Below, piece by piece: positions 1 through 64,000 of a DNA stretch of 64,000 nt. Source of the DNA: Stenotrophomonas maltophilia. Its GTDB lineage: Bacteria > Pseudomonadota > Gammaproteobacteria > Xanthomonadales > Xanthomonadaceae. The position numbers were made by a program, and so were the translations under genes. The first letter of the stretch is position 1. The number at the start of each line of letters is the position of its first letter. The DNA lies in NCBI RefSeq assembly GCF_002138415.1, contig NZ_CP015612.1:186001-250000 (forward strand). The letters run 5' to 3'. The notes under the pieces are model-generated. The model saw nothing but the letters and a program-made list of their open reading frames with translations, was not told the origin of the DNA and searched no databases.

Positions 1-914
1 CCGACCCGGCACGCCTGCACGATGCCATCCAGCGCTTCGGCGTGACCCAGCTGTTTGGCTCGCCCGCGCTGATGCGGGTGCTGGCCCGGCATGGCCGGCC
101 CCTGCCAACGGTGACCCGGGTGACCTCGGCCGGTGCGCCGGTGCCGCCGGATGTGGTCGCTACCATCCGCAGTCTGCTGCCCGCCGATGCGCAGTTCTGG
201 ACCCCGTATGGCGCCACCGAATGCCTGCCGGTGGCGGTGGTGGAGGGCCGCGAGCTGGAGCGCACCCGTGCTGCTACCGAAGCCGGCGCCGGTACCTGCG
301 TGGGCAGCGTGGTCGAGCCGAACGAGGTGCGCATCATCGCCATCGATGACGCACCGCTGCCGGACTGGTCGCAGGCGCGCGTGCTGTCCACCGGCGAGGT
401 GGGCGAGATCACCGTGGCCGGACCGACCGCCACCGACAGCTACTTCAACCGCCCGCAGGCCACCGCAGCGGCGAAGATCAGCGAGACATTGGCTGATGGC
501 AGCGTGCGCGTCGTGCATCGCATGGGCGACGTCGGTTACTTCGATGCGCAGGGTCGCCTGTGGTTCTGCGGGCGCAAGACCCATCGGGTGGAAACCGCGC
601 GCGGGCCGCTGTACACCGAACAGGTCGAGCCGGTGTTCAATACCGTGCCCGGGGTGGCGCGCACGGCGCTGGTCGGTGTTGGTCCGGCCGGTGCGCAGGT
701 GCCGGTGCTGTGCGTGGAGCTGCAACGTGGTCAGTCAGACAGCCCGGCGCTGCAGGAAGCGCTGCGTGCGCACGCAGCAGCCCGCGCGCCAGAAGCCGGC
801 CTGCAGCACTTCCTGGTGCATCCGGCGTTCCCCGTCGATATCCGTCACAACGCCAAGATCGGCCGCGAGAAGCTCGCCGTCTGGGCCAGCGCCGAACTGG
901 AGAAGCGCGCATGA
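1..914 (+). CDS. oleC: OleC, olefin beta-lactone synthetase (3' part)
   Basis: Partial gene, reading from base 3 and cut by the left edge; about 303 codons remain. It is an acyl-adenylate-forming enzyme: the substrate-contact motif YGATE lies near 208-222, the ATP-binding GDVGYFD block near 525, and the C-terminal lysine motif NAKIGREKL near 850-876. In the ole pathway OleC activates the 2-alkyl-3-hydroxy acid made by OleA and OleD and closes it to a beta-lactone, which OleB then decarboxylates to a long-chain olefin. The stop overlaps the next start as ATGA, and that neighbour is an OleD-type reductase, which is what makes OleC more likely than a generic fatty acyl-CoA ligase. The oleA and oleB genes should lie to the left of the window. 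Confidence 0.85.
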
Positions 915-1903
915 AGATCCTGGTCACCGGTGGTGGTGGTTTCCTTGGCCAGGCGCTGTGCCGCGGGCTGGTCGAACGTGGCCACCAGGTGCTGGCGTTC
1001 AACCGCAGCCACTACCCGGAACTGCAGGCCATGGGCGTGGGCCAGATCCGCGGCGATCTGGCCGATGCACAGGCGGTGCTGCACGCGGTGGCCGGCGTCG
1101 ATGCGGTGTTCCACAACGGTGCGAAGGCCGGCGCCTGGGGCAGCTATGACAGCTACCACCAGGCCAACGTGGTGGGCACCGACAACGTCCTCGCGGCCTG
1201 CCGTGCACATGGCATCAGCCGCCTGGTCTACACCTCCACGCCCAGCGTGACCCACCGCGCCACCCATCCGGTGGAAGGCCTGGGGGCTGACGAGGTGCCG
1301 TACGGCGAGGACTTCCAGGCACCGTATGCGGCGACCAAGGCAATCGCCGAACAGCGCGTGCTGGCCGCCAATGATGCAACGCTGGCGACGGTGGCGCTGC
1401 GCCCACGGCTGATCTGGGGCCCGGGCGACCAGCAGCTGGTGCCGCGCCTGGCCGAACGTGCACGGCAGGGCCGCCTGCGCCTGGTGGGCGATGGCAACAA
1501 CAAGGTGGATACCACTTACATCGACAACGCCGCGCTCGCGCACTTCCTCGCCTTCGAGGCATTGGCGCCGGGCGCCGCGTGTGCGGGCAAGGCCTACTTC
1601 ATTTCCAACGGCGAACCGCTGCCGATGCGCGAGCTGGTCAACAAACTGCTGCAGGCGGTGGGTGCACCGACCGTGGACAAGGCGATCAGCTTCAAGACCG
1701 CTTATCGCATTGGCGCCATCTGCGAACGGCTGTGGCCGCTGCTGCGCCTGCGCGGCGAGCCGCCGTTGACCCGCTTCCTGGCCGAGCAGCTGTGCACGCC
1801 TCACTGGTACAGCATGGAGCCGGCACGCCGGGACTTCGGTTACGTGCCGCAGGTCAGCATCGAAGAAGGGCTGCGCAGGCTGAAGGCTTCATCTGCCGCA
1901 TAG
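911..1903 (+). CDS. oleD: OleD, 2-alkyl-3-oxoalkanoate reductase
   Basis: 330-residue extended short-chain dehydrogenase of the 3-beta-HSD type. The Rossmann motif GGGGFLG is at residues 7-13 and the catalytic pair YAATK at residues 139-143. OleD uses NADPH to reduce the beta-keto acid made by OleA before OleC forms the lactone. The start is the ATG in the ATGA overlap with oleC, implying translational coupling. The open frame extends upstream, but only inside oleC, so the longer version is not credible. The gene closes the ole operon; a run of palindromes follows after the next small gene. Confidence 0.88.
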
Positions 1904-1985
1904 ATCGCCGTCACTGGCTGCACACCGCCAGATCGGGAGGATGGACCCACGCCATCCAACGGCCCGGACATCTGCGAGGAGCGCC

Positions 1986-2141
1986 ATGCTGCATTACGCC
2001 GTCATCTTTTTCGTCATCGCCATCATCGCCGCCGTGCTCGGCTTTTCCGGCATCGCCGGTGCTGCCAGCAACATCGCCTGGATCCTGTTCGTTGTGTTCC
2101 TGGTACTGGCAGTGATCTCGATGTTCCGCAAGCGCGGATAG
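1986..2141 (+). CDS. DUF1328 / UPF0391 small membrane protein (YtjA-like)
   Basis: 51-residue protein made of two hydrophobic helices (roughly residues 4-20 and 28-46) joined by a small Gly/Ala/Ser turn and closed by a positive tail, FRKRG. This matches the UPF0391 (DUF1328) family of tiny inner-membrane proteins, whose function is not known; some members respond to envelope or general stress. The ATG at 1986 is preceded by GAGGAG at a good distance. A longer reading from 1941 adds a hydrophilic stretch not seen in the family and was rejected. It lies 82 bases after oleD and could be separately transcribed. Confidence 0.85.
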
Positions 2142-2153
2142 AAGACCGCGGGA

Positions 2154-2247
2154 TAGTGCCGGCCGCTGGCCGGCACTGTTCTTTCCGGTGGGTGCCGACC
2201 GTTGGTCGGCACGCCCCTTTGTAGCGTCGAGCATGGCTCGACGCTAC
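2154..2247 (+). repeat. Cluster of three SMAG/REP-like palindromes
   Basis: Three consecutive short palindromes: 2156-2176 (GTGCCGGCC...GGCCGGCAC type), 2192-2212 (GTGCCGACC/GGTCGGCAC) and 2221-2247 (starts GTAGCGTCGAGC, ends CGACGCTAC). They fill the gap between the DUF1328 gene and the convergent ddl gene and can fold in RNA of either strand. The GTAG-start hairpin is the signature of the SMAG repeats described in S. maltophilia. Confidence 0.8.
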
Positions 2248-2258
2248 ACACAGCGCCG

Positions 2259-3353
2259 CTACACGGCGCTGTGCAATCCGCGATCAGCTGCATGGCGCTC
2301 CAGCGCCAGTTCGATCAGGCGCGTGATCAGCGTGGTGTAGTCCACACCGCTGGCGCCCCACAGCTTCGGGTACATGCTGATGCGGGTGAAGCCCGGCAGC
2401 GTGTTGACCTCGTTGATGACGATCTCACCGTCTGCGGTGAGGAACACATCCACGCGCGCCATGCCCGCACACTCCAGCACCTGGTAGGCCTGCAGCGCGA
2501 TCTGCTGGATGCGTGCCTGGGTTGCGGCATCGATATCCGCCGGTACCACCACTTCGGCGCCATCTTCGTTGATGTACTTGGTGTCGTAGGCGTAGAACTC
2601 GTCGTGCACCACCACCTCGCCGCACAGGCTGGCCTGCGGTTGTTCGTTGCCCAGCACCGCGCACTCGATCTCGCGGCCAACCACCGCCGATTCCACCAGT
2701 ACCTTGTGGTCGTAGCGCAGCGCCAACGCCAGTGCCTCGGCGAAGCCCGCCGCATCCTTGACCTTGCTCACACCCACCGACGAACCCTGGTTGGCTGGCT
2801 TCACGAACAGCGGCAGGCCGAGCTGCGCGATCACCGCATCTGCATCGACGTCAGCGGCCTGGTGTCGACGGATGCACAGCCACGGCGCCACCTGCAGGCC
2901 AGCGTCGCGTAACAGGCGCTTGGTCACGTCCTTGTCCATCGCCACCGCCGAGCCCAGCACCGGGGAACCGACGAAGGGCAGGTTGGCCATGCGCAGCAGG
3001 CCCTGCAACGCACCGTCCTCGCCCAGCGGCCCGTGCACGATCGGCAGCACCACATCGATCTGGCCCAGCGCACTGGCTGCATCGGACGGCTGCAGCTGCG
3101 CCTGCTCCGCACCCGGGCGTACCGCCAGCGACGTGCCGGACCGATGCAGCGCGATGCGCGACGGATCATCGGCGTTGATCAGGAAGGTATCCGGGTGGCT
3201 CAGATGCCACTGGCCCTGCTTGTCGATACCGACCAGCACTGGCTCGAAGCGCTCGCGATCAAGCGCATCGAGGATGTTCTTCGCCGACTGCAGTGAAACC
3301 TCGTGCTCGGAGGACTTGCCCCCGAAGATGATGCCGACCCGGGTCCGTGCCAT
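2259..3353 (-). CDS. ddl: D-alanine--D-alanine ligase
   Basis: 364-residue ATP-grasp ligase that joins two D-alanines for peptidoglycan precursor synthesis in the cytoplasm. Seen motifs: N-terminal [16 protein letters not shown], the substrate-site HGPLGEDG, the ATP-grasp lysine region [16 protein letters not shown], and the metal-binding [10 protein letters not shown] near the C-terminus. Length is normal for the family. The start ATG (3353-3351) begins [12 protein letters not shown]; the frame stays open far upstream only as an antisense artefact of GC-rich DNA across ubiJ and ubiB. It stands alone, outside a division and cell-wall (mur/fts) cluster, so it is more likely the ddlA-type paralogue than ddlB, but I cannot decide that from this window. 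Confidence 0.93.
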
Positions 3354-3440
3354 GGTGTTGCGATGTCCTGTGCGTTGCGTGGCCGTACAGCATGAACCTT
3401 CCATTGCCGCACAGGTGAGGCACAGATGAACCAGAAATCC

Positions 3441-3715
3441 ATCCACGCATGGCGTGGATCTACACGTGTCGACCAAGGTCGACACCCACCAACAGCAGCA
3501 GGAACCTGTCGAAGGCGGGGTGGGTCCGGTTGCGGGGGGCCAGATCAGTCCGCGGCATGGATGCCGCGGCCAAGCCCCCAAGGAAGGGTTACGGCGTCCC
3601 CCGCCATCGGACCCACCCCGCCATCCCACGGAATGCACGCTGTTGCTTCGGCTGTTGCCGTTGCTGTTGCCGTTGCCGTTGCCTCTGCGGGTGCCGGGCG
3701 GCAGCCCGGCCCAAG
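3441..3715 (+). repeat. Long inverted-repeat element, copy A
   Basis: Fills most of the 391-base gap between ddl and ubiJ, where no gene is visible. In order: hairpin 3441-3459 (ATCCACGCATGGCGTGGAT); hairpin 3466-3485 (GTGTCGACC/GGTCGACAC); a CAACAGCAGCAGG stretch; left arm 3514-3538 (GGCGGGGTGGGTCCGG...); an inner hairpin with arms CCGCGGCA/TGCCGCGG; right arm 3598-3622, complementary to the left arm at 23 of 25 positions; and a TTGCTGTTGCCG-type tract near 3641-3690. The same architecture recurs near 11581, 16096 and, partly, 57033. Confidence 0.8.
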
Positions 3716-3744
3716 CCCCCCACCCACGCAGGTAGAATGCGCAC

Positions 3745-4380
3745 ATGGCTCTCTCCCTGCTCAAGTCCCTCAAGCCGGTCGCTGGCCGCGCCCTGCAGAT
3801 CGCCCTGAACCGCGCGCTGGCGCTGGATCCGGATACCCGCCATGCACTGGCCAGCCTCGACGGCCGGCACATCGACCTGACCCTGGAAGCGCCGTCGCTG
3901 GCGATGCGCATCAGCGTCGATGGCGACCAGCTGCGGGTCGGCCCGGTGGACGCGCAGGAAGCCGACCTGGCCGTGCGCAGCAGCCTGGCCGGCGTGCTGG
4001 CGCAGCTGCCGCTGCTGGCCAATGCACGGCGTGCCGACAACAACGGCAAGGGTCGCGTGCGCGTGGCCGGCGATGCCGAACTGGCGCGCCGCCTGCAGCA
4101 GCTGGCCAAGGGCTTCGACCCGGACTGGCAGCAGCCGTTCGTCAGCGTGTTCGGCGACGTGCTGGGCGTGCAGGTGGCCAACACCCTGCGCAGCGCCCTG
4201 CAGCATGCGCGCCAGGGCGCGATCGACCTGGCCCACAGCGCCGCCGAGTTCATCACCGAGGAATCGCGCGACGTGGTGCCTCGTGCCGAGCTGGATGCCT
4301 TCCACGATGACGTGGATGTGCTGCGCGACGACGTCGAGCGTCTGGGTGCACGCGTGCAGCGCCTGCGGGGTGCCGCATGA
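3745..4380 (+). CDS. ubiJ: UbiJ, ubiquinone biosynthesis accessory factor (SCP2 domain)
   Basis: 211-residue protein with an SCP2-type lipid-binding region over the first ~110 residues (hydrophobic alternation around [19 protein letters not shown]) and a charged helical C-terminus. UbiJ binds ubiquinone intermediates and helps assemble the soluble Ubi hydroxylase complex with UbiK. Assignment rests on the fold pattern, the length and, above all, the position: it ends in an ATGA overlap with ubiB, the usual ubiJ-ubiB order in gammaproteobacteria. The expected ubiE is not next to it here; upstream is a repeat-filled gap and convergently placed ddl. Confidence 0.85.
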
Positions 4381-6032
4381 AGGCCGTGCTGCGGGCAAGC
4401 CGCATCGGCCGGGTGATCCTGCGTTACCGCCTCGACGACCTGCTGCAGGGCACCCCGGCCGAGCGCTGGCTGCGCCTGGCCAAGCCGTTCGTGCCGCGCG
4501 CCTCGGCCGACATCGCCGCACAGTCGCGCGGTGCCCGCCTGCGCCTGGCGCTGCAGGATCTCGGCCCGATCTTCGTCAAGTTCGGCCAGATCCTGTCCAC
4601 CCGCCGCGACCTGGTGCCGCCGGATGTGGCCAACGAACTGACCCTGCTGCAGGACCGGGTCAAGCCGTTCGATGGCGAGACCGCGCGTCGCATCGTCGAG
4701 GAAGCGCTCGGCCTGCCGGTCAGCGAGGCCTTCGCCAGCTTCGACACCGAACCGCTGGCCTCGGCCTCGATCGCGCAGGTGCACGCAGCGACGCTGGCCG
4801 ATGGCCGCCAGGTGGTGGTCAAGGTGCTGCGCCCGGGCATCGAGAAGCAGATCGACGCCGATATCGCCCTGCTCAACTCGCTGGCCGCCTTGGTCGAGCG
4901 CACCCATCCGCGCGCTGACAAGATCCGCCCGCGCGAAGTGGTGGCCGAAGTCGAGAACACCCTGGCCGCCGAGCTGGACCTGCAGCGCGAAGGCGCCAAT
5001 GCCAGCGTGCTGCGCCGCTTCTGGGAAAACAGCGACGATCTGTACGTGCCGGAAGTGATCTGGAGCCACACCGCAGAGCGCGCGCTGACCCTGGAGCGCG
5101 TGTGGGGCATCCCGTCCGATGACATCGCCGCACTGGACAAGGCCGGCATCGACCGCAAGGCGCTGGCCGCCAAGGGCGTGCGGGTGTTCTACACCCAGGT
5201 GTTCCGCGACAACTTCTTCCACGCCGATGCGCACGCCGGCAACATCTGGGTCGACACCGATCCGGCGCGCCGGGCCAACCCGCGTTTCATCGCGCTGGAC
5301 TTCGGCATCATGGGCCAGCTTTCGCAGGAAGATCAGTACTACCTGGCCGAGAACTTCATGGCCATCTTCAACCGCGATTACCGCCGCATCGCCGAACTGC
5401 ATGTGCAGGCGCGCTGGATGCCGGACAACGTGCGCATCGATGACCTGGAAGCGGCCGTGCGCTCGGTGTGCGAGCCGTACTTCACCCGCCCGCTGTCGCA
5501 GATCTCGCTGGCCGAAGTGCTGATGAAGCTGTTCCGCGTGGCCCAGCGTTACCAGCTGACCCTGCAGCCGCAGCTGATCCTGCTGCAGAAGACCCTGCTG
5601 AACATCGAAGGCGTCGGCCGCCAGCTCGATCCGCAGATCGACATCTGGGCAGTGGCCAAGCCGGTGCTGGCGAAGATCCTGCGCGAGCGCTACAGCCCGC
5701 GCCGGGTGGTACGCGAGATCGGCAAGCGCCTGCCGGAAATCATGACCCACGCGCCGGACATGCCGCGCCTGGTACACGCCTGGCTGACCCAGCAGGTGGA
5801 AGGTCGGCATGAACTTGCAATGCGTTCGCGCGACCTGACCGCACTGGATGCCAGCGTGCAGCGCCTGCAGAAGCACGCGGTCGGTGCGATCACCGGTGTC
5901 GGCCTGCTGGCCATCGCGGCGCTGATGTACGTGCTGCAGCCGCCAGGCTGGTACTGGGGCGACGTGCCGGCGTGGAGCTGGCTGTCCGGGGCGGTCGGCG
6001 CAGTGGCGCTGCTGCGCGCGTGGTGGAAGTAG
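4377..6032 (+). CDS. ubiB: UbiB, ubiquinone biosynthesis atypical kinase/ATPase
   Basis: 551-residue member of the ABC1/ADCK/UbiB family, of normal length. Seen: the family-specific KxGQ region ([17 protein letters not shown]) near residue 63, the Ala-rich loop with [10 protein letters not shown], the catalytic-loop equivalent [10 protein letters not shown], and the metal-binding ALDFGIMG. Two hydrophobic segments at the C-terminus (about 503-520 and 530-545) anchor it in the inner membrane. UbiB has ATPase activity and is needed to extract or deliver prenylated coenzyme Q precursors. Translationally coupled to ubiJ by an ATGA overlap. Confidence 0.95.
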
Positions 6033-6037
6033 GCCCC

Positions 6038-6616
6038 ATGCTGCAGGCACTCATGGACGAACTGGCCCGCTTCGGCGCCGACAACGACGCACGCGAAAGC
6101 GAGCGTGGCCGCCGCATGCTCAACATCACGCCCGACACCGGTGAATTCCTGTCGGTGCTGGTGCGCTTCGGCAACACTCGTCGGGTGCTGGAAATCGGCA
6201 CCTCCAACGGCTATTCGACGCTGTGGCTGGCCGAGGCCGCCGCTGCCATCGACGGCCATGTGACCACGCTGGAGTTCGCCGAAGACAAGGCGACGATGGC
6301 GCGTGCGAACTTCGCGCGCAGCGGTCTGGACGAGCACATCACACTGGTGCATGGCGATGCCGGGTCGTGGCTGGCGCAGGCCGCGGAGGCCTGCATCGAT
6401 CTGCTCTTCCTCGATTCGGATCGCGAACAGTACGCCGGCTGGTGGCCGCAGCTGCGTCGCGTGCTGCGCCCGGGTGGCCTGCTGGTGGTGGACAACGCCA
6501 CCTCGCATGCGGAAGAGATGGAACCGCTGCGGGTGCTGCTGGACGCTGATCCGGACTTCAGCACCAGCCTGGTGCCGGTGGGCAACGGCGAGCTGCTGGC
6601 CGTGCGCAGCGCCTGA
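6038..6616 (+). CDS. O-methyltransferase (family 3, COG4122-like)
   Basis: 192-residue SAM-dependent methyltransferase. The SAM-binding loop [14 protein letters not shown] sits near residue 52, the acidic strand end DLLFLDSD near residue 121, and the [12 protein letters not shown] strand near residue 145, all as in the class I O-methyltransferases related to catechol and caffeoyl-CoA enzymes. The substrate cannot be read from sequence. The ATG at 6038 lies 5 bases after the ubiB stop; longer starts would lie inside ubiB. Likely co-transcribed with ubiJB, though no quinone role is implied by sequence alone. A strong hairpin follows it. Confidence 0.8.
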
Positions 6617-6635
6617 CTGCCGCGTGCCACAACCC

Positions 6636-6675
6636 GGGGTCAGATCCCTTTTCCTGCGGAAAGGGATCTGACCCC
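6636..6675 (+). repeat. GGGGTCAGATCCC palindrome
   Basis: Perfect 16-base arms (GGGGTCAGATCCCTTT and its complement) around an 8-base loop, between the methyltransferase and truC. The same family recurs at 33027-33067 and, as variants, at 51128-51166 and 51178-51216. It lacks a T-run, so it is better regarded as a repeat than as a terminator. Confidence 0.85.
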
Positions 6676-6701
6676 ATACAGGCCGCCCTTATAATCCCGC
6701 G

Positions 6702-7442
6702 GTGAGCACCGAACCCGATACCCTCGACGCGGTCGAGACCGACACCGCACCCCTGCAGCTGCTGCACCTGGATGAGCGCCTGGCCGTGGTCAACAAGCCT
6801 GCCGGGCTGATGGTCCACGACAGCAAGCTGGCCCGTGGCGAAGACGACTTCCTGGCCGACCGCCTGCGCGAGCAGCTGGGCCGCCCGATCTTCCTCGTGC
6901 ATCGCCTGGACCGGGCAACCAGTGGCTGCCTGCTGCTGGCCTTTGACCGCGATACCGCCAGCGCGCTGGGCAAGGCGCTGATGGGCGGCGAAGTGCTGAA
7001 GGACTACCTGACCGTCTGTCGGGGCTGGCCGGCCGAACTCGCCTGGCGGGTCGACCACGATTTGGACGGTGGCCCGGGCAAGCCGGTGAAGAAACCGGCG
7101 GTCACCGACTTCCAGCGCCTGGCCACCGGCGAGCTGTCGGTGCCGGTCGGTGAGTTCACCAGCTCGCGCTACGCACTGCTGCGCTGCCAGCCGCAGACCG
7201 GGCGCTTCCGGCAGATCCGCCGGCACCTGAAGCATCTCTCGCATCACATGATCGGCGACACCAGCCACGGCGATGGCCGCCACAACCGCATCTTCCGCAT
7301 GCAGGGCGTGCACCGCATGCTGCTGCACGCCGAGCGCCTGCGCTTCCCGCATCCGGACGGTGGCACGGTGGACGTGCGTGCCCCGTTGGACGGCGGGTTC
7401 CAGAAGGCGCTGGACCTGTTTGGCTGGCAGGTGGACCTATAG
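6702..7442 (+). CDS. truC: TruC-like tRNA pseudouridine synthase
   Basis: 246-residue RluA-family pseudouridine synthase. The catalytic motif HRLDRATSG carries the essential aspartate at residue 70; the N-terminal VVNKPAGLMVH and the C-terminal QTGRFRQIRRHLKHLSH blocks are also typical. Length and the HMIGDTSHGDGRHNR segment fit TruC, which makes pseudouridine 65 in the acceptor-stem region of some tRNAs; a related RluA-type rRNA enzyme is the alternative. The start codon is GTG (6702). No clear Shine-Dalgarno sequence is visible. Confidence 0.85.
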   Translation: MSTEPDTLDAVETDTAPLQLLHLDERLAVVNKPAGLMVHDSKLARGEDDFLADRLREQLGRPIFLVHRLDRATSGCLLLAFDRDTASALGKALMGGEVLKDYLTVCRGWPAELAWRVDHDLDGGPGKPVKKPAVTDFQRLATGELSVPVGEFTSSRYALLRCQPQTGRFRQIRRHLKHLSHHMIGDTSHGDGRHNRIFRMQGVHRMLLHAERLRFPHPDGGTVDVRAPLDGGFQKALDLFGWQVDL

Positions 7443-7445
7443 ACG

Positions 7446-7517
7446 GTAGTGCCGGCCGCTGGCCGGCACCTGCCTGATCCCAACCGTACGAGGTTGCCGG
7501 CCAGCGGCCGGCACTAC
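7446..7517 (+). repeat. Paired SMAG/REP palindromes in inverted orientation
   Basis: A GTAGTGCCGGCCGCTGGCC unit followed 25-30 bases later by its inverted copy ending CCGGCACTAC. The pair lies between convergent truC and the DUF2059 gene and could fold as one long hairpin in either transcript, possibly acting as a 3'-end stabiliser for both. Confidence 0.85.
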
Positions 7518-7518
7518 C

Positions 7519-8046
7519 TCACTTCTTTTCCGGCTCGTTGACGATCGCTTCCAGGTCCTTCTGCAGGTCCGCGAACAGCGGCTGCATGCGGGCCTGGATC
7601 GCCACCATCACGTTCTGCATCAGCGCCGGAGTCTTGTCCAGCAGGCTCTGGCCGGCCGCGCTCTCGTAGAACTCGGCCATCGCCAGCACGTCTTCCTTGC
7701 TGAAGGTCTTCTTGTACAGGTCCACGTACATCGGCCGCAGCTGCTGCCATGACAGGGCCTGGCGCAGGGTCTGGCTGGTCCGCGCCTGGATCCGCTTCAG
7801 CTGTTCCTGCTGCTGGGCATTGAGCTGGCGCTGTGCGGCCACCTGCTGGAACTGCTGCTGCTGCATCGCCTCGATCTGCGGCAGCATGGTGTCGATCATG
7901 CTCTGCGCACGTGACGCGGACAGCAGGCGGTTGATGTCGCCATCGGTCGGCGGCGCGGCCAGGGCCGGAACGCTCGCCACGGCCAGCGCCAGCAGCAGGG
8001 CGGCGCGGCGCAGCAGGGACGGCAGGGCGGGTGCGGTGCGGGTCAT
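7519..8046 (-). CDS. DUF2059 domain periplasmic protein
   Basis: 175-residue secreted protein. A Sec signal peptide is clear (basic start, hydrophobic LLLALAVASVPALA, cleavage after ALA near residue 31). The mature part is Gln-rich and helical, and its C-terminal half (from about KKTFSKEDVLAMAEFYESAAGQSLL) matches the DUF2059 family, whose function is not established. The ATG at 8046 begins MTRTAPALPSLL, the natural signal-peptide start; an upstream in-frame start would put 34 non-hydrophobic residues before it. Convergent with truC and divergent from arfB. Confidence 0.8.
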   Translation of the reverse strand: MTRTAPALPSLLRRAALLLALAVASVPALAAPPTDGDINRLLSASRAQSMIDTMLPQIEAMQQQQFQQVAAQRQLNAQQQEQLKRIQARTSQTLRQALSWQQLRPMYVDLYKKTFSKEDVLAMAEFYESAAGQSLLDKTPALMQNVMVAIQARMQPLFADLQKDLEAIVNEPEKK

Positions 8047-8179
8047 GCGGGCTTCCTGCGGTACATGGGACGGCCAGCATACCCGCAGCCAAGGCGAAGG
8101 CGGCGTGTTCGGTACCTGATCGGCGGCATACGGGGCGCGATGCCGCACTCCGGCACGTGGCTGCCGCTACAATGCGCGG

Positions 8180-8611
8180 ATGGGCAGTGGACCGGTCACC
8201 ATCAGCGCGCAGCTTGAAATCCCCGACGGCGAGATCGTCGAGCGGTTCGTGCGTGCCAGTGGCGCCGGTGGCCAGAACGTCAACAAGGTCTCCACCGCGG
8301 TGGAACTGCGTTTCGACGTGGCCAACTCGCCCTCGTTGCCCGAACCGTTGCGCACGCGCCTGCTGGCGCGGCGTGACCGGCGCATGACCGGCGAAGGCGT
8401 GCTGGTCATCGACGCGCAACGTTTCCGGACCCAGGATCGCAATCGCGAGGATGCGCGCGATCGGCTGGCGGCCTTCATCCAGGCCGGGCTGAGCGTGCCC
8501 AAACCGCGCAAGGCCACCAAGCCGACCCTCGGGTCGAAACTGCGTCGTCTGGACGCCAAACGCGGGCGCGCGCAGATCAAGCGCGGGCGCTCATCACGTG
8601 ACTGGGAGTGA
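8180..8611 (+). CDS. arfB: ArfB/YaeJ, alternative ribosome-rescue peptidyl-tRNA hydrolase
   Basis: 143-residue class I release-factor-like protein. The peptidyl-transferase-centre motif GAGGQN has its GGQ at residues 30-32. The C-terminal tail is strongly basic (KRGRAQIKRGRSSRDW), as required for entering the empty mRNA channel of a stalled ribosome. It hydrolyses peptidyl-tRNA on non-stop complexes, as a backup to tmRNA. No stop-codon-recognition domain is present, which separates it from RF1 and RF2. Its stop lies just before the next gene. Confidence 0.92.
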   Translation: MGSGPVTISAQLEIPDGEIVERFVRASGAGGQNVNKVSTAVELRFDVANSPSLPEPLRTRLLARRDRRMTGEGVLVIDAQRFRTQDRNREDARDRLAAFIQAGLSVPKPRKATKPTLGSKLRRLDAKRGRAQIKRGRSSRDWE

Positions 8612-8615
8612 TTGC

Positions 8616-9218
8616 TTGAACAACCCGACTTCGTTGCTGCCGGCCGTGCCGCCGCAGATGCCGCAGGTCAAACCCAACGCCTTCCTGCGCTGGCTGGCGC
8701 GCTGCACCCTGCGCATGGGCGGCTGGAAGGTGACCGGTACCCTGCCTGACATCCCCCGGCTGGTCTTCATCATCGCCCCGCATTCGTCCAACTGGGATGG
8801 CCTCTGGGGCATGGCGGCCAAGATCGCACTGGGCATGAAGGTCAAGGTGCTGGGCAAGGCATCGCTGTTCTGGTGGCCGCTGGGCCCGCTGCTGCACAAG
8901 CTGGGCGTGATCCCGCTCGATCGCAGCTCGCCGCAGGGCACGGTGGGGCAGGCCGTGGACCTGCTGCGCAACAACGAGAAGATGTGGTTCGCCATCACCC
9001 CCGAGGGCACCCGCAAGGCGGTGAAGGACTGGAAGGCCGGCTTCCTGAAGATCGCGCGGATGGCCGACGTGCCGATCCTGGCCGCGTATTTCCACTACCC
9101 GGAAAAGACCATCGGCATCGGTCCGCTGTTCACGCCGACCGGCGATGATGCCGCCGACATGGCCGCCATCCGCGAGTTCTACCGGCCCTGGATCGGCAAG
9201 ACCCGCGGTACGGTCTGA
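8616..9218 (+). CDS. Lysophospholipid acyltransferase-family protein
   Basis: About 200 residues. The HX4D acyltransferase motif appears as HSSNWD, and the acceptor-side motif PEGTR follows about 70 residues later, with a hydrophobic segment between them (FWWPLGPLLHKLGVIPLDR). This is the PlsC-like fold that moves acyl groups onto lysophospholipids or related alcohols; the substrate is not determinable. I prefer a TTG start at 8616, because GGGAG lies about 8 bases upstream; a GTG at 8598 would overlap arfB and add six residues. Probably co-transcribed with arfB. Confidence 0.8.
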   Translation: MNNPTSLLPAVPPQMPQVKPNAFLRWLARCTLRMGGWKVTGTLPDIPRLVFIIAPHSSNWDGLWGMAAKIALGMKVKVLGKASLFWWPLGPLLHKLGVIPLDRSSPQGTVGQAVDLLRNNEKMWFAITPEGTRKAVKDWKAGFLKIARMADVPILAAYFHYPEKTIGIGPLFTPTGDDAADMAAIREFYRPWIGKTRGTV

Positions 9219-9329
9219 GCCTGCCGCAGGCCGCCGCATAGACGCCACGTCCGGCACATGCCGGGCGTGCGCGACAGGAGTAGGGTGGAGGGCTGGTATC
9301 CCGTACCGTCTGCCCAAGGAGTGTTTTAC

Positions 9330-11486
9330 ATGTCGCGTACCGTAGTCCTGGCCGCCGCCATCAGCCTGGCGCTGGCGGCCTGTTCCGGCAAGGAGTCCAC
9401 CCCCGTGTCCGATGCCCAGAAAGCCCCGGCCCAGCAGCCGGCCGAAGCCTCCACCAATCCGCTGCTGAGCGCGAGCACGCTGCCGTTCCAGGCGCCGCAG
9501 TTCGACAAGATCAAGGACAGCGACTACCTGCCGGCGTTCGAAGAAGGCATGCGCCAGCACCTGGCCGACGTGCGCAAGATCGCCGACAGCAGCGAACCGG
9601 CCACCTTCGACAACACCATCGTGGCGATGGAGCGCAGCGGCGAGACCCTGAACCGCGTGTCGCGCATCTTCTTCGGCCTGGTCCAGGCCGATACCAACGA
9701 TGCACGTCAGAAGATCCAGGAAGAAGTGGCACCGAAGCTGGCCGCGCACCAGGACGAGATCAATCTCGATCCGAAGCTGTTCGCGCGCGTGAAGTCGCTG
9801 TACGACCAGCGTGACACCCTGGAACTGGACCCGGTGCAGAAGCGCCTGGTCGAGCATTACTACGACGGCCTGGTGCGCGCCGGCGCGCAGCTGTCCGACG
9901 CTGACAAGGCGAGCCTGCGCAAGCTCAACGTGGAAGAGACCACCCTTTCCACCCAGTTCCACACCCGCCTGGTGGCCGCCACCGCCGCTGCGGCCGTCGT
10001 TGTCGACGACAAGGCCAAGCTGGCCGGCCTGGACGAGAATGCGATCAACAACGCTGCCAACGCCGCCAAGGATCGCAAGCTGGATGGCAAGTTCCTGCTG
10101 CCGCTGCAGAACACCACCCAGCAGCCGGTGCTCGGCGCGCTGAGCGACCGCGACCAGCGCGCCGCCGTGCTGAAGGCCTCGGAAACCCGCGCCGAGCGCG
10201 GCGATGCCAACGATACCCGGCAGACCGTGCAGCGCCTGGCCCAGCTTCGCGCGCAGAAGGCCAAGCTGCTCGGCTTCGATACCTTCGCCGACTACCAGCT
10301 GGGCGACCAGATGGCCAAGACCCCGGCTGCCGCGCTCAAGCTGCTGACCGACACCGTGCCGGCCGCCACCGCCAAGGCGCGCGCCGAGGCCGGCGAGATC
10401 CAGAAGGTGATCGACGCGCAGAAGGGTGGTTTCCAGGTCGCCGCTTCGGACTGGGACTTCTACGCCGAGCAGGTACGCAAGGCCAAGTACGATCTGGACG
10501 AGTCGCAGATCAAGCCGTACTTCGAACTGGACAACGTGCTGCAGAACGGCGTCTTCTACGCCGCCACCCAGCTGTACGGCATCACCTTCAAGCCGCGCAC
10601 CGACATTCCGACCTACAACCCGGACATGAAGGTGTACGAAGTGTTCGACAAGGACGGCACCTCGCTGGCCCTGTTCTACACCGACTACTTCAAGCGTGAC
10701 AGCAAGTCCGGCGGCGCCTGGATGGACGTGTTCGTCGAGCAGGACGGCCTGACCGGTGCCAAGCCGGTGGTCTACAACGTCTGCAACTTCACCAAGCCGG
10801 CCGCTGGCCAGCCTGCGCTGATCAGCTTCGACGACGTCACCACCATGTTCCATGAGTTCGGCCATGCGCTGCACGGCATGTTCTCGAACGTGAAGTACCC
10901 GTCGATTGCCGGCACCGCCACCTCGCGCGACTTCGTCGAGTTCCCCTCGCAGTTCAACGAGCACTGGGCGCTGGATCCGAAGGTGTTCGCCAACTACGCC
11001 AAGCACTACAAGACCGGCGAGGCGATGCCTCAGGAGCTGGTCGACAAGATCCTGAAGGCACGCAGCTTCAACCAGGGTTATGCGACCACCGAGTACCTGT
11101 CGGCCGCACTGCTGGACCTGGCCTGGCACACGCAGAAGGCCGATGCACCGCTGCAGGATGTCGGCGCCTTTGAAGCGAGCGCGCTGAAGAAGTTCAAGGT
11201 CGACCTGCCGCAGGTGCCGCCGCGTTACCGCACCACCTACTTCGACCACATCTGGGGTGGTGGTTACTCGGCCGGTTACTACGCTTACTTCTGGGCCGAA
11301 GTGCTGGACCATGACGCCTACCAGTGGTTCACCGAACACGGTGGCCTGACCGCGGCCAACGGCCAGGAATTCCGCGACAAGATCCTCTCGCGCGGCAACA
11401 GCGTGGAGCTGTCGACCCTGTACCGCGATTTCCGCGGCAAGGATCCGTCGGTGGAACCGCTGCTGAAGTTCCGCGGGCTGAAATAA
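9330..11486 (+). CDS. dcp: Peptidyl-dipeptidase Dcp (M3 metallopeptidase), lipoprotein
   Basis: 718-residue M3-family zinc peptidase. The zinc motif HEFGHALH is near residue 508, and the C-terminal YYAYFWAEVLDHDAY substrate-tyrosine region is present. Dcp removes dipeptides from the C-terminus of peptides. Unlike cytoplasmic Dcp it starts with a lipoprotein signal: hydrophobic AAAISLALAAC with Cys at about residue 18, so it is probably tethered in the periplasm, as in other xanthomonads. AAGGA at 9316-9320 supports the ATG at 9330. A strong intrinsic terminator follows. Confidence 0.92.
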   Translation: MSRTVVLAAAISLALAACSGKESTPVSDAQKAPAQQPAEASTNPLLSASTLPFQAPQFDKIKDSDYLPAFEEGMRQHLADVRKIADSSEPATFDNTIVAMERSGETLNRVSRIFFGLVQADTNDARQKIQEEVAPKLAAHQDEINLDPKLFARVKSLYDQRDTLELDPVQKRLVEHYYDGLVRAGAQLSDADKASLRKLNVEETTLSTQFHTRLVAATAAAAVVVDDKAKLAGLDENAINNAANAAKDRKLDGKFLLPLQNTTQQPVLGALSDRDQRAAVLKASETRAERGDANDTRQTVQRLAQLRAQKAKLLGFDTFADYQLGDQMAKTPAAALKLLTDTVPAATAKARAEAGEIQKVIDAQKGGFQVAASDWDFYAEQVRKAKYDLDESQIKPYFELDNVLQNGVFYAATQLYGITFKPRTDIPTYNPDMKVYEVFDKDGTSLALFYTDYFKRDSKSGGAWMDVFVEQDGLTGAKPVVYNVCNFTKPAAGQPALISFDDVTTMFHEFGHALHGMFSNVKYPSIAGTATSRDFVEFPSQFNEHWALDPKVFANYAKHYKTGEAMPQELVDKILKARSFNQGYATTEYLSAALLDLAWHTQKADAPLQDVGAFEASALKKFKVDLPQVPPRYRTTYFDHIWGGGYSAGYYAYFWAEVLDHDAYQWFTEHGGLTAANGQEFRDKILSRGNSVELSTLYRDFRGKDPSVEPLLKFRGLK

Positions 11487-11511
11487 GCGCGACCTGAAGT
11501 ACGAAAGAAAT

Positions 11512-11538
11512 AACGGCGGGGGAAACCCCGCCGTTTTT
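11512..11538 (+). terminator. Rho-independent terminator of dcp
   Basis: Stem AACGGCGGGG / CCCCGCCGTT with a GAAA-type loop, followed by TTTTT, 25 bases after the dcp stop. A textbook intrinsic terminator. Confidence 0.93.
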
Positions 11539-11580
11539 CGTTGAATCGATGCCATCGACAGATTCCGCAGTTTGCCGCTC

Positions 11581-11836
11581 ATCCACGCATGGCGTGGATC
11601 CATGTATCGACCAAGGTCGACACCCACCAAAAGCAGGCCATGCCATTCCGACAGTTCGCGGAGATCTGTCGAAGGCGGGGTGGGTCCGGTTGCGGGGGTG
11701 TCCGCGGCATGGATGCCGCGGCCAAACTTACAGGGACGTACTTGCAGCGTCCCCCGCAACCGGACCCACCCCGCCATCCCCCAGGAAACCGGCTTTGGCT
11801 GTTGCTGTTGCTGTTGCTGTTGAGGTTGAGGTTGAG
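11581..11836 (+). repeat. Long inverted-repeat element, copy B
   Basis: Occupies most of the 399-base gap between dcp and the convergent dehydroquinase-like gene; no gene is visible there. Order as in copy A: hairpin ATCCACGCATGGCGTGGAT at 11581-11599; GACCAAGGTC hairpin; left arm 11674-11698; inner hairpin CCGCGGCA/TGCCGCGG at 11702-11721; right arm 11751-11775, complementary to the left arm at all 25 positions; then a (TTGCTG)n / (GAGGTT)n tract to 11836. This is the best-preserved copy. A single SMAG-like palindrome follows at about 11838-11862. Confidence 0.85.
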
Positions 11837-11885
11837 GTTGCCGGCCAGCGGCCGGCACTACCGGGTGCCGGGCACAGCCCGGCCA

Positions 11886-12332
11886 TCACGTGCCCACATG
11901 CACCCGGTTCGCCTGCTCGGCCAGCCCCAGGTGGTCCAGCGCGATATCCAGCGCCAGCACATAGCTCTGCGCACCGTAACCAGCGGCGATGCCCAGGCGC
12001 TGGCCGACACCCGCCGGCAGGCACGGCTCGGCCACCGCGCCGTCGTCATGCACTTCCACGTAGGCGTTGTGCAGGTACGGCAGCAGCCGCTGCAGGCGCA
12101 GGCTGTTGGCACATGCACCCGGGTCAAGCAGCGTCACCTCGCCACGGCTGTGGTCGGCCACGCGCAGGGCGTCCAGCAGTTCCTGTTCCGAGCCACAGGC
12201 ACGGATCGCCACACTGGTGCCGGCGTCGATCGCACGATGCACCAGCGACTTCAGGACCGGTGCCGGCAACGGCATTGCCGTGCGGATCAGCGCACCGGCC
12301 GCTTCCGGGCCACGGATGATGAAGATCGACAT
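11886..12332 (-). CDS. Divergent type II 3-dehydroquinase-like protein (tandem copy 2)
   Basis: 148 residues. The second half follows the pattern of type II 3-dehydroquinate dehydratase: a LLDPGACANSLRLQRLL stretch in place of the INPAAFTHTS...DAL segment, then AYVEVH in place of PFIEVH, and GIAAGYGAQSYVLALDIAL in place of the C-terminal GFGADSYxLAL helix. The catalytic features of true AroQ are not kept: the N-terminal GPNLNLLG loop with its active-site Tyr and the HHSY histidine are missing. I infer a non-catalytic or re-purposed relative. A good AGGAAGG lies before the ATG at 12332. It follows its paralogue by 3 bases, so the two are surely co-transcribed. Confidence 0.55.
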   Translation of the reverse strand: MSIFIIRGPEAAGALIRTAMPLPAPVLKSLVHRAIDAGTSVAIRACGSEQELLDALRVADHSRGEVTLLDPGACANSLRLQRLLPYLHNAYVEVHDDGAVAEPCLPAGVGQRLGIAAGYGAQSYVLALDIALDHLGLAEQANRVHVGT

Positions 12333-12335
12333 GGC

Positions 12336-12737
12336 TCAGCCTTCCTGTGCCAGGCGGCGGCCGACGATGGCCAACGACAACGGGTAACCGGCCTGCTGGC
12401 TGCGCTGGTCCACCACCACCGCGGCGGGGCCGTGCTGCAGGCGCAGGCGTGCCTCCAGGCCGGGTTCGCTGGGGGCCTGCAACTCGATGTACTGCGCCGG
12501 CAGCCGTTCCAGCGCCGCCTGCAGCGCGCCACCTTCGGCCTGCCATTGCGCGTCGTCGGCGGCGCCGACATCCAGCAGTACCCAGTCGGCCGAGCGCGCC
12601 TGCGGCTGGCACAGGCACTGGCGCACTTCGGACAGGCTGGCGCAGTCGCTGCACAGCACGCGATGGCCGGCCAGCTGCGCCGGCAGCTGCGGGCGCGGCG
12701 CCGACGAAGACGCGTGGCGGATCACCAGGAGGGTCAT
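12336..12737 (-). CDS. Divergent type II 3-dehydroquinase-like protein (tandem copy 1)
   Basis: 133 residues, starting MTLLVIRHASSS at 12737 behind AAGGTG. It shares the outline of the following gene: a WVLLDVGAADDAQWQAEG segment, then QYIELQ where dehydroquinases have IEVH, and a C-terminal YPLSLAIVGRRLA helix. It is more degenerate than its neighbour and keeps none of the known active-site residues. The homology is my inference from motif order; a profile search could show it to be only convergent. A different start at 12779 would add unlikely Cys/His-rich residues. First gene of a two-gene operon. Confidence 0.5.
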   Translation of the reverse strand: MTLLVIRHASSSAPRPQLPAQLAGHRVLCSDCASLSEVRQCLCQPQARSADWVLLDVGAADDAQWQAEGGALQAALERLPAQYIELQAPSEPGLEARLRLQHGPAAVVVDQRSQQAGYPLSLAIVGRRLAQEG

Positions 12738-12851
12738 ACAACACCTTGCGGAATGCGCCCTGTGGCGCGGTGGGCACACGATGCGCGTGCTGGCCGTAAA
12801 GGTGCGATGCCCGCTGCCGGGGCGCAGCGTAAAACCTGCGTAATCCTTCTT

Positions 12852-12970
12852 GTAGAGCCGAGCCCACGCTCGGCTGCCGTTCCGTAGAGTCGAGCTTGCT
12901 CGACTGCTCTGCGCCTCAGTCGAGCAAGCTCGACGCTACAAGAGCAAGCCGAGCATGGGCTCGGCTCTAC
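12852..12970 (+). repeat. SMAG/REP-like palindrome cluster
   Basis: Four palindromic units: GTAGAGCCGAGCCC... at 12852, GTAGAGTCGAGCTTGCTCGAC at about 12893, its inverted copy at about 12918-12939, and a final unit ending GGCTCGGCTCTAC at 12970. They fill the 304-base gap between the divergent dehydroquinase-like pair and the signal peptidase gene; apart from short promoter space on both sides nothing else is visible there. Confidence 0.85.
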
Positions 12971-13041
12971 AGGTTCCAGGCGCGGGAACCTCCTGCGCCC
13001 GGATGTGGTCTGATAGCGCTACCACTTGCTCGGAGCCTGCC

Positions 13042-13668
13042 ATGGACGCTGTTGCCCGCCCTCCCTTTTCCGAACGCGCGCTGGCCTGGCTGAAGAAGGA
13101 GGCGCTGCCGTTGTTGGTGATGCTTGGCCTGCTCGCCGCCGCCCGCGACACCCTGGCCAACCACTACGTGGTGCCCAGCGGCTCGATGCAGCCGACCCTG
13201 CAGCCCGGCGACCGGGTGGTGGTGGACATGCGTGCCTATGGCCTGCGCCTGCCGTTCACCAGCAAGGAACTGGTGTCCACCGGCACACCGCAGCGCGGCG
13301 AAGTGGCGGTGTTCGATTCGCCCGCCGACGGCACCCGGCTGATCAAGCGCGTGGCCGCGGTGGCCGGTGACCATGTGCAGCTGCACGAAGGGCACCTGAG
13401 CATCAACGGCCAGCCGCTGCAGACCGCCGACCTGCAGGATGTGGAAGCCTTCGGTGAACGCCGTGCCAGCCTCGATCTGGACATGGGTGGCGGCCCGGAC
13501 ATCGCCGACCTGGTGGTGCCGGACGGCAAGGTACTGGTGCTGGGTGACCACCGTGGCAACAGCTTCGATGGCCGCTTCTTCGGCTTTGTCGACGCCGACA
13601 AGGTCTACGGCCGCGCCGTGGCGGTGTATTACCGCCGGGGCGCCGGCTTTGAGTGGCAGCGCCTGTAA
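13042..13668 (+). CDS. lepB: Signal peptidase I (short, probable second copy)
   Basis: 208-residue S26A serine protease. A single N-terminal membrane helix (about residues 20-38) precedes the catalytic serine motif PSGSM with Ser48; the general-base lysine is Lys102 in IKRVAAVAGD; box E appears as LGDHRGNSFDGRFFG. It cleaves Sec and Tat signal peptides on the periplasmic face. Classical LepB of gammaproteobacteria is longer and has two membrane helices, and normally sits beside lepA; this one stands alone, so it is likely an accessory signal peptidase. The upstream frame extension runs through palindromes and was rejected. Confidence 0.9.
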   Translation: MDAVARPPFSERALAWLKKEALPLLVMLGLLAAARDTLANHYVVPSGSMQPTLQPGDRVVVDMRAYGLRLPFTSKELVSTGTPQRGEVAVFDSPADGTRLIKRVAAVAGDHVQLHEGHLSINGQPLQTADLQDVEAFGERRASLDLDMGGGPDIADLVVPDGKVLVLGDHRGNSFDGRFFGFVDADKVYGRAVAVYYRRGAGFEWQRL

Positions 13669-13673
13669 GCTGA

Positions 13674-13696
13674 ATTGATACTTCTGGTGTATCAAT
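13674..13696 (+). promoter_or_regulatory. Candidate LysR-type operator (ATAC-N7-GTAT)
   Basis: Palindrome ATTGATAC, 7 bases, GTATCAAT. The core ATAC-N7-GTAT is the classical CatM/BenM-type LysR binding site. It starts 5 bases after the lepB stop and about 100 bases before the MFS transporter start. The obvious partner is the LysR gene at 15132-16040. There is no T-run, so a terminator role is less likely. Confidence 0.55.
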
Positions 13697-13792
13697 CCTG
13701 ACCTATCAGGTTATGGATCGACTGGATGGGCGGGCCTAGTCTGAGGCCCGTTCCCTCCCACGCCCGGCCGTCCCCACCGGCCCTTCGATTCC

Positions 13793-15049
13793 ATGACTGG
13801 CGAAACCACGGCGGCCCTCGAACGCCGCCCCCCCACTGTCGACCCCGGCGCCGAGATCCGCATCCAGCAGGGCACACCGGCCTTCCGCCGCACCGCGCTG
13901 GCGCTGTTCCTGGCCGGCTTCTCCACCTTCGGCCTGCTGTACACGGTGCAGCCGCTGCTGCCCGAGTTCAGCCGTCACTTCGGCGTGTCCGCCGCCGGCA
14001 GCGCGATGTCGTTGTCGCTGACCACCGGCACGCTGGCGGTGGCGATGCTGCTGGCCGGCCTGCTGTCCGATGCGGTCGGCCGTCGCCCGTTGATGATCGC
14101 TGCGCTGCTGGCCTCGGCCATGCTGTCGCTGAGCACCGCGCTGGTGGATGACTGGACCACGCTGCTGGTGTTGCGCACCCTGCTCGGCCTGGCGCTGAGC
14201 GGCGTGCCGGCGGTGGCGATGACCTACCTGGTCGAGGAAATGGACAGCCGCGCGCTGGGCCTGGCGATGGGCCTGTACATCGGCGGCAATGCCATTGGTG
14301 GCATGAGCGGGCGCCTGCTGGCCGGCATCATCGCCGACCATTGGGGCTGGCGCTGGGGCATCGGCGTGGTCTCGATCATCGCCATCGCCAGTACCGTGCT
14401 GCTGTGGTTGCAGCTGCCGCCGTCGCGCCATTTCCATCCCCGCCGTGATGGCCTGTGCCAGTTGCCGTCGCGCTGGCGCATGCTGTTCGCCGACCCGGGC
14501 CTGCCGTGGCTGTTCGCTACCTCGTTCGTGCTGATGGGCGTGTTCGTCACCCTCTACAACTACCTGGGCTACCACCTGCTGGCGCCGCCGTACCACCTCA
14601 GCCAGACCGTGGTCGGCCTGATCTTCAGTGTGTACCTGGTGGGCACCTTCAGTTCGGCATGGATGGGCCAGCAGGCCACGCGTTACGGGCGCGGCCGCAT
14701 CCTGTCGATCTCGTTCGCACTGATTGGTGCTGGCATCGTGCTGTTGGCGATGCCGTGGCTGAGCACGATGGCACTCGGTATCGCGCTGGTGACGTTCGGC
14801 TTCTTCGGCGGTCACTCGGTGGCCAGCAGCTGGGTCGGCAGCCGCGCCGGCGCGATGCGCGCCGAAGCTTCGGCGCTGTACCTGTTCGCCTACTACCTGG
14901 GATCCAGCGTGCTGGGCGCGGTCGGTGGCCTGGCTTATGCGGCGTGGGACTGGCTGGGTGTATGCCTGTTCGCCGCCGTGCTGACCCTGATCGGCGGTGG
15001 CATCGTCTGGGCGCTGCAGCAGCGCGCCCCGCAACCGCTGACGGCGTGA
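13793..15049 (+). CDS. MFS transporter (YnfM-like 12-helix exporter)
   Basis: 418-residue major facilitator protein with twelve predicted membrane helices. The loop 2-3 signature is visible as GLLSDAVGRRPLMI, and the helix 4-5 region holds LGLALSGVPAVAMTYLVEEM. Overall it resembles the YnfM branch of drug or metabolite exporters, which in E. coli is paired with the LysR regulator YnfL. Here a LysR gene lies directly downstream in convergent orientation, and a CatM/BenM-type palindrome lies upstream. The substrate is unknown. Confidence 0.85.
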   Translation: MTGETTAALERRPPTVDPGAEIRIQQGTPAFRRTALALFLAGFSTFGLLYTVQPLLPEFSRHFGVSAAGSAMSLSLTTGTLAVAMLLAGLLSDAVGRRPLMIAALLASAMLSLSTALVDDWTTLLVLRTLLGLALSGVPAVAMTYLVEEMDSRALGLAMGLYIGGNAIGGMSGRLLAGIIADHWGWRWGIGVVSIIAIASTVLLWLQLPPSRHFHPRRDGLCQLPSRWRMLFADPGLPWLFATSFVLMGVFVTLYNYLGYHLLAPPYHLSQTVVGLIFSVYLVGTFSSAWMGQQATRYGRGRILSISFALIGAGIVLLAMPWLSTMALGIALVTFGFFGGHSVASSWVGSRAGAMRAEASALYLFAYYLGSSVLGAVGGLAYAAWDWLGVCLFAAVLTLIGGGIVWALQQRAPQPLTA

Positions 15050-15059
15050 ACCTGCTCTG

Positions 15060-15116
15060 GTAGATGCCGACCTTGGTCGGCGCTGTGGCCGTGGGCCAAC
15101 CAAGGTTGGCCGCTAC
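15060..15116 (+). repeat. Inverted pair of REP-like palindromes
   Basis: GTAGATGCCGACCTTGGTCGGC followed by GGCCAACCAAGGTTGGCCGCTAC, in the short gap between the convergent MFS and LysR genes. Confidence 0.75.
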
Positions 15117-15131
15117 CGGGTGGGTTGCACC

Positions 15132-16040
15132 TCACCCTTCGGCGAACGCCCCGCGCAGCAGCCCGGCGAAGTTGCGGATCAGCGGCGTCACCCCCTCGCG
15201 GTGCCACGCCAGCTGCACTTCCGAATGCGCACCGGCATCGGCCAGCGCGACGAAGCGCGCACCTTCCACCCGGATGTGATCACAGGACGACGGCAGGATC
15301 GCCGCACCCAGGCCCGCAGCCGCAAGACTGATCAATGTCGATGCCTCACCGGCTTCCTGCACGATGCGCGGAGTGAACCCGGCAGCCGCACACAACGCGA
15401 TCATGTGGTCATGGATACCCGCACCGGCACTGCGCCGGAATGCTACGAACGGCCCCTGCGCGAAGTCGCGCAGCGACAGCGTGCCCTGTTTCGACAGTCT
15501 GCGCAGGGCAGGGTGATCGGCATGCACGATCAACGCCAGCGGATCGACGAACAGGCTGTGCGCAACCAGTTCCGGCGGCAACGCGCGCTTGCGGATGATG
15601 CCCACGTCCAGGTTGCCATCGAGCAGCGCATCGATCTGCTGCAGGGTGTTCATCTCGCTCAGCTGCAGCCGCACCTGCGGATAGCGTCGGCGGTACTGCA
15701 GGATCGAGCGCGGAATCTGCGGCGACAGTGGCGTCGCGCGGGTCAGCCCGATGCGCAGCTCACCCTGTTCGCCGCGCTGCGCGCGCTGCACCTCGTCCAC
15801 CGCCGTTTCCACCTGCTGCACGATGGCCCGTGCACGTTCCTGCAGCAGCTCACCGGCAGGCGTCAGCTGCACACGACGATGGCTGCGCACGAACAAGCGC
15901 GCACCGATCAGATCCTCCAGCTGGCGGATCTGCTGGCTGAGCGGCGGCTGCGACATGCCCAACCGCTCCGCCGCCTGTCCGAAGTGCAGCGTATCGGCAA
16001 CGGCAAGGAAGTAACGCAGATGGCGGAGTTCGATGGACAT
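15132..16040 (-). CDS. LysR-family regulator (CatM/BenM/YnfL-like)
   Basis: 302 residues. The winged helix-turn-helix at 1-60 is clear (RYFLAVADTLHFGQAAERLGMSQPPLSQQI), with the TLHF and QPPLS features typical of the BenM/CatM/YnfL branch. The rest is a periplasmic-binding-like effector domain ending in a typical AAAGLGAAILPS segment. It probably controls the adjacent, convergently placed MFS gene through the ATAC-N7-GTAT site at 13674-13696. Effector unknown. The start ATG at 16040 gives the standard MSIELRHLRYF opening. Confidence 0.88.
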   Translation of the reverse strand: MSIELRHLRYFLAVADTLHFGQAAERLGMSQPPLSQQIRQLEDLIGARLFVRSHRRVQLTPAGELLQERARAIVQQVETAVDEVQRAQRGEQGELRIGLTRATPLSPQIPRSILQYRRRYPQVRLQLSEMNTLQQIDALLDGNLDVGIIRKRALPPELVAHSLFVDPLALIVHADHPALRRLSKQGTLSLRDFAQGPFVAFRRSAGAGIHDHMIALCAAAGFTPRIVQEAGEASTLISLAAAGLGAAILPSSCDHIRVEGARFVALADAGAHSEVQLAWHREGVTPLIRNFAGLLRGAFAEG

Positions 16041-16095
16041 GGCGCCAGTTTATTCATCGTCAGCCGGAAATGAATCAGAGATGGGATCCGATCCC

Positions 16096-16219
16096 GTGCC
16101 GACCAACGGTCGGCACCCACCAACAGCAGCTGGCACCAACAGCAGCGACCAACTGTCGAAGGCGGGGTGGGTCCGGTTGCGGGGGTGTGAGCGGCACGGA
16201 TGCCGCGACCAAGCCCCCA
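16096..16219 (+). repeat. Long inverted-repeat element, copy C, left part
   Basis: Left half of a split copy: hairpin GTGCCGACC/GGTCGGCAC at 16096-16116, two CAACAGCAGC stretches, left arm 16161-16185, and inner hairpin GCGGCA/TGCCGC at 16191-16206. The matching right arm is at 17669-17693, on the far side of the insertion sequence. Confidence 0.85.
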
Positions 16220-16250
16220 TGGTGAAGTGACCCCCGAGACTTGGACGGTT

Positions 16251-17084
16251 TCAGGCGGCCGATTGGGCCTGCTCCCGGTACTGTACCGGGCTCAGGCCTT
16301 TCAGTTTCAGTTTGATGCGCTCTTCGTTGTAGTACTGGATGTATTCCACCAGCCCGGCCTCCAGACTCTCGATGCTGTCAAAGCTGTTCAGGTAAAAGAA
16401 CTCCGACTTCAGCGTCCCAAAGAAGCTCTCCATCGCTGCATTGTCCAGGCAGTTGCCACGCCGGGACATGCTTTGTTTCAAAGAGTGCTTTTCCAGCATG
16501 TGCCGGTAGTTTTCATGCTGGTACTGCCAGCCCTGGTCGGAGTGGATCATGGGGCGCTCATCCGGCGAAAGCTTCTTGATGGCCTCCTCCAGCATCTGAC
16601 CTACCAGATCGAACACGGGCTGGCGCTTGATCTGATAAGCCACGATTTCGCCGTTGTAGAGGTCCATGATCGGCGACAGATACAGCTTCATGCCTTGTAC
16701 CTTGAACTCGGTCACGTCGGTCACCCACTTCTGGTTGGGGCGCTCGGCGTGGAATTGGCGATTGAGGTCATTGCCAACCACAACATTGGCGGCCCCCTTG
16801 AAGGACCGGTAGCGCTTCACGCGTACCCGTGATTTCAGGCCCATCTTCCCCATCAGGCGCTGTACCCGCTTGTGATTGGTCCGATGGCCCTGGTTGGCCA
16901 ATTCCAGCGTCACCGTGCGATAGCCATAACGCCCTTGGCTTTGATCGTAGATTGCACGGATGCGCTCGCACAGGGCTGCCTCATCCTGATCCGGATGGGC
17001 CAGGACATGGTTCTGGTAATAGAACGTACTGCGTGACAGCTCTGCCGCTTCGAGCAGAAGCGACAACGTATGAACCTGCCTCAA
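16251..17084 (-). CDS. IS3-family transposase OrfB (DDE integrase core)
   Basis: 277 residues from a TTG at 17084. It carries the rve-type catalytic core: WVTDVTEFK with the first Asp, the second Asp in MIHSDQGWQY, and the Glu in SRRGNCLDNAAMESFFGTLK, followed by the usual YNEERIKLKL and SPVQYR end. The N-terminal half has the HTH_21-like segment AIYDQSQGRYGYR. It is probably made chiefly as an OrfAB fusion by -1 frameshifting at 17147-17153, since the orfB frame stays open upstream through the slippery site. Confidence 0.93.
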   Translation of the reverse strand: MRQVHTLSLLLEAAELSRSTFYYQNHVLAHPDQDEAALCERIRAIYDQSQGRYGYRTVTLELANQGHRTNHKRVQRLMGKMGLKSRVRVKRYRSFKGAANVVVGNDLNRQFHAERPNQKWVTDVTEFKVQGMKLYLSPIMDLYNGEIVAYQIKRQPVFDLVGQMLEEAIKKLSPDERPMIHSDQGWQYQHENYRHMLEKHSLKQSMSRRGNCLDNAAMESFFGTLKSEFFYLNSFDSIESLEAGLVEYIQYYNEERIKLKLKGLSPVQYREQAQSAA

Positions 17085-17602
17085 TCCTTGGATGGCTTGC
17101 GCTTTGCGTCCTGCGCCGCCTGCTCTTCCCGGATCAAGGCATCGAGTTTTTTTAGGTAGTCGGTCTCCGCACGCAGATAGGCGACTTCCTTGAGCAGCTC
17201 ATCGCGGCTCATTTCCTCAGGTGGCTTGGACGAACGGGTCTTTTTCATCGGCTTTCGGGGCAGCGGCGGAGGCGGTGCCAACGCTTGGGCACCGCCTTGA
17301 GCATACAGGCGCCGCCATCGCCCCACCGCGCCGGCATCGCCAATCTGGAAGTAGGTGGTGGCCTCCCGCCCGGACAGGCCGTCCCGGCTCATCTTCTCCA
17401 GGACCGCCAGCTTGAAGGCGAGGTCATAGGACCGGGGCTGGCGGCGAAACCCACGCCAACCGTGCAGCCGATAGGTCGCTACCCAGCGCCTGACCGTGGA
17501 GAACTCCAGACCGTGGCGACGGGCAATGGCTTTGACCGATGTGGAGGTCTTGCAGGCCTCTTTGGCGACCTGCAGTTTGAAACGCGCGTCGTATTTGTTC
17601 AT
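17081..17602 (-). CDS. IS3-family transposase OrfA (double helix-turn-helix)
   Basis: 173 residues starting MNKYDARFKLQVAKEA at 17602. Two helix-turn-helix units are visible (about residues 8-50 and 57-95), followed by a leucine-zipper-like segment KEVAYLRAETDYLKKL. This is the length and plan of IS150-group OrfA, which binds the IS ends and multimerises. The frame overlaps orfB by 4 bases. Confidence 0.9.
   Translation of the reverse strand: MNKYDARFKLQVAKEACKTSTSVKAIARRHGLEFSTVRRWVATYRLHGWRGFRRQPRSYDLAFKLAVLEKMSRDGLSGREATTYFQIGDAGAVGRWRRLYAQGGAQALAPPPPLPRKPMKKTRSSKPPEEMSRDELLKEVAYLRAETDYLKKLDALIREEQAAQDAKRKPSKD
17147..17153 (-). other. Programmed -1 frameshift site (A7)
   Basis: On the minus strand the transcript reads CTA AAA AAA CTC in the orfA frame. 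Slipping back one base leads into the orfB frame, which is open from here to the orfB stop. Runs of A at this place are the standard -1 frameshift signal of IS3-family elements. Confidence 0.8.
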
Positions 17603-17653
17603 GTATCCCTCGGGGTTGGATCTGGCGTCCAACTCCCGGGGGTCACTTCATGG

Positions 17654-17770
17654 ACGGGTTTACGGCGTCCCCCGCAACCGGACCCACCCCACCATCCCAC
17701 GGAATGCCCGCTGTTGCCGTTGACGTTGCCGTTACTTCGGCCTCTGCAGGTGCAGGGCGGCAGCCCTGCA
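17654..17770 (+). repeat. Long inverted-repeat element, copy C, right part
   Basis: Right half of the split copy: right arm 17669-17693, complementary to 16161-16185 at 24 of 25 positions, then ATCCCACGGAATGCC and a TGTTGCCGTTGACGTTGCC tract. The rest of the gap up to the LysR stop at 17784 holds a small CAGGGCGGCAGCCCTG hairpin. Confidence 0.85.
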
Positions 17771-17783
17771 AACCAGAACACCC

Positions 17784-18752
17784 CTACCGCTCCGAATGCC
17801 CGCTCTGGTCGTAATCGCGCGGACTGAACAACTCCGGCTGGATCAGCTCGATGAACGCCCGCGCCTGCGCCGACAACGCCTTGCCGCGTCGCACGATCAC
17901 CCCGTAGCTGCGCTCGGGGAACCAGCGCTTCATCGACCGCGCCGCCAACCGCTCGCGGTCAGCCTCGTTCAGGCACAGCGCCGGCACGATGGAAATGCCC
18001 ATGCCCATCGCCACGTACTGCTTGATCACCTCCCAGCCGCCCACTTCCAGCGCCACGGTGTAGGCGATGCGGTGGCGCTGGAACACCTGGTCTACCAGCC
18101 GGTAGGTGATCTGCCGCTTCGGTGGCAGCACCAGCGGATAGCGCGCGATGTCGGCCAGCTCCAGTTCGCCGCCGCTGGCCAGCGGATGGTCGTGCGGCGC
18201 GATCAGCACCTGCTCGAAGCGGTAGGCCGGGGCGTAGCTGAGGTCGGCCGGCACATCAGTCATCGAACCGATCGCCAGGTCCGCGGCGTCCTCGCGCAGC
18301 AGGTCGGTGCCGTCGGCGCTGATCGCGTTGTGCAGGGTCAGGCGCACATCCGGATGGTGCAGGCGGAAGCGTTCGACGATCTTCGGCAGCAGGTACAGGA
18401 TGGTCGAACTGTTGGCGGCGATATTCAGCTCGCCGGCGTCCAGGCCGCGTACCTTGTCGCGGAACCGCGCCTCCAGCCCGTCCAGGTTCTCCACCAGTGG
18501 CTGCGCCATTTCGTACAGCAGCTGGCCCTCGCGGCTGGGCACCAGGCGGCGCCCGCTGCGCTCGAACAGCGGCACTCCCAGTTCACGCTCCAGCGCCTGC
18601 AGCTGCAGGCTGATGGCCGGCTGGCTGACGAAAAGTGCCTCAGCTGCCCGTGAGACCGAGCCCAGGCGCACCGTCTGGCAGAACGCCCGCAAAGGCTTCA
18701 GCCGGTCGGATTTGTAGGAAAAACGCGGACTTGGCGGGGGGCGTGTGGTCAT
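17784..18752 (-). CDS. LysR-family regulator (CysB-like), next to aceBA
   Basis: 322 residues from the ATG at 18752. N-terminal helix-turn-helix (LRAFCQTVRLGSVSRAAEALFVSQPAISLQLQ, residues about 21-52), then a substrate-binding domain with SSTILYLLPKIVERF and MGMGISIVPALCL. The layout resembles CysB-group regulators rather than BenM. It is divergent from aceB with a 110-base gap, so control of the glyoxylate bypass is the natural inference, not proven. Longer frame extension into aceB territory was rejected. Confidence 0.85.
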   Translation of the reverse strand: MTTRPPPSPRFSYKSDRLKPLRAFCQTVRLGSVSRAAEALFVSQPAISLQLQALERELGVPLFERSGRRLVPSREGQLLYEMAQPLVENLDGLEARFRDKVRGLDAGELNIAANSSTILYLLPKIVERFRLHHPDVRLTLHNAISADGTDLLREDAADLAIGSMTDVPADLSYAPAYRFEQVLIAPHDHPLASGGELELADIARYPLVLPPKRQITYRLVDQVFQRHRIAYTVALEVGGWEVIKQYVAMGMGISIVPALCLNEADRERLAARSMKRWFPERSYGVIVRRGKALSAQARAFIELIQPELFSPRDYDQSGHSER

Positions 18753-18789
18753 CGCGTCACAAGTATTAGCACAATTTATGTAAAACATT

Positions 18790-18805
18790 GCAAAAACTGT
18801 TTTGC
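18790..18805 (+). promoter_or_regulatory. Candidate operator between LysR gene and aceB
   Basis: Palindrome GCAAAA-ACTG-TTTTGC in an AT-rich pocket of the 110-base divergent gap. It may bind the LysR protein, or an ScfR/RamB-type regulator such as the one at 57210-58577; RamB of Corynebacterium recognises GCAAA-containing sites. Either link is inference. Confidence 0.45.
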
Positions 18806-18862
18806 CAAATACTCCGCTCCAGCGGCACCGTGGAGGCGTTCCCCCACCGCTGGAGTCGCCCC

Positions 18863-20500
18863 ATGTCCGCCGTCGCTTCCGCTGTTCCCACCCCCGCCAG
18901 CAAGGCCACCCCCGGCATCGCCCTGGCGACCCGCGTGGCCGGCCAGGACACCCTGCTGCCGGCGCCGCTGCTGGCCCTGCTGGTGTCGCTGCACCGCGCG
19001 GTGGAACCGGGTCGGCAGGCACGGCTGCTGGCGCGCCGCGAGCGCCAGGCGTTCTTCGACCAGGGCGGCCTGCCGGACTTCCGCGAAGACACCGCCACGA
19101 TCCGCAGCGGCGACTGGCGTGTTGCGCCGCTGCCGGCCGCGCTGCAGGACCGCCGCGTCGAGATCACCGGCCCGACCGACCCGAAGATGGTCATCAACGC
19201 GCTGAACTCCGGCGCCAAGGTGTTCATGGCCGACTTCGAGGATTCGACCTCGCCGACCTGGCGCAACCTGCTGGCCGGGCAGCAGTCATTGGCCGCGGCA
19301 GTGCGCGGCGACCTCGAGTACACCGCGCCGGCATCCAACGGGAAGGCCGGCAAGCACTACACCCTGCGCCCGTTCGACGAACAGGCGGTCCTGATCGTGC
19401 GCCCGCGCGGCTGGCACCTGGACGAGAAGCACGTGCGCATCGATGGCCAGTTCATCGCCGGCGGCCTGTTCGACGCGGCGGTGTTCGCCTTCCACAACGC
19501 CCGCACCTTGCAGGCGAAGGACCGCGGCCCGTACTTCTACCTGCCCAAGCTGCAGAGCATGGAAGAGGCGGCGCTGTGGGAGACCGCGCTGTCGCACATC
19601 GAGGGCATGCTCGGCCTGCCGCACGGCCAGATCAAGGTGACCGTGCTGATCGAAACGCTGCCGGCCGTGTTCGAGATGGACGAGATCCTGCACGCGCTGC
19701 GTGACCGCATCGTCGGCCTGAACTGCGGGCGCTGGGATTACATCTTCTCGTACCTGAAGACCTTCCGCCGCCACGCCGACCGCGTGCTGCCCGAACGCGG
19801 CCAGGTGACCATGACCCAGCCGTTCCTGAAGGCGTATTCGGAACTGCTGATCCAGACCTGCCACCGCCGCGGTGCGCATGCGATGGGCGGCATGGCCGCG
19901 CAGATTCCGATCAACAACGATGCCGCCGCCAACGAACAGGCGATGGCACGGGTACGCGCCGACAAGCTGCGCGAGGTCACTGCCGGCCACGACGGTACCT
20001 GGGTGGCGCACCCGGCGCTGATTCCGGTGGCGATGGCGATCTTTGACGAGCACATGCCCGGTGCGAACCAGCACAGCGTGCTGCGCCAGGATGTGCGCGT
20101 GGGCCGCGACGAACTGATCGCGCGGCCGCCGGGCACCATCACCCGTGCCGGCTTTGAGGGCAACGTGGAAGTCTGCGTGCGCTATCTGGCGGCGTGGCTG
20201 GATGGCAACGGCTGCGTGCCGATCCACCACCTGATGGAGGACGCGGCCACCGCCGAGATCAGCCGCAGCCAGCTGTGGCAGTGGCTGCATACGCCGGGCC
20301 AGCAACTGGACGATGGCACTGCGATCGATCTGGCGCTGCTGGATTCCACCCTCTCGCAGCTGCCGGCACGGCTGGGCGATACCGCCGCGCTGCCCGGTGG
20401 TACACGCATCGGCGAGGCCATCACCCTGCTCGGCGAACTGAGCCGCAGCGAAGAACTGACCGATTTCCTGACCCTGCCGGCCTACGCGCGCATCGACTGA
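18863..20500 (+). CDS. aceB: Malate synthase A
   Basis: 545-residue enzyme that condenses glyoxylate with acetyl-CoA to malate in the glyoxylate bypass, needed for growth on acetate, fatty acids or ketogenic amino acids. Seen motifs: [13 protein letters not shown] near residue 115, [13 protein letters not shown], the glyoxylate/metal site [19 protein letters not shown] with [11 protein letters not shown], and [14 protein letters not shown] near the C-terminus. The ATG at 18863 gives [13 protein letters not shown]; an upstream in-frame extension crosses the promoter and was rejected. First gene of aceBA, divergent from a LysR gene. Confidence 0.95.
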
Positions 20501-20564
20501 TCGCCGCCCGCATATCCCGCTGTTTCCCTTCCCGCTGCACGCACGAACCGAACTGGAGAAAGAC

Positions 20565-21866
20565 ATGAGCAAGCTGCCCACTGCCGAACAGATCCAGCAC
20601 GACTGGGATACCAACCCGCGTTGGGAAGGCATCCAGCGCAACTACAGCGCCGCCGACGTGGTGCGCCTGCGCGGCACCGTCCACATCGAGCATTCGCTGG
20701 CCCGCCTGGGTGCGGAGAAGCTGTGGGCGTCGCTGCATGAGCGCGAGTTCGTCAACGCGCTGGGTGCACTGACCGGCAACCAGGCGATGCAGCAGGTCAA
20801 GGCCGGCCTGAAGGCGATCTACCTGTCCGGTTGGCAGGTGGCGGCCGACGCCAACCTGGCCGGGCAGATGTATCCGGACCAGTCGCTGTACCCGGCTGAC
20901 TCGGTGCCGGCAGTGGTCAAGCGCATCAACAACACGCTGCTGCGCGCCGACCAGCTGCACCACGCCGAAGGCAAGGATGACATCGACTTCCTGCAGCCGA
21001 TCGTGGCCGATGCCGAAGCCGGTTTCGGCGGCGTGCTCAACGCCTTCGAACTGATGAAGGCGATGATCGAGGCCGGTGCCGCCGGCGTGCATTTCGAAGA
21101 CCAACTGGCCTCGGTGAAGAAGTGCGGCCACATGGGCGGCAAGGTGCTGGTGCCGACCCGCGAGGCGATCGAGAAGCTCAACGCTGCGCGCCTGGCTGCC
21201 GACGTGCTGGGCGTGCCGACCCTGCTGGTGGCGCGTACCGATGCCGAAGCCGCCGATCTGCTGACCAGCGACATCGACGGCAACGACAAGCCGTTCGCCA
21301 CCGGCGAGCGCACCGTCGAGGGCTTCTACAAGACCCGCAACGGCCTGGACCAGGCGATCAGCCGTGGCCTGGCCTACGCGCCCTACGCCGACCTGGTGTG
21401 GTGTGAAACCGGCAAGCCGGACCTGGAGTTCGCACGCAAGTTCGCCGAGGCGATCCATGCCAAGTTCCCGGGCAAGCTGCTGGCCTACAACTGCTCGCCC
21501 AGCTTCAACTGGAAGAAGAACCTGGATGACGCCACGATTGCGAAGTTCCAGCGCGAACTGGGCAGCTACGGCTACAAGTTCCAGTTCATCACCCTGGCCG
21601 GCTTCCACGCGCTGAACTACGGCATGTTCAATCTGGCCCACGGCTACGCACGCCGCCAGATGAGCGCGTTCGTCGAGTTGCAGGAAGCCGAGTTCGAAGC
21701 GGCCGAGCGCGGCTTCACCGCGGTCAAGCACCAGCGCGAGGTCGGCACCGGCTACTTCGATGCGGTGACCCAGGCGATCCAGCAGGGCCAGTCGTCGACC
21801 ACCGCGCTGACCGGCTCGACCGAGGAAGAGCAGTTCCACGGCGGGCGCAGCGAACGCGCTGCGTGA
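20565..21866 (+). CDS. aceA: Isocitrate lyase
   Basis: 433-residue enzyme splitting isocitrate into succinate and glyoxylate. The catalytic-loop signature [11 protein letters not shown] carries the active-site Cys near residue 186; upstream are [21 protein letters not shown] and [12 protein letters not shown] with the metal-binding acidic residues. GGAGAAAGAC directly before the ATG is a strong ribosome binding site. It follows aceB after 64 bases with no terminator, so the pair forms an operon. Confidence 0.97.
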
Positions 21867-21870
21867 TGCG

Positions 21871-21946
21871 GTAGTGCCGGCCGCTGGCCGGCAACCCGTC
21901 GATGTTCCCGGAGTCCACGTGGTAGCCGGCCAGCGGCCGGCACTAC
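21871..21946 (+). repeat. Inverted pair of SMAG/REP palindromes
   Basis: GTAGTGCCGGCCGCTGGCCGG and, 30 bases on, the inverted copy ending CCGGCACTAC, immediately after aceA. Confidence 0.85.
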
Positions 21947-21985
21947 CGGACCACAGAGCGATCAGGGTGGCCAGGGAAGGGCCAG

Positions 21986-22021
21986 ACAACGCCGGCCGGT
22001 CGGGGGACCTGCCGGCGTTGT
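21986..22021 (+). terminator. Probable aceBA terminator hairpin
   Basis: Stem ACAACGCCGGC / GCCGGCGTTGT (11 base pairs) with a 14-base loop; the trailing T-run is short. It ends the aceBA region. The remaining 260 bases up to the GGDEF gene hold no gene that I can see, only AT-richer promoter space near 22190-22245. Confidence 0.6.
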
Positions 22022-22283
22022 TGTATCGATGCAAGTGCGCAGCGCGGGGCCAGCGTCAATCAGGCGCACCCCGCGTGCCGCCAACTTGGCTGAAACCCTG
22101 TGAAGCCCGGCATCGGATTGATCCAGCAGGGGTTTTGCCCGGACACCCGTGACCAGAACGGGCCACCACCGATCTTCACATCAATCAAGATCGGCAAACG
22201 GGTCAAAATGAGATAGGGCGCACACTTTAAAGCGGTGCTATGCTCCGCGGCTCACCAGGGGACGCTGGCGGCGGGTGCAGGGA

Positions 22284-23324
22284 ATGACCGGCAGGGGTGC
22301 GGCCGAGAACAGTGATGTGACGTCAGGTATCGCCCGGGTGGCGATGGCCGAGATCGTGCACGCGCTGCTGTCCGCTGCCGAGGTCGCATTGTTCGCCAGA
22401 TACGCCCGTCCATGCAAGCTTCATGCCGGACAGTGGTTGTTCCAGCGTGGCCATCGCGGCGAACGGATGTACGTGATCCTCGAAGGCCAGATCGAACTGG
22501 ACTTCGGCGAGGACCTGGTGATCAAGACCCTCGGTCAGCATGAGTTCTTCGGTGAGCTTGGCCTGCTGGTCGGCGATCACCTGCGCAGCGCCAGTGCCCG
22601 CGCGCTGGCCGACTGCGAAGTGCTCGAGCTGGGCCCGGCCGACTTCCATCGCCTGGTCGAATCCGATCCTGGCCTGGTCGCCTATTTCCTGCGCCGCACG
22701 ATCATGCGCGTGCTGACCAACGAGCAGGCGCTGATCAGCCAGCTGCGCCGGCGCAACCATGATCTGGAAACCGCGCTGGACAACCTGTACATCACCACCC
22801 ATCAGCTGACCCATACACGCGAGCTGGTGCGCACCGATGAGCTGACCGGGCTGCACAACCGTCGTGGCCTCACCCTGTACCTGCAGGAATGCCGCGCCGA
22901 TGGCGAAGGGTTGCCGCAGGCACTGCTGCTGATCGACTGCGACCGCTTCAAGCAGATCAATGATCGCCACGGCCACCAGGCCGGCGACCGTGTGCTGCAG
23001 AGCATGGGCAACATCCTGCGCTCGATGGCCGGCGAACAGGACCTGGCCTGCCGCCTCGGCGGCGATGAGTTCTGCCTGATCCTGCGCCGTGGCAACCATG
23101 AGATCGTGCAGCACGCGGCCGAGTTCATCCTCAGCGCGGTGCATGGCCTGCTCGAACGCAGTCATGGCACGCCGCACGTCAGCCTGGTCAGCATCGGTGC
23201 CAGCCTGCTGGCGCCGGAGGCGGGCTGGAGCGAGTGGTACGCCAACGCGGACCGCGCGCTGTACCAGGCCAAGCGCGATGGTGGCAACTGCCTGCGCTGG
23301 GCGGATGCAGCGGACATACCTTGA
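22284..23324 (+). CDS. GGDEF protein with N-terminal cyclic-nucleotide-binding domain
   Basis: 346 residues in three parts: a cNMP-binding (Crp-like) domain at about 15-140, with FGELGLLVGDHLRSASA as the phosphate-binding cassette; a helical linker with RRRNHDLETALDNLYITTHQL; and a GGDEF domain from about 175. The signature GGDEF is intact at residues 259-263, so diguanylate cyclase activity is expected. The inhibitory I-site RxxD is replaced by GEQD, so product feedback is probably lost. The start is uncertain: ATG 22284 is preferred, GTG 22275 or ATG 22344 are possible. It ends 16 bases before a class III cyclase gene, suggesting that gene's product may be its ligand. Confidence 0.88.
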   Translation: MTGRGAAENSDVTSGIARVAMAEIVHALLSAAEVALFARYARPCKLHAGQWLFQRGHRGERMYVILEGQIELDFGEDLVIKTLGQHEFFGELGLLVGDHLRSASARALADCEVLELGPADFHRLVESDPGLVAYFLRRTIMRVLTNEQALISQLRRRNHDLETALDNLYITTHQLTHTRELVRTDELTGLHNRRGLTLYLQECRADGEGLPQALLLIDCDRFKQINDRHGHQAGDRVLQSMGNILRSMAGEQDLACRLGGDEFCLILRRGNHEIVQHAAEFILSAVHGLLERSHGTPHVSLVSIGASLLAPEAGWSEWYANADRALYQAKRDGGNCLRWADAADIP

Positions 23325-23340
23325 TCGGGAGAGACCGGCG

Positions 23341-25809
23341 ATGAATGGCGACAACGGAACGTCGACGCCGCACAACCAGCAACTGCGTGCGCTGTTGTTC
23401 ACGGATCTGTGCGACTCCCTGCTGCTGGTTGAACGTATTGGCGATGTCGCCGCCGCCGAACTGTTCCAGGAACACGACCGGCTGGTGCTGGCGCTGCAGC
23501 AGCGCTGGAACGGCCAGTTGATCGACCGTTCCGATGGATTGTTCATGCTGTTCGAGCGCCCGATTGATGCGCTCGGGTTCGCCCTGGATTACCAGCGTGG
23601 GCTGCAGCCGCTGGGGCAGTCGCGTGATCTCCGGCTGCAGGCGCGGGCCGGGTTGCACGTGGGTGAGGTGATTCTGTGGAACAACAGCGCTGAGTCCGTT
23701 GCGCTGGGGTCCAAGGCCGTAGAGGTGGAAGGTCTGGCCAAGCCGATGGCGGCGCGCCTCATGCAGCTGGCACGACCGGGCCAACTGCTGTTGTCGGCAG
23801 CGGCCGAATCGCTGGTCCGGCGTGCAGCCTCCCAGCTTGGCGAACCGGCCGACCGGTTGTACTGGAAGTCATTCGGCCGCTGGCGCTTCCGTGGTGTGGC
23901 GCAGCCGATGGAGGTGATCGGCGTCTCGGCGGTCGGCAAGGCAGCGCTGCGACGGCCGCGTGCGAGTGACAAGGCCAGGCCGGATGTCCCGTTCTGGCGT
24001 CGCCCGATGGCGATGGCGGCGCAGGTAACGCTGGTGGCGGCCTGCGCGATGGGCTTGTGGTTGCTGACTCGTCCACAACCGGCCATCGCCTTTGCCGAAC
24101 GCGACTGGGTGGTGATCGCGGAGCCGCGCAACCTGACTGGCGATCCTCTGTTGAGCGAGTCGATCAACCAAGCGTTCCGCATCAGCCTGGAGCAGTCGCG
24201 GTATGTGAACGTGCTGAGTGACCTGAAGGTGCGCGACACCATGCAGCGCATGCTGATCAGTCCTGGGGCCGGGCTGGACCGGGGAGTTGCCAGCGAGGTG
24301 GCCCAGCGTGATGGTGCACGCGCGGTGCTGGCGCCTTCGGTCCTGGAGGTGCATGGCCGCCTGCGGGTGGCGGTCGATGTGATCGATCCGTCGACCGCGG
24401 CCACCGTCTACACGGTGCATGTCGATGGCAAAGGCCTGGACTCACTTCTGGCATCCACCGATGAAGTGGTGGGGCGTCTGCGCGAGCGTCTTGGCGAAGG
24501 CGGTATGGAGATTGATCGACATTCGGTGAATCTGCCGCAGGTGGCGACGTCCAGCCTGGACGCGCTGCGTGCTTACGCCGCAGGCATCAGGGCGCTGGAC
24601 CGGCGCCAGACCGATGAGGCGCTGGGCTTTCTCGCGCAGGCGGTGAAGGTCGACCCGGAATTTGCGATGGCCCATGTGGCAATCATGCGCATCCACTGGA
24701 TGCGCGGTGAAAGCCGCATGGCACTGGATGCCCATGCACGTGCGCAGGCATTGCGGGCGCGACTGACGCCGCGCGATGCACTGTACCTGGACGGATGGGC
24801 AGGGCAGGCCAGCGATCTGCCGGAGGCTGACATCGCCCGACGCTGGAAGCTGTTGACCGACCTGTATCCCGACTACCACGGTGGGTATGTCAATCGGGCG
24901 CTGGCGTTGTCCGGAATGGGGCGCTACGCCGAAGCGGTGACCGTGGTGCAGCCGGCGCGGGTTCCGCAGGCGTGGGCCCGCAGCCACACGCTGGATTTCT
25001 CAGGACGGTTGAAGCTGGCTGCGGGCAACACCAACGGTGCGGTTGCGGATTTCCGCATGGCCGGTGATGTCGGAGGCTGGAGAACCAGCGCCAACCTGGC
25101 TACGGCGATGGCCGTACTCGGAGACTGGAGCGCTGCACGTGCCCAGTTGGCGGGCGTGCCAGCCGATGATTTCGGCGCCCGCATGCAGCAGGCAGCGGTG
25201 CTGGTCGATCTCGGTGAGCTGGACAAGGCCGAAGAGGTTGCCCGATCACTGCAGGCGCAGTGCAATGAGCCGGCCCTTTGCCGGCTGGCGTCGGCCTGGC
25301 GCGCCAGCATTGCCGGCATGGCAGGAGAGCGGTCGGATCCCGCAGCGAGCCGCAAGCGGATTGGAGAGGCGTTGGCCGACCTGCGCCAGCAGCCCAGCGG
25401 CAATCTGCACACCCGGCAATTCATGGTTCTGGGCCTGATTCGCCTGGCTCAGCGCGAAGGCGTGGACGTGACGCCCCAGCTGCGCTTGGCGCGTCGCGCG
25501 ATCGACCTCAGGAGCGACCCACGCTCGCGCCAGTTGCTGGACATCATCGAAGCCACCCGCGAGTTGCATGCCGGGCAGGCGGTCGCGGCCGTCGAGCGCC
25601 TGCTGCCGTGGGCCGACGGCACGGAGTTGTACCAGTTGCACGTGGCGCTGCGCGATGCAAGGCATGCCTCGGGAGATTCCGCGGCGGCCGCTGCAGAAAC
25701 ACGCTGGCTGGCCGCGCATCGCGGTCGAGCCTATGCCGAGGATTCCGGCAATTACATCCTGCAGGCGCTCAATGTCCGTGACAGCCGCGCACGGCAGGGC
25801 GCGGACTGA
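23341..25809 (+). CDS. Class III cyclase-TPR membrane protein of a peptide-modification locus
   Basis: 822 residues. Residues ~15-180 form a class III nucleotide cyclase domain: FTDLCDS with metal-binding Asp22, the second Asp65 in RSDGLF, and LQARAGLHVGEV. A membrane helix lies near 222-240. A ~130-residue extracytoplasmic region follows (AERDWVVIAEPRNLTGDPLL), then a long TPR-like helical part to the C-terminus. Proteins of this plan accompany a short NH-type leader peptide and a SagB-like dehydrogenase in xanthomonads, and are known as the putative peptide modification system cyclase. GAGAGACCGGCG precedes the ATG at 23341. Likely co-transcribed with the GGDEF gene. Which nucleotide it makes, and what it has to do with the peptide, is unknown. 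Confidence 0.8.
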   Translation: MNGDNGTSTPHNQQLRALLFTDLCDSLLLVERIGDVAAAELFQEHDRLVLALQQRWNGQLIDRSDGLFMLFERPIDALGFALDYQRGLQPLGQSRDLRLQARAGLHVGEVILWNNSAESVALGSKAVEVEGLAKPMAARLMQLARPGQLLLSAAAESLVRRAASQLGEPADRLYWKSFGRWRFRGVAQPMEVIGVSAVGKAALRRPRASDKARPDVPFWRRPMAMAAQVTLVAACAMGLWLLTRPQPAIAFAERDWVVIAEPRNLTGDPLLSESINQAFRISLEQSRYVNVLSDLKVRDTMQRMLISPGAGLDRGVASEVAQRDGARAVLAPSVLEVHGRLRVAVDVIDPSTAATVYTVHVDGKGLDSLLASTDEVVGRLRERLGEGGMEIDRHSVNLPQVATSSLDALRAYAAGIRALDRRQTDEALGFLAQAVKVDPEFAMAHVAIMRIHWMRGESRMALDAHARAQALRARLTPRDALYLDGWAGQASDLPEADIARRWKLLTDLYPDYHGGYVNRALALSGMGRYAEAVTVVQPARVPQAWARSHTLDFSGRLKLAAGNTNGAVADFRMAGDVGGWRTSANLATAMAVLGDWSAARAQLAGVPADDFGARMQQAAVLVDLGELDKAEEVARSLQAQCNEPALCRLASAWRASIAGMAGERSDPAASRKRIGEALADLRQQPSGNLHTRQFMVLGLIRLAQREGVDVTPQLRLARRAIDLRSDPRSRQLLDIIEATRELHAGQAVAAVERLLPWADGTELYQLHVALRDARHASGDSAAAAAETRWLAAHRGRAYAEDSGNYILQALNVRDSRARQGAD

Positions 25810-25819
25810 CAGCGCAGCA

Positions 25820-26104
25820 TCAGCTGTCGGCGCCGGCTTCGAAGAAGTGCGGCAGGACGAAGGCGCCACAGGACTGCAGGTGCTGTTTCAGGGCCTCGGC
25901 AGTAGCGGCAAAGGCTTCCTTGCTGGCCAGCGTGTCCACTGGAGCGCACATCGAGCCATCGGCATTGGGAGCAATGCCCAGACCCTGCAGCGCAAGGCTG
26001 GGAGAAGCGGCGAAGGCACTGCGGAAGCCGTCATCGCTCTGCAGCAGCGACAGTACCTGGGCGGCTTGTGCAGCCGTAAGCAGGGTCTTGTCGGAAGTAC
26101 TCAT
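25820..26104 (-). CDS. Putative modified-peptide precursor (nitrile-hydratase-like leader)
   Basis: 94 residues, running against both neighbours. Residues 8-44 look like a leader of the NHLP type: alternating helix with LSLLQSDDGFRSAFAASPSLALQGLGI. A possible core follows with two cysteines, Cys53 in GSMCAPVD and Cys79 in LQSCGAFVLPHFF, and an acidic end EAGADS. No double-Gly cleavage site is obvious. By pattern and neighbours I take it for the target peptide of the linked dehydrogenase. It could also be a small structural protein of the locus. Only 10 bases separate its stop from that of the cyclase gene. Confidence 0.75.
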   Translation of the reverse strand: MSTSDKTLLTAAQAAQVLSLLQSDDGFRSAFAASPSLALQGLGIAPNADGSMCAPVDTLASKEAFAATAEALKQHLQSCGAFVLPHFFEAGADS

Positions 26105-26120
26105 GGTGATCGCGCTGGCC

Positions 26121-26158
26121 GTTGCAGGTAGGGTTCTCTTGTTTCGGCCTGTTGCAGG
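26121..26158. promoter_or_regulatory. Direct repeat GTTGCAGG in the divergent promoter
   Basis: GTTGCAGG occurs at 26121-26128 and 26151-26158, exactly 30 bases apart (about three helical turns), in the 84-base gap between the peptide gene and the dehydrogenase gene. It may be a pair of activator or repressor half-sites. No partner is known. Confidence 0.35.
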
Positions 26159-26188
26159 GAAAGTTTAGCTTCAGCGCGCCCTGGGGCG

Positions 26189-27388
26189 ATGCATGGCATC
26201 CTGCGCGTCCCGCTCCACACCGATGCCTCCATGCAGATCAGACGTTGCTCCATCGTGATGTTCGAGCCCCGTGCGGATGTGGCGCTGGACCTTGACCTGC
26301 TGCTCAAGGGAGAGGCCGGCCTGGGCACCACGATGCAGTGGTACGCGCTGGCCGCGCACCTTGATGCGCCGCTCAGGGTGGAGGCTGGCGACGTGGAGCT
26401 GTTGGGCCGTATCGTGCCCGACGCCTGGGTCGACGCGGCGCACAGCAACATTGGCGAAGCCGATCTCGACCGGTTGCTGCACAGTGGTCTGCTGATCAGT
26501 GACGACGCAGCCTACGCTGGGCACCGCCAGCGAGACCAGCGTGTACGCGATGCCAGCTGGTGGCCGCTGTCGGCGCTGGCCCATCGGCTGGGGCGCTGGA
26601 GCGGCATCGACAGCGCGCAGCAGATGCGCGAAGAGAAGCTTGTCACGGCGCAGGACCTGCGACGTAGATTCGGCCCTCCACCACCGGCCGTGATGCCCCC
26701 CGCCACCGAGCCGCTGGCACTGCCCCTGCCGGAAGACGAGCCGCGTGATCTGCTCCTTGCGAGGCGCGCGACCTGCCGCAACTTCGATACCGCACGATCA
26801 TTGCCGTTGCGCATGCTCGCCCAGGTGTTCAAGCGGACGGTGAAGGCGCACGCCGTGGTGGAGCCCGGCGAAGACATGGCCTTTCTGAAGAAGCATGTTC
26901 CTTCCGGTGGAGGCCTGCATCCGCTGGAAACCTATGTCATCGCCGTGGACGTCGATGGCCTTGCCGCAGGTGTCTATCACTATCACGCGCTGGAACACAC
27001 CTTGCGGCCGCTGCCGGTGGATGGCACCGGTCTTCGCGGCATCGTGCTGAAGCTGCTGGCTGGACAGGACTGGTTCGCGGCTGCGCCACTGCACATCATC
27101 CAGGTTGCGCGGTTCCCGCGAAGCTTCTGGAAGTATCGCAACCATCCCAAGGCCTATCGGGCAGTGCTGCTGGATGCAGGCCACCTGTCACAACAGTGGA
27201 TGTTGTCTGCCACCGAACTTGGGCTGGCGGCCTACGTCACCGCTGCCATCAATGAAGTGGATATCGAAGCCCTGCTGGGCCTGGATGGCATCGACGCCGG
27301 TCCGGTAATGATGTGTGGATTGGGGTGGCGGGCAGCGGACCAGACCACCAGCGAGTTTGATCCTCTGCAGCGGGTCTGGCCGGGTTGA
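26189..27388 (+). CDS. SagB-type peptide maturation dehydrogenase
   Basis: 399 residues. The C-terminal half is an FMN nitroreductase domain of the SagB/ThcOx type: RRATCRNFD near residue 192 (phosphate contact), PSGGGLHPLETYVIAV near 240, and RAVLLDAGHLSQQWMLSATELGLAAYV near 325. In azole-forming peptides SagB enzymes oxidise azolines to azoles. No YcaO or ThiF-like cyclodehydratase is visible here, so the reaction may differ. The N-terminal ~170 residues are a poorly conserved region with a winged-helix-like part. Start ATG 26189 preferred; ATG 26231 is possible. Divergent from the peptide gene by 84 bases. Confidence 0.82.
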   Translation: MHGILRVPLHTDASMQIRRCSIVMFEPRADVALDLDLLLKGEAGLGTTMQWYALAAHLDAPLRVEAGDVELLGRIVPDAWVDAAHSNIGEADLDRLLHSGLLISDDAAYAGHRQRDQRVRDASWWPLSALAHRLGRWSGIDSAQQMREEKLVTAQDLRRRFGPPPPAVMPPATEPLALPLPEDEPRDLLLARRATCRNFDTARSLPLRMLAQVFKRTVKAHAVVEPGEDMAFLKKHVPSGGGLHPLETYVIAVDVDGLAAGVYHYHALEHTLRPLPVDGTGLRGIVLKLLAGQDWFAAAPLHIIQVARFPRSFWKYRNHPKAYRAVLLDAGHLSQQWMLSATELGLAAYVTAAINEVDIEALLGLDGIDAGPVMMCGLGWRAADQTTSEFDPLQRVWPG

Positions 27389-27391
27389 GGC

Positions 27392-27417
27392 GTGGCGCGC
27401 CGTTGCCAGCGCGCCAC
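27392..27417. terminator. Bidirectional hairpin between convergent genes
   Basis: Perfect stem GTGGCGCGC / GCGCGCCAC with an 8-base loop, between the dehydrogenase stop and the liuD stop. No T-run, so termination is only probable. Confidence 0.5.
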
Positions 27418-27427
27418 TGCCACTTCA

Positions 27428-29428
27428 TCACGCCGCCTCGAAGTCCACCAGCACCGCACCGTCACCCACCTGGTCGCCGGCCTTGGCGCGGTAGCCCTTC
27501 ACCGTGCCGTCTGCCGGTGCCTGCAGGGTGTGCTCCATCTTCATCGCTTCCAGCACCACCAGCGGCGTGCCGCGCTTGACCTCGGTGCCGGCCGCGACCA
27601 GTGTCGCGACGATCTTGCCCGGCATCGGCGCCAGCAGGCTGCCGGCATCGGCCACGGCGTGGTCCGATTCGCCCACCGGATCGTGCAGGGTGAAGCGGTG
27701 CTGGCCATCGGCGCCGAACAGATACAGCTGGTCGCCTTCGCGCAGTAGCTGCAACGACCAGCGGCGCTCGCCCAGCAGCACGGTCAGATGCTGCGCATCG
27801 GCCGTGCCAAGCACCTGCACCGGCGCGGCGTCATCGCACTGCACGCGCCAGCCATCGGTCTGCGTCCACACCTTCAGCGTGTGCTTGCGTTCGCCCTGCT
27901 GCAGCGGCAGCACGCGCGACGCCGATGCGCCAAGGCGCCAGCCGTCCTGGGCCTGCCACGGCGAATGCGGATCGCGCGCGTCGGTGCTGGCGCCGCCCGT
28001 GCTTGCAACCGCAGCCACGGCGGCCAGCAGCCACAGGGCATCATCCGTGTCGCCCACTGCACTCAATGCCGCCTGCTCGCGCTCGATCAGCGCGGTGTCC
28101 AGCTTGGCGTGCGCGAACGAATCGGTGTTGACCAGGCGACGCAGGAAACCGGCATTGGTGGTCACGCCCACCACCTGGCAGTCGGCCAGCGCCTGGCTCA
28201 TGCGGCGCAGCGCAGCGTCGCGGTCCACGTCCCAGACGATCAGCTTGGCAATCATCGGGTCGTAGTACGGGGTGATGCTGTCGCCTTCCTCCACGCCGGT
28301 ATCCACGCGCACGTTCGCCGAGGGCGTCGGCAGGCGCAGGCGGCGCAGGGTGCCGGTGGAGGGCAGGAAGCCCCGGTCGGCATCTTCGGCATACAGGCGC
28401 GCTTCGATGGCGTGGCCGTGGATCGCCAGCTGTTCCTGGCGCAGCGGCAGCGGCTGGCCCGAGGCCACGCGCAGCTGCCACTCCACCAGGTCGGTGCCGG
28501 TGATGTACTCGGTCACCGGGTGCTCGACCTGCAGGCGGGTGTTCATTTCCATGAAGTAGAAATCGCCGTCCGGGCCGGCGATGAACTCCACCGTGCCGGC
28601 ACCGACGTAGCCCACCGCGCGCGCGGCATCGACTGCCGCCTTGCCCATCGCAGCACGACGCTCGGGACTCATGCCCGGCGCGGGTGCTTCTTCCAGTACC
28701 TTCTGGTGGCGGCGCTGCACCGAGCAGTCGCGCTCGAACAGATAGACCGCCTCACCATGGCTGTCGCCGAACACCTGGATCTCGATATGGCGCGGGCGCT
28801 CGACATACTTCTCGACCAGCACATGGTCGTTGCCGAACGCCGAGGCCGCCTCGCGCTGGCAGCTGGCCAGCGCATCGACGAAGTCCTCGCTGCGCTCGAC
28901 CTTGCGCATGCCCTTGCCACCGCCGCCGGCGCTGGCCTTGATCAGCACCGGGTAGCCGATGCCGTCGGCCTGTGCGCGCAGGAACGCGGGGTCCTGCTGG
29001 TCGCCGTGGTAGCCGGGGGTCAGCGGCACACCGGCCTTGGCCATCAGCGCCTTGGCCGCGCTCTTGTCGCCCATCGCGCGGATGGCGCTGGCCGGCGGGC
29101 CGATGAAGGTGATGCCGGCGGCGGCGCAGGCATCGGCGAAGTCGGCATTCTCGGACAGGAAGCCGTAACCGGGGTGGATCGCCTGCGCGCCGGTCAGGCG
29201 TGCGGCATCGAGCAGGGCATCACCGCGCAGGTAGCTCTCACGTGCGGCGGCCGGGCCGATGTGGATGGCTTCGTCGGCCAGGCGCACGTGGCGGGCGTTG
29301 CGGTCGGCATCGGAATACACCGCCACGGTGGCGATGCCGAGGCGGCGGCAGGTGGCGATGACGCGGCAGGCGATCTCGCCGCGGTTGGCGATCAGGACTT
29401 TGGTGAACATGGCAACAGACTCGGTCAT
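27428..29428 (-). CDS. liuD: Methylcrotonyl-CoA carboxylase, biotin-containing alpha subunit
   Basis: 666 residues. N-terminal biotin carboxylase (ANRGEIACRV at the start, ATP-binding SAGGGGKGMR near 165, FMEMNTRLQVEHPVTE near 290) and a C-terminal biotinyl domain with EAMKMEH, where Lys630 takes biotin. The subunit carboxylates biotin for the LiuB carboxyltransferase; together they convert 3-methylcrotonyl-CoA to 3-methylglutaconyl-CoA in leucine breakdown. The neighbours liuB and liuA fix the substrate assignment, since the sequence alone could also be an acetyl- or propionyl-CoA carboxylase. Start may be ATG 29428 or 29410. Confidence 0.9.
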   Translation of the reverse strand: MTESVAMFTKVLIANRGEIACRVIATCRRLGIATVAVYSDADRNARHVRLADEAIHIGPAAARESYLRGDALLDAARLTGAQAIHPGYGFLSENADFADACAAAGITFIGPPASAIRAMGDKSAAKALMAKAGVPLTPGYHGDQQDPAFLRAQADGIGYPVLIKASAGGGGKGMRKVERSEDFVDALASCQREAASAFGNDHVLVEKYVERPRHIEIQVFGDSHGEAVYLFERDCSVQRRHQKVLEEAPAPGMSPERRAAMGKAAVDAARAVGYVGAGTVEFIAGPDGDFYFMEMNTRLQVEHPVTEYITGTDLVEWQLRVASGQPLPLRQEQLAIHGHAIEARLYAEDADRGFLPSTGTLRRLRLPTPSANVRVDTGVEEGDSITPYYDPMIAKLIVWDVDRDAALRRMSQALADCQVVGVTTNAGFLRRLVNTDSFAHAKLDTALIEREQAALSAVGDTDDALWLLAAVAAVASTGGASTDARDPHSPWQAQDGWRLGASASRVLPLQQGERKHTLKVWTQTDGWRVQCDDAAPVQVLGTADAQHLTVLLGERRWSLQLLREGDQLYLFGADGQHRFTLHDPVGESDHAVADAGSLLAPMPGKIVATLVAAGTEVKRGTPLVVLEAMKMEHTLQAPADGTVKGYRAKAGDQVGDGAVLVDFEAA

Positions 29429-29436
29429 GGCACGGG

Positions 29437-31047
<1,611 letters not shown>

Positions 31048-31057
31048 CGCGGTGGCC

Positions 31058-32221
31058 TTACAGGGTGCGCTGGAACAGTTCGCGGCCGATCAGCATGCGG
31101 CGGATCTCCGAAGTGCCGGCGCCGATTTCATACAGCTTGGCGTCGCGCCACAAACGGCCGGTCGGGTACTCGTTGATGTAGCCGTTGCCACCGAGGATCT
31201 GGATCGCCTGGCCGGTCAGCCAGGTGGCCTTCTCGGCGGCGTACAGAATGGCACCGGCGGCATCCTGGCGGGTGGTGCGGCCCTGGTCGCAGGCGCGCGC
31301 GACGGCATAGACGTAGGCGCGGCACGCGCCCAGCCCCACGTACATGTCGGCAATCTTGGCCTGGATCAGCTGGAAGCTGCCGATCGGTTCGCCGAACTGG
31401 TGGCGCTCGTGCACATAGGGCATGACCACGTCCATGGCCGCGGCCATCAGGCCCAGCGGGCCACCGGACAGCACCACGCGCTCGTAATCCAGGCCGGACA
31501 TCAACACGCGCACGCCACCACCGACCTGGCCCAGCACGTTTTCTTCCGGTACTTCGCAGTCCTGGAACACCAGCTCGCAGGTGGGCGAGGAGCGCATGCC
31601 CAGCTTGTCCAGCTTCTGCGCGGTGGAGAAGCCCTTCATGCCCTTCTCGAGCAGGAACGCGGTGATGCCCTTGGCACCCGCTTCCATGTCGGTCTTGGCA
31701 TAGACCACCAGCACGTCGGCATCCGGGCCGTTGGTGATCCACATCTTGTTGCCGTTGAGCACGTAGCGATCACCGCGCTTGTCGGCGCGCAGCTTCATCG
31801 ACACCACGTCCGAACCGGCACCCGGTTCGCTCATCGCCAGCGCGCCGACCAGGCTGCCGTTGCACAGGCCCGGCAGGAAGCGCTGCTTTTGTTCTTCGTT
31901 GCCGTTCTTGCGTAGCTGGTTCACGCACAGGTTGGAGTGCGCGCCATAGGACAGGCCGATGCCGCCGGAGGCACGCGAGATTTCTTCCATCGCCACCACA
32001 TGGGCCAGGTAACCCATGCCGGTGCCGCCGTATTCTTCTTCCACGGTGAGGCCGAGCAGGCCCTGCTCGCCCAGCTTCGGCCACAGGGCCAGCGGGAACT
32101 GGTTGCTGGCATCGGCCTCGGCGGCCAGCGGCGCGACCTCGGCGGCGGCAAAATGGGCCACGCTCTGGCGCAGCAGGTCGATGTCTTCGCCAAGGTCGAA
32201 GTTCAGGGATGGCACGTGCAT
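31058..32221 (-). CDS. liuA: Isovaleryl-CoA dehydrogenase
   Basis: 387-residue acyl-CoA dehydrogenase that oxidises isovaleryl-CoA to 3-methylcrotonyl-CoA with FAD, passing electrons to ETF. Seen: [17 protein letters not shown], the [19 protein letters not shown] strand, [12 protein letters not shown] and the C-terminal [19 protein letters not shown]. The catalytic Glu of isovaleryl-CoA dehydrogenases lies in the [12 protein letters not shown] region (helix G), as here (GLDYERVVL). First gene of the minus-strand liu operon; divergent from a TetR regulator. Confidence 0.94.
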
Positions 32222-32353
32222 TGCGGTGGCTCCACGACGGGACTGCAGGGAATGGACGCACCCGGCGGGGAGCGGATGGCTGTTTCAGGGACGGCCATCC
32301 GCACGGGCGATTGGACCCCAGCGTAGCGGGGTTCGGGAAAGAAGTGAATACAA

Positions 32354-32368
32354 ATTCAACAATTGAAT
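32354..32368. promoter_or_regulatory. Candidate TetR operator in the liu promoter region
   Basis: Perfect palindrome ATTCAA-CAA-TTGAAT, 13 bases upstream of the TetR gene and about 130 bases upstream of liuA. A partly overlapping TGAAT/ATTCA palindrome lies just to its left. Position suits autoregulation plus control of liu. Confidence 0.55.
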
Positions 32369-32381
32369 CTAGAATCAGAAC

Positions 32382-32990
32382 ATGGCCTACAAACGCTCTG
32401 CATTGATGGAAGAACGCCTGGCAGGGGTCCGTGAACGGATCCTGCTGGCGACCCGTGAACGGGTCGCCGCCGGTGGCTGGCGCAACGCCCCGGTGACCGC
32501 CGTGGCAACCCAGGCGGGGGTGTCCACCGGCCTGATCTACCGCCACTTCCCGTCCAAGGCCGAGCTGTTCGTGGAGGTGCTCAACGCCGCGGTGGCCCAC
32601 GAGGTCGCGATCATGGAGCGCATTGCCAGCGGCCCGGAGGTGGCCAGCGAGCGCCTGCGGTTGGCGATCACCGCCTTCGTCCGCCGCGCCCTGGCCGGGC
32701 CGGGGCTGGCGCACGCCTTCATCGTTGAACCGGTCGATCCGGAGGTGGAAGCCGAGCGCATGCGCGGTCGCCGCGCCTTCGGCGACGTGTTCCTGCGGCT
32801 GGTGGAGGAGGGCGTGGCGGCCGGTGAGCTGCCGGCGCAGGACGCGCATGTGGCCGCCGCCTGCCTCGTCGGCGCCTTCACCGAGGCGATGGTCGGCCCG
32901 ACCGCGCCCAGCCGCGAAGCACACCGCGACGAAGACGCGCTGGTGGATGCCATCTGCAGCTTCTGCCTGCGCGCGATCGGCGCCCGGTAA
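32382..32990 (+). CDS. TetR-family regulator, probable liu repressor
   Basis: 202 residues. N-terminal TetR helix-turn-helix (VTAVATQAGVSTGLIYRHFPSKAELFVEVLN, residues about 37-68) and an all-helical ligand domain. Its divergent placement next to liuA with a palindrome in between suggests it governs leucine or isovalerate catabolism, probably with an acyl-CoA effector; this is inferred from context. It ends just before palindromic repeats. Confidence 0.87.
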   Translation: MAYKRSALMEERLAGVRERILLATRERVAAGGWRNAPVTAVATQAGVSTGLIYRHFPSKAELFVEVLNAAVAHEVAIMERIASGPEVASERLRLAITAFVRRALAGPGLAHAFIVEPVDPEVEAERMRGRRAFGDVFLRLVEEGVAAGELPAQDAHVAAACLVGAFTEAMVGPTAPSREAHRDEDALVDAICSFCLRAIGAR

Positions 32991-33026
32991 TCCGGTAGCG
33001 CCGGCCGCTGGTCGGCTTCTGTTGCC

Positions 33027-33067
33027 GGGGTCAGATCCCTTTTGCGGCGCAAAAGGGATCTGATCCC
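33027..33067 (+). repeat. GGGGTCAGATCCC palindrome
   Basis: GGGGTCAGATCCCTTTTGC, a 3-base loop, then the complementary arm (one mismatch). Second member of the family first seen at 6636-6675. A single SMAG-like half (GTAGCGCCGGCCGCTGGTCGGC) lies just before it at about 32996. Confidence 0.85.
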
Positions 33068-33105
33068 AGCCCCGGCATGTTGCGCCGCACCAGCAGTGAC
33101 GCCTG

Positions 33106-33133
33106 TTGTCGCACGCAAAGCGCGTTCTATACT
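33106..33133 (+). promoter_or_regulatory. Sigma-70-like promoter of the cytochrome gene
   Basis: TTGTCG (33106-33111), 16 bases, TATACT (33128-33133). The predicted start site leaves a leader of about 55 bases before the GTG start at 33194. Confidence 0.6.
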
Positions 33134-33193
33134 CGGTCCATCACGCAGTCGCTCAGCCGTGGTCCAACGACTATCAGCCAGGGGTAACGAAGA

Positions 33194-33712
33194 GTGCGGA
33201 ATTACGATCTGGAGTTCCTGAAACGCTTCTCCATGGTGATCGCGCTGCTGGCGACCATCACCCTCGGCCTCATCCTCCTTGCCGCCTACATCCACACCCG
33301 GATTCCGCCCGAGGTGTCGCCGACTGCGGCCAAGCGCACCGAGCAGCGCATCTCGCCCACCGGTGCGGTCTATGCCGGCAGCACCGGCGCCGCCGCGCAG
33401 GCTGCGGCCAAGGCCGCCGCGCTGGCCAAGGCCGCGTCGCAGGTCGCCTACGGCGGCACCAAGGACGGCAAGGTCATCTTCGACAACCTGTGCACCGCCT
33501 GCCACACCACCGGTGTGGGCATGGCGCCGACGCTGGACCATTCGCACTGGGACAAGCGCATCGCACAGGGCAAGGACACCCTCTACAAGCACGCCATCGA
33601 GGGCTACACCGGCCCGGATGGCGGCATCATGCCGCCCAAGGGCGGCAACCCGGCGCTGACCGAGGAGCAGATCCACGCCACCGTGGACTGGATGCTGGGC
33701 AACCTGAAGTAG
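33194..33712 (+). CDS. Membrane-anchored c-type cytochrome (c5 family)
   Basis: 172 residues. One N-terminal membrane helix (about residues 13-32, ALLATITLGLILLAAYIH), an Ala/Lys-rich linker (about 60-85) and a single-haem domain: CTACH haem attachment at about residues 101-105, axial Met in GIMPPKGG. This fits the cytochrome c5 group, periplasmic electron carriers. The start is GTG at 33194 with a weak GTAACGAAGA upstream. It stands alone, with its own promoter. Confidence 0.88.
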   Translation: MRNYDLEFLKRFSMVIALLATITLGLILLAAYIHTRIPPEVSPTAAKRTEQRISPTGAVYAGSTGAAAQAAAKAAALAKAASQVAYGGTKDGKVIFDNLCTACHTTGVGMAPTLDHSHWDKRIAQGKDTLYKHAIEGYTGPDGGIMPPKGGNPALTEEQIHATVDWMLGNLK

Positions 33713-33734
33713 CCGCCGCAACGCGCCGCTTCCT

Positions 33735-33808
33735 GTAGAGCCGCGCCCGCGCTCGACTGCTCTCCGCGCGGTGTGGCCAGGTGCAGCCGAGCATGGGCTC
33801 GGCGCTAC
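33735..33808 (+). repeat. SMAG/REP-like palindrome pair
   Basis: Starts GTAGAGCCGCGCCC at 33735 and ends GGCTCGGCGCTAC at 33808. A separate CCCCGCTGCGCAGGCGGGG hairpin follows at about 33847-33866 with TTTC, possibly terminating the cytochrome transcript. Confidence 0.75.
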
Positions 33809-33920
33809 GATCCCCCGGCTTTGCCCACCGAGGCCTGATCGCTCATATGCCCCCGCTGCGCAGGCGGGGTTTCGCATTTCAGGGTTAGTCTGTGCGCCTC
33901 TTCCATGGAGTCGCCCGTCG

Positions 33921-35366
33921 ATGCGCCGCCGTTCCCTCGCCCTTGCCCTGTCCCTGCTGCTGCCGGCCGGCGCCTTTGCCCAGGCCCAGCCGCAGGCCGC
34001 ACCGGTTTCGTCGCCCTCCGCCGCGCGCAGCAGCGCCACCGTGGTGCTGACCGCTGCGCCGGCCGACTGGCGTGTGCTGGATGGCCAGCGCGTGCGCATC
34101 GCCGCGCCGCTCACCCTGGCCGGTACCGACGGCCTGGAGCGCTTCGGCCAGCTCACCGTGGCCTTCGATGGCCGCCTCTGGCAGCCGACCGAAGTGGCCG
34201 CGCCGGGTACTGCCGGCTACGAGCAGGTGATGGCCGACAACCAACGCCGCCGCCTGGTGCTGGACGACGGCAGCGATGCCCGCGACCCGGCCAGCGTGGC
34301 CTACCTGCCGGCCAACCCGGTGCTGCGTACCGGCATGCAGCTGCGCAATGTGGAAGGTGTCGTGCACGTGGATGCACAGGGCCGTCCGCGCCTGCAGGTC
34401 GAAGGCGCGCTGAAGCTGCCGGAGCTGAAGCGTCCGGCGGTGCCGACGGTGCAGGGCAGCCTGCATGTGGCGGCCTTCAACCTGGAGAACTTCTTCAACG
34501 GTGATGGCCTGGGCGGTGGCTTCCCGACCCTGCGTGGTGCGCGCACGCTGGACGAGCACAAGGCGCAGGTGGTCAAGCTGGTCGCCACGGTCAACGCGCT
34601 GGGCGCCGACGTTGCCGCGCTGATGGAGCTGGAGAACGACGGCTACGGTCCGCAGTCGGCCATCGCCGAACTGGTCGACGCGCTCAACCGCGACCGTGGC
34701 GCGCAAGGCGACTGGCGCTTCGTCGACGCGGGCAACGGCCCCGGCGACAACCCGATCCGGGTCGGCATCATCTACCGCAGCTCGCGGCTGCAGCCGGTGG
34801 GCAAGCCGGCCACGCTGACCGGCGGCCCGTTCGTCGAGCACAGCCGCGTGCCGTTGGCGCAGGCCTTCCAGGGCAAGCAGGGTGCGCCGTTCGTGGTGGT
34901 TGCCAACCACTTCAAGTCGAAGGGCTGCCGTGACGCGGCCGGTGCCGACGCCGACCGCAACGACAACCAGGGCTGCTGGAACGCCACCCGCGTGACCTCG
35001 GCGCAGCAGCTGCACGCCTGGCTGCAGACCGACCCGACCGGTACCGGCGCCAAGGACGCGGTGCTGCTGGGTGACTTCAACGCCTACGCGATGGAAGACC
35101 CGATCCGCGCCCTGCATGAGCTGGGCTGGCAGGATGCGTTCAAGGTCGCCAAGGTCGAACATCCCTACAGCTACGTCTACAACGGCTACACCGGCCGCCT
35201 CGACCACGCGCTGCTGAACCCGGGCATGGCCAAGCGCCTGCGCGGTGCCGCCGAATGGCACAGCAACGCCGACGAGCAGGACGCCAGCGGCTATCAGGGC
35301 CGCAACGTGCAGGGCCCATGGCGCAGCTCCGACCACGACCCGCTGCTGCTGGGCTTCGACAGATAA
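33921..35366 (+). CDS. Secreted endonuclease/exonuclease/phosphatase-family nuclease
   Basis: 481 residues with a clear Sec signal peptide (MRRRSLALALSLLLPAGAFA, cleavage about residue 20). After an OB-like ~160-residue region comes an EEP nuclease domain: AAFNLENFFNGDG, the metal-binding ALMELENDGYGP, VVVANHFKSKGC, AVLLGDFNAYAMEDP and a final SSDHDPLLLGFD. It resembles ExeM/NucH-type extracellular DNases that help use or escape DNA (biofilm, NETs). The ATG at 33921 gives the perfect signal peptide; an upstream extension was rejected. No lamin-tail domain is evident. Confidence 0.88.
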   Translation: MRRRSLALALSLLLPAGAFAQAQPQAAPVSSPSAARSSATVVLTAAPADWRVLDGQRVRIAAPLTLAGTDGLERFGQLTVAFDGRLWQPTEVAAPGTAGYEQVMADNQRRRLVLDDGSDARDPASVAYLPANPVLRTGMQLRNVEGVVHVDAQGRPRLQVEGALKLPELKRPAVPTVQGSLHVAAFNLENFFNGDGLGGGFPTLRGARTLDEHKAQVVKLVATVNALGADVAALMELENDGYGPQSAIAELVDALNRDRGAQGDWRFVDAGNGPGDNPIRVGIIYRSSRLQPVGKPATLTGGPFVEHSRVPLAQAFQGKQGAPFVVVANHFKSKGCRDAAGADADRNDNQGCWNATRVTSAQQLHAWLQTDPTGTGAKDAVLLGDFNAYAMEDPIRALHELGWQDAFKVAKVEHPYSYVYNGYTGRLDHALLNPGMAKRLRGAAEWHSNADEQDASGYQGRNVQGPWRSSDHDPLLLGFDR

Positions 35367-35595
35367 GGTTCGCCGGGGATCTGCTCTGCGAGGGACCTTG
35401 ATCGGCACGGATGCTGCCGTTGCTTTTGATCTACCAGTCCGCCTTCAAGCGAGCCGAGCATCGCAGGTGAATCAGGGGCGAAGAGGCGCCGATGTCTGAG
35501 CGCAGCGAGTTCGGCGCCGTCCCCTGGTTCACCGAGAAGCGCAGGGAACCGGTGCACAGCACCGGCTCGCGGCTGGCGGCGCGTTTTTTTTGGTT

Positions 35596-35623
35596 ACTTT
35601 TCTTTTCGCGCGAAAAGAAAAGT
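35596..35623. repeat. Perfect 28-base palindrome
   Basis: ACTTTTCTTTTCGC and its exact complement, in the 301-base gap between the nuclease and the convergent transporter. A T8 run lies upstream on the plus strand (35584-35591), not downstream, so it is not a normal terminator for either gene. The rest of the gap shows a short CGCCGATGTCTGAGCG/GGCGCC repeat and no gene. Confidence 0.8.
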
Positions 35624-35667
35624 GACATCCCACCGCGGGCGCGGAAATGGCCCGCCGCAACCAACGC

Positions 35668-36525
35668 TCACCCCCAGGCGATCAATCCGATCGCCAGCAC
35701 CGCCAGCGCAAGACCCGCGCGGTTCCACTTCGTGGTTGCCTCGCCGAACGCGAACACGCCCACCAGCGCGCCCAGCACCACCACGCCGATGTTCATGCCG
35801 GCGAACACGGTGGCCGGGCTCTCCGGCATGGACTGATGCGCGTGCACATAGAAAAGAATGTTGCCGCCGTTGAGCAGGCCCAGCAGCGCGCCCGCGCCGA
35901 GGTTGCGCCAGGCCAGCTGGCTGCGACCACTGAAGTGCCGCCACAGCTGCAGTGCCAGCATCAGCACGAAGGCCACGCTGAAACTGGCCAGCACCGCTGC
36001 CATCGACGGCGTGCCGGACAGCGCCACCTGCTTGAGCAGCACGTCCACCACCGCGAACCCGGCCCAGACGCCCAGCAGCCAGCCCCAGCCACCCGGTGAG
36101 GACGCCACCGCCGGTCCGCGCGGGCGCAGGCTGATCGCCACCATCGCCAGCAGGCCCAGGCCGAGACCGGCCAGCTTCCACAACGTGGCGGTCTGGCCGA
36201 AGAACAGGAACGCGGCGGCCAATGACAGCAGCAGCGACAGCCGCTGCGCCACGTCGCTGCGGACGATACCGGCCACCGCCACCGCGCGGCCCAGCACCAG
36301 GAAGATCGACGGCAGCACCACCGCCAGCGCCAGCAATGACAGCCACGGCGCATGCGGCGCGCGCAGTGCATCCAGCGGCGGCTGCAGCACCACCGCCGTC
36401 ATTGTCGCGGCCACCAGATAGTTCCAGGTGACCATCTGCGCCACATCCAGCTGGCGGCGGTTGGCCAGCTTCAACAACACCGAAACCAGCACGCTGCAGA
36501 TCACGGCCAAGGACAGGTAGAGCAT
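35668..36525 (-). CDS. DMT-superfamily transporter (EamA-like)
   Basis: 285 residues with ten predicted membrane helices in two five-helix halves; the second half (KQVALSGTPSMAAVLASFSVAFVLM onward) resembles the first, as in EamA/DMT proteins. The polar LNGGNILFYVHAHQSM loop after helix 7 and the final GEATTKWNRAGLALAVLAIGLIAWG are typical of the group. It probably moves small metabolites; the substrate is unknown. Divergent from the hydrolase gene with a 43-base gap. Confidence 0.83.
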   Translation of the reverse strand: MLYLSLAVICSVLVSVLLKLANRRQLDVAQMVTWNYLVAATMTAVVLQPPLDALRAPHAPWLSLLALAVVLPSIFLVLGRAVAVAGIVRSDVAQRLSLLLSLAAAFLFFGQTATLWKLAGLGLGLLAMVAISLRPRGPAVASSPGGWGWLLGVWAGFAVVDVLLKQVALSGTPSMAAVLASFSVAFVLMLALQLWRHFSGRSQLAWRNLGAGALLGLLNGGNILFYVHAHQSMPESPATVFAGMNIGVVVLGALVGVFAFGEATTKWNRAGLALAVLAIGLIAWG

Positions 36526-36568
36526 GGGGCGGGCACAGGGCGGGGGCAGGGGACGGTATCATGGTGCC

Positions 36569-37240
36569 ATGCACAAGCCTTCGTTCCCCGTCGCCCCTGG
36601 CGAAACCGCCTGCCTCGAACTGGACGGCCCGGCCGGCCCGCTGGAAGTGGTCGTCGACCTGCCCAAGGCCGACGCGCCGGTGCAGCCGATCGTGGCCATC
36701 GTCTGCCATCCGCTGTCCACCGAGGGCGGCACCCTGCACAACAAGGTGGTCACCATGACCGCCACCACCCTGCGCGAGCTGGGCATCGCCACGGTGCGCT
36801 TCAACTTCCGCAGTGTTGGCGCGTCGGTCGGTGAGTTCGACCACGGCGTGGGCGAGCAGGATGACCTGAAGGCCGTCGCCGCCTGGGTGCGCAGCCAGCG
36901 TCCGGACGACCGCCTGTGGCTGGCCGGTTTCAGCTTCGGCTCGTTCGTGTCGCTGAAGGCCGCTGCCGCGCTGCAGCCGGAAGCGCTGATCTCGATCGCG
37001 CCGCCGGCCGGTCGCTGGGATTTCGATGGCATCGCACCGCCGGCGCGCTGGCTGGTGATCCAGGGCGAGCAGGACGAGATCGTCGACCCGCAGGCCGTCT
37101 ACCAGTGGCTGGACACGCTGGACTTCCCGCATGAGCTGGTGCGCATGCCCGAGACCACCCACTTCTTCCACCGCAAGCTGATCGACCTGCGCGGCGCGCT
37201 GACCCACGGCGTGAAACATTGGCTGGGCGCAGCGGCATGA
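36569..37240 (+). CDS. Alpha/beta hydrolase (CocE/NonD-like, COG2945)
   Basis: 223 residues of alpha/beta-hydrolase fold. The nucleophile elbow is GFSFGSF, and a histidine comes late in TTHFFH (near residue 193), as in the YfhR/COG2945 hydrolases; the Asp is in GEQDEIVDP. Substrate unknown, probably a small ester. The stop overlaps zapE by ATGA, so the two are translated together. Start at ATG 36569 (MHKPSFPVAPGE). Confidence 0.85.
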   Translation: MHKPSFPVAPGETACLELDGPAGPLEVVVDLPKADAPVQPIVAIVCHPLSTEGGTLHNKVVTMTATTLRELGIATVRFNFRSVGASVGEFDHGVGEQDDLKAVAAWVRSQRPDDRLWLAGFSFGSFVSLKAAAALQPEALISIAPPAGRWDFDGIAPPARWLVIQGEQDEIVDPQAVYQWLDTLDFPHELVRMPETTHFFHRKLIDLRGALTHGVKHWLGAAA

Positions 37241-38337
37241 GTGCAACCGAGTTGACCCCGTCGCAGCGGTACGCGGAAGGGGTCGCCCGTGGCGACTGGC
37301 AGAACGACCCGGCCCAGCATGCGGCGCTGGCCGAGCTGGACCGCATCCACCTGGGCCTGCTGGACAGTGCCGAGGACGGCTGGCTGGACCGCCTGTCCTC
37401 GTTCTGGAAAAAGCCCGAGCCGGTCAAGGGCCTGTACTTCTGGGGCGGCGTCGGCCGCGGCAAGACCTTCCTGGTCGACCTGTTCTACGACGGCCTGCCG
37501 ATCAAACAGAAGTACCGCACGCATTTCCACCGCTTCATGCGCAGCGTCCACGAGCGCCTGCGCGAGCACCAGGGGCAGAGCGACCCGCTGGCGAAGATCG
37601 CCCAGGAATGGCGCAGCAACCTGCGCGTGCTGGTGCTGGACGAGTTCTTCGTCACCGACATCGGTGATGCGATGCTGCTGGCGCGGCTGCTGGAGCGCCT
37701 GTTCGCCGAAGGCGTGACCCTGGTCACCACCTCCAACACCGCGGTGGAGAACCTGTACCTCAACGGCCTGCAGCGCGAGAGCTTCCTGCCGGCCATCGGC
37801 CTGCTGCAGCGCTTCTGCGTGGAGCTGTACGCCGAGGGCACCGAGGATTACCGGATGCGCGCGCTGACCCGCTCGCCGGTGTACCGCGCACCGCTGGCCG
37901 CCGACAGCGATGAATGGCTGGCCACGCGCTGGAACGAACTGAGTGGCGGCCAGCCGGCCAAGCCGGGCAACATCGAGATCGAGGGCCGCAAGATTGCGGT
38001 GCGTGGGCGCGGCAAGAGCATCGCCTGGTTCGATTTCGCCGCGTTGTGCGAGGGCCCGCGCGGGCCGTCGGACTACATCGAGATCGCCCACGAGTTCAAC
38101 ACCGTGCTGCTGGGCGGCATTCCTGCCTTCGATCGCCTGAACGAAGATGCCGCGCGCCGCTTCGTCAATCTGATCGACGAACTGTACGACCGCCACGTCA
38201 ACCTGGTCTGCACCGCCAGCACCTCGCCGATCGAGCTGTACACCGGCCAGCGCCTGCAGGGCGCGTTCGAGCGCACCGCCTCGCGCCTGATCGAGATGCA
38301 GAGCGCCGAGTATCTGGGTACCCCGCACCGGGCGTGA
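37237..38337 (+). CDS. zapE: ZapE, cell-division ATPase (AFG1-like)
   Basis: 366-residue P-loop ATPase. Walker A is GGVGRGKT near residue 70, Walker B is LVLDEFFVTDIGDA near 133. ZapE works at the Z-ring in low oxygen or stress and in E. coli also affects ubiquinone-biosynthesis proteins. The family signature RFV.LIDELYDRHVNLVCTA is seen near residue 306. Overlaps the hydrolase gene by ATGA. Confidence 0.92.
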   Translation: MSATELTPSQRYAEGVARGDWQNDPAQHAALAELDRIHLGLLDSAEDGWLDRLSSFWKKPEPVKGLYFWGGVGRGKTFLVDLFYDGLPIKQKYRTHFHRFMRSVHERLREHQGQSDPLAKIAQEWRSNLRVLVLDEFFVTDIGDAMLLARLLERLFAEGVTLVTTSNTAVENLYLNGLQRESFLPAIGLLQRFCVELYAEGTEDYRMRALTRSPVYRAPLAADSDEWLATRWNELSGGQPAKPGNIEIEGRKIAVRGRGKSIAWFDFAALCEGPRGPSDYIEIAHEFNTVLLGGIPAFDRLNEDAARRFVNLIDELYDRHVNLVCTASTSPIELYTGQRLQGAFERTASRLIEMQSAEYLGTPHRA

Positions 38338-38352
38338 GGGGTGCCGCCGTTT

Positions 38353-38376
38353 GTAGAGCCGAGCCCATGCTCGGCT
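38353..38376 (+). repeat. Single SMAG/REP-like palindrome
   Basis: GTAGAGCCGAGCCCATGCTCGGC, 15 bases after zapE. Confidence 0.7.
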
Positions 38377-38404
38377 GCTTCAAATATTCCGGTAGAGGTG
38401 ATTC

Positions 38405-38665
38405 ATGAGCCAGGAAATCGACAAGCACGTTGCGCGAGCCCTCGTTGACCTCGCCATATTTCTCGAGTTTTCGGCGGATGATGTAGTGGATCCCGATGCT
38501 GCAATCCAGCGGCTTGAACAATTGGCTTCCACGTTGCAAATGATGGACTTGGAGTCCCGATCATCGTTGTGCTCGCAGTTCAGAAGCATCGCAATGGACT
38601 ATTCAGATGAGCAGGCAGGCTTTGTGGAAAGCCTGGGCGAAGCGCTGGGGCTGATCGAGAAGTAG
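38405..38665 (+). CDS. Small acidic hypothetical protein
   Basis: 86 residues, all-helical by pattern, acidic, with no signal peptide or membrane segment; the middle AIQRLEQLASTLQMMDLESR is coiled-coil-like. Codon choice is visibly less GC-biased than in neighbours (many A/T third positions). A GAGGTG sequence before the ATG supports the start. I do not recognise it. It resembles short single-gene inserts seen between conserved genes and may be an immunity-like or accessory protein, but there is no evidence for that. Confidence 0.65.
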   Translation: MSQEIDKHVARALVDLAIFLEFSADDVVDPDAAIQRLEQLASTLQMMDLESRSSLCSQFRSIAMDYSDEQAGFVESLGEALGLIEK

Positions 38666-38711
38666 TCCACTCGGCTCCAAGGGTCCAGATTCTTCCGGTA
38701 TCCGGGCTGTC

Positions 38712-38773
38712 TGCCGGCCAGCGGCCGGCACTACTCCGCAGCGCCCCCCGGTAGTGCCGGCCGCTGGCCGGCA
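38712..38773 (+). repeat. Two SMAG/REP palindromes
   Basis: Copy ending CCGGCACTAC at 38712-38734 and an inverted copy starting GTAGTGCCGG at 38751-38773. Confidence 0.85.
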
Positions 38774-38785
38774 TCCACAGCGCAG

Positions 38786-39592
38786 CTATCTGCTTGGCGC
38801 CACCGCATCATCCTGCGGCTGCTCGCGCACGCTGGCCGCCACCTGCACGCCCTCACTGCGCTGGATCAGCCGCAGCGGCTGCCCCTGGTAGCGCACCTCC
38901 AGCGCGTCGTGGGCCTCGGCCACGGCGGCCACCAGCGGGCACAGCGCCTGCGCGCGGGCCTCGATGCGCTCGGCGCGGCCTTCCAGCTGCTGTTCCATCT
39001 GCGCGTCCAGGCGGTCGGCGCGTTCTTCCATCGCATCGCTGCGGCCGGTGAACACCTGCCACAGCACGCTGCGGGCGATGGACGCGGACAGCGACTCGGC
39101 CATGTCCTGCACCTTGGCCTCGAAGCCCGGCCCGAACACCGCCTGTTCCCAGTAGCCCTTGCCCAGCGTGCCGCCGATCCAGTCATCGGCCTGCCGGCGC
39201 AGGCGCCGGACCTTGCGGCTGTTGGCGGTGCCGGTGAGGCTCTCATAGACCCCGTCGAGCACGTCGAAGCTCAACCCGCTCACTTCATGGGCCAGCGCGG
39301 TGGCCGCCGGCATCAGCTGCCGCGCCCCGGCCTCCATCTGCCGCAGGCGGGCGGCGTCGGCCTCGCTGACCGGCACGACCGTGTCGTCCAGGCTCAGCAC
39401 GCCATCGTGGAACACCACCTCGTGCGGTGCCTGCGGGCCATGCCGCAGCCAGACGCCACCGCTGTCCACCAGCACGTCATAGTCGGTGTGGATACCGCAC
39501 TGGTCCGCGCGCAGCTTCGGGGTGTCAGCGGCAATTGCAGGTACGGTGACCACAGCAGCCAGCAGGACCAAGGCGGGTGCTGACAGGCGCAT
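38786..39592 (-). CDS. DUF2884 (YggN-like) periplasmic protein
   Basis: 268 residues with a Sec signal peptide (MRLSAPALVLLAAVVTVPAIAA). The body matches the DUF2884/YggN family in plan: an N-terminal beta part with two cysteines (DQCGIHTDYDVLVD), a long helical stretch, and late ARAQALCPLV. Function unknown. GGAAAGGA stands 7 bases before the ATG at 39592, deciding against the ATG at 39613. Convergent with the small acidic gene, divergent from nrdA. Confidence 0.78.
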   Translation of the reverse strand: MRLSAPALVLLAAVVTVPAIAADTPKLRADQCGIHTDYDVLVDSGGVWLRHGPQAPHEVVFHDGVLSLDDTVVPVSEADAARLRQMEAGARQLMPAATALAHEVSGLSFDVLDGVYESLTGTANSRKVRRLRRQADDWIGGTLGKGYWEQAVFGPGFEAKVQDMAESLSASIARSVLWQVFTGRSDAMEERADRLDAQMEQQLEGRAERIEARAQALCPLVAAVAEAHDALEVRYQGQPLRLIQRSEGVQVAASVREQPQDDAVAPSR

Positions 39593-39722
39593 GGTGGAAT
39601 CCTTTCCGGTCATTGCAGGACCCCAGCATCCCGCGTTCGGCAGGCGCCGTCACCCGCCGAAAGTCACTGCGCGATGGCGATTCGTCCGGCCATACCGGCT
39701 TTCCCACCGGCTGCCCACCACC

Positions 39723-39731
39723 TATCCACAG
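39723..39731 (+). promoter_or_regulatory. Candidate DnaA box upstream of nrdA
   Basis: CTATCCACA, one mismatch to the DnaA box TTATCCACA, about 200 bases upstream of the predicted nrdA promoter. In E. coli DnaA boxes regulate nrdAB. A single imperfect box is weak evidence. Confidence 0.35.
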
Positions 39732-39927
39732 GGTTGTCCCTAGCCAGTTTCATCACTGTCATGTGAAGCTGTCATTGTTCCGTTTTCGCGGTGCGTTGTA
39801 CCACCGCAATGACGCCTTTCGGGCTTGACTGCGCAGCCCGTTCCGGCAGGTCTGAAGCGTCTGATCCGGGCGCCGATGGCACGATCCTTGCGGCGCAAGG
39901 GATTGCCGAATTTCACTACATTTGGCG

Positions 39928-39960
39928 TTGACGGACCCCATTACCCCCACTATCTTGTGG
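39928..39960 (+). promoter_or_regulatory. nrdA promoter with a candidate NrdR box
   Basis: TTGACG (39928-39933), 17 bases, TATCTT (39951-39956). The -10 lies inside CCACTATCTTGTGG, which matches the NrdR-box consensus at 11 of 16 positions when set in a 16-base frame from 39945. A weaker relative (TTTCACTACATTTGG) lies about 34 bases upstream. The leader before the nrdA GTG is then about 180 bases. The 553-base gap from 39593 to 40145 shows no gene. Confidence 0.6.
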
Positions 39961-40145
39961 CCGTCGGTCGCAGCAACCCCAATTCCAGGGGGTGCCCGGG
40001 GTACCCATCCGCGATCGTCAACGGCAGTGGCAGGCGCAGGGTCTCATCCCCTGCGACGCCGTCCTGCCATCCTGGGCTGTCATGTCCCGGGCTGCGTCAC
40101 CCGATGCATCGAGCACCCACCAATCACGCCAAGAGGACACACGCC

Positions 40146-42548
40146 GTGACCACCGAATCCAGCGCCACCATCGAGAAGGAAAGCGAATTCCTGTTGACGT
40201 CGCCGCCGACGGCCAACGCGATGAGTGTGACCAAGCGCAATGGCACGACCGAACTGGTGGACCTGAACAAGATCGTGCGCGCGGTGCAGCGTTCCTCCGA
40301 AGGCCTGCACGCCGTCGATCCGATGCGCGTGGCCACCCGCACCATTTCCGGTCTGTACAACGGCGCCACCACCCGCGAGCTGGACGAACTCTCCATCCGC
40401 ACCGCCGCCCTGCTGATCGGTGAAGAGCCCGAGTACGGCCGCCTGGCTGCGCGCCTGCTGGCCAACTACATCGCCAAGGAAGTCTCGGGCCAGGAAATCT
40501 ATGCCTTCTCGCAGTCGGTCAGCCGTGGCCACGAAGTGGGCCTGATCAACGACCGCCTGCTGAACTTCGTGCAGACCAACGCGCGCAAGCTCAACGATGC
40601 CATCGACATCTCGCTGGACCTGAACTTCGATTACTTCGGCCTGCGCACCCTGTACGACCGTTACCTGCTGCGCCACCCGCACACCCGCAAGGTGATCGAG
40701 ACCCCGCAGCAGTTCTTCCTGCGCATCGCCAGCGCGCTGAGCGAGGACGTGTCCGAGACCCTGGCGCTGTACAAGCGCATGGGCAACCTGGACTACCTGC
40801 CGTCCAGCCCGACCCTGTTCAATTCCGGCACCACCCACGAGCAGCTGTCCTCGTGCTTCCTGCTGGATTCGCCGCAGGACTCGCTGGAGTCGATCTATTC
40901 CAAGTACGGCGACATCGCCCAGCTGTCGAAGTTCTCCGGCGGCATCGGCGTCAGCTACACCCGCGTGCGTTCGCGTGGTTCGCTGATCAAGTCGACCAAC
41001 GGCCACTCCAACGGCATCGTGCCGTGGCTGAAGACCATGGATTCGTCCGTGGCCGCGGTGAACCAGGGCGGCAAGCGCAAGGGCGCAGCCTGCGTCTACC
41101 TGGAAACCTGGCACGCCGACGTCGAGGACTTCCTCGAGCTGCGTGACAACACTGGTGACGAAGCCCGCCGTGCGCACAACCTGAACCTGGCCAACTGGGT
41201 GCCGGACCTGTTCATGAAGCGCGTCGAAGCCGACCAGGAATGGTCGCTGTTCGATCCGCGCGTCGTGCCGGAGTTCACCGACCTGTTCGGCGAAGCCTTC
41301 GAGCAGGCCTACCTGCAGGCCGAAGCCCAGGGCAAGGCCAACCGCACCATCTCCGCGCGCAAGCTGTACGCCCGCATGATGCGTACGCTGGCCGAGACCG
41401 GCAACGGCTGGATGACCTTCAAGGACAAGTGCAACCGCGCCAGCAACCAGACCCTGCGTCCGGGCAACGTGATCCACCTGTCCAACCTGTGCACCGAAAT
41501 CCTGGAAGTCACTTCCAACGATGAAACCGCGGTGTGCAACCTGGGTTCGATCAACCTGGGCAACCACTTCGACGAGCACAACGAGTTCGACTTCGAGAAG
41601 CTGGCCGAGACCGTGCGCCTGGCCGTGCGCCAGCTCGATCGCGTCATCGACCTGAACTTCTACCCGATCGAAACCGCCCGCCGCGCCAACCTGCGCTGGC
41701 GTCCGGTCGGCCTGGGCTGCATGGGCCTGCAGGACGTGTTCTTCCGCAAGCGCCTGCCGTTCGACAGCGCCGAAGCCCGTGCCCTGTCGAAGAAGATTGC
41801 CGAAGTGATCTACTTCCACGCGCTGGAAACCTCCTGCGAGCTGGCCCAGGAGCGTGGCAAGCACCCATCGTTCAACGACACCCGCGCCGCCGGTGGCGAA
41901 CTGCAGTTCGACGCCTGGAACGTGGTGCCGGAAGACACCGCACGCTGGGATGCCCTGCGCGCCCGCATCAAGGAACACGGCCTGCGCAACTCGCTGATGA
42001 TCGCGATTGCACCGACCGCGACCATCGCCTCGATCGCCGGTTGCTACGAGTGCGTCGAGCCGCAGGTGTCCAACCTGTTCAAGCGCGAGACCCTGTCCGG
42101 TGACTTCCTGCAGGTCAACCGCTACCTGGTGAACGAGCTGAAGAAGCTGGGCCTGTGGACCGCCGACATGCGTGACGCCATCAAGCTGGCCGAAGGCTCC
42201 ATCGCCGGCGTGGCACAGATTCCGGAAACGCTGCGCGAGGTCTACCGCACCGCGTGGGAACTGCCGATGCGTTCGCTGATCGACATGGCCGCCGAGCGTG
42301 GTGCCTTCATCGACCAGTCGGCCTCGCTCAACCTGTTCATGGAAAGCCCGAACATCGGCGCGATGTCCTCCATGTACATGTACGCCTGGAAGCAGGGCAT
42401 CAAGACCACCTACTACCTGCGTTCGCGCCCGGCCACCAAGATCGCCAAGACCACGGTCAGTGCTGCGGCCCCGGCCAAGGTGTTCAGCCCGGACGAAGCC
42501 ATCGCCTGCTCGCTGGAAAACCCGGAAGCCTGCGAGGCCTGCCAGTAA
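40146..42548 (+). CDS. nrdA: Class Ia ribonucleotide reductase, alpha subunit
   Basis: 800 residues. An N-terminal ATP-cone (SVTKRNGTTELVDLNKIVRAV, residues about 26-115) gives allosteric on/off control. Catalytic domain: SSCFLLDSPQDSLESIY with the redox Cys, GGIGVSYTRVRSRGS, NLCTEIL with the radical Cys, and AVCNLGSINL. The C-terminal end CSLENPEACEACQ carries the reducing cysteine pair. It makes deoxyribonucleotides with NrdB. The start is GTG 40146, behind AAGAGGA at 9 bases; the open frame further up is non-coding leader. Confidence 0.95.
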   Translation: MTTESSATIEKESEFLLTSPPTANAMSVTKRNGTTELVDLNKIVRAVQRSSEGLHAVDPMRVATRTISGLYNGATTRELDELSIRTAALLIGEEPEYGRLAARLLANYIAKEVSGQEIYAFSQSVSRGHEVGLINDRLLNFVQTNARKLNDAIDISLDLNFDYFGLRTLYDRYLLRHPHTRKVIETPQQFFLRIASALSEDVSETLALYKRMGNLDYLPSSPTLFNSGTTHEQLSSCFLLDSPQDSLESIYSKYGDIAQLSKFSGGIGVSYTRVRSRGSLIKSTNGHSNGIVPWLKTMDSSVAAVNQGGKRKGAACVYLETWHADVEDFLELRDNTGDEARRAHNLNLANWVPDLFMKRVEADQEWSLFDPRVVPEFTDLFGEAFEQAYLQAEAQGKANRTISARKLYARMMRTLAETGNGWMTFKDKCNRASNQTLRPGNVIHLSNLCTEILEVTSNDETAVCNLGSINLGNHFDEHNEFDFEKLAETVRLAVRQLDRVIDLNFYPIETARRANLRWRPVGLGCMGLQDVFFRKRLPFDSAEARALSKKIAEVIYFHALETSCELAQERGKHPSFNDTRAAGGELQFDAWNVVPEDTARWDALRARIKEHGLRNSLMIAIAPTATIASIAGCYECVEPQVSNLFKRETLSGDFLQVNRYLVNELKKLGLWTADMRDAIKLAEGSIAGVAQIPETLREVYRTAWELPMRSLIDMAAERGAFIDQSASLNLFMESPNIGAMSSMYMYAWKQGIKTTYYLRSRPATKIAKTTVSAAAPAKVFSPDEAIACSLENPEACEACQ

Positions 42549-42556
42549 AACCGCGC

Positions 42557-42661
42557 GGTGGGTGCCGACCGTTGGTCGGCACTCGACACCTCGCACCTGT
42601 AGAGCCGAGCCATGCTCGGCTGCGGAAAAACACCCACGGTAGCGCCGGGCCATGCCCGGCG
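42557..42661 (+). repeat. Three REP-like palindromes between nrdA and nrdB
   Basis: GTGCCGACCGTTGGTCGGCAC, GTAGAGCCGAGCCATGCTCGGC and GTAGCGCCGGGCCATGCCCGGCGG in succession. They sit inside an operon, so they may tune the nrdA:nrdB mRNA ratio by stabilising the upstream message. Confidence 0.8.
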
Positions 42662-42689
42662 GCTCACCCAGGAATTCAAGGAAACACCC

Positions 42690-43709
42690 ATGGCCGACAA
42701 GCCCAAGCAGATGTTGCTCGATCCCGGTTTTGAACTGACCCTGCGCCCGATGCGCTACCCGCAGTTCTATGACATGTACCGGAACGCGATCAAGAACACC
42801 TGGACGGTGGAAGAGATCAACTTCCAGATCGACATCACCGACCTGCACAGCAAGATGTCGCCGGGCGAGCGTCACCTGATCCACCGCCTGGTCGCGTTCT
42901 TCGCCACCGGCGACTCGATCGTGTCCAACAACCTGGTGCTGAACCTGTACCAGCACCTCAATGCGCCGGAAGCGCGCATGTACCTGTCGCGCCAGCTGTA
43001 TGAAGAAGCGCTGCACGTGCAGTTCTACCTGACCCTGCTGGACAACTACCTGCCGGATCCGGAAGAGCGCGCCAAGGCGTTCTCGGCGGTGGAGAACATC
43101 GACTCGATCAAGAAGAAGGCCGATTTCTGCTTCAAGTGGATCGACTCGATCCAGAGCCTGACCCGCATCGAGACCCGCGAACAGCGCCGCCAGTTCCTGC
43201 TCAACCAGATCTGCTTCGCTGCCTGCATCGAAGGCCTGTTCTTCTTCGCGGCCTTTGCCTACGTGTACTACTTCCGTTCGCGCGGCCTGCTGCCGGGCCT
43301 GGCCTCGGGCACCAACTGGGTGTTCCGCGACGAGAGCGCGCACATGGAGTTCGCGTTCGAGTCGGTGCGCGTGGTGCGTGAGGAAGAACCGGACCTGTTC
43401 GACGAAGAGATGAAGCAGCAGGTCTACGACATGCTGGCCGAAGCCATCGAATGCGAAGTGCAGTTCGCCGAGGACGTGCTGTCCGGCGGCGTGGCCGGCA
43501 TCTCGACCCGCGACATGCGCCAGTACCTGCAGCACTGTGCCGACCAGCACTTCGCCAAGCTGGGCATGGAAAAGAAGTACAACGTGCGCAACCCGCTGCC
43601 GTTCATGGAACTGCAGGATGTGCAGGAACTGACCAACTTCTTCGAACGCCGCGTCTCGGCCTACCAGGTCGGCGTGCAGGGCGAAGTCGCCTTCGACATG
43701 AACTTCTGA
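42690..43709 (+). CDS. nrdB: Class Ia ribonucleotide reductase, beta subunit
   Basis: 339-residue diiron/tyrosyl-radical protein. The core helix EEALHVQFYLTLL has the iron ligands Glu and His and, four residues after that His, the radical Tyr (E..H...Y spacing as in E. coli). The second helix pair gives ACIEGLFFFAAFAYVYYF and FRDESAHMEFAFE. So it is a normal tyrosine-radical enzyme, not the Phe-type class Ic. AAGGAAAC precedes the ATG at 42690. It ends with a strong terminator. Confidence 0.95.
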   Translation: MADKPKQMLLDPGFELTLRPMRYPQFYDMYRNAIKNTWTVEEINFQIDITDLHSKMSPGERHLIHRLVAFFATGDSIVSNNLVLNLYQHLNAPEARMYLSRQLYEEALHVQFYLTLLDNYLPDPEERAKAFSAVENIDSIKKKADFCFKWIDSIQSLTRIETREQRRQFLLNQICFAACIEGLFFFAAFAYVYYFRSRGLLPGLASGTNWVFRDESAHMEFAFESVRVVREEEPDLFDEEMKQQVYDMLAEAIECEVQFAEDVLSGGVAGISTRDMRQYLQHCADQHFAKLGMEKKYNVRNPLPFMELQDVQELTNFFERRVSAYQVGVQGEVAFDMNF

Positions 43710-43738
43710 TCGGAGCGGTCAGGCCTGTCGCAACGAAG

Positions 43739-43764
43739 AACCCCGGCCAACGCCGGGGTTTTTT
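43739..43764 (+). terminator. Rho-independent terminator of nrdAB
   Basis: Stem AACCCCGGC / GCCGGGGTT with loop CAAC, then TTTTTT. Confidence 0.92.
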
Positions 43765-43768
43765 GTTG

Positions 43769-43895
43769 GTAGCGCCGGGCCATGCCCGGCGGAGCCTGCC
43801 TGGTGCTACCGGCCGTCATGCTGCACGTGGCCTTTGTAGAGTCGAGCTTGCTCGACTGCCGTTCGCGCAAAGCAGTCGAGCAAGCTCGACTCTAC
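43769..43895 (+). repeat. SMAG/REP palindrome group
   Basis: GTAGCGCCGGGCCATGCCCGGCG at about 43770, then GTAGAGTCGAGCTTGCTCGAC at about 43836 and its inverted copy ending CGACTCTAC at 43895. Confidence 0.8.
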
Positions 43896-43897
43896 AA

Positions 43898-44533
43898 TCA
43901 GCGTCGCCCTTCCACCGCCATGCGCACCGCCAGCCCGGCCAGCACCGTGCCCATCAGCCAGCGCTGCACCACCTGCCAGGTCGGGCGCGCGGCCAGGAAA
44001 CCGGCGATGCTGCCAGCGGTCAGCGCAATCATGCCGTTCACGGTCACACTCACCGCGATCTGGGTGGAGCCCAGCACGATCGACTGCATCAGCACACTGC
44101 CCTCGCCGTCCGGATGCAGGAACTGCGGCAGCAGCGACAGGTACATCACCGCCACTTTCGGGTTCAACAGATTGGTCAGGAAGCCCATCGTGAACAGCTT
44201 GCGCGGGCTGTCCTGCGGTAGTTCGCGAACGGCGAACGGCGAACGGCCGCCGGGCTTGAGCGCCTGCCAGGCCAGGTACAGCAGGTACAGCGCGCCACCG
44301 ATGCGCAGCGCGTCGTAGGCGAACGGTACGGTCATCAGAAGGGCGGTGATGCCCAGTGCCGCACACAGCATGTAGAACATGAAGCCCAGCGCCACCCCGC
44401 CCAGCGAGATCAGGCCTGCCATCGGCCCCTGGCAGATCGAGCGTGAGATCAGATAGATCATGTTCGGTCCGGGCGTGAGCACCATGGCCAGTGAAACCAG
44501 CGCGAAGGCCAGCAGGTCGGAAGTGGCGGGCAT
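43898..44533 (-). CDS. LysE/RhtB-family amino-acid exporter
   Basis: 211 residues, six membrane helices. The LysE-family hallmarks are present: MVLTPGPNMIYLISRSICQGPMAGLISLGGVALG near residues 15-50, GGALYLLYLAWQALKPGG, and GFLTNLLNPKVAVMYLSLLPQFL. It likely exports amino acids or homoserine-lactone-like compounds. CAGGA precedes the ATG at 44533; the longer reading to 44641 adds Arg/Gly-rich residues and was rejected. Divergent from the thioesterase gene. Confidence 0.88.
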   Translation of the reverse strand: MPATSDLLAFALVSLAMVLTPGPNMIYLISRSICQGPMAGLISLGGVALGFMFYMLCAALGITALLMTVPFAYDALRIGGALYLLYLAWQALKPGGRSPFAVRELPQDSPRKLFTMGFLTNLLNPKVAVMYLSLLPQFLHPDGEGSVLMQSIVLGSTQIAVSVTVNGMIALTAGSIAGFLAARPTWQVVQRWLMGTVLAGLAVRMAVEGRR

Positions 44534-44684
44534 GGGCGGTCCTGGCAGTGGGCGTGGCGCAGTGTAACGCCTGCCGCAGGCGCGGCCTGCGCAGGCACCG
44601 CTGCCGGGTGACCGTTGCACGTGCATTCCGATGGCCATCACGCCGGTCGCTTAGAATCCGCAGCACCCCACACCGAAGCCCCCC

Positions 44685-45086
44685 ATGACCCCTATCCCCG
44701 AGACCGTGCCGCCCACCGAAGTGCGCATGGCCGAAATCGTCTTTCCCAACCACACCAACCACCTTGGCACCCTGTTCGGTGGCCAGGCGCTGGCGTGGAT
44801 GGACAAGGCCGCCTTCCTGGCCGCCGCCCGTTACTCGCGCCGCACCGTGGTGACCGCGCGCAGCGACCAGGTCGACTTCAAGCTGCCGATCCGCATCGGC
44901 CAGATGGTCGAGACCATTGGCCGCATCGTCGAAGTCGGCCGCAGCTCGATGAAGGTGGAGGTGGAACTGGTCGCCGAGGACCTGCACAGCGGCGAGCGCA
45001 AGCTGTGTACCCGCGGCCACTTCGTGATGATCGCGCTGGACGAGGAAGGCCACCCGATCGCGGTACCGCCGCTGCCGGCGGCCTGA
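44685..45086 (+). CDS. Acyl-CoA thioesterase (YciA-like hotdog)
   Basis: 133 residues of hotdog fold. The catalytic helix region NHTNHLGTLFGGQALAWMD, with the conserved Asn/His and Asp, matches YciA and the acyl-CoA hydrolase group. It would hydrolyse short- to long-chain acyl-CoA in the cytoplasm. The next gene begins 55 bases on and may be co-transcribed. Confidence 0.88.
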   Translation: MTPIPETVPPTEVRMAEIVFPNHTNHLGTLFGGQALAWMDKAAFLAAARYSRRTVVTARSDQVDFKLPIRIGQMVETIGRIVEVGRSSMKVEVELVAEDLHSGERKLCTRGHFVMIALDEEGHPIAVPPLPAA

Positions 45087-45141
45087 CCCGGCCAACGGAC
45101 CGGCGCTTGCGGGGGCGCCACCGCGCCCCCATCTGGCAGCC

Positions 45142-45948
45142 ATGACCCTGCCACTGACCGACTTCATCGACCGTGCCCAGCGCCTGTTCGTGCTGACCGG
45201 CGCCGGCTGCAGCACCGCCTCGGGCATTCCCGATTACCGGGATGCCGACGGCCAGTGGAAACGCACGCCGCCGGTGACCTACCAGGCCTTCATGGGCGAG
45301 GCGGCCACCCGCCAGCGCTACTGGGCGCGCAGCCTGCTCGGCTGGCCGCGCTTCGGCCTGGCCCGGCCCAACGGCACCCACCAGGCCCTGGCCGCGCTGG
45401 AAAGCCGAGGCAAGCTGCAGGTGCTGCTGACCCAGAACGTGGACGGCCTGCACCAGCGTGCCGGCAGCCACAACGTGATCGACCTGCATGGCCGCTTGGA
45501 TCTGGTGCGCTGCATGGGTTGCGAGCGTCGCAGCGGCCGCGAGGAGTTCCAGCAGCGCCTGTTGGACGCCAATCCCGGCTGGGACGCGCTGGAGGCCGGC
45601 ATCGCGCCCGATGGTGATGCCGATCTGGAGACCGATTTCTCCGCGTTCGTGGTGCCCGAGTGCCCGTATTGCGGCGGCCTGTTGAAGCCGGATGTGGTGT
45701 TCTTCGGCGAAAACGTGCCGCGGGAGCGCGTGCAGGCGGTGCAGGAGCACCTGCAGCAGGCCGACGCCGTGCTGGTGGTGGGTTCATCGCTGATGGTCTA
45801 TTCCGGCTTCCGCTTCGTGCAGGCCGCAGCCAAGGCGGGGCTGCCGGTAGCCGCGTTGAACCGTGGCCGCACCCGCGCCGACGACCTGCTGCAGTTCAAG
45901 GATGAACGGGACTGCGCCGAGGCGCTGGCCGCGTGGGCCTCATCCTGA
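45142..45948 (+). CDS. Sirtuin (SIR2 family, class II / SIRT4-like) NAD-dependent deacylase
   Basis: 268 residues. NAD site GAGCSTASGIPDYRD near residue 19, TQNVDGLHQRAGS near 97, the catalytic His in DLHG, zinc pairs CMGC and CPYCGG, and VVGSSLMVYSGF. The features GCSTASG, WKRTPPVTYQ and RQRYWARSLLGW belong to the class II (SIRT4-like) branch. It removes acyl groups from lysines, or ADP-ribosylates, and releases nicotinamide. Nearby pncA, nadV and nadM recycle that product. Confidence 0.9.
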   Translation: MTLPLTDFIDRAQRLFVLTGAGCSTASGIPDYRDADGQWKRTPPVTYQAFMGEAATRQRYWARSLLGWPRFGLARPNGTHQALAALESRGKLQVLLTQNVDGLHQRAGSHNVIDLHGRLDLVRCMGCERRSGREEFQQRLLDANPGWDALEAGIAPDGDADLETDFSAFVVPECPYCGGLLKPDVVFFGENVPRERVQAVQEHLQQADAVLVVGSSLMVYSGFRFVQAAAKAGLPVAALNRGRTRADDLLQFKDERDCAEALAAWASS

Positions 45949-46066
45949 GCCGAGCACACGCTCGGCTGCACGCCCACCGCGAAACAGCGATCCATCCAGA
46001 CGGTTGATTCGCAGGCCGTGCGGCGGTGCAATACGCCCCCTCCATCCGCCTGTCCCCCGCATCGCC

Positions 46067-47167
46067 GTGACCCAGCTGTTTTCGCCGATCTCGTTCGGCC
46101 CCCTGACCCTGTCCAACCGCATCGTCATCGCGCCGATGTGCCAGTACTCCGCCGAAGACGGCCGCGCCAGCGACTGGCACGCCATGCATCTGGGCAACCT
46201 GGCGCAGTCCGGTGCCGGCCTGCTGATCCTGGAAGCCACTGCCGTCGAACCGCGCGGCCGCATCAGCTGGGCCGACCTGGGCCTGTGGGACGACGGTACC
46301 GAAGCCGCACTGGCACAGGTGCTGACCAGTGTCCGCCGCTGGTCACCGATGCCGCTGGGCATCCAGCTCGGCCACGCCGGCCGCAAGGCCTCGGTGAAGC
46401 GCCCGTGGGACGGCGGCGGCCAGCTGCCAGCCGATGATGCGCGTGGCTGGTCCACCGTGGCGCCGTCGCCGCTGCCGTTCCATGCCGGCGATCCGGCACC
46501 GCAGGAACTGGACGAGGCCGGCATCGCCGAGGTCATCGCCGCCTTCGCCGCCAGTGCGGTGCGCGCCGAGCGCCTGGGCTTCGAGCTGATCGAGCTGCAT
46601 GCCGCGCACGGCTATCTGCTGCACCAGTTCCTGTCGCCGCTGAGCAACCGCCGTACCGATGGCTACGGTGGCTCGCTGCCGAACCGCCTGCGCCTGCTGG
46701 TGGAAGTGTTCGATGCGGTGCGTGCAGCGGTGTCCGACAAGGTCGCCGTGGGCGTGCGCATTTCCGCCAGCGACTGGGTCGACGGCGGCTGGGATCTGGT
46801 GCAGAGCGAGGCGCTGGCGCAGGTGATGGACGCGCGCGGCTGCAACTTCCTGCACGTTTCCAGTGGTGGCCTGGACGAGCGCCAGAAGATCACCGTCGGC
46901 CCGGGTTACCAGGTGCCGTTCGCGGCAGCGATCAAGGCCAAGGTGCGCATGCCGGTCATCGCGGTGGGCATGATCACCGAGCCCGAGCAGGCCGAATCGA
47001 TCCTGCGCCATCGCCACGCCGATGCCGTGGCCCTGGCGCGCGGCATTCTCTACGACCCGCGCTGGCCGTGGCATGCCGCCGCCGCATTGCGCGACAGCGT
47101 GGAACCGGCGCCGCAGTACCTGCGCTGCGAGCCGCGCGATGCGCGCGGCGTATTCAAGGCACGCTGA
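46067..47167 (+). CDS. NADPH:flavin oxidoreductase, old yellow enzyme family (YqjM-like)
   Basis: 366 residues of OYE TIM barrel with FMN. Seen: PISFGPLTLSNRIVIAPMCQYSA with the YqjM-type Cys, IQLGHAGRKAS, the catalytic ELHAAHGYLLHQFLSPLSNRRTD and VALARGILYDPRWPWHAA near the end. It reduces activated C=C bonds and may serve in stress or xenobiotic detoxification. The start is probably GTG 46067; no good ribosome binding site is visible, so this is uncertain. Confidence 0.88.
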   Translation: MTQLFSPISFGPLTLSNRIVIAPMCQYSAEDGRASDWHAMHLGNLAQSGAGLLILEATAVEPRGRISWADLGLWDDGTEAALAQVLTSVRRWSPMPLGIQLGHAGRKASVKRPWDGGGQLPADDARGWSTVAPSPLPFHAGDPAPQELDEAGIAEVIAAFAASAVRAERLGFELIELHAAHGYLLHQFLSPLSNRRTDGYGGSLPNRLRLLVEVFDAVRAAVSDKVAVGVRISASDWVDGGWDLVQSEALAQVMDARGCNFLHVSSGGLDERQKITVGPGYQVPFAAAIKAKVRMPVIAVGMITEPEQAESILRHRHADAVALARGILYDPRWPWHAAAALRDSVEPAPQYLRCEPRDARGVFKAR

Positions 47168-47170
47168 GGC

Positions 47171-48082
47171 TCACACCCGCCAGGCCGGCGCCATGCCGGC
47201 CTGCAGGTGCTCGAACAGCGCGCGGATCTTGGCGGTGAAGTCGCGGCGGTCGCTGACGCAGAAATAGACCTCCATCGGTTCCGGCCGCCATGCAGTGTCG
47301 GCGCCGAACACCGCCTGCAGGCGGCCATCGCGCAGGTACGGCTCGGCCACGAACGCAGCCAATCGGGTGATGCCGGCATCGGTCGCGGCCAGCGTTGCCA
47401 GTGCATCGATGTCATCGCAGACCATGCTCGGCGGCAGTGCGGCGTCCACGCGCTGGCCATCCTTCAGCAGGCCCCAGCGCAGCGGCCGGCCATCGGTGGG
47501 GAAGCGGTGCAGCAGCCCGCGATGACCGCTCAGCTCGGAGGGCTGCTTCGGCGTGCCGTGTGCCTTCAGATAGGCCGGTGAGGCACAGAAGACGAAGGGC
47601 ACGCGTGCCAGTTGTCGCGCGACGACGCCGTCCTCCAGCTGCGCCCCGATGCGGATGCTGGCATCCACCGCTTCCGGCCCATGCTGCACGGCGCGGTCGG
47701 TCAGGCGCAGCTCCAGCTGCAGTTGTGGGTAGCGCTGCTGCAGTGAAGGCAACAAGGGGGCAAGCACGTGGCGACCGAAGGCGCTGCTGCTGGCGATGCG
47801 CAGCGGCCCGGCCGGTTCGATGTCACCGGCGGTGACCATCGCCTGCGCGCGCGCCAGGTCGGCTTCGATGTGGCGCACCTGCGCCAGGTACAGCGCGCCG
47901 GCCTCGCTGAGGGCGAGCTGGCGCGTACTTCGGTTCAGCAACCGTACGCCCAGATGCGCTTCCAGCCGGTTGATGTTCTGGCCGACTGCGGTGGCGCTGA
48001 TGCCAAGGATGCGGGCCGCGGCGGCAATGCTGCCGGTCTCTGCGGTGCGGGTGAAGCTGCGGATCAGTTGCAACAGGTTCAT
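47171..48082 (-). CDS. LysR-family regulator
   Basis: 303 residues, starting MNLLQLIRSFTRTAETGSIAAAARIL at 48082. N-terminal helix-turn-helix (AAAARILGISATAVGQNINRLE), then the substrate-binding domain. The overall form matches the large DsdC/PecT-type branch with unknown effector. Convergent with the OYE gene (4 bases apart) and divergent from purU by 114 bases; it may regulate either. The same frame is open a little further, to 48112, without better evidence. Confidence 0.85.
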   Translation of the reverse strand: MNLLQLIRSFTRTAETGSIAAAARILGISATAVGQNINRLEAHLGVRLLNRSTRQLALSEAGALYLAQVRHIEADLARAQAMVTAGDIEPAGPLRIASSSAFGRHVLAPLLPSLQQRYPQLQLELRLTDRAVQHGPEAVDASIRIGAQLEDGVVARQLARVPFVFCASPAYLKAHGTPKQPSELSGHRGLLHRFPTDGRPLRWGLLKDGQRVDAALPPSMVCDDIDALATLAATDAGITRLAAFVAEPYLRDGRLQAVFGADTAWRPEPMEVYFCVSDRRDFTAKIRALFEHLQAGMAPAWRV

Positions 48083-48196
48083 GACCGACCAGCTTGCCAC
48101 GGGGACGCCCAAGTATCGCTTGGGACTGAACCAAGCAGGTCGGTTGCATCGGTGACCATCGATCCATCAGGCAGGGCGCTGCCCTACACTCGGGCG

Positions 48197-49048
48197 ATGC
48201 GCCCCGATTCCATCCTCACCCTGTCCTGCCCCGACCGTACCGGCATCGTCTACCGCGTATCCGGCCTGCTGTTCGACCACGGCTGCAACATCCTCGACGC
48301 CCAGCAGTTCGGCGACGAGGAGAGCGGCCGCTTCTTCCTGCGTGTGCATTTCGATCGCGATGCCGGCCTGCCGCTGGAGACCGTGCACGCCGCCATGGCC
48401 ACGCTCGCAGCCGGCTTCGGCATGGACTGGCAGCTGCATGATGGTCGCCGCCGCGCACGCCTGCTGGTGCTGGTCAGCAAGCAGGGGCACTGCCTCAACG
48501 ACCTGCTGTTCCGTGCCCACAGCGGCCAGCTGAAGGTCGACATTGCCGCAGTAGCGTCCAACCACGCCGACTTCGCGCCATTGGCCGCGTCCTACCAGGT
48601 ACCGTTCCACCACCTGCCGGTGACCGCCGATACGCGTGCGGTGCAGGAACAGCAGATCATCGACCTGGTCGAGCGCGAGCGCATTGATCTGGTGGTGCTG
48701 GCGCGCTACATGCAGATCCTCTCACCCACGCTGTGCCGCGCGCTGGCCGGCCGTGCGATCAACATCCACCACAGCTTCCTGCCCAGCTTCAAGGGCGCGC
48801 AGCCGTACCACCAGGCGCACGCGCGCGGGGTCAAGATCATCGGCGCCACCGCGCACTACGTCACCGAGGATCTGGACGAAGGACCGATCATCGAACAGGA
48901 CGTGGCCCGCGTGGACCACGCCATGGCGCCGCGCGAGCTGGTGCGGCTGGGCAGCGATACCGAATCGCTGGTGCTGGCGCGCGCGGTGCGACGCCATGTG
49001 GAGCACCGTATCCTGCTCAACGGTCACCGTACAGTCGTGTTCCGGTAA
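48197..49048 (+). CDS. purU: Formyltetrahydrofolate deformylase
   Basis: 283 residues: an N-terminal ACT domain (ILTLSCPDRTGIVYRVSGLL) and a C-terminal formyltransferase-like domain with HHSFLPSFKGAQPYHQ, GATAHYVTEDLDEGPIIEQD and the catalytic Asp therein. It hydrolyses 10-formyl-THF to formate and THF to balance the one-carbon pool. ATG at 48197 follows a GGGCG stretch. No terminator of its own; palindromes follow. Confidence 0.92.
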   Translation: MRPDSILTLSCPDRTGIVYRVSGLLFDHGCNILDAQQFGDEESGRFFLRVHFDRDAGLPLETVHAAMATLAAGFGMDWQLHDGRRRARLLVLVSKQGHCLNDLLFRAHSGQLKVDIAAVASNHADFAPLAASYQVPFHHLPVTADTRAVQEQQIIDLVERERIDLVVLARYMQILSPTLCRALAGRAINIHHSFLPSFKGAQPYHQAHARGVKIIGATAHYVTEDLDEGPIIEQDVARVDHAMAPRELVRLGSDTESLVLARAVRRHVEHRILLNGHRTVVFR

Positions 49049-49103
49049 TCGTCCATCCCGCGTCCGCCGGGCATGGCCCGGCGCTACCAACGGGCGTGAT
49101 CCG

Positions 49104-49168
49104 GTAGTGCCGGCCGCTGGCCGGCAACTGCAGAGATCCCGAGGTTGCCGGCCAGCGGCCGGCACTAC
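49104..49168 (+). repeat. Inverted pair of SMAG/REP palindromes
   Basis: GTAGTGCCGGCCGCTGGCCGG and the inverted copy ending CCGGCACTAC. A further GGGCATGGCCCGGCG unit precedes it at about 49068. Confidence 0.85.
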
Positions 49169-49179
49169 CGAATCCTGAT

Positions 49180-49252
49180 TTCATCCAATGAAAAGCCCCC
49201 GGTTCGGCCGTCCCGCGATCTGTAGGGGGGCGTAGTTAGGGGGCTGGATGAA
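49180..49252 (-). terminator. Structured RNA or long hairpin terminator
   Basis: Arms TTCATCCA/TGGATGAA and, inside them, GCCCCC/GGGGGC, separated by a 38-base GC-rich loop with a further CGGGACGGCCG-type fold. On the minus strand the GGGGGC arm is followed by TTTT, so it could end pncA transcripts. Its size and nesting exceed a normal terminator, so a small RNA is possible. Confidence 0.45.
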
Positions 49253-49305
49253 TCGATTGTGTTGTCGTGGGCAGGAGCGCGCAAGCGGCATAAGCGACGT
49301 GCACG

Positions 49306-49329
49306 GTAGCGCCGGGCCATGCCCGGCGG
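49306..49329 (+). repeat. Single REP-like palindrome
   Basis: GTAGCGCCGGGCCATGCCCGGCGG, just after the pncA stop on the other strand. Confidence 0.75.
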
Positions 49330-49336
49330 TCACGCC

Positions 49337-49963
49337 TCAGGCGATCGCAATCCCCGCCTTGCCCAGCGCCTCACGCACCATCGCGTCGTTGGCGTCGGTC
49401 ACCGGCTTGGTCAGCTCCCACAGGAACTTCACCCGGAAGCCGGATTTCACCGCATCCTGCGCGCTCCACAGCACGCAGTAGTCGCGGGCCAGGCCGCACA
49501 CGTGCACTTCGCGGATGCGGCGCTCGTGCAGCCAGCCGGCCAGGCCGGTGGCCGGGCGCTCGCCATCAGGGCCGTGGTTCTCGCGGAAGGCGCTGTACGA
49601 ATCCACCTGTTGGCGCGTGCCCTTGCGCAGGATCAGGTCGGCCACGGTCCAGTCCACGCCCGGGTGCAGCGCGGCGCCGTCGCTGCCCTGCACGCAATGG
49701 TCCGGCCACAGCGTCTGCGGCTGTGCGTGCAGCAGAATGGTCTCGAACGGGCGCTGGCCGGCGTGCTGGCTGGCAAACGAGGCATGGTCGGCCGGGTGCC
49801 AGTCCTGGGTCGCCACCACGGTGCGGTAGCGGCGCTGCGCCAGCAGCTCGGCAATCGGCGCCACCAGTGCATCGCCCTGGTCACAGGCCAGCGCGCCACC
49901 GGGCATGAAGTCCGGCTGCAGGTCGATCACCAGCAGGGCGACATCGGCGGGCGGGGCGGTCAT
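49337..49963 (-). CDS. pncA: Nicotinamidase
   Basis: 208 residues of isochorismatase-like fold. Catalytic Asp in VIDLQPDFMPGG near residue 14, metal-binding ATQDWHPADHASF, and the catalytic Cys in CGLARDYCVLWSAQDA near 160. It deamidates nicotinamide to nicotinate for the Preiss-Handler route. The ATG at 49963 is preferred over a longer frame. It follows queH by 56 bases on the same strand and may share its riboswitch-controlled transcript. Confidence 0.93.
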   Translation of the reverse strand: MTAPPADVALLVIDLQPDFMPGGALACDQGDALVAPIAELLAQRRYRTVVATQDWHPADHASFASQHAGQRPFETILLHAQPQTLWPDHCVQGSDGAALHPGVDWTVADLILRKGTRQQVDSYSAFRENHGPDGERPATGLAGWLHERRIREVHVCGLARDYCVLWSAQDAVKSGFRVKFLWELTKPVTDANDAMVREALGKAGIAIA

Positions 49964-50019
49964 GGCAGGGTCCAGCACAACAGAAGGGGCGACCAGCGTG
50001 GCCGCCCCCCGCGCACACG

Positions 50020-50691
50020 TCAATCGCCCTGCGGCGTTTCAGCATCCTGCCCGTAGTACAGCAGGCCGATCTTGATCCGTTCGCGGCCGTTCTCGCGGCG
50101 GTGGCGGTTGGCGTCGCGCAGCGAGTACACGCAGCCGCAGTACTCCTGCTGGTAGAACTGCTCGCGCTTGCTGATCTCGATCATGCGGCTGGCGCCGCCG
50201 CCCTTGCGCCAGTTGTAGTCCCAGTACTGCAGGCCTTCATAGCGCGACGCGGCACGGATGCCGCAGTCGTTGATCTGCGCCATGTTCTTCCAGCGCGAGA
50301 TGCCCAGCGACGAACTGATGGTGTCGTAACCGTGCTCGTGCGCATACAGCGCGGTGCGCTCGAAGCGCATGTCGAAGCACATCGTGCAGCGGATGCCGCG
50401 CTCGGGCTCGTTCTCCATGCCGCGCGCGCGGCTGAACCAGTTGTCGGTGTCGTAGTCGCAGTCGATGAACGGGATGCCGTGCTGCTCGGCGAAGCGGATG
50501 TTCTCCTGCTTGCGCAGCTCGTACTCCTTCACCGGGTGGATGTTGGGGTTGTAGAAGAAAATCGCGTAGTCGATCCCGGAAGCGGTGATCGCCTCCATCA
50601 CTTCGCCGGAACAGGGCGCGCAGCACGAATGCAGCAGCAGGCGCTTGCCGTCGGCGGGCAGGGTCAGGGTGGGGCGTTGGAGCTGGGTCAT
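50020..50691 (-). CDS. queH: Epoxyqueuosine reductase QueH (B12-independent)
   Basis: About 223 residues of the former DUF208 family. Conserved cysteines: Cys23-Cys24 and Cys27 in [13 protein letters not shown], the pair in [14 protein letters not shown], and CGCVYS near the end; the LGISRWKN and [11 protein letters not shown] blocks also fit. QueH binds iron-sulfur clusters and makes queuosine in tRNA from epoxyqueuosine, in place of the cobalamin-dependent QueG. A cobalamin riboswitch precedes it. Start ATG 50691 or 50706; neither has a clear ribosome binding site, and a GC-rich hairpin sits just before 50706. Confidence 0.9.
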
Positions 50692-50879
50692 CGTCAGGTA
50701 CCGCATGGGCCGCCGGCAACGGCGGTGGCCCACGCATCAGTGCATGGGTGAACGGGTCTGGCCGGATACCGTGAACAGGACGCGCGCGGCCACACCGCCT
50801 GCACGCGCAGGACGACGACGGCCCCGGCAACCTCCCCGCGGAGATTCCAGGTCGAGTCAGGGGACGGTCGTGTCCCCCG

Positions 50880-51046
50880 GCCGGGGCCGGTATTCGGGCT
50901 GATGGACACGGGCCGCAGCCCACCTACTACCCGCCGCTTCCCAGGCGTGAGCCCAGTGCTGTTGGCAGGATTCGTTTCCATTCACCGCTGCGGGGCAGCT
51001 CCGGAATGGGCGCGCGAGGCGCCTTCACCGGATTCCCGTTTAAATC
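50880..51046 (-). promoter_or_regulatory. Cobalamin riboswitch upstream of queH
   Basis: Read on the minus strand: an ATCCGGTGAAGGCGCC start, the GGAGCTGCCCCGCAGCGGTG core, GCCAACAGCACTGGG..., CGCCTGGGAAGCGGCGGG, and finally the B12 box AGCCCGAATACCGGCC at 50900-50885. All conserved landmarks of the class I cobalamin riboswitch occur in order with normal spacing. It ends about 190 bases before the queH start. No T-run follows; a GC-rich hairpin (CCGCCG/CGGCGG at 50710-50725) abuts the start, so control may be translational. Confidence 0.93.
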
Positions 51047-51127
51047 TCTCCCCGCGCCGGAGCGATGGGAGGGATACCTTCGGCGTGCCCACGGTGGACG
51101 CGTTGCTGGCCAGGGTCAAGGGGCACC

Positions 51128-51216
51128 GGGGTCAGAGCCCGTTGCGCTGCAACGGGATCCGACCCCAGCGGAAGGAAGGGGTCGGATCCCGCTGCCACGC
51201 AGCGGGCTCTGGCCCC
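51128..51216 (+). repeat. Two GGGGTC-type palindromes
   Basis: 51128-51166: GGGGTCAGAGCCCGTTGC with complementary arm ending GATCCGACCCC; 51178-51216: GGGGTCGGATCCCGCTGC with arm ending GGGCTCTGGCCCC. They lie between the riboswitch and the nadV stop; the two are also inverted relative to each other. Confidence 0.8.
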
Positions 51217-51231
51217 GGTCGGGATGCACCT

Positions 51232-52641
51232 TCAACGCCCCGCCGCCGCCCGCGTGCGGATGTCGTCCAGGCGCTGGTCGTGCAGCAGGCGGCCGTTCTC
51301 CCACACGGTCACCATCGCATCCTCGAAGCCGTCCGGCAGGGTGTCGTCGCCGTTGGCCGGCAGCGGCACCGTGTGCAGGCTGCCGTCATCCAGACGCCGC
51401 AGCAGGCGCATGCGGCCGCGCTTGCTGGTCTTGCCGGCGTCGGTGATCGGGTCCTTGTAGACATCAATCCACTCACCGTCCACCCGTGCGGCCGAACACT
51501 TCAGCGCGAACTTCTGCGTATCGCGGTCCAGCCGCTGCAACAGCGCACCGCCCATGCCGAAGGCCACGTTGTCGGCGGCGTAGCCGTCGTCGGTGATGCG
51601 TTGCAGGATGGTGCGGATCGTATCCGGATTGATGCCATCGCCCTGGATCACCCGCACGTGGTTGAGCACGCGGTAGCCCTTGCCGTTGACGGTGTGGCCG
51701 AAGGCTTCGTCCAGCCGGTGCAGGCTTTCGGCCACCACCTCCACCGGGTCACCCGAGTCGGGGCGGATGACCAGGGTGGCGCCCGAGGCGATCACCTCAT
51801 CACGCAGTGTCGTGCCCCAGTGCTCGCTGATTGCGTGGTAGATGTCATAGCTGTCCGACACCACCGCCATGATCGCCCCGGGCTTGCCGAACTGGCGCAG
51901 CATGTTGCGGTAGGCGTCCACCTCGCGCTCGCGGCCCCAGCTGGTGATGGTGCTGTGCTCGGCGGCGGGAAGCGAATGGCCGGCCATCGGCGCGTGATAG
52001 TGCGCGCGCGCCAGGCACAGGGCCGAGACGGTATCGGTGCCGAGGAAGTTGACCAGGTGCGCGGCACCGCCCAGCGCGGCCGATTCCAGGCTCGAGACAC
52101 CGCGCGCGCCGAAGTCGTGCAGTTTGAACGGCAGCTGCCCCTGCGGGTCGTCGCTGGTCTGCTGCAGGAACGCGGCAATGGTCTGCCGTGCATGCCAGCT
52201 GACGGTGGCCACGGTGACCGGATACCACACGCGCAGCAACAGCGTTTCCAGGTACGAGGGCACCCAGAACGCGGCCGGATCGGTCGATTCAATGGTCATC
52301 AGCGCCTGGTGGGTGGGCACCACGCTGCCCTCGGGCACGGCGCGGATACGCACCGGCAGGTGGCCGCCAAGCCGGTCGACGATATCGCGCCAGCCGGCTT
52401 CGTTGAACGGTTCGCCATGGGCAGCGAATACCGCAGCGGCGTCGTCGATGTCGGCATGGGTGACCGGCCGTGCCAGCGCGTCCTTGAGGATCGCCTGCAG
52501 GCCGAAGAACACCGTGCGATCGTGCAGGCCGCCGCGCGATTCCACGTAGAAGAACGTTGCATCGGTACCCGGCGGGTACTGCAGCCAATGGCTGGCCTTG
52601 TAGCTGTCGGTGTTGAGGAGAAGATTATCGAGGTAGTGCAT
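51232..52641 (-). CDS. nadV: Nicotinamide phosphoribosyltransferase
   Basis: 469-residue NAMPT-family enzyme. Seen: NTDSYKASHWLQYPPG at the N-terminus, FKLHDFGARGVSSLESAALGGAAHLVNFLGTDT, SMAA-like HSLPAAEHST, RPDSGDPVEVV and the C-terminal FGMGGALLQRLDRDTQKFALK. It makes NMN directly from nicotinamide and PRPP, skipping deamidation. The YPPG and RPDSGDP features favour nicotinamide over nicotinate. It is directly downstream of nadM, 64 bases away, as an operon. Confidence 0.92.
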   Translation of the reverse strand: MHYLDNLLLNTDSYKASHWLQYPPGTDATFFYVESRGGLHDRTVFFGLQAILKDALARPVTHADIDDAAAVFAAHGEPFNEAGWRDIVDRLGGHLPVRIRAVPEGSVVPTHQALMTIESTDPAAFWVPSYLETLLLRVWYPVTVATVSWHARQTIAAFLQQTSDDPQGQLPFKLHDFGARGVSSLESAALGGAAHLVNFLGTDTVSALCLARAHYHAPMAGHSLPAAEHSTITSWGREREVDAYRNMLRQFGKPGAIMAVVSDSYDIYHAISEHWGTTLRDEVIASGATLVIRPDSGDPVEVVAESLHRLDEAFGHTVNGKGYRVLNHVRVIQGDGINPDTIRTILQRITDDGYAADNVAFGMGGALLQRLDRDTQKFALKCSAARVDGEWIDVYKDPITDAGKTSKRGRMRLLRRLDDGSLHTVPLPANGDDTLPDGFEDAMVTVWENGRLLHDQRLDDIRTRAAAGR

Positions 52642-52705
52642 GACGGAAGCTCCTTCGCGTCGAGTGGCACCGGCGGTCTATCCGCCAGCGGGGAGGCTGG
52701 GCCTG

Positions 52706-53755
52706 TCAGCCGCGGCCGAGGAAATACTCCAGGATGTGCAGGTGGTCTTCGAACAGCTGCGAGCCCATGTCCAGTGCTTCACTCACCGGTATCCAGCGCG
52801 CCTTGTCGGCATCGTCGCCGCCGCGCACCGGCGGCAGGTCACCGGCCGGGAACTCGAAGTGGAAGCCGTGGGTGATGGTGCGGCCACGCTGGCTGCGGTC
52901 GGGGTGGTCGAAGACCTGCTGGCCCTTCAGCGAGCCCTTCAGCACCGGCAGCGGAATCTTCAGCCGGGTTTCCTCGCGCAGTTCGCGCAGGCAGCTGTCG
53001 AGCAGGCTCTGTTCCTGGCCGACGAAGCCGCCGGGCAGCGCCCACAGCCCCTTGCCGGGTTCCGAACGGCGCCGCACCAGCAGCACGTGGCCCGAATGCA
53101 CGACCACCGCATCGGTGGTGACGAAGGTGGGCGCGTAGGGCGCATCCTTCCACGCGGCTTTGTACTGTTCGATGAAGCGGTACTCGGCCACCAGCTGGCC
53201 ATAGGCAGGCGCGCTTTTGCGGAACGCTTCGAGCATGTCGTACACAGGAGCCGGCACGTTGCCACGCAGCATCAACAGCGCGCCGTGGAAGTCGACGTCG
53301 CCGGCTTCGAACAGGTAGCGCCGCAGCTCGGTGGCCGACAGGGTGGCGGTGTGCTGCACGTCCACCAGCGGCCACTGCGGGAATTCCCGCAGGTAGTAGC
53401 TGGAGGCGTCCTTGTCCATGCCGATCAGGCCAACCTTCGCATCAGCGGCGGCGCCGTCGTTACGCAGCGCTTCGGCCACCTGTCGCTGCACGTTGGCGAT
53501 CCACTGCGCTTCGTTGTACAGGTGGTCGCGCAGCGGGCGGATCAGCAGGCGGTCGGTGTGGCCATCGAGGGCGGCCTGGATCATCACGGCGCGTTCGGCC
53601 ACGGTCCAGGGATTGCGCAGGCTGCGCGGGGTATCGGCAGAGCCGACCAGGAAGATCAGCTTGCGGGCCCGGCTCAGCGCCAGGCGGGCAACGGCGGCAT
53701 GGCCGTTGTGGAAGGGCTCGAATCGCCCGATGAAGACGAGATAATCGAATTCCAT
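52706..53755 (-). CDS. Bifunctional NMN adenylyltransferase / Nudix hydrolase (NadM-Nudix)
   Basis: 349 residues. Residues 1-185 are a NadM-type nucleotidyltransferase: GRFEPFHNGHAAVARLAL (HXGH as HNGH) and VGSADTPRSLRNPWTVAERA. The C-terminal Nudix domain has the box GGFVGQEQSLLDSCLRELREE; the first conserved Glu is Gln here (GQEQS), while REL.EE is kept. The enzyme adenylates NMN to NAD and the Nudix part probably degrades ADP-ribose-like nucleotides. First gene of the nadM-nadV operon, which bypasses nicotinate. Confidence 0.9.
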   Translation of the reverse strand: MEFDYLVFIGRFEPFHNGHAAVARLALSRARKLIFLVGSADTPRSLRNPWTVAERAVMIQAALDGHTDRLLIRPLRDHLYNEAQWIANVQRQVAEALRNDGAAADAKVGLIGMDKDASSYYLREFPQWPLVDVQHTATLSATELRRYLFEAGDVDFHGALLMLRGNVPAPVYDMLEAFRKSAPAYGQLVAEYRFIEQYKAAWKDAPYAPTFVTTDAVVVHSGHVLLVRRRSEPGKGLWALPGGFVGQEQSLLDSCLRELREETRLKIPLPVLKGSLKGQQVFDHPDRSQRGRTITHGFHFEFPAGDLPPVRGGDDADKARWIPVSEALDMGSQLFEDHLHILEYFLGRG

Positions 53756-53949
53756 GAGAATCCCTCATGTCGTTGTGGCAGCCGCGGGTCTGTCCCTTGG
53801 CTTGCTGCAGATGCTACGCCGATGGCGGGGCGGGTCAAGCCTGCAGGCATGCCTTCCGCTGAACGCCGGAGATTCCTGCCCGGACTGCGCTGGTGTTCTC
53901 AGGCCCTGAGAAGCCTCTGCGCCATACTGGCACCCACGCGGCGGACGGC

Positions 53950-55842
53950 ATGCTCGGGGGCAAGACAGTGGCGGACAAGTACTGCGATCTGGTCATGAAA
54001 GGCGGCATCACCAGCGGCATCGTGTACCCCAATGCGGTACTGGCGCTGGCGCGCGAGTATCGCTTCAAGAGCATCGGCGGCACCTCGGCCGGTGCCATCG
54101 CTGCGGCGGTGGCGGCTGCGGCGGCATGCGGTGATCGCCGCCAGCAGGCCGGCGAGCACCTGCCCGGCGATGCCGGCTACGGCGGGTTGTCGGCGGTATC
54201 GGCGCAGCTGTCGCGGCGCGGCTTCATCTACAGCCTGTTCCAGCCGGCACGGGGCGCGCGCGCCGCCTACCGGCTGCTGGTGGTGCTGACCGGCAATGCC
54301 GGCCTGCCGCACAAACTGCTGTGCCTGGCCATCGCGGTATTCGAGATCGCGCCGCTGGAAGTGCTGGTGTCGCTGGCGCTGCTGCTCGGCCTGGGCTGGT
54401 GGGGCGGCGGCTGGAGCGGCGTGGCCGCCACGCTGCTGCCATCACTGCTGTGCGCTTACGGCGCCGGCGTGGCCGGTGCCGCGCTGCGGGTGGCGCGGGT
54501 GGCGCGGCGCAATCTGCTGGGCCTGTGCAGTGGCCTTGGCCGCGACGCGCGCACGCCAGCGTTGACCGAGTGGCTGCACGAGTGCCTGCAGCAGTTGTCA
54601 GGCAAACCGCTGGATGCACCGCTCACCTTCGCCGACCTGCACGATGCGCCGCGCTATGCCGGCGAGCCGGACAGCCCGCATGCGATCAGCCTGCAGATGA
54701 TCACCACCTGCGTGTCGCACAGCGAGCCACGCACACTGCCGCTGGGCGGCGCGCAGTTCTGGTTCCTGCGCGAGGAGTTCGAGCAGCTGTTCCCCGCCAG
54801 CGTGGTGCAGTGGCTGGTGAAGCAGGCCGGCCCGCCGCTGGAGGTGGACGGGCGCCGGTACTACCACCTGCCGCAGGGCCCGAAGCTGCCGGTGCTGGTG
54901 GCCACGCGCATGAGCCTGAGCTTCCCGCTGCTGATCAGCGCGGTGCCGCTGCATGAGCCCTCGCGCCGCGAACGCCGCTGTGAACCGACCGCGCCAGCAG
55001 CCGACCAGGAGCACAACATGGCCGACAGCATGGAAGGGCTGACCAGTGCCGGCCAGACCTGTGGCCCGGTGATTACCGCGTTCCGCATCTGCTGGTTCTC
55101 CGATGGTGGCATCAGCAGCAACTTCCCGATCCACCTGTTCGATGCCGCCCTGCCGCGCTGGCCGACCTTCGCCATCAATCTGGTCTACCCGCAGCATGCC
55201 GAAGACGTGAGCCACGGCAGCAGTGGCCGCCAAGCGCTGGAGCATGCCGTGTTCCTGCCCACCGAGAACCGCCACGGCTGGCAGCGCACCTATCAGTCGA
55301 TCGCCACGCCGCTGGCCGCTGCGGAGCTGGGTCGTTTCCTGTTCGCGGTGGTGGCGACCATGCAGAACTGGCGCGACCTGCTGCAGGCGCGCGCGCCGGG
55401 CTACCGCGACCGCATCGTGCACGTCAGCCTGCAGGGCGACGAGGGCGGCATGAACCTGGACATGCCACAGGAGGTGCTGACCCGCATCGCCGACAAGGGC
55501 AGCCTGGCCGGTGCGCGCTTCTGTTCGTTCTCGTTCGAGAACCACTACTGGATCCGCTGGCGCAACCTGGCTTCGGCCTACCAGCGTTACACGCTGGAAG
55601 TGGCACGCACCGACGACCCGGCACAGCAGGTGCTGGCCTACCGCGCGGCGTACTCGATGGTTGCCCGCGGTGAACCGGCACCGCCGTCATACAAGCTGGG
55701 CTCGGAAGACAAGCGGCTGGCCTCGCAGCAACTGTGGGAGTTGATGGTCGAGCAGGGACGTACCTGGGAAGACCTCGGCCCGGACCTTACTGACGGCGCA
55801 CCGCGTCCGTTGCCGCAGATGAAAGTGACGCCGATCTACTGA
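53950..55842 (+). CDS. Patatin-like phospholipase-domain protein
   Basis: About 630 residues. Patatin elements: an atypical oxyanion loop KGGITSGIVYP (the usual DGGGxRG is not kept), the nucleophile elbow GGTSAGAIAAA, and the catalytic Asp in WFSDGGISSNFPIHLFDA near residue 385. Two hydrophobic stretches lie near 125-190 (LLGLGWWGGGWSGVAATLLPSLL), so it may be membrane-bound. A lipid acyl-hydrolase is the likely role. The start is unclear: ATG 53950 is preferred; an in-frame GTG at 53893 is possible. No immunity gene or secretion marker is evident. Confidence 0.8.
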   Translation: MLGGKTVADKYCDLVMKGGITSGIVYPNAVLALAREYRFKSIGGTSAGAIAAAVAAAAACGDRRQQAGEHLPGDAGYGGLSAVSAQLSRRGFIYSLFQPARGARAAYRLLVVLTGNAGLPHKLLCLAIAVFEIAPLEVLVSLALLLGLGWWGGGWSGVAATLLPSLLCAYGAGVAGAALRVARVARRNLLGLCSGLGRDARTPALTEWLHECLQQLSGKPLDAPLTFADLHDAPRYAGEPDSPHAISLQMITTCVSHSEPRTLPLGGAQFWFLREEFEQLFPASVVQWLVKQAGPPLEVDGRRYYHLPQGPKLPVLVATRMSLSFPLLISAVPLHEPSRRERRCEPTAPAADQEHNMADSMEGLTSAGQTCGPVITAFRICWFSDGGISSNFPIHLFDAALPRWPTFAINLVYPQHAEDVSHGSSGRQALEHAVFLPTENRHGWQRTYQSIATPLAAAELGRFLFAVVATMQNWRDLLQARAPGYRDRIVHVSLQGDEGGMNLDMPQEVLTRIADKGSLAGARFCSFSFENHYWIRWRNLASAYQRYTLEVARTDDPAQQVLAYRAAYSMVARGEPAPPSYKLGSEDKRLASQQLWELMVEQGRTWEDLGPDLTDGAPRPLPQMKVTPIY

Positions 55843-55934
55843 CTGCCTCAACGAAGATGCAAGCATTGCGAAGTGGCCCACTGGCATTTCCGCCCAGGGA
55901 GCTTCTATCCAGAGACAGGACCGGGAACACTCAA

Positions 55935-56513
55935 ATGACATCACTGAAGGTTGACATTGAAGCCAGCGTGGAAAAGGACATCCGCAACTGTCTCCGCGTT
56001 TGGCCGAAACTCTTGTTTATCGGTGCTGGACTGGTCGTGTCCGGTGGGCTTTTGCCTGCGCTGTATGGATTGGTCATTGCGATGTTCAAGGAGCTGTTCT
56101 CACCGAACTTCATCAGTGCAGCGATTGGCTCAGTTTTTTTCATGGCGGGCCTTGCTGCCTTCACATTCGGGCGCGGCGGAGGCGTGGTTGAGCCCGTCAG
56201 GAGCTGGATGATGAACATTGCCCAGCAGATTGCGTCCCATATTTGGTCCGCTTGTTCTTTTGCTGCGCCTATATTTATTGGCGCAGCTGGAGCTCTGTTT
56301 GCGGTAGGTCAATGGAGAAGCGCCATGATTCTGGGCTACTTCTGTCTTGTACTTGTCGTGTTGGGAGCGGTCCCGCGAATCTGCATCTATTCGTTGGAGA
56401 TCGTACCTCCTGCCAACGCTGGGTCATTGTTGCGGAATGGGCGCTTGCAGGGCTTGTTCCTGCTGAGCGCGTCGTTGTTGATTCTGAGGGAACTGGTGAT
56501 TAATCCTGCATAG
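55935..56513 (+). CDS. Hypothetical membrane protein
   Basis: 192 residues with four to five hydrophobic segments (about 26-48, 58-78, 96-130 and 155-178). It is clearly less GC-rich than its neighbours. I do not recognise the family. GGGAACACTCAA precedes the ATG at 55935. It lies 92 bases after the patatin gene and 37 before the next, so the three may form an operon. Its base composition suggests recent acquisition. Confidence 0.65.
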   Translation: MTSLKVDIEASVEKDIRNCLRVWPKLLFIGAGLVVSGGLLPALYGLVIAMFKELFSPNFISAAIGSVFFMAGLAAFTFGRGGGVVEPVRSWMMNIAQQIASHIWSACSFAAPIFIGAAGALFAVGQWRSAMILGYFCLVLVVLGAVPRICIYSLEIVPPANAGSLLRNGRLQGLFLLSASLLILRELVINPA

Positions 56514-56550
56514 ATAGGATGTGTAGCTCCCCATGCATAGAGGAATGCCC

Positions 56551-56988
56551 ATGTCTCTCCGTCAGCAACTGCTGGACCTGCTTGAACGCCTCGACGCCCG
56601 TGATCCGGAGCACCTGCCGGTGGTACCGCTGACCGCGTATTTCGAAGGCAACGACTTCGAAGAGTGCATCGCACCGAACCAGTGGGGCTACGGCCGCCCG
56701 CCGATTGCCGAGCTGTACGCACGCCTGGTCGCGATCGCCGAAAAGCCTGAAGTGGAAGGTGTCTACGTCGGCCTGCACCAGGACTGGGGCAGTGCGCTGG
56801 AAGACGACAGCGAATGGCCTGCCGCGGAGAACGTGCACGTGTTGGCCCGCGTCGACGCCGCAACCGTGGAAGGCTGGCTGCAGGGTTTGGAATGCGACGG
56901 CGTCGGCGAAGGTTGGCCGTACGGCCAACACATCGACGCACCCGTGCCCTCGGAGGGCCACCGCGTGCTGACCGTGTTCTGGGACTAG
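56551..56988 (+). CDS. Hypothetical soluble protein
   Basis: 145 residues, acidic, no signal peptide or membrane helix. The middle holds VPLTAYFEGNDFEECIAPNQ and WGYGRPPIAELYARLVAIAE. AGAGGA lies 6 bases before the ATG at 56551, deciding this start over 56533 and 56545. I do not recognise it; the fold is probably alpha/beta. It closes the patatin-membrane-protein trio. Confidence 0.72.
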   Translation: MSLRQQLLDLLERLDARDPEHLPVVPLTAYFEGNDFEECIAPNQWGYGRPPIAELYARLVAIAEKPEVEGVYVGLHQDWGSALEDDSEWPAAENVHVLARVDAATVEGWLQGLECDGVGEGWPYGQHIDAPVPSEGHRVLTVFWD

Positions 56989-57032
56989 TAGAGCCGCGCC
57001 ATGCGTGGATGCATTTCGCGCGCGGCCAGAGC

Positions 57033-57180
57033 GTGCCAACCAAGGTTGGCACCTACCAGAGCGGATATCCGGATGGGGTCAGAGCCCGTCGCGTCGCAAC
57101 CGGACCCACCCCGCCATCCCACGGAATGCCAGCTTTTGCCTTTGTTGTTGCTGTTGCCGGCCAGCGGCCGGCACTACCGC
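57033..57180 (+). repeat. Long inverted-repeat element, incomplete copy D
   Basis: Hairpin GTGCCAACCAAGGTTGGCAC at 57033-57052, a GGGGTCAGAGCCCG half at 57075, then only the right arm GCAACCGGACCCACCCCGCC (57096-57115), ATCCCACGGAATGCC, a TTGTTGTTGCTGTTGCC tract and a SMAG-like hairpin. The left arm and inner hairpin are missing. It fills the gap after the unknown gene at 56551. Confidence 0.75.
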
Positions 57181-57209
57181 AGGTGCAGGGCGCAGCCCTG
57201 CCGAACCCC

Positions 57210-58577
57210 CTACCGCCCCGGCAACTGCGCGAACGCGCGCTGCATGCAGTCCTCGCGCGGACACACCCGGCACCCCGGCCCGATCGACACCGAGTTGCCC
57301 GGGCTCTGCACATCCAGCCCCAGTGAATACACCAGCCGCTCGGCATGCTGCAGATCGCAGCCCAGCGCCACTGCAAACGTCTTGCGCGGCTGCCCATGGC
57401 CCACCGGGCCACTGCTGACCTGCCGCGCCAGCCAGAAATGGCGCCGACCATCGGGCATGCGCGCGGTCTGGGTGAGGATGCGGCCGGGCTGGTTGAACGC
57501 CTCGTAGACGATCCACAGCGGGCACGAACCGCCCACCTGCGAGAAATGGAAATCGGTGGCCGAATGGCGCTTGGATACGTTGCCCGCGCGGTCCACGCGG
57601 ATGAAGAAGAACGGTAGCCCGGGCGCACTGCGCCGCGCCAGCGTGCTCAGCCGGTGGCAGACCGCTTCGAAGCCGACGCCGAACTGATGCGCCAGCAGTT
57701 CGATGTCGTAGCTGCTGGTTTCGGCCGCCCGCAGGAAGCGCATGTACGGCATCACCAGCGCACCGGCGAAATAGTTGGAGAGACCGATCCGCGCCTGCGC
57801 GATGCGTGCCTCATCGGTGAAGCCGGCGCGCGCCACCACTGCATCGATCTGCGGCAGGTAGCCGTGAAGGGCCAGCTCGGCCGCCATCTGGAACGCCTGC
57901 TGGCCGGGCTCCAGGTAATCGGGCAGCCACAGCCGCCGCGCACCGGCATCGTATTGCCGTTTCTCGCGCCCGGCCTGCAGTGCGGCCACTTCCACCAGCA
58001 CGCCATGGCGGTCGGCCAGCAGCTGGCGCAGCCGCGGTGCTACGTGCCCGGGCGACAGTCCCCATTCGGCGAACAGTTGCTCGGCCAGCTCATCCAGCTC
58101 GGGAATGTGGTTGTGCATGCGGTTGAAGAACTCGCGTACCTGGTCGCCGGCAGGCAGGGTGCTGCCGGCGCCGGGCTCGCCCAGCTGGAATTCCAGCGCG
58201 GCGGCATGCTCGCGCAGCGCCAGGTGGCGGCGGTGCAGGTCCAGCAGCGCGCGGCTGACCTGCGGCAGGTTGCCGGCCAGGGCGCGCAGTTCGGTCGCGC
58301 TGACATCGGCCAGGCCGAGGTCGCGCAGAGTCTCGCCCAGCGCTTCCTGCAGCGCGGCGGGCTCATCTTCGTCGAACAACGAAGAAACGTCGCCCAACAC
58401 CTCACCCAGCTTCTTCTGCACCGCTGGCGTGAGTGGGCGCTTGTTGCGCTCGATCTGGTTCAGGTAACTGGCCGACAGCCCCAGCGCCCGTGCCAGATCC
58501 GCCTGGCTGTAGCCGCGCTGCTCGCGCAGCCGCAGCAGGCGCAGGCCAAGTTGTCGCTGGGGGGCTGAGTAATTCAC
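57210..58577 (-). CDS. XRE/ScfR-type transcriptional regulator (HTH + IrrE-like + DUF2083)
   Basis: 455 residues: an N-terminal XRE helix-turn-helix (RGYSQADLARALGLSASYLNQIERNKRPL, residues about 18-48), an ImmA/IrrE-like middle part (ALHGYLPQIDAVVARAG), and a C-terminal short-chain-fatty-acyl-regulator domain with SCPLWIVYEAFNQPG and four late cysteines (CRVCPREDC). Relatives (RamB, PrpC-locus regulators) control acetate, propionate or glyoxylate genes in response to acyl-CoA. It is divergent from the mms operon with a 115-base gap, so control of valine breakdown is likely. Cysteines may bind a metal. Confidence 0.87.
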   Translation of the reverse strand: MNYSAPQRQLGLRLLRLREQRGYSQADLARALGLSASYLNQIERNKRPLTPAVQKKLGEVLGDVSSLFDEDEPAALQEALGETLRDLGLADVSATELRALAGNLPQVSRALLDLHRRHLALREHAAALEFQLGEPGAGSTLPAGDQVREFFNRMHNHIPELDELAEQLFAEWGLSPGHVAPRLRQLLADRHGVLVEVAALQAGREKRQYDAGARRLWLPDYLEPGQQAFQMAAELALHGYLPQIDAVVARAGFTDEARIAQARIGLSNYFAGALVMPYMRFLRAAETSSYDIELLAHQFGVGFEAVCHRLSTLARRSAPGLPFFFIRVDRAGNVSKRHSATDFHFSQVGGSCPLWIVYEAFNQPGRILTQTARMPDGRRHFWLARQVSSGPVGHGQPRKTFAVALGCDLQHAERLVYSLGLDVQSPGNSVSIGPGCRVCPREDCMQRAFAQLPGR

Positions 58578-58692
58578 AGAATTAACATGAATCGTCTGGC
58601 GTGTTGGCCAGATTAAGCGGATTCAGCCCGGAAATCGAGGTGGGTGCTGTGAATAATGCCAAGCATCTTTCGCACCCCGTGGGATTGTCGTC

Positions 58693-60198
58693 ATGACTGT
58701 TGCAGCGCCCCGTATCCGCATGCTGATCGATGGCCAGTTCGTTGAATCGGCCACCTCCCACTGGCAGGACGTGATCAATCCGGCCACCCAGGACGTGCTG
58801 GCCAAGGTGCCGTTCGCCACCACCGGCGAAGTGGACGCCGCCGTCGCCGCCGCCAAGGAAGCCTTCAAGACCTGGCGCAAGACCCCGATCGGCACCCGTG
58901 CGCGCATCTTCCTGAAGTACCAGCAGCTGATCCGCGAAAACATGAGCGAGCTGGCCCACATCCTCACCGCCGAACAGGGCAAGACCCTGCCGGACGCCGA
59001 AGGCGATGTGTTCCGTGGCCTGGAAGTGGTCGAGCACGCCGCCGCCATCGGCAACCTGCAGCTGGGCGAGCTGGCCAACAACGTGGCCACCGGCGTCGAT
59101 ACCTACTCGATCATGCAGCCGCTGGGCGTGTGCGCCGGCATCACCCCGTTCAACTTCCCGGCGATGATCCCGCTGTGGATGTTCCCGATGGCGATCGCCA
59201 CCGGCAACACCTTCGTCCTCAAGCCGTCCGAGCAGGACCCGATGGTCACCATGCGCCTGGTCGAGCTGGCCCTGGAAGCCGGCATTCCGAAGGGCGTGCT
59301 GAACGTCGTCCATGGTGGCGAGGAAGTGGTCAACGCGATCTGCGACCACCCGGACATCAAGGCCGTTTCGTTCGTCGGTTCCACCCGCGTCGGCACCCAC
59401 GTCTACAACCGTGCCTCGCTGGCCGGCAAGCGCGTGCAGTGCATGATGGGCGCCAAGAACCACGCCGTGGTGCTGCCGGACGCCAACAAGGAGCAGACCC
59501 TCAACGCGATGGTCGGTGCCGCCTTCGGTGCCGCGGGCCAGCGTTGCATGGCCGCCTCCACCCTGGTGCTGGTGGGTGAAGCACGCAACTGGGTGCAGGA
59601 CCTGGTCACCAAGGCCAAGACCCTGAAGGTCAGCGGTGGCACCGTGGCCGGCACCGACGTCGGCCCGGTCATTTCCTGCAGCGCCCGCGAGCGCGTGGAA
59701 GGCCTGATCGCCTCGGGCGTGGAGCAGGGCGCCAAGCTGGTGCTGGATGGCCGCAAGCCGCAGGTCGATGGTTTCGAGAAGGGCAACTTCGTCGGCCCGA
59801 CCATCTTTGCCGGTGTCACCACCGACATGCGCATCTACCAGGAAGAAATCTTCGGGCCGGTGCTGGTCATCCTCGAAGCGGAGACGCTGGAAGAGGCCAT
59901 CGCGATGGTCAACAGCAACCCGAACGGCAACGGCACCGCACTGTTCACCCAGTCCGGTGCGGCCGCGCGCAAGTTCCAGGAAGACATCGACGTCGGCCAG
60001 GTCGGCATCAACGTGCCGATCCCGGTGCCGGTGCCGCTGTTCTCGTTCACCGGTTCGCGCGCGTCCAAGCTGGGCGACCTGGGCCCGTACGGCAAGCAGG
60101 TGGTGCTGTTCTACACCCAGACCAAGACGGTCACCGCGCGCTGGTTCGATGACGAGACGCTCAGCCATGGCGTCAACACCACGATCAGCCTGAAGTAA
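58693..60198 (+). CDS. mmsA: CoA-acylating methylmalonate-semialdehyde dehydrogenase
   Basis: 501-residue aldehyde dehydrogenase. Catalytic Cys285 is in [10 protein letters not shown], and the family's [24 protein letters not shown] segment is near residue 150; [15 protein letters not shown] ([17 protein letters not shown]) is near the end. It turns methylmalonate semialdehyde into propionyl-CoA, the last step of valine breakdown. The catalytic Glu of ordinary aldehyde dehydrogenases is not kept, as expected for the CoA-dependent type. First gene of the mms operon. Confidence 0.95.
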
Positions 60199-60212
60199 CG
60201 GCAGGAGCAGCC

Positions 60213-61379
60213 ATGAGCCACTCGATGACGACGGAACTGGAAGAAGCGCAGCAGGCGTACCGCGAGGCGGCGCGCGACTTCGCACAGGCCGAACTGGCGC
60301 CGCACGCCGCGCGATGGGATGCGGAGGGCATCTTTCCGCGCGATGCGATCGCCAAGGCCGGTGAACTGGGCTTCTGCGGTCTGTACATGGACCCGGAAGT
60401 GGGCGGCAGCGGCCTGAGCCGACTGGACGCCGCCGTCGTCATCGAGGAGCTCGCCAACGTCGATCCGTCGACCGCGGCCTACATCAGCATCCACAACATG
60501 GCCTCGTGGATGGTGTCCAAGTGGGGTCAGCCGGCGCTGCGCGATGCGTGGGGAACCGATCTGTCCTCGGGCAGCAAGCTGGCCTCGTACTGCCTGACCG
60601 AACCCGGTGCAGGTTCCGATGCGGCCTCGCTGAAGACCACCGCCGTGCGCGACGGTGACTTCTATCTGCTGAACGGCTCGAAGGCCTTCATTTCCGGCGC
60701 CGGTGCCACCGAGCTGCTGGTGGTGATGGCGCGTACCGGTGGTGCCGGTGCCGGCGGCGTCAGCGCCATTGCGGTGCCGGCCGACCTGCCGGGCATCAGC
60801 TTCGGCCGCAAGGAAGAGAAGATGGGCTGGAACAGCCAGCCCACCCGTGGCATCACCTTCGAAAACGTCCGCGTACCGGTCAGCCACCTTCTGGGAGAGG
60901 AAGGCGGCGGCTTCAAGCTGGCGATGAAGGGGCTGGACGGCGGCCGCATCAACATCGCCGCCTGCTCGCTGGGTGCGGCGCAGGGTGCGCTGGATGCCGC
61001 ACGCCGCTACATGGGCGAGCGCCGCCAGTTCGGCAAGGCGCTGGCCGAGTTCCAGGCGCTGCAGTTCAAGCTGGCCGACATGGTCACCCAGCTGGTGGCT
61101 GCTAGGCAGATGGTGCACACCGCCGCGCGCAAGCTCGATGCCGGTGCCAGCGATGCCAACGTGTGGTGTGCGATGGCCAAGCGCTTCGCCACCGATGCCG
61201 GCTTCAACATCTGCAACGAAGCGCTGCAGATCCACGGGGGCTACGGCTACATCCGCGAATACCCGATCGAGCGCCTGCTGCGTGACTGCCGCGTGCACCA
61301 GATCCTGGAAGGCACCAACGAGATCATGCGGGTGATCGTTGCCCGTCACCTGCTCAACACCGAAGAGGAACTGCGATGA
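60213..61379 (+). CDS. Acyl-CoA dehydrogenase (probable isobutyryl-CoA dehydrogenase)
   Basis: 388 residues. Typical blocks: YCLTEPGAGSDAASLKTTAV, LNGSKAFISGAGATELLVVMA, RRQFGKALAEFQALQFKLADM and IHGGYGYIREYPIERLLRD with the FAD sites and C-terminal EGTNEIMRVIVARHLL. In this operon the likely substrate is isobutyryl-CoA, from valine. It lies 14 bases after mmsA and overlaps the next gene by ATGA. Confidence 0.9.
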   Translation: MSHSMTTELEEAQQAYREAARDFAQAELAPHAARWDAEGIFPRDAIAKAGELGFCGLYMDPEVGGSGLSRLDAAVVIEELANVDPSTAAYISIHNMASWMVSKWGQPALRDAWGTDLSSGSKLASYCLTEPGAGSDAASLKTTAVRDGDFYLLNGSKAFISGAGATELLVVMARTGGAGAGGVSAIAVPADLPGISFGRKEEKMGWNSQPTRGITFENVRVPVSHLLGEEGGGFKLAMKGLDGGRINIAACSLGAAQGALDAARRYMGERRQFGKALAEFQALQFKLADMVTQLVAARQMVHTAARKLDAGASDANVWCAMAKRFATDAGFNICNEALQIHGGYGYIREYPIERLLRDCRVHQILEGTNEIMRVIVARHLLNTEEELR

Positions 61380-62173
61380 AGGATTGGCGTACCCAGGAGC
61401 ACGTGGGCCTGAAGGTGGAGGTGGATGGCCACACCGCCGTGGTCACCCTGAACAACCCGCCGGCGCATACTTGGACCGTGCACAGCCTGTCGGCGCTGCG
61501 TGATCTGGTCGGCGCGCTCAACGCAGACCGCGAGATCTACGCGCTGGTGATCACCGGTGACGGCGAGAAGTTCTTCTCCGCCGGTGCCGATCTCAACCAG
61601 TTCGCCTCCGGCGACAAGGCCGCTGCACGTGAAGCCGCGCGCCGCTTCGGTGAAGCCTTCGAAGCGCTGTCCGGTTTCCGTGGCGTGTCGATCGCCGCGA
61701 TCAACGGCTACGCCATGGGCGGCGGCCTGGAGTGCGCACTGGCCTGCGACCTGCGCATCATCGAAGAGCACGCCCAGGTGGCGCTGCCGGAGGCCACCGT
61801 CGGCCTGCTGCCGTGCGCCGGTGGCACCCAGAACCTGCCGCGCCTGGTCGGCGAAGGCTGGGCCAAGCGCATGATCCTGCTGGGTGAGCGCATCAACGCC
61901 GAGACCGCGCTGCGCATTGGCCTGGCCGAAGAAAAGGTCGGCAAGGGCGAAGCCAAGGCACTGGCGCTGGAATGGGCGAAGAAGGCCGGCAAGCAGAGCC
62001 CGACCAGCATCGCCGCCTGCAAGACCCTGGTGCAGGCCACCCGCACCGGCACCCACGCCTCGGCGCTGGTGGCCGAGCGCGAAGCCTTCGTCGACCTGTT
62101 CGACACCGCTGACCAGGTCGAGGGCGTGACCGCCTTCCTGGAAAAGCGTGCCGCGCAGTGGAAGAACGCATGA
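61376..62173 (+). CDS. Enoyl-CoA hydratase/isomerase
   Basis: 265-residue crotonase. The oxyanion-hole strand FFSAGADLNQFASGD and the GYAMGGGLECALACDLRI-type helix are present, with catalytic-Glu candidates in LPEATVGLLPCAGGTQNLPRL. Probable step: methacrylyl-CoA to 3-hydroxyisobutyryl-CoA. Overlaps both neighbours by ATGA. Confidence 0.9.
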   Translation: MKDWRTQEHVGLKVEVDGHTAVVTLNNPPAHTWTVHSLSALRDLVGALNADREIYALVITGDGEKFFSAGADLNQFASGDKAAAREAARRFGEAFEALSGFRGVSIAAINGYAMGGGLECALACDLRIIEEHAQVALPEATVGLLPCAGGTQNLPRLVGEGWAKRMILLGERINAETALRIGLAEEKVGKGEAKALALEWAKKAGKQSPTSIAACKTLVQATRTGTHASALVAEREAFVDLFDTADQVEGVTAFLEKRAAQWKNA

Positions 62174-63345
62174 GCACCGACACCGCTGCCGACGATGCAC
62201 CGGTGCTGTTCGAAGAGCGCGTGGCCGGCAACGGCGCGCGCATCGGCATCGCCACGCTCAACGCGCCGCGTACGCTCAATGGTTTCTCGCTGCCGATGGC
62301 GCACCTGCTGCTGAAGCAGTTGAATGCCTGGGCCGACGACGACGGCATCGCCATGGTGGTGTTGCAGGGCGCCGGCGAAAAGGCGTTCTGCGCCGGCGGC
62401 GACCTGCACAGCCTGTACAAGAGCATGGTCGCCTTCCGCGAGGCAGGCCGCAGCGATATCCGCGAAAACGACTACGCCGCTGAATTCTTTGACGTCGAGT
62501 ACCGCGTCGATTACCTGATCCACACCTACACCAAGCCGATCCTGTGCTGGGGCCACGGCATCGTGATGGGCGGTGGCATCGGCCTGATGTCCGGTGCCAG
62601 CCACCGCGTGGTCAGCGAGCGCTCCAAGCTGGCCTTCCCGGAAATCACTGTCGGCCTGTTCCCCGATGTGGGTGGCAGCTGGCTGCTGCCGCGCGTACCA
62701 GGCAAGGGCGGCCTGTTCCTGGCCCTGACCGGCGCACTGCTCAATCCGGGCGATGCCATCTACGCCGGCCTGGCCGACGTGCATGTGGCCGAAGAACGCC
62801 GCAGCGCGGTGTTCGATGCGCTGCTGCAGGTCGCGTGGTCCCGCGATGCCGCGCACAACCACGAACGCCTCAGCCATCTGCTGCAGTCGCATGCCAGTGA
62901 CGCCGCCACCGGCCCGCTGCTGGCGAATGCGGCGCAGGTTGATGCGTTGTGCGAAGGTGATGACCTGCAGGCCATCATTGCGCGCATTGCCGGTCTGCAG
63001 ACCGACGATGCCTGGCTGCAGGCGGCGCAGAAGACCCTTGCCGCCGGTGCACCCGGCTCGGCACGGTTGTCGTACGAGCTGCAGCGCCGCAGTGCCGGCC
63101 AGGATCTGGCCGCGATCTACCGCCTGGAGTACATCGTCGCCCTGCATTGCGCCGCCCACGGTGATTTCGCCGAAGGCATCCGCGCGCTGCTGATCGACAA
63201 GGACCGCAATCCGCAGTGGAACCCGGCCACCCTGGCCGAGGCCACCGGCGCGTGGGCCGACACCTTCTTCGCTTCACCCTGGGCCGATGCCGCGCATCCG
63301 CTGGCCGACCTGGGCACTCCCCTTGTTGAAAGGAGCCTTGCATGA
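62170..63345 (+). CDS. 3-hydroxyisobutyryl-CoA hydrolase (crotonase family)
   Basis: 391 residues, longer than a plain hydratase, as expected for the HIBYL-CoA hydrolase branch. Seen: KAFCAGGDLHSLYKSM, GIVMGGGIGLMSGASHRVV, and FPEITVGLFPDVGGSWLLPRV with the catalytic Glu and Asp. It frees 3-hydroxyisobutyrate, the substrate of MmsB. ATGA overlaps with both neighbours. Confidence 0.9.
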   Translation: MSTDTAADDAPVLFEERVAGNGARIGIATLNAPRTLNGFSLPMAHLLLKQLNAWADDDGIAMVVLQGAGEKAFCAGGDLHSLYKSMVAFREAGRSDIRENDYAAEFFDVEYRVDYLIHTYTKPILCWGHGIVMGGGIGLMSGASHRVVSERSKLAFPEITVGLFPDVGGSWLLPRVPGKGGLFLALTGALLNPGDAIYAGLADVHVAEERRSAVFDALLQVAWSRDAAHNHERLSHLLQSHASDAATGPLLANAAQVDALCEGDDLQAIIARIAGLQTDDAWLQAAQKTLAAGAPGSARLSYELQRRSAGQDLAAIYRLEYIVALHCAAHGDFAEGIRALLIDKDRNPQWNPATLAEATGAWADTFFASPWADAAHPLADLGTPLVERSLA

Positions 63346-64000
63346 GCCGCATTGCATTCATCGGGTTGGGCAACATGGGTGGCCCAATGGCCGCCAATCT
63401 GGTCAAGAACGGCCACAGCGTGCGCGTGTTCGATCTGGTCCCGGCCGCGGTGCAGGCTGCCGTCGATGCCGGCGCCAGCGCGGCCGCATCGGCGCGCGAA
63501 ACCCTGGCCGATGCCGAGGTGGTGATCTCGATGCTGCCGGCCAGCCGCCACGTCGAAGGCGTGTACCTGGGCGAGGACGGCATCCTTGCCGCGATTCCGG
63601 CCGGCGCGCTGGTCATCGACTGCAGCACGATCGCACCGGCCAGCGCCCGCAAGGTCTCTGAAGCCGCCGCCGCGCGCGGCCTGCAGATGATCGACGCACC
63701 GGTGTCCGGCGGTACTGCCGGTGCCCAGGCCGGCACCCTGACCTTCATCGTCGGTGGTGAAGAGGATGCGCTGGAACGCGCGCGCCCGGTGCTGCAGGCG
63801 ATGGGCAAGAACATCTTCCATGTCGGCGCCAGCGGTGCCGGCCAGGTGGCCAAGCTGTGCAACAACATGGCGCTGGGCGTGATCATGGCCGTCACCGGCG
63901 AAGCCATCGCACTCGGCGTGGCGCACGGGCTGGATCCGAAGGTGCTGTCGCAGATGATGGCGGTCAGCACCGGCCGCAGCTGGGCCACCGAAGTGTGCAA
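63342..64000 (+). CDS. mmsB: 3-hydroxyisobutyrate dehydrogenase (5' part)
   Basis: First 219 codons; cut by the right edge. N-terminal NAD site FIGLGNMGGPMAANLVKNGH and the substrate motif DAPVSGGTAGAQAGTLTFIVGG, followed by the catalytic lysine helix GAGQVAKLCNNMALG with Lys near residue 171. It oxidises 3-hydroxyisobutyrate to methylmalonate semialdehyde for MmsA. The start is in an ATGA overlap, and AAGGAG lies about 8 bases before it. Confidence 0.95.
   Translation, partial: MSRIAFIGLGNMGGPMAANLVKNGHSVRVFDLVPAAVQAAVDAGASAAASARETLADAEVVISMLPASRHVEGVYLGEDGILAAIPAGALVIDCSTIAPASARKVSEAAAARGLQMIDAPVSGGTAGAQAGTLTFIVGGEEDALERARPVLQAMGKNIFHVGASGAGQVAKLCNNMALGVIMAVTGEAIALGVAHGLDPKVLSQMMAVSTGRSWATEVC

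Follow-up and report, generated by a model that had tools for sequence, protein, structure and literature searches.

An exchangeable peptide locus in Stenotrophomonas maltophilia suggests a small peptide as a candidate for the missing input to bacterial cGMP signalling

Introduction

In Xanthomonas campestris, XC_0250 and XC_0249 have been described as a guanylate cyclase and a cGMP receptor, respectively, and adjacent homologues of the two were noted in Stenotrophomonas maltophilia (PMC3770947). The catalytic domain of XC_0250 alone restored biofilm, meaning that its TPR part is dispensable for activity (PMC3770947). The function of that TPR part was unknown at the time, and the domain was still called uncharacterised in a 2019 review (PMC8042644), suggesting that a likely input of this cGMP pathway is uncharacterised as well. 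The portions of the main text of PMC3770947 considered here mention neither a peptide nor a dehydrogenase, the corresponding portions of PMC8939145, PMC9576775, and PMC12703449 do not treat the system described below, and among the matches listed from the open-licence PMC literature we found no paper linking its peptide genes to the cGMP genes.

Other systems are also close to the locus examined here. NCBIfam holds a trio of families (TIGR04509, TIGR04510, and TIGR04511) named only as a putative peptide modification system; compared by names alone, these families are silent on cGMP, on an upstream cNMP-GGDEF gene, and on allelic exchange. In ComQXPA of Bacillus, a modifying enzyme, a variable peptide, and a receptor with a variable sensor and a conserved cytoplasmic part define pherotype groups (PMC4008528).

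Results

Members of the trio and an overlooked fourth gene

The window, a 64,000-nucleotide stretch of the S. maltophilia contig NZ_CP015612.1, contains open reading frames for a cyclase-TPR protein (822 aa), a peptide (94 aa), and a dehydrogenase (399 aa), correctly placed by the first-pass annotation (Table 1). All three proteins lie far above the curated NCBIfam cut-offs: the cyclase scores 1025.5 bits against TIGR04510 (cut-off 400), the peptide 66 bits against TIGR04509 (cut-off 34), and the dehydrogenase 498.7 bits against TIGR04511 (cut-off 240). They thus form the adjacent trio that, as the first pass had said, is already named only as a putative peptide modification system. That annotation had also made its reading depend on co-occurrence of the three genes in relatives, and the tally favours the trio: a survey of 198 genomes from the same taxonomic family found all three genes in 119, none in 73, and another combination in 6 (E <= 0.001 for peptide and dehydrogenase, above cut-off for the cyclase), with the peptide family present in 122. 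Outside the taxonomic family, 0 of 271 genomes exceeded the TIGR04511 cut-off and 57 had weaker matches.

Table 1. Positions of the genes, domains, and regions discussed, in window coordinates
Feature	Position	Strand	Basis or remark
XC_0249-like cGMP receptor, cNMP-binding and GGDEF	22275..23324	+	Pfam cNMP_binding, GGDEF; outside allelic island
Allelic island, cassette with conserved flanks	23341..27388	.	Sliding identity, three sister loci; edges to about 300 bases
Transmembrane class III (guanylate) cyclase with TPR sensor, TIGR04510 / XC_0250-like	23341..25809	+	
Catalytic domain, aa 14-197	23380..23931	+	Model vs Rv1900c and Ma1120 cyclase domains
Transmembrane helix, aa 222-242	24004..24066	+	Model helix; N-terminus predicted inside
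Predicted periplasmic alpha/beta domain, aa 255-383	24103..24489	+	Secondary structure of model
Predicted periplasmic TPR solenoid, aa 406-821	24556..25803	+	Hypervariable, co-varies with peptide tail
NHLP-related precursor peptide, TIGR04509	25820..26104	-	Profile match, alignment; convergent with cyclase gene
C-terminal tail, aa 77-94, candidate core / signal	25823..25876	-	Hypervariable, co-varies with TPR region
Divergent intergenic region, peptide to dehydrogenase (start M15)	26105..26230	.	Sequence
FMN-dependent SagB/ThcOx-like peptide dehydrogenase, TIGR04511	26189..27388	+	Likely start 26231
Dehydrogenase N-terminal domain, aa 15-105, candidate leader-binding	26231..26503	+	Model strand/helix order
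K315-Y316 dyad, invariant	27131..27136	+	66/66

A conserved fourth gene, overlooked in the first reading, lies upstream and encodes a protein with cNMP-binding and GGDEF domains. Its best PDB match is 5h5o_A (149 bits), which we infer from the residue register to be XC_0249 (4KG1, the entry of PMC3770947, is absent among the matches listed), and it carries all five cGMP-contact residues published for XC_0249 (F73, E90, H98, N145, and E146). Across 111 relatives, four of these residues and the GGDEF motif are present in 111/111 and N145 in 104/111. The relatives, which include 9 duplicate loci, were taken from whole genomes because a word-based search for homologues of the peptide gave only 2 proteins.

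The receptor gene tracks the peptide, being found in 115 of the 122 peptide genomes vs 7 of the 76 others (Fisher p = 1.4e-36, a value that ignores relatedness). It is lacking in 7 of the 122 at E <= 1e-45, and seven genomes have the receptor and no peptide; in one of these seven (G054, locus L148) receptor and cyclase are retained with neither peptide nor dehydrogenase. In 129 distinct loci, chosen by a match to one trio member, the receptor is next upstream of the cyclase on the same strand in 120, and the exact order of receptor (+), cyclase (+), peptide (-), and dehydrogenase (+) recurs in 95. For the most part, the module occupies a single chromosomal position; aceA lies within the stretch fetched for 104 of 111 loci. 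Two side observations concern its layout: arrays of peptides and dehydrogenases occur in L127 and L128, and in L111 and L224 the dehydrogenase is followed by orphan TM-TPR open reading frames that lack a catalytic domain.

A membrane cyclase with a conserved catalytic domain

The cyclase has a class III fold with the metal-site Asp present (D22/D65, assigned by alignment), its catalytic-domain model matching the Rv1900c and Ma1120 cyclase domains with a TM by target of up to 0.84, and D22, D35, D62, D65, E128, and R139 are invariant in 111/111 relatives. The absence of a match to Pfam Guanylate_cyc, together with canonical substrate-specifying residues that look replaced when judged by eye, led us to consider a dead pseudo-enzyme, an idea dropped because the site is almost invariant and XC_0250 is reported to be active. 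The catalytic domain is followed by a transmembrane helix, before which Lys and Arg outnumber those after it in 111/111 relatives, predicting that the TPR region is outside. Between helix and TPR solenoid lies a predicted alpha/beta domain that is putatively TolB-like.

The six residues reported as critical in XC_0250 (D41, D71, L73, A150, L157, and A161) can all be fitted, at some start codon, in 6 of 186 relatives, including L122 from X. arboricola, where the fit is at the first Met; the fit used the published residue numbers of XC_0250. The X. arboricola fit places "D41" in a VEKLGD motif rather than in the TD motif with which other class III cyclases align. If XC_0250 shares this N-terminus, its metal site as published may have been assigned one motif away from the true one.

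The match to XC_0250 and the neighbour resembling the cGMP receptor XC_0249 make a signalling receptor, and not a RiPP enzyme, the probable identity of the cyclase. The first-pass proposal of a three-gene peptide-modification locus is thus partly supported: it suits the peptide and dehydrogenase pair, whereas the cyclase is better read otherwise than as modification partner. The genes probably work together as a signalling module of four members rather than as a three-gene biosynthetic locus.

A precursor-like peptide and a YcaO-free dehydrogenase

The peptide shows the pattern of a RiPP precursor, a conserved leader and a variable C-terminal part (mean distances 0.64 and 0.82 for leader and tail). 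The two core cysteines claimed in the first pass are doubtful: C53 sits between the helical leader and the LASKE helix and C79 in the variable tail, with Cys found within a 17-column window around C53 in 91/111 relatives and in the tail in 37/111. Cys is absent altogether from 13 of the 111 precursors, 109 of 111 tails contain Ser or Thr, and no single modifiable residue is shared by every tail.

Structure comparison gives the dehydrogenase a SagB/ThcOx/McbC-like fold, TIGR03605 is above cut-off, and its invariant Lys-Tyr dyad presumably has the role known for SagB-like dehydrogenases. Translation probably starts at M15 (base 26231), as the family alignment opens at MxxRRC and mean pLDDT over the first ten residues of the model is 57. 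The alignment with ThcOx and BmdC covers the N-terminal part, in a whole-model search that says little on this domain. A promoter and terminator scan of the divergent intergenic region gave no sigma-70-like or terminator-like match.

The first-pass report that YcaO is missing holds genome-wide (no match in the source genome at E <= 0.001), making YcaO/azole chemistry for the peptide unlikely. The likewise reported lack of a ThiF-like or radical-SAM enzyme, a transporter, or a protease nearby is accurate across the seven neighbouring genes that were scanned (17.8-33.0 kb), among which there is also no adjacent peptidase-ABC transporter of the NHLP/PCAT type (proteusin-like). An exporter, a signal sequence, and a maturation protease are all missing from the locus itself; three C39 peptidase matches lie elsewhere in the genome. 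Unlike the SagB, ThcOx, McbC, and BmdC FMN oxidases, the dehydrogenase has no YcaO above cut-off in 110 of 122 peptide genomes (12 have one), and from sequence, peptide and dehydrogenase look like a small YcaO-free ribosomal-peptide modification pair.

An allelic island in which peptide tail and TPR region co-vary

When the window is compared with a sister locus, both flanks show a DNA identity of about 0.96, vs 0.44-0.83 inside 23341-27388, an allelic island that is new here and is seen in the window against L121, L101, and L120. Between two X. arboricola strains, the receptor is 98% and the catalytic domain 100% identical, vs 28% for the TPR region, 34% for the tail, and 44% for the dehydrogenase, and the TPR alleles of 19 Xanthomonas entries do not form one clade (AU p 2.8e-7).

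The tail varies with the TPR region in particular. In 243 close locus pairs, TPR region and tail are both alike in 74, both unlike in 154, intermediate in 15, and opposed in 0, with thresholds set after the range of the two-humped histograms was roughly known; among 585 pairs picked by aceA identity, 2 have an unlike TPR region and a like tail. Given receptor, leader, and dehydrogenase, the partial correlation of tail and TPR region is 0.52 (0/500 permutations), whereas that of tail and dehydrogenase, given receptor, leader, and TPR region, is 0.006 (227/500 permutations). The catalytic domain stays conserved while the TPR region varies, its partial correlation with the tail, given the receptor, being 0.04; for leader and dehydrogenase the partial correlation is 0.27. 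The gene order runs TPR, tail, leader, dehydrogenase, so linkage alone could give part of this pattern.

Discussion

The locus shares with the XC_0250-XC_0249 pathway a cyclase with TPRs beside a cNMP-GGDEF protein that keeps the cGMP-contact residues, a comparison made, for XC_0250, from its published description. On our best reading, a modified peptide signal would gate the transmembrane guanylate cyclase and, through cGMP, c-di-GMP. We consider it about as likely as not that the locus forms the variable half of a module of four genes that signals from peptide to cGMP, working as follows. The dehydrogenase would bind the 94-aa precursor at its conserved leader and oxidise a tail residue independently of YcaO, perhaps by alpha,beta-desaturation. 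The tail would be released and reach the periplasm by some route, the weakest step, and there may bind the TPR solenoid, as the domain-specific co-variation and cassette exchange suggest. Binding would change cytoplasmic cGMP synthesis, an activity published for XC_0250, and cGMP would bind to the GGDEF protein encoded upstream, through its cNMP domain, and raise c-di-GMP, as published for XC_0249; for both steps, residue conservation is the link to the proteins studied here. Peptide, dehydrogenase, and sensor would be exchanged as one allele with the cytoplasmic output held constant, as in pherotype loci.

The likeness to ComQXPA, one of pattern and not of membership, lies in a tail that co-varies with the sensor, a conserved output, and alleles exchanged at one site. 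ComQXPA differs in using an isoprenyl transferase and a histidine kinase (PMC4008528), where the present families are an FMN dehydrogenase and a guanylate cyclase in a Gram-negative host. More tentatively, and just short of even confidence, we propose a pherotype system of Gram-negative bacteria in which a ribosomal peptide, oxidised by a flavin enzyme, would bind specifically to a transmembrane guanylate cyclase as its ligand, cGMP would act through the GGDEF protein on c-di-GMP, and peptide, enzyme, and sensor would be swapped as one allele, also between genera. Such a cyclase would loosely resemble a bacterial natriuretic-peptide receptor.

It is unlikely that the peptide instead stays in the cell as the FMN enzyme's redox-responsive cofactor or regulator of the cyclase or the GGDEF protein, with the TPR region sensing something else. 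The lack of an exporter or signal sequence in the locus, the long conserved leader region, and its co-variation with the dehydrogenase would fit this, but the tail co-varies with the TPR region, predicted to be outside in all relatives, and not with the cytoplasmic catalytic domain.

Exchange of cassettes, orphan sensor open reading frames, and arrays of the kind found in L127 and L128 resemble polymorphic toxin loci, and the peptide might be a narrow-spectrum bacteriocin whose cassette is exchanged through competition, the cyclase sensing damage or self. We regard this as improbable, as no immunity or export gene was found among the flanking genes scanned, the module keeps mostly to one site in an operon-like order with a cGMP receptor, and mutants of the cyclase were described as affected in biofilm, plant virulence, and gene regulation (PMC3770947).

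About equally improbable is a mere recombination hot spot, in which blocks are exchanged and tail and TPR region co-vary by adjacency with no ligand-receptor relation. The 3' ends of the cyclase and peptide genes are only 10 bp apart and correlations follow gene order; however, the correlation with the tail takes a step within the cyclase near the TPR start and is then flat (0.62-0.72 from residue 441 on), with no rise toward the peptide gene, and between L151 and L104 the dehydrogenase (0.82) and leader (0.79) are alike while TPR region (0.40) and tail (0.30) have both changed. Finally, a classical azole (TOMM) peptide, with azolines made by a YcaO cyclodehydratase elsewhere and aromatised by the dehydrogenase, fits the enzyme's fold and Lys-Tyr dyad but is highly improbable given the scarcity of YcaO among peptide genomes, its absence from source-genome matches, and the Cys-free precursors, though nearly all tails have Ser or Thr.

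If peptide-to-cGMP signalling is the right reading, an orphan peptide family would become the input of a Xanthomonas-type cGMP pathway, SagB-like dehydrogenases would gain a role in signalling that is independent of YcaO, and cGMP would carry strain-specific communication between cells, for all of which the locus offers clean, testable allele groups.

Composition and spread of the module

The first-pass annotation proposed a three-gene peptide-modification locus, and its three open reading frames are present at the positions it gave, with NCBIfam matches far over cut-off to TIGR04510 (cyclase-TPR protein), TIGR04509 (peptide) and TIGR04511 (SagB/ThcOx-like dehydrogenase). Stenotrophomonas supplies the closest named protein relatives. 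The trio also co-occurs: among 198 genomes from the taxonomic family of the source organism we observe all three genes in 119, none in 73 and another combination in six, namely cyclase only (G054), a weak dehydrogenase match as the sole hit (G130), cyclase with partial dehydrogenase (G126), and peptide with dehydrogenase but without a cyclase over cut-off (G011, G120 and G175). None of 271 genomes of the class outside the family passed the dehydrogenase cut-off. YcaO exceeded its cut-off in 12 of the 122 peptide genomes vs 0 of the other 76.

The trio is real, but the locus as first drawn was incomplete, as it overlooked a gene for a cNMP-binding and GGDEF protein (hereafter the receptor) ending 16 bases upstream of the cyclase. 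Across 129 distinct loci, selected by a match to one of the trio, counting the four genes only, the receptor stands immediately upstream of the cyclase and on its strand in 120; in 95 the arrangement is exactly receptor (+), cyclase (+), peptide (-), dehydrogenase (+) (104 of 141 with duplicates). The receptor is not merely an aceBA neighbour, since at E <= 1e-45 as many as 115 of the 122 peptide genomes have it vs 7 of the 76 others.

Coordinates of the module and of features at compared loci
Feature	Location	Strand
cNMP-binding + GGDEF protein (receptor)	22275-23324	+
Cyclase-TPR protein	23341-25809	+
Peptide	25820-26104	-
SagB/ThcOx-like dehydrogenase	26189-27388	+
Allelic island	23341-27388	
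Second sensor ORF	L111:10240-12360	
Second sensor ORF	L224:9809-11929	
Small, apparently secreted protein	L102:8206-8769	
Small, apparently secreted protein	L103:8202-8693	
Prolyl-oligopeptidase (S9)	L122:10691-12859	
C39 peptidase matches, window's genome	G000:C1 4153942, 4334105, 2380232	

Relation to the cGMP pathway of Xanthomonas campestris

XC_0250 is described as a class III cyclase with TPRs that converts GTP to cGMP, which is bound by its neighbour XC_0249, after which c-di-GMP synthesis rises; mutants lacking either one form less biofilm and are less virulent on plants, the catalytic domain of XC_0250 alone restores biofilm, and adjacent homologues in S. maltophilia are mentioned (PMC3770947). 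An interaction of XC_0249 with RpfG, a part of the DSF quorum-sensing system, is described as well (PMC3749722), and a 2019 review still terms the TPR domain uncharacterised (PMC8042644).

Architecture, neighbour and the fit of six published residue numbers point to TIGR04510 as the putative family of XC_0250. XC_0250 itself lies outside the loci compared; tested on 186 relatives, all six numbers fit six, one of them X. arboricola L122, counted from its first Met. The catalytic site hardly varies, with D22, D35, D62, D65, E128, L132, A133, K134, P135 and R139 each kept in 111 of 111 relatives, and the cyclase model has a class III fold. The Pfam cyclase model does not match the window cyclase, and by eye its canonical substrate residues seem replaced, both of which speak against a simple reading.

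The best solved relative of the window receptor is 5h5o_A, which we infer to be XC_0249 (PMC3770947 gives entry 4KG1). In its numbering the five published XC_0249 cGMP-contact residues fall on F, E, H, N and E; all are kept in the window receptor, and across 111 relatives four of them never vary, while the remaining position is N in 104. For the window proteins, the activities published for X. campestris are predicted from residue conservation.

The trio as an allelic island

Scored in 300-base windows against the sister locus L121, whose receptor protein is 99% identical, DNA identity is 0.89-0.97 in the left flank (18.9-23.1 kb; the opening window, which touches the alignment edge, reads 0.41), 0.83 in the window straddling the cyclase start, 0.44-0.75 inside (23.4-27.6 kb) and 0.93-0.99 in the right flank (27.6-31.2 kb). 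Sisters L101 and L120 show the same pattern with less similar flanks (0.81-0.97, and 0.62 in a single window). The break here starts with the cyclase gene, the catalytic domain being 0.70-0.77 identical to the three sisters; in Xanthomonas it falls within that gene, after the catalytic domain. Two X. arboricola strains show such a break: they are 98% identical in the receptor, 100% in the catalytic domain, 28% in the TPR region, 34% in the peptide's C-terminal tail (aa 77-94 in the window peptide) and 44% in the dehydrogenase, with flank windows at 0.92-0.98 except three (0.84, 0.70, 0.87). Xanthomonas holds at least three allele groups, whose TPR regions, tails and dehydrogenases resemble alleles from other genera more than they resemble one another; the nearest relatives of its receptors and catalytic domains are within Xanthomonas. 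A quick TPR tree of 52 rows rejects a single clade for the 19 Xanthomonas rows (AU p 2.8e-7).

Variant loci were also seen. L111 and L224 carry, behind the dehydrogenase, a second sensor ORF with a membrane helix and TPRs and without a catalytic domain, nearest to the L101 allele (47.5 and 48.0% identity), which looks like a displaced orphan allele. L127 and L128 hold arrays of several peptides, dehydrogenases and cyclases and an additional family of about 250 aa, with the receptor gene elsewhere in the genome, and L113 has five near-identical peptide copies in tandem, with its cyclase lying beyond the dehydrogenase. The module is in pieces in X. phaseoli (L217) and the dehydrogenase matched only in part in X. 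vasicola (L172), an apparent natural decay of the cassette. A Stenotrophomonas-like module in a record titled Bacillus subtilis SK7B5 (L225) probably reflects a contaminated or mislabelled assembly.

Among neighbouring genes, a small, apparently secreted protein family occurs in 10 of 61 loci, often adjoining the dehydrogenase; the L102 member, the one scanned, has no Pfam match. A prolyl-oligopeptidase (S9) gene lies in 8 of the 61 stretches, in some adjoining the dehydrogenase, and is possibly a processing peptidase or there by chance. Outside the window, the same genome gives three C39 peptidase matches, which could serve export in trans, though the window peptide has no Gly-Gly.

Co-variation of the peptide tail and the TPR region

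Over 102 distinct single-copy loci, tail distances correlate best with those of the TPR region (0.77), followed by the leader (0.67), the dehydrogenase (0.45), the receptor (0.37), the catalytic domain (0.32) and the predicted alpha/beta domain (aa 255-383 in the window cyclase; 0.30), though tail and TPR region are both fast-evolving and physically adjacent. With receptor, leader and dehydrogenase fixed, tail and TPR region keep a partial correlation of 0.52 (reached by 0 of 500 permutations); with receptor, leader and TPR region fixed, tail and dehydrogenase keep 0.006 (227 of 500). Gene order can mimic this pattern, and the permutations take no account of the tree. Leader and dehydrogenase stay at 0.27 (0 of 500); leader and TPR region stay at 0.44 (duplicates included), so the leader is not bound to the enzyme alone. 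The tail-TPR correlation is 0.64 after thinning to 55 loci, and along the cyclase the correlation with the tail rises abruptly close to where the TPR region begins and stays level from there on.

The co-variation is also seen in pairs of loci. Pairs were called alike from 0.6 up and unlike below 0.45 (TPR region) or 0.5 (tail); among 243 pairs that share at least 85% identity in both receptor and catalytic domain, both parts are unlike in 154, both alike in 74, intermediate in 15 and opposed in none. The corresponding counts for 585 aceA-selected pairs, duplicates included, are 425, 100 and 58, with two pairs of unlike TPR region and like tail and none of the opposite kind.

A proposed signalling role for the peptide

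In the ComQXPA system the N-terminal domain of ComP is variable and its cytoplasmic part conserved, forming pherotype groups (PMC4008528). The module resembles this plan in joining a conserved cytoplasmic output to a predicted external sensor, a peptide and a putative modifying enzyme, all three variable and exchanged together. On this likeness we propose that the peptide may be the signal of the receptor-cyclase: it would be modified, exported and bound, and its binding would gate the cyclase.
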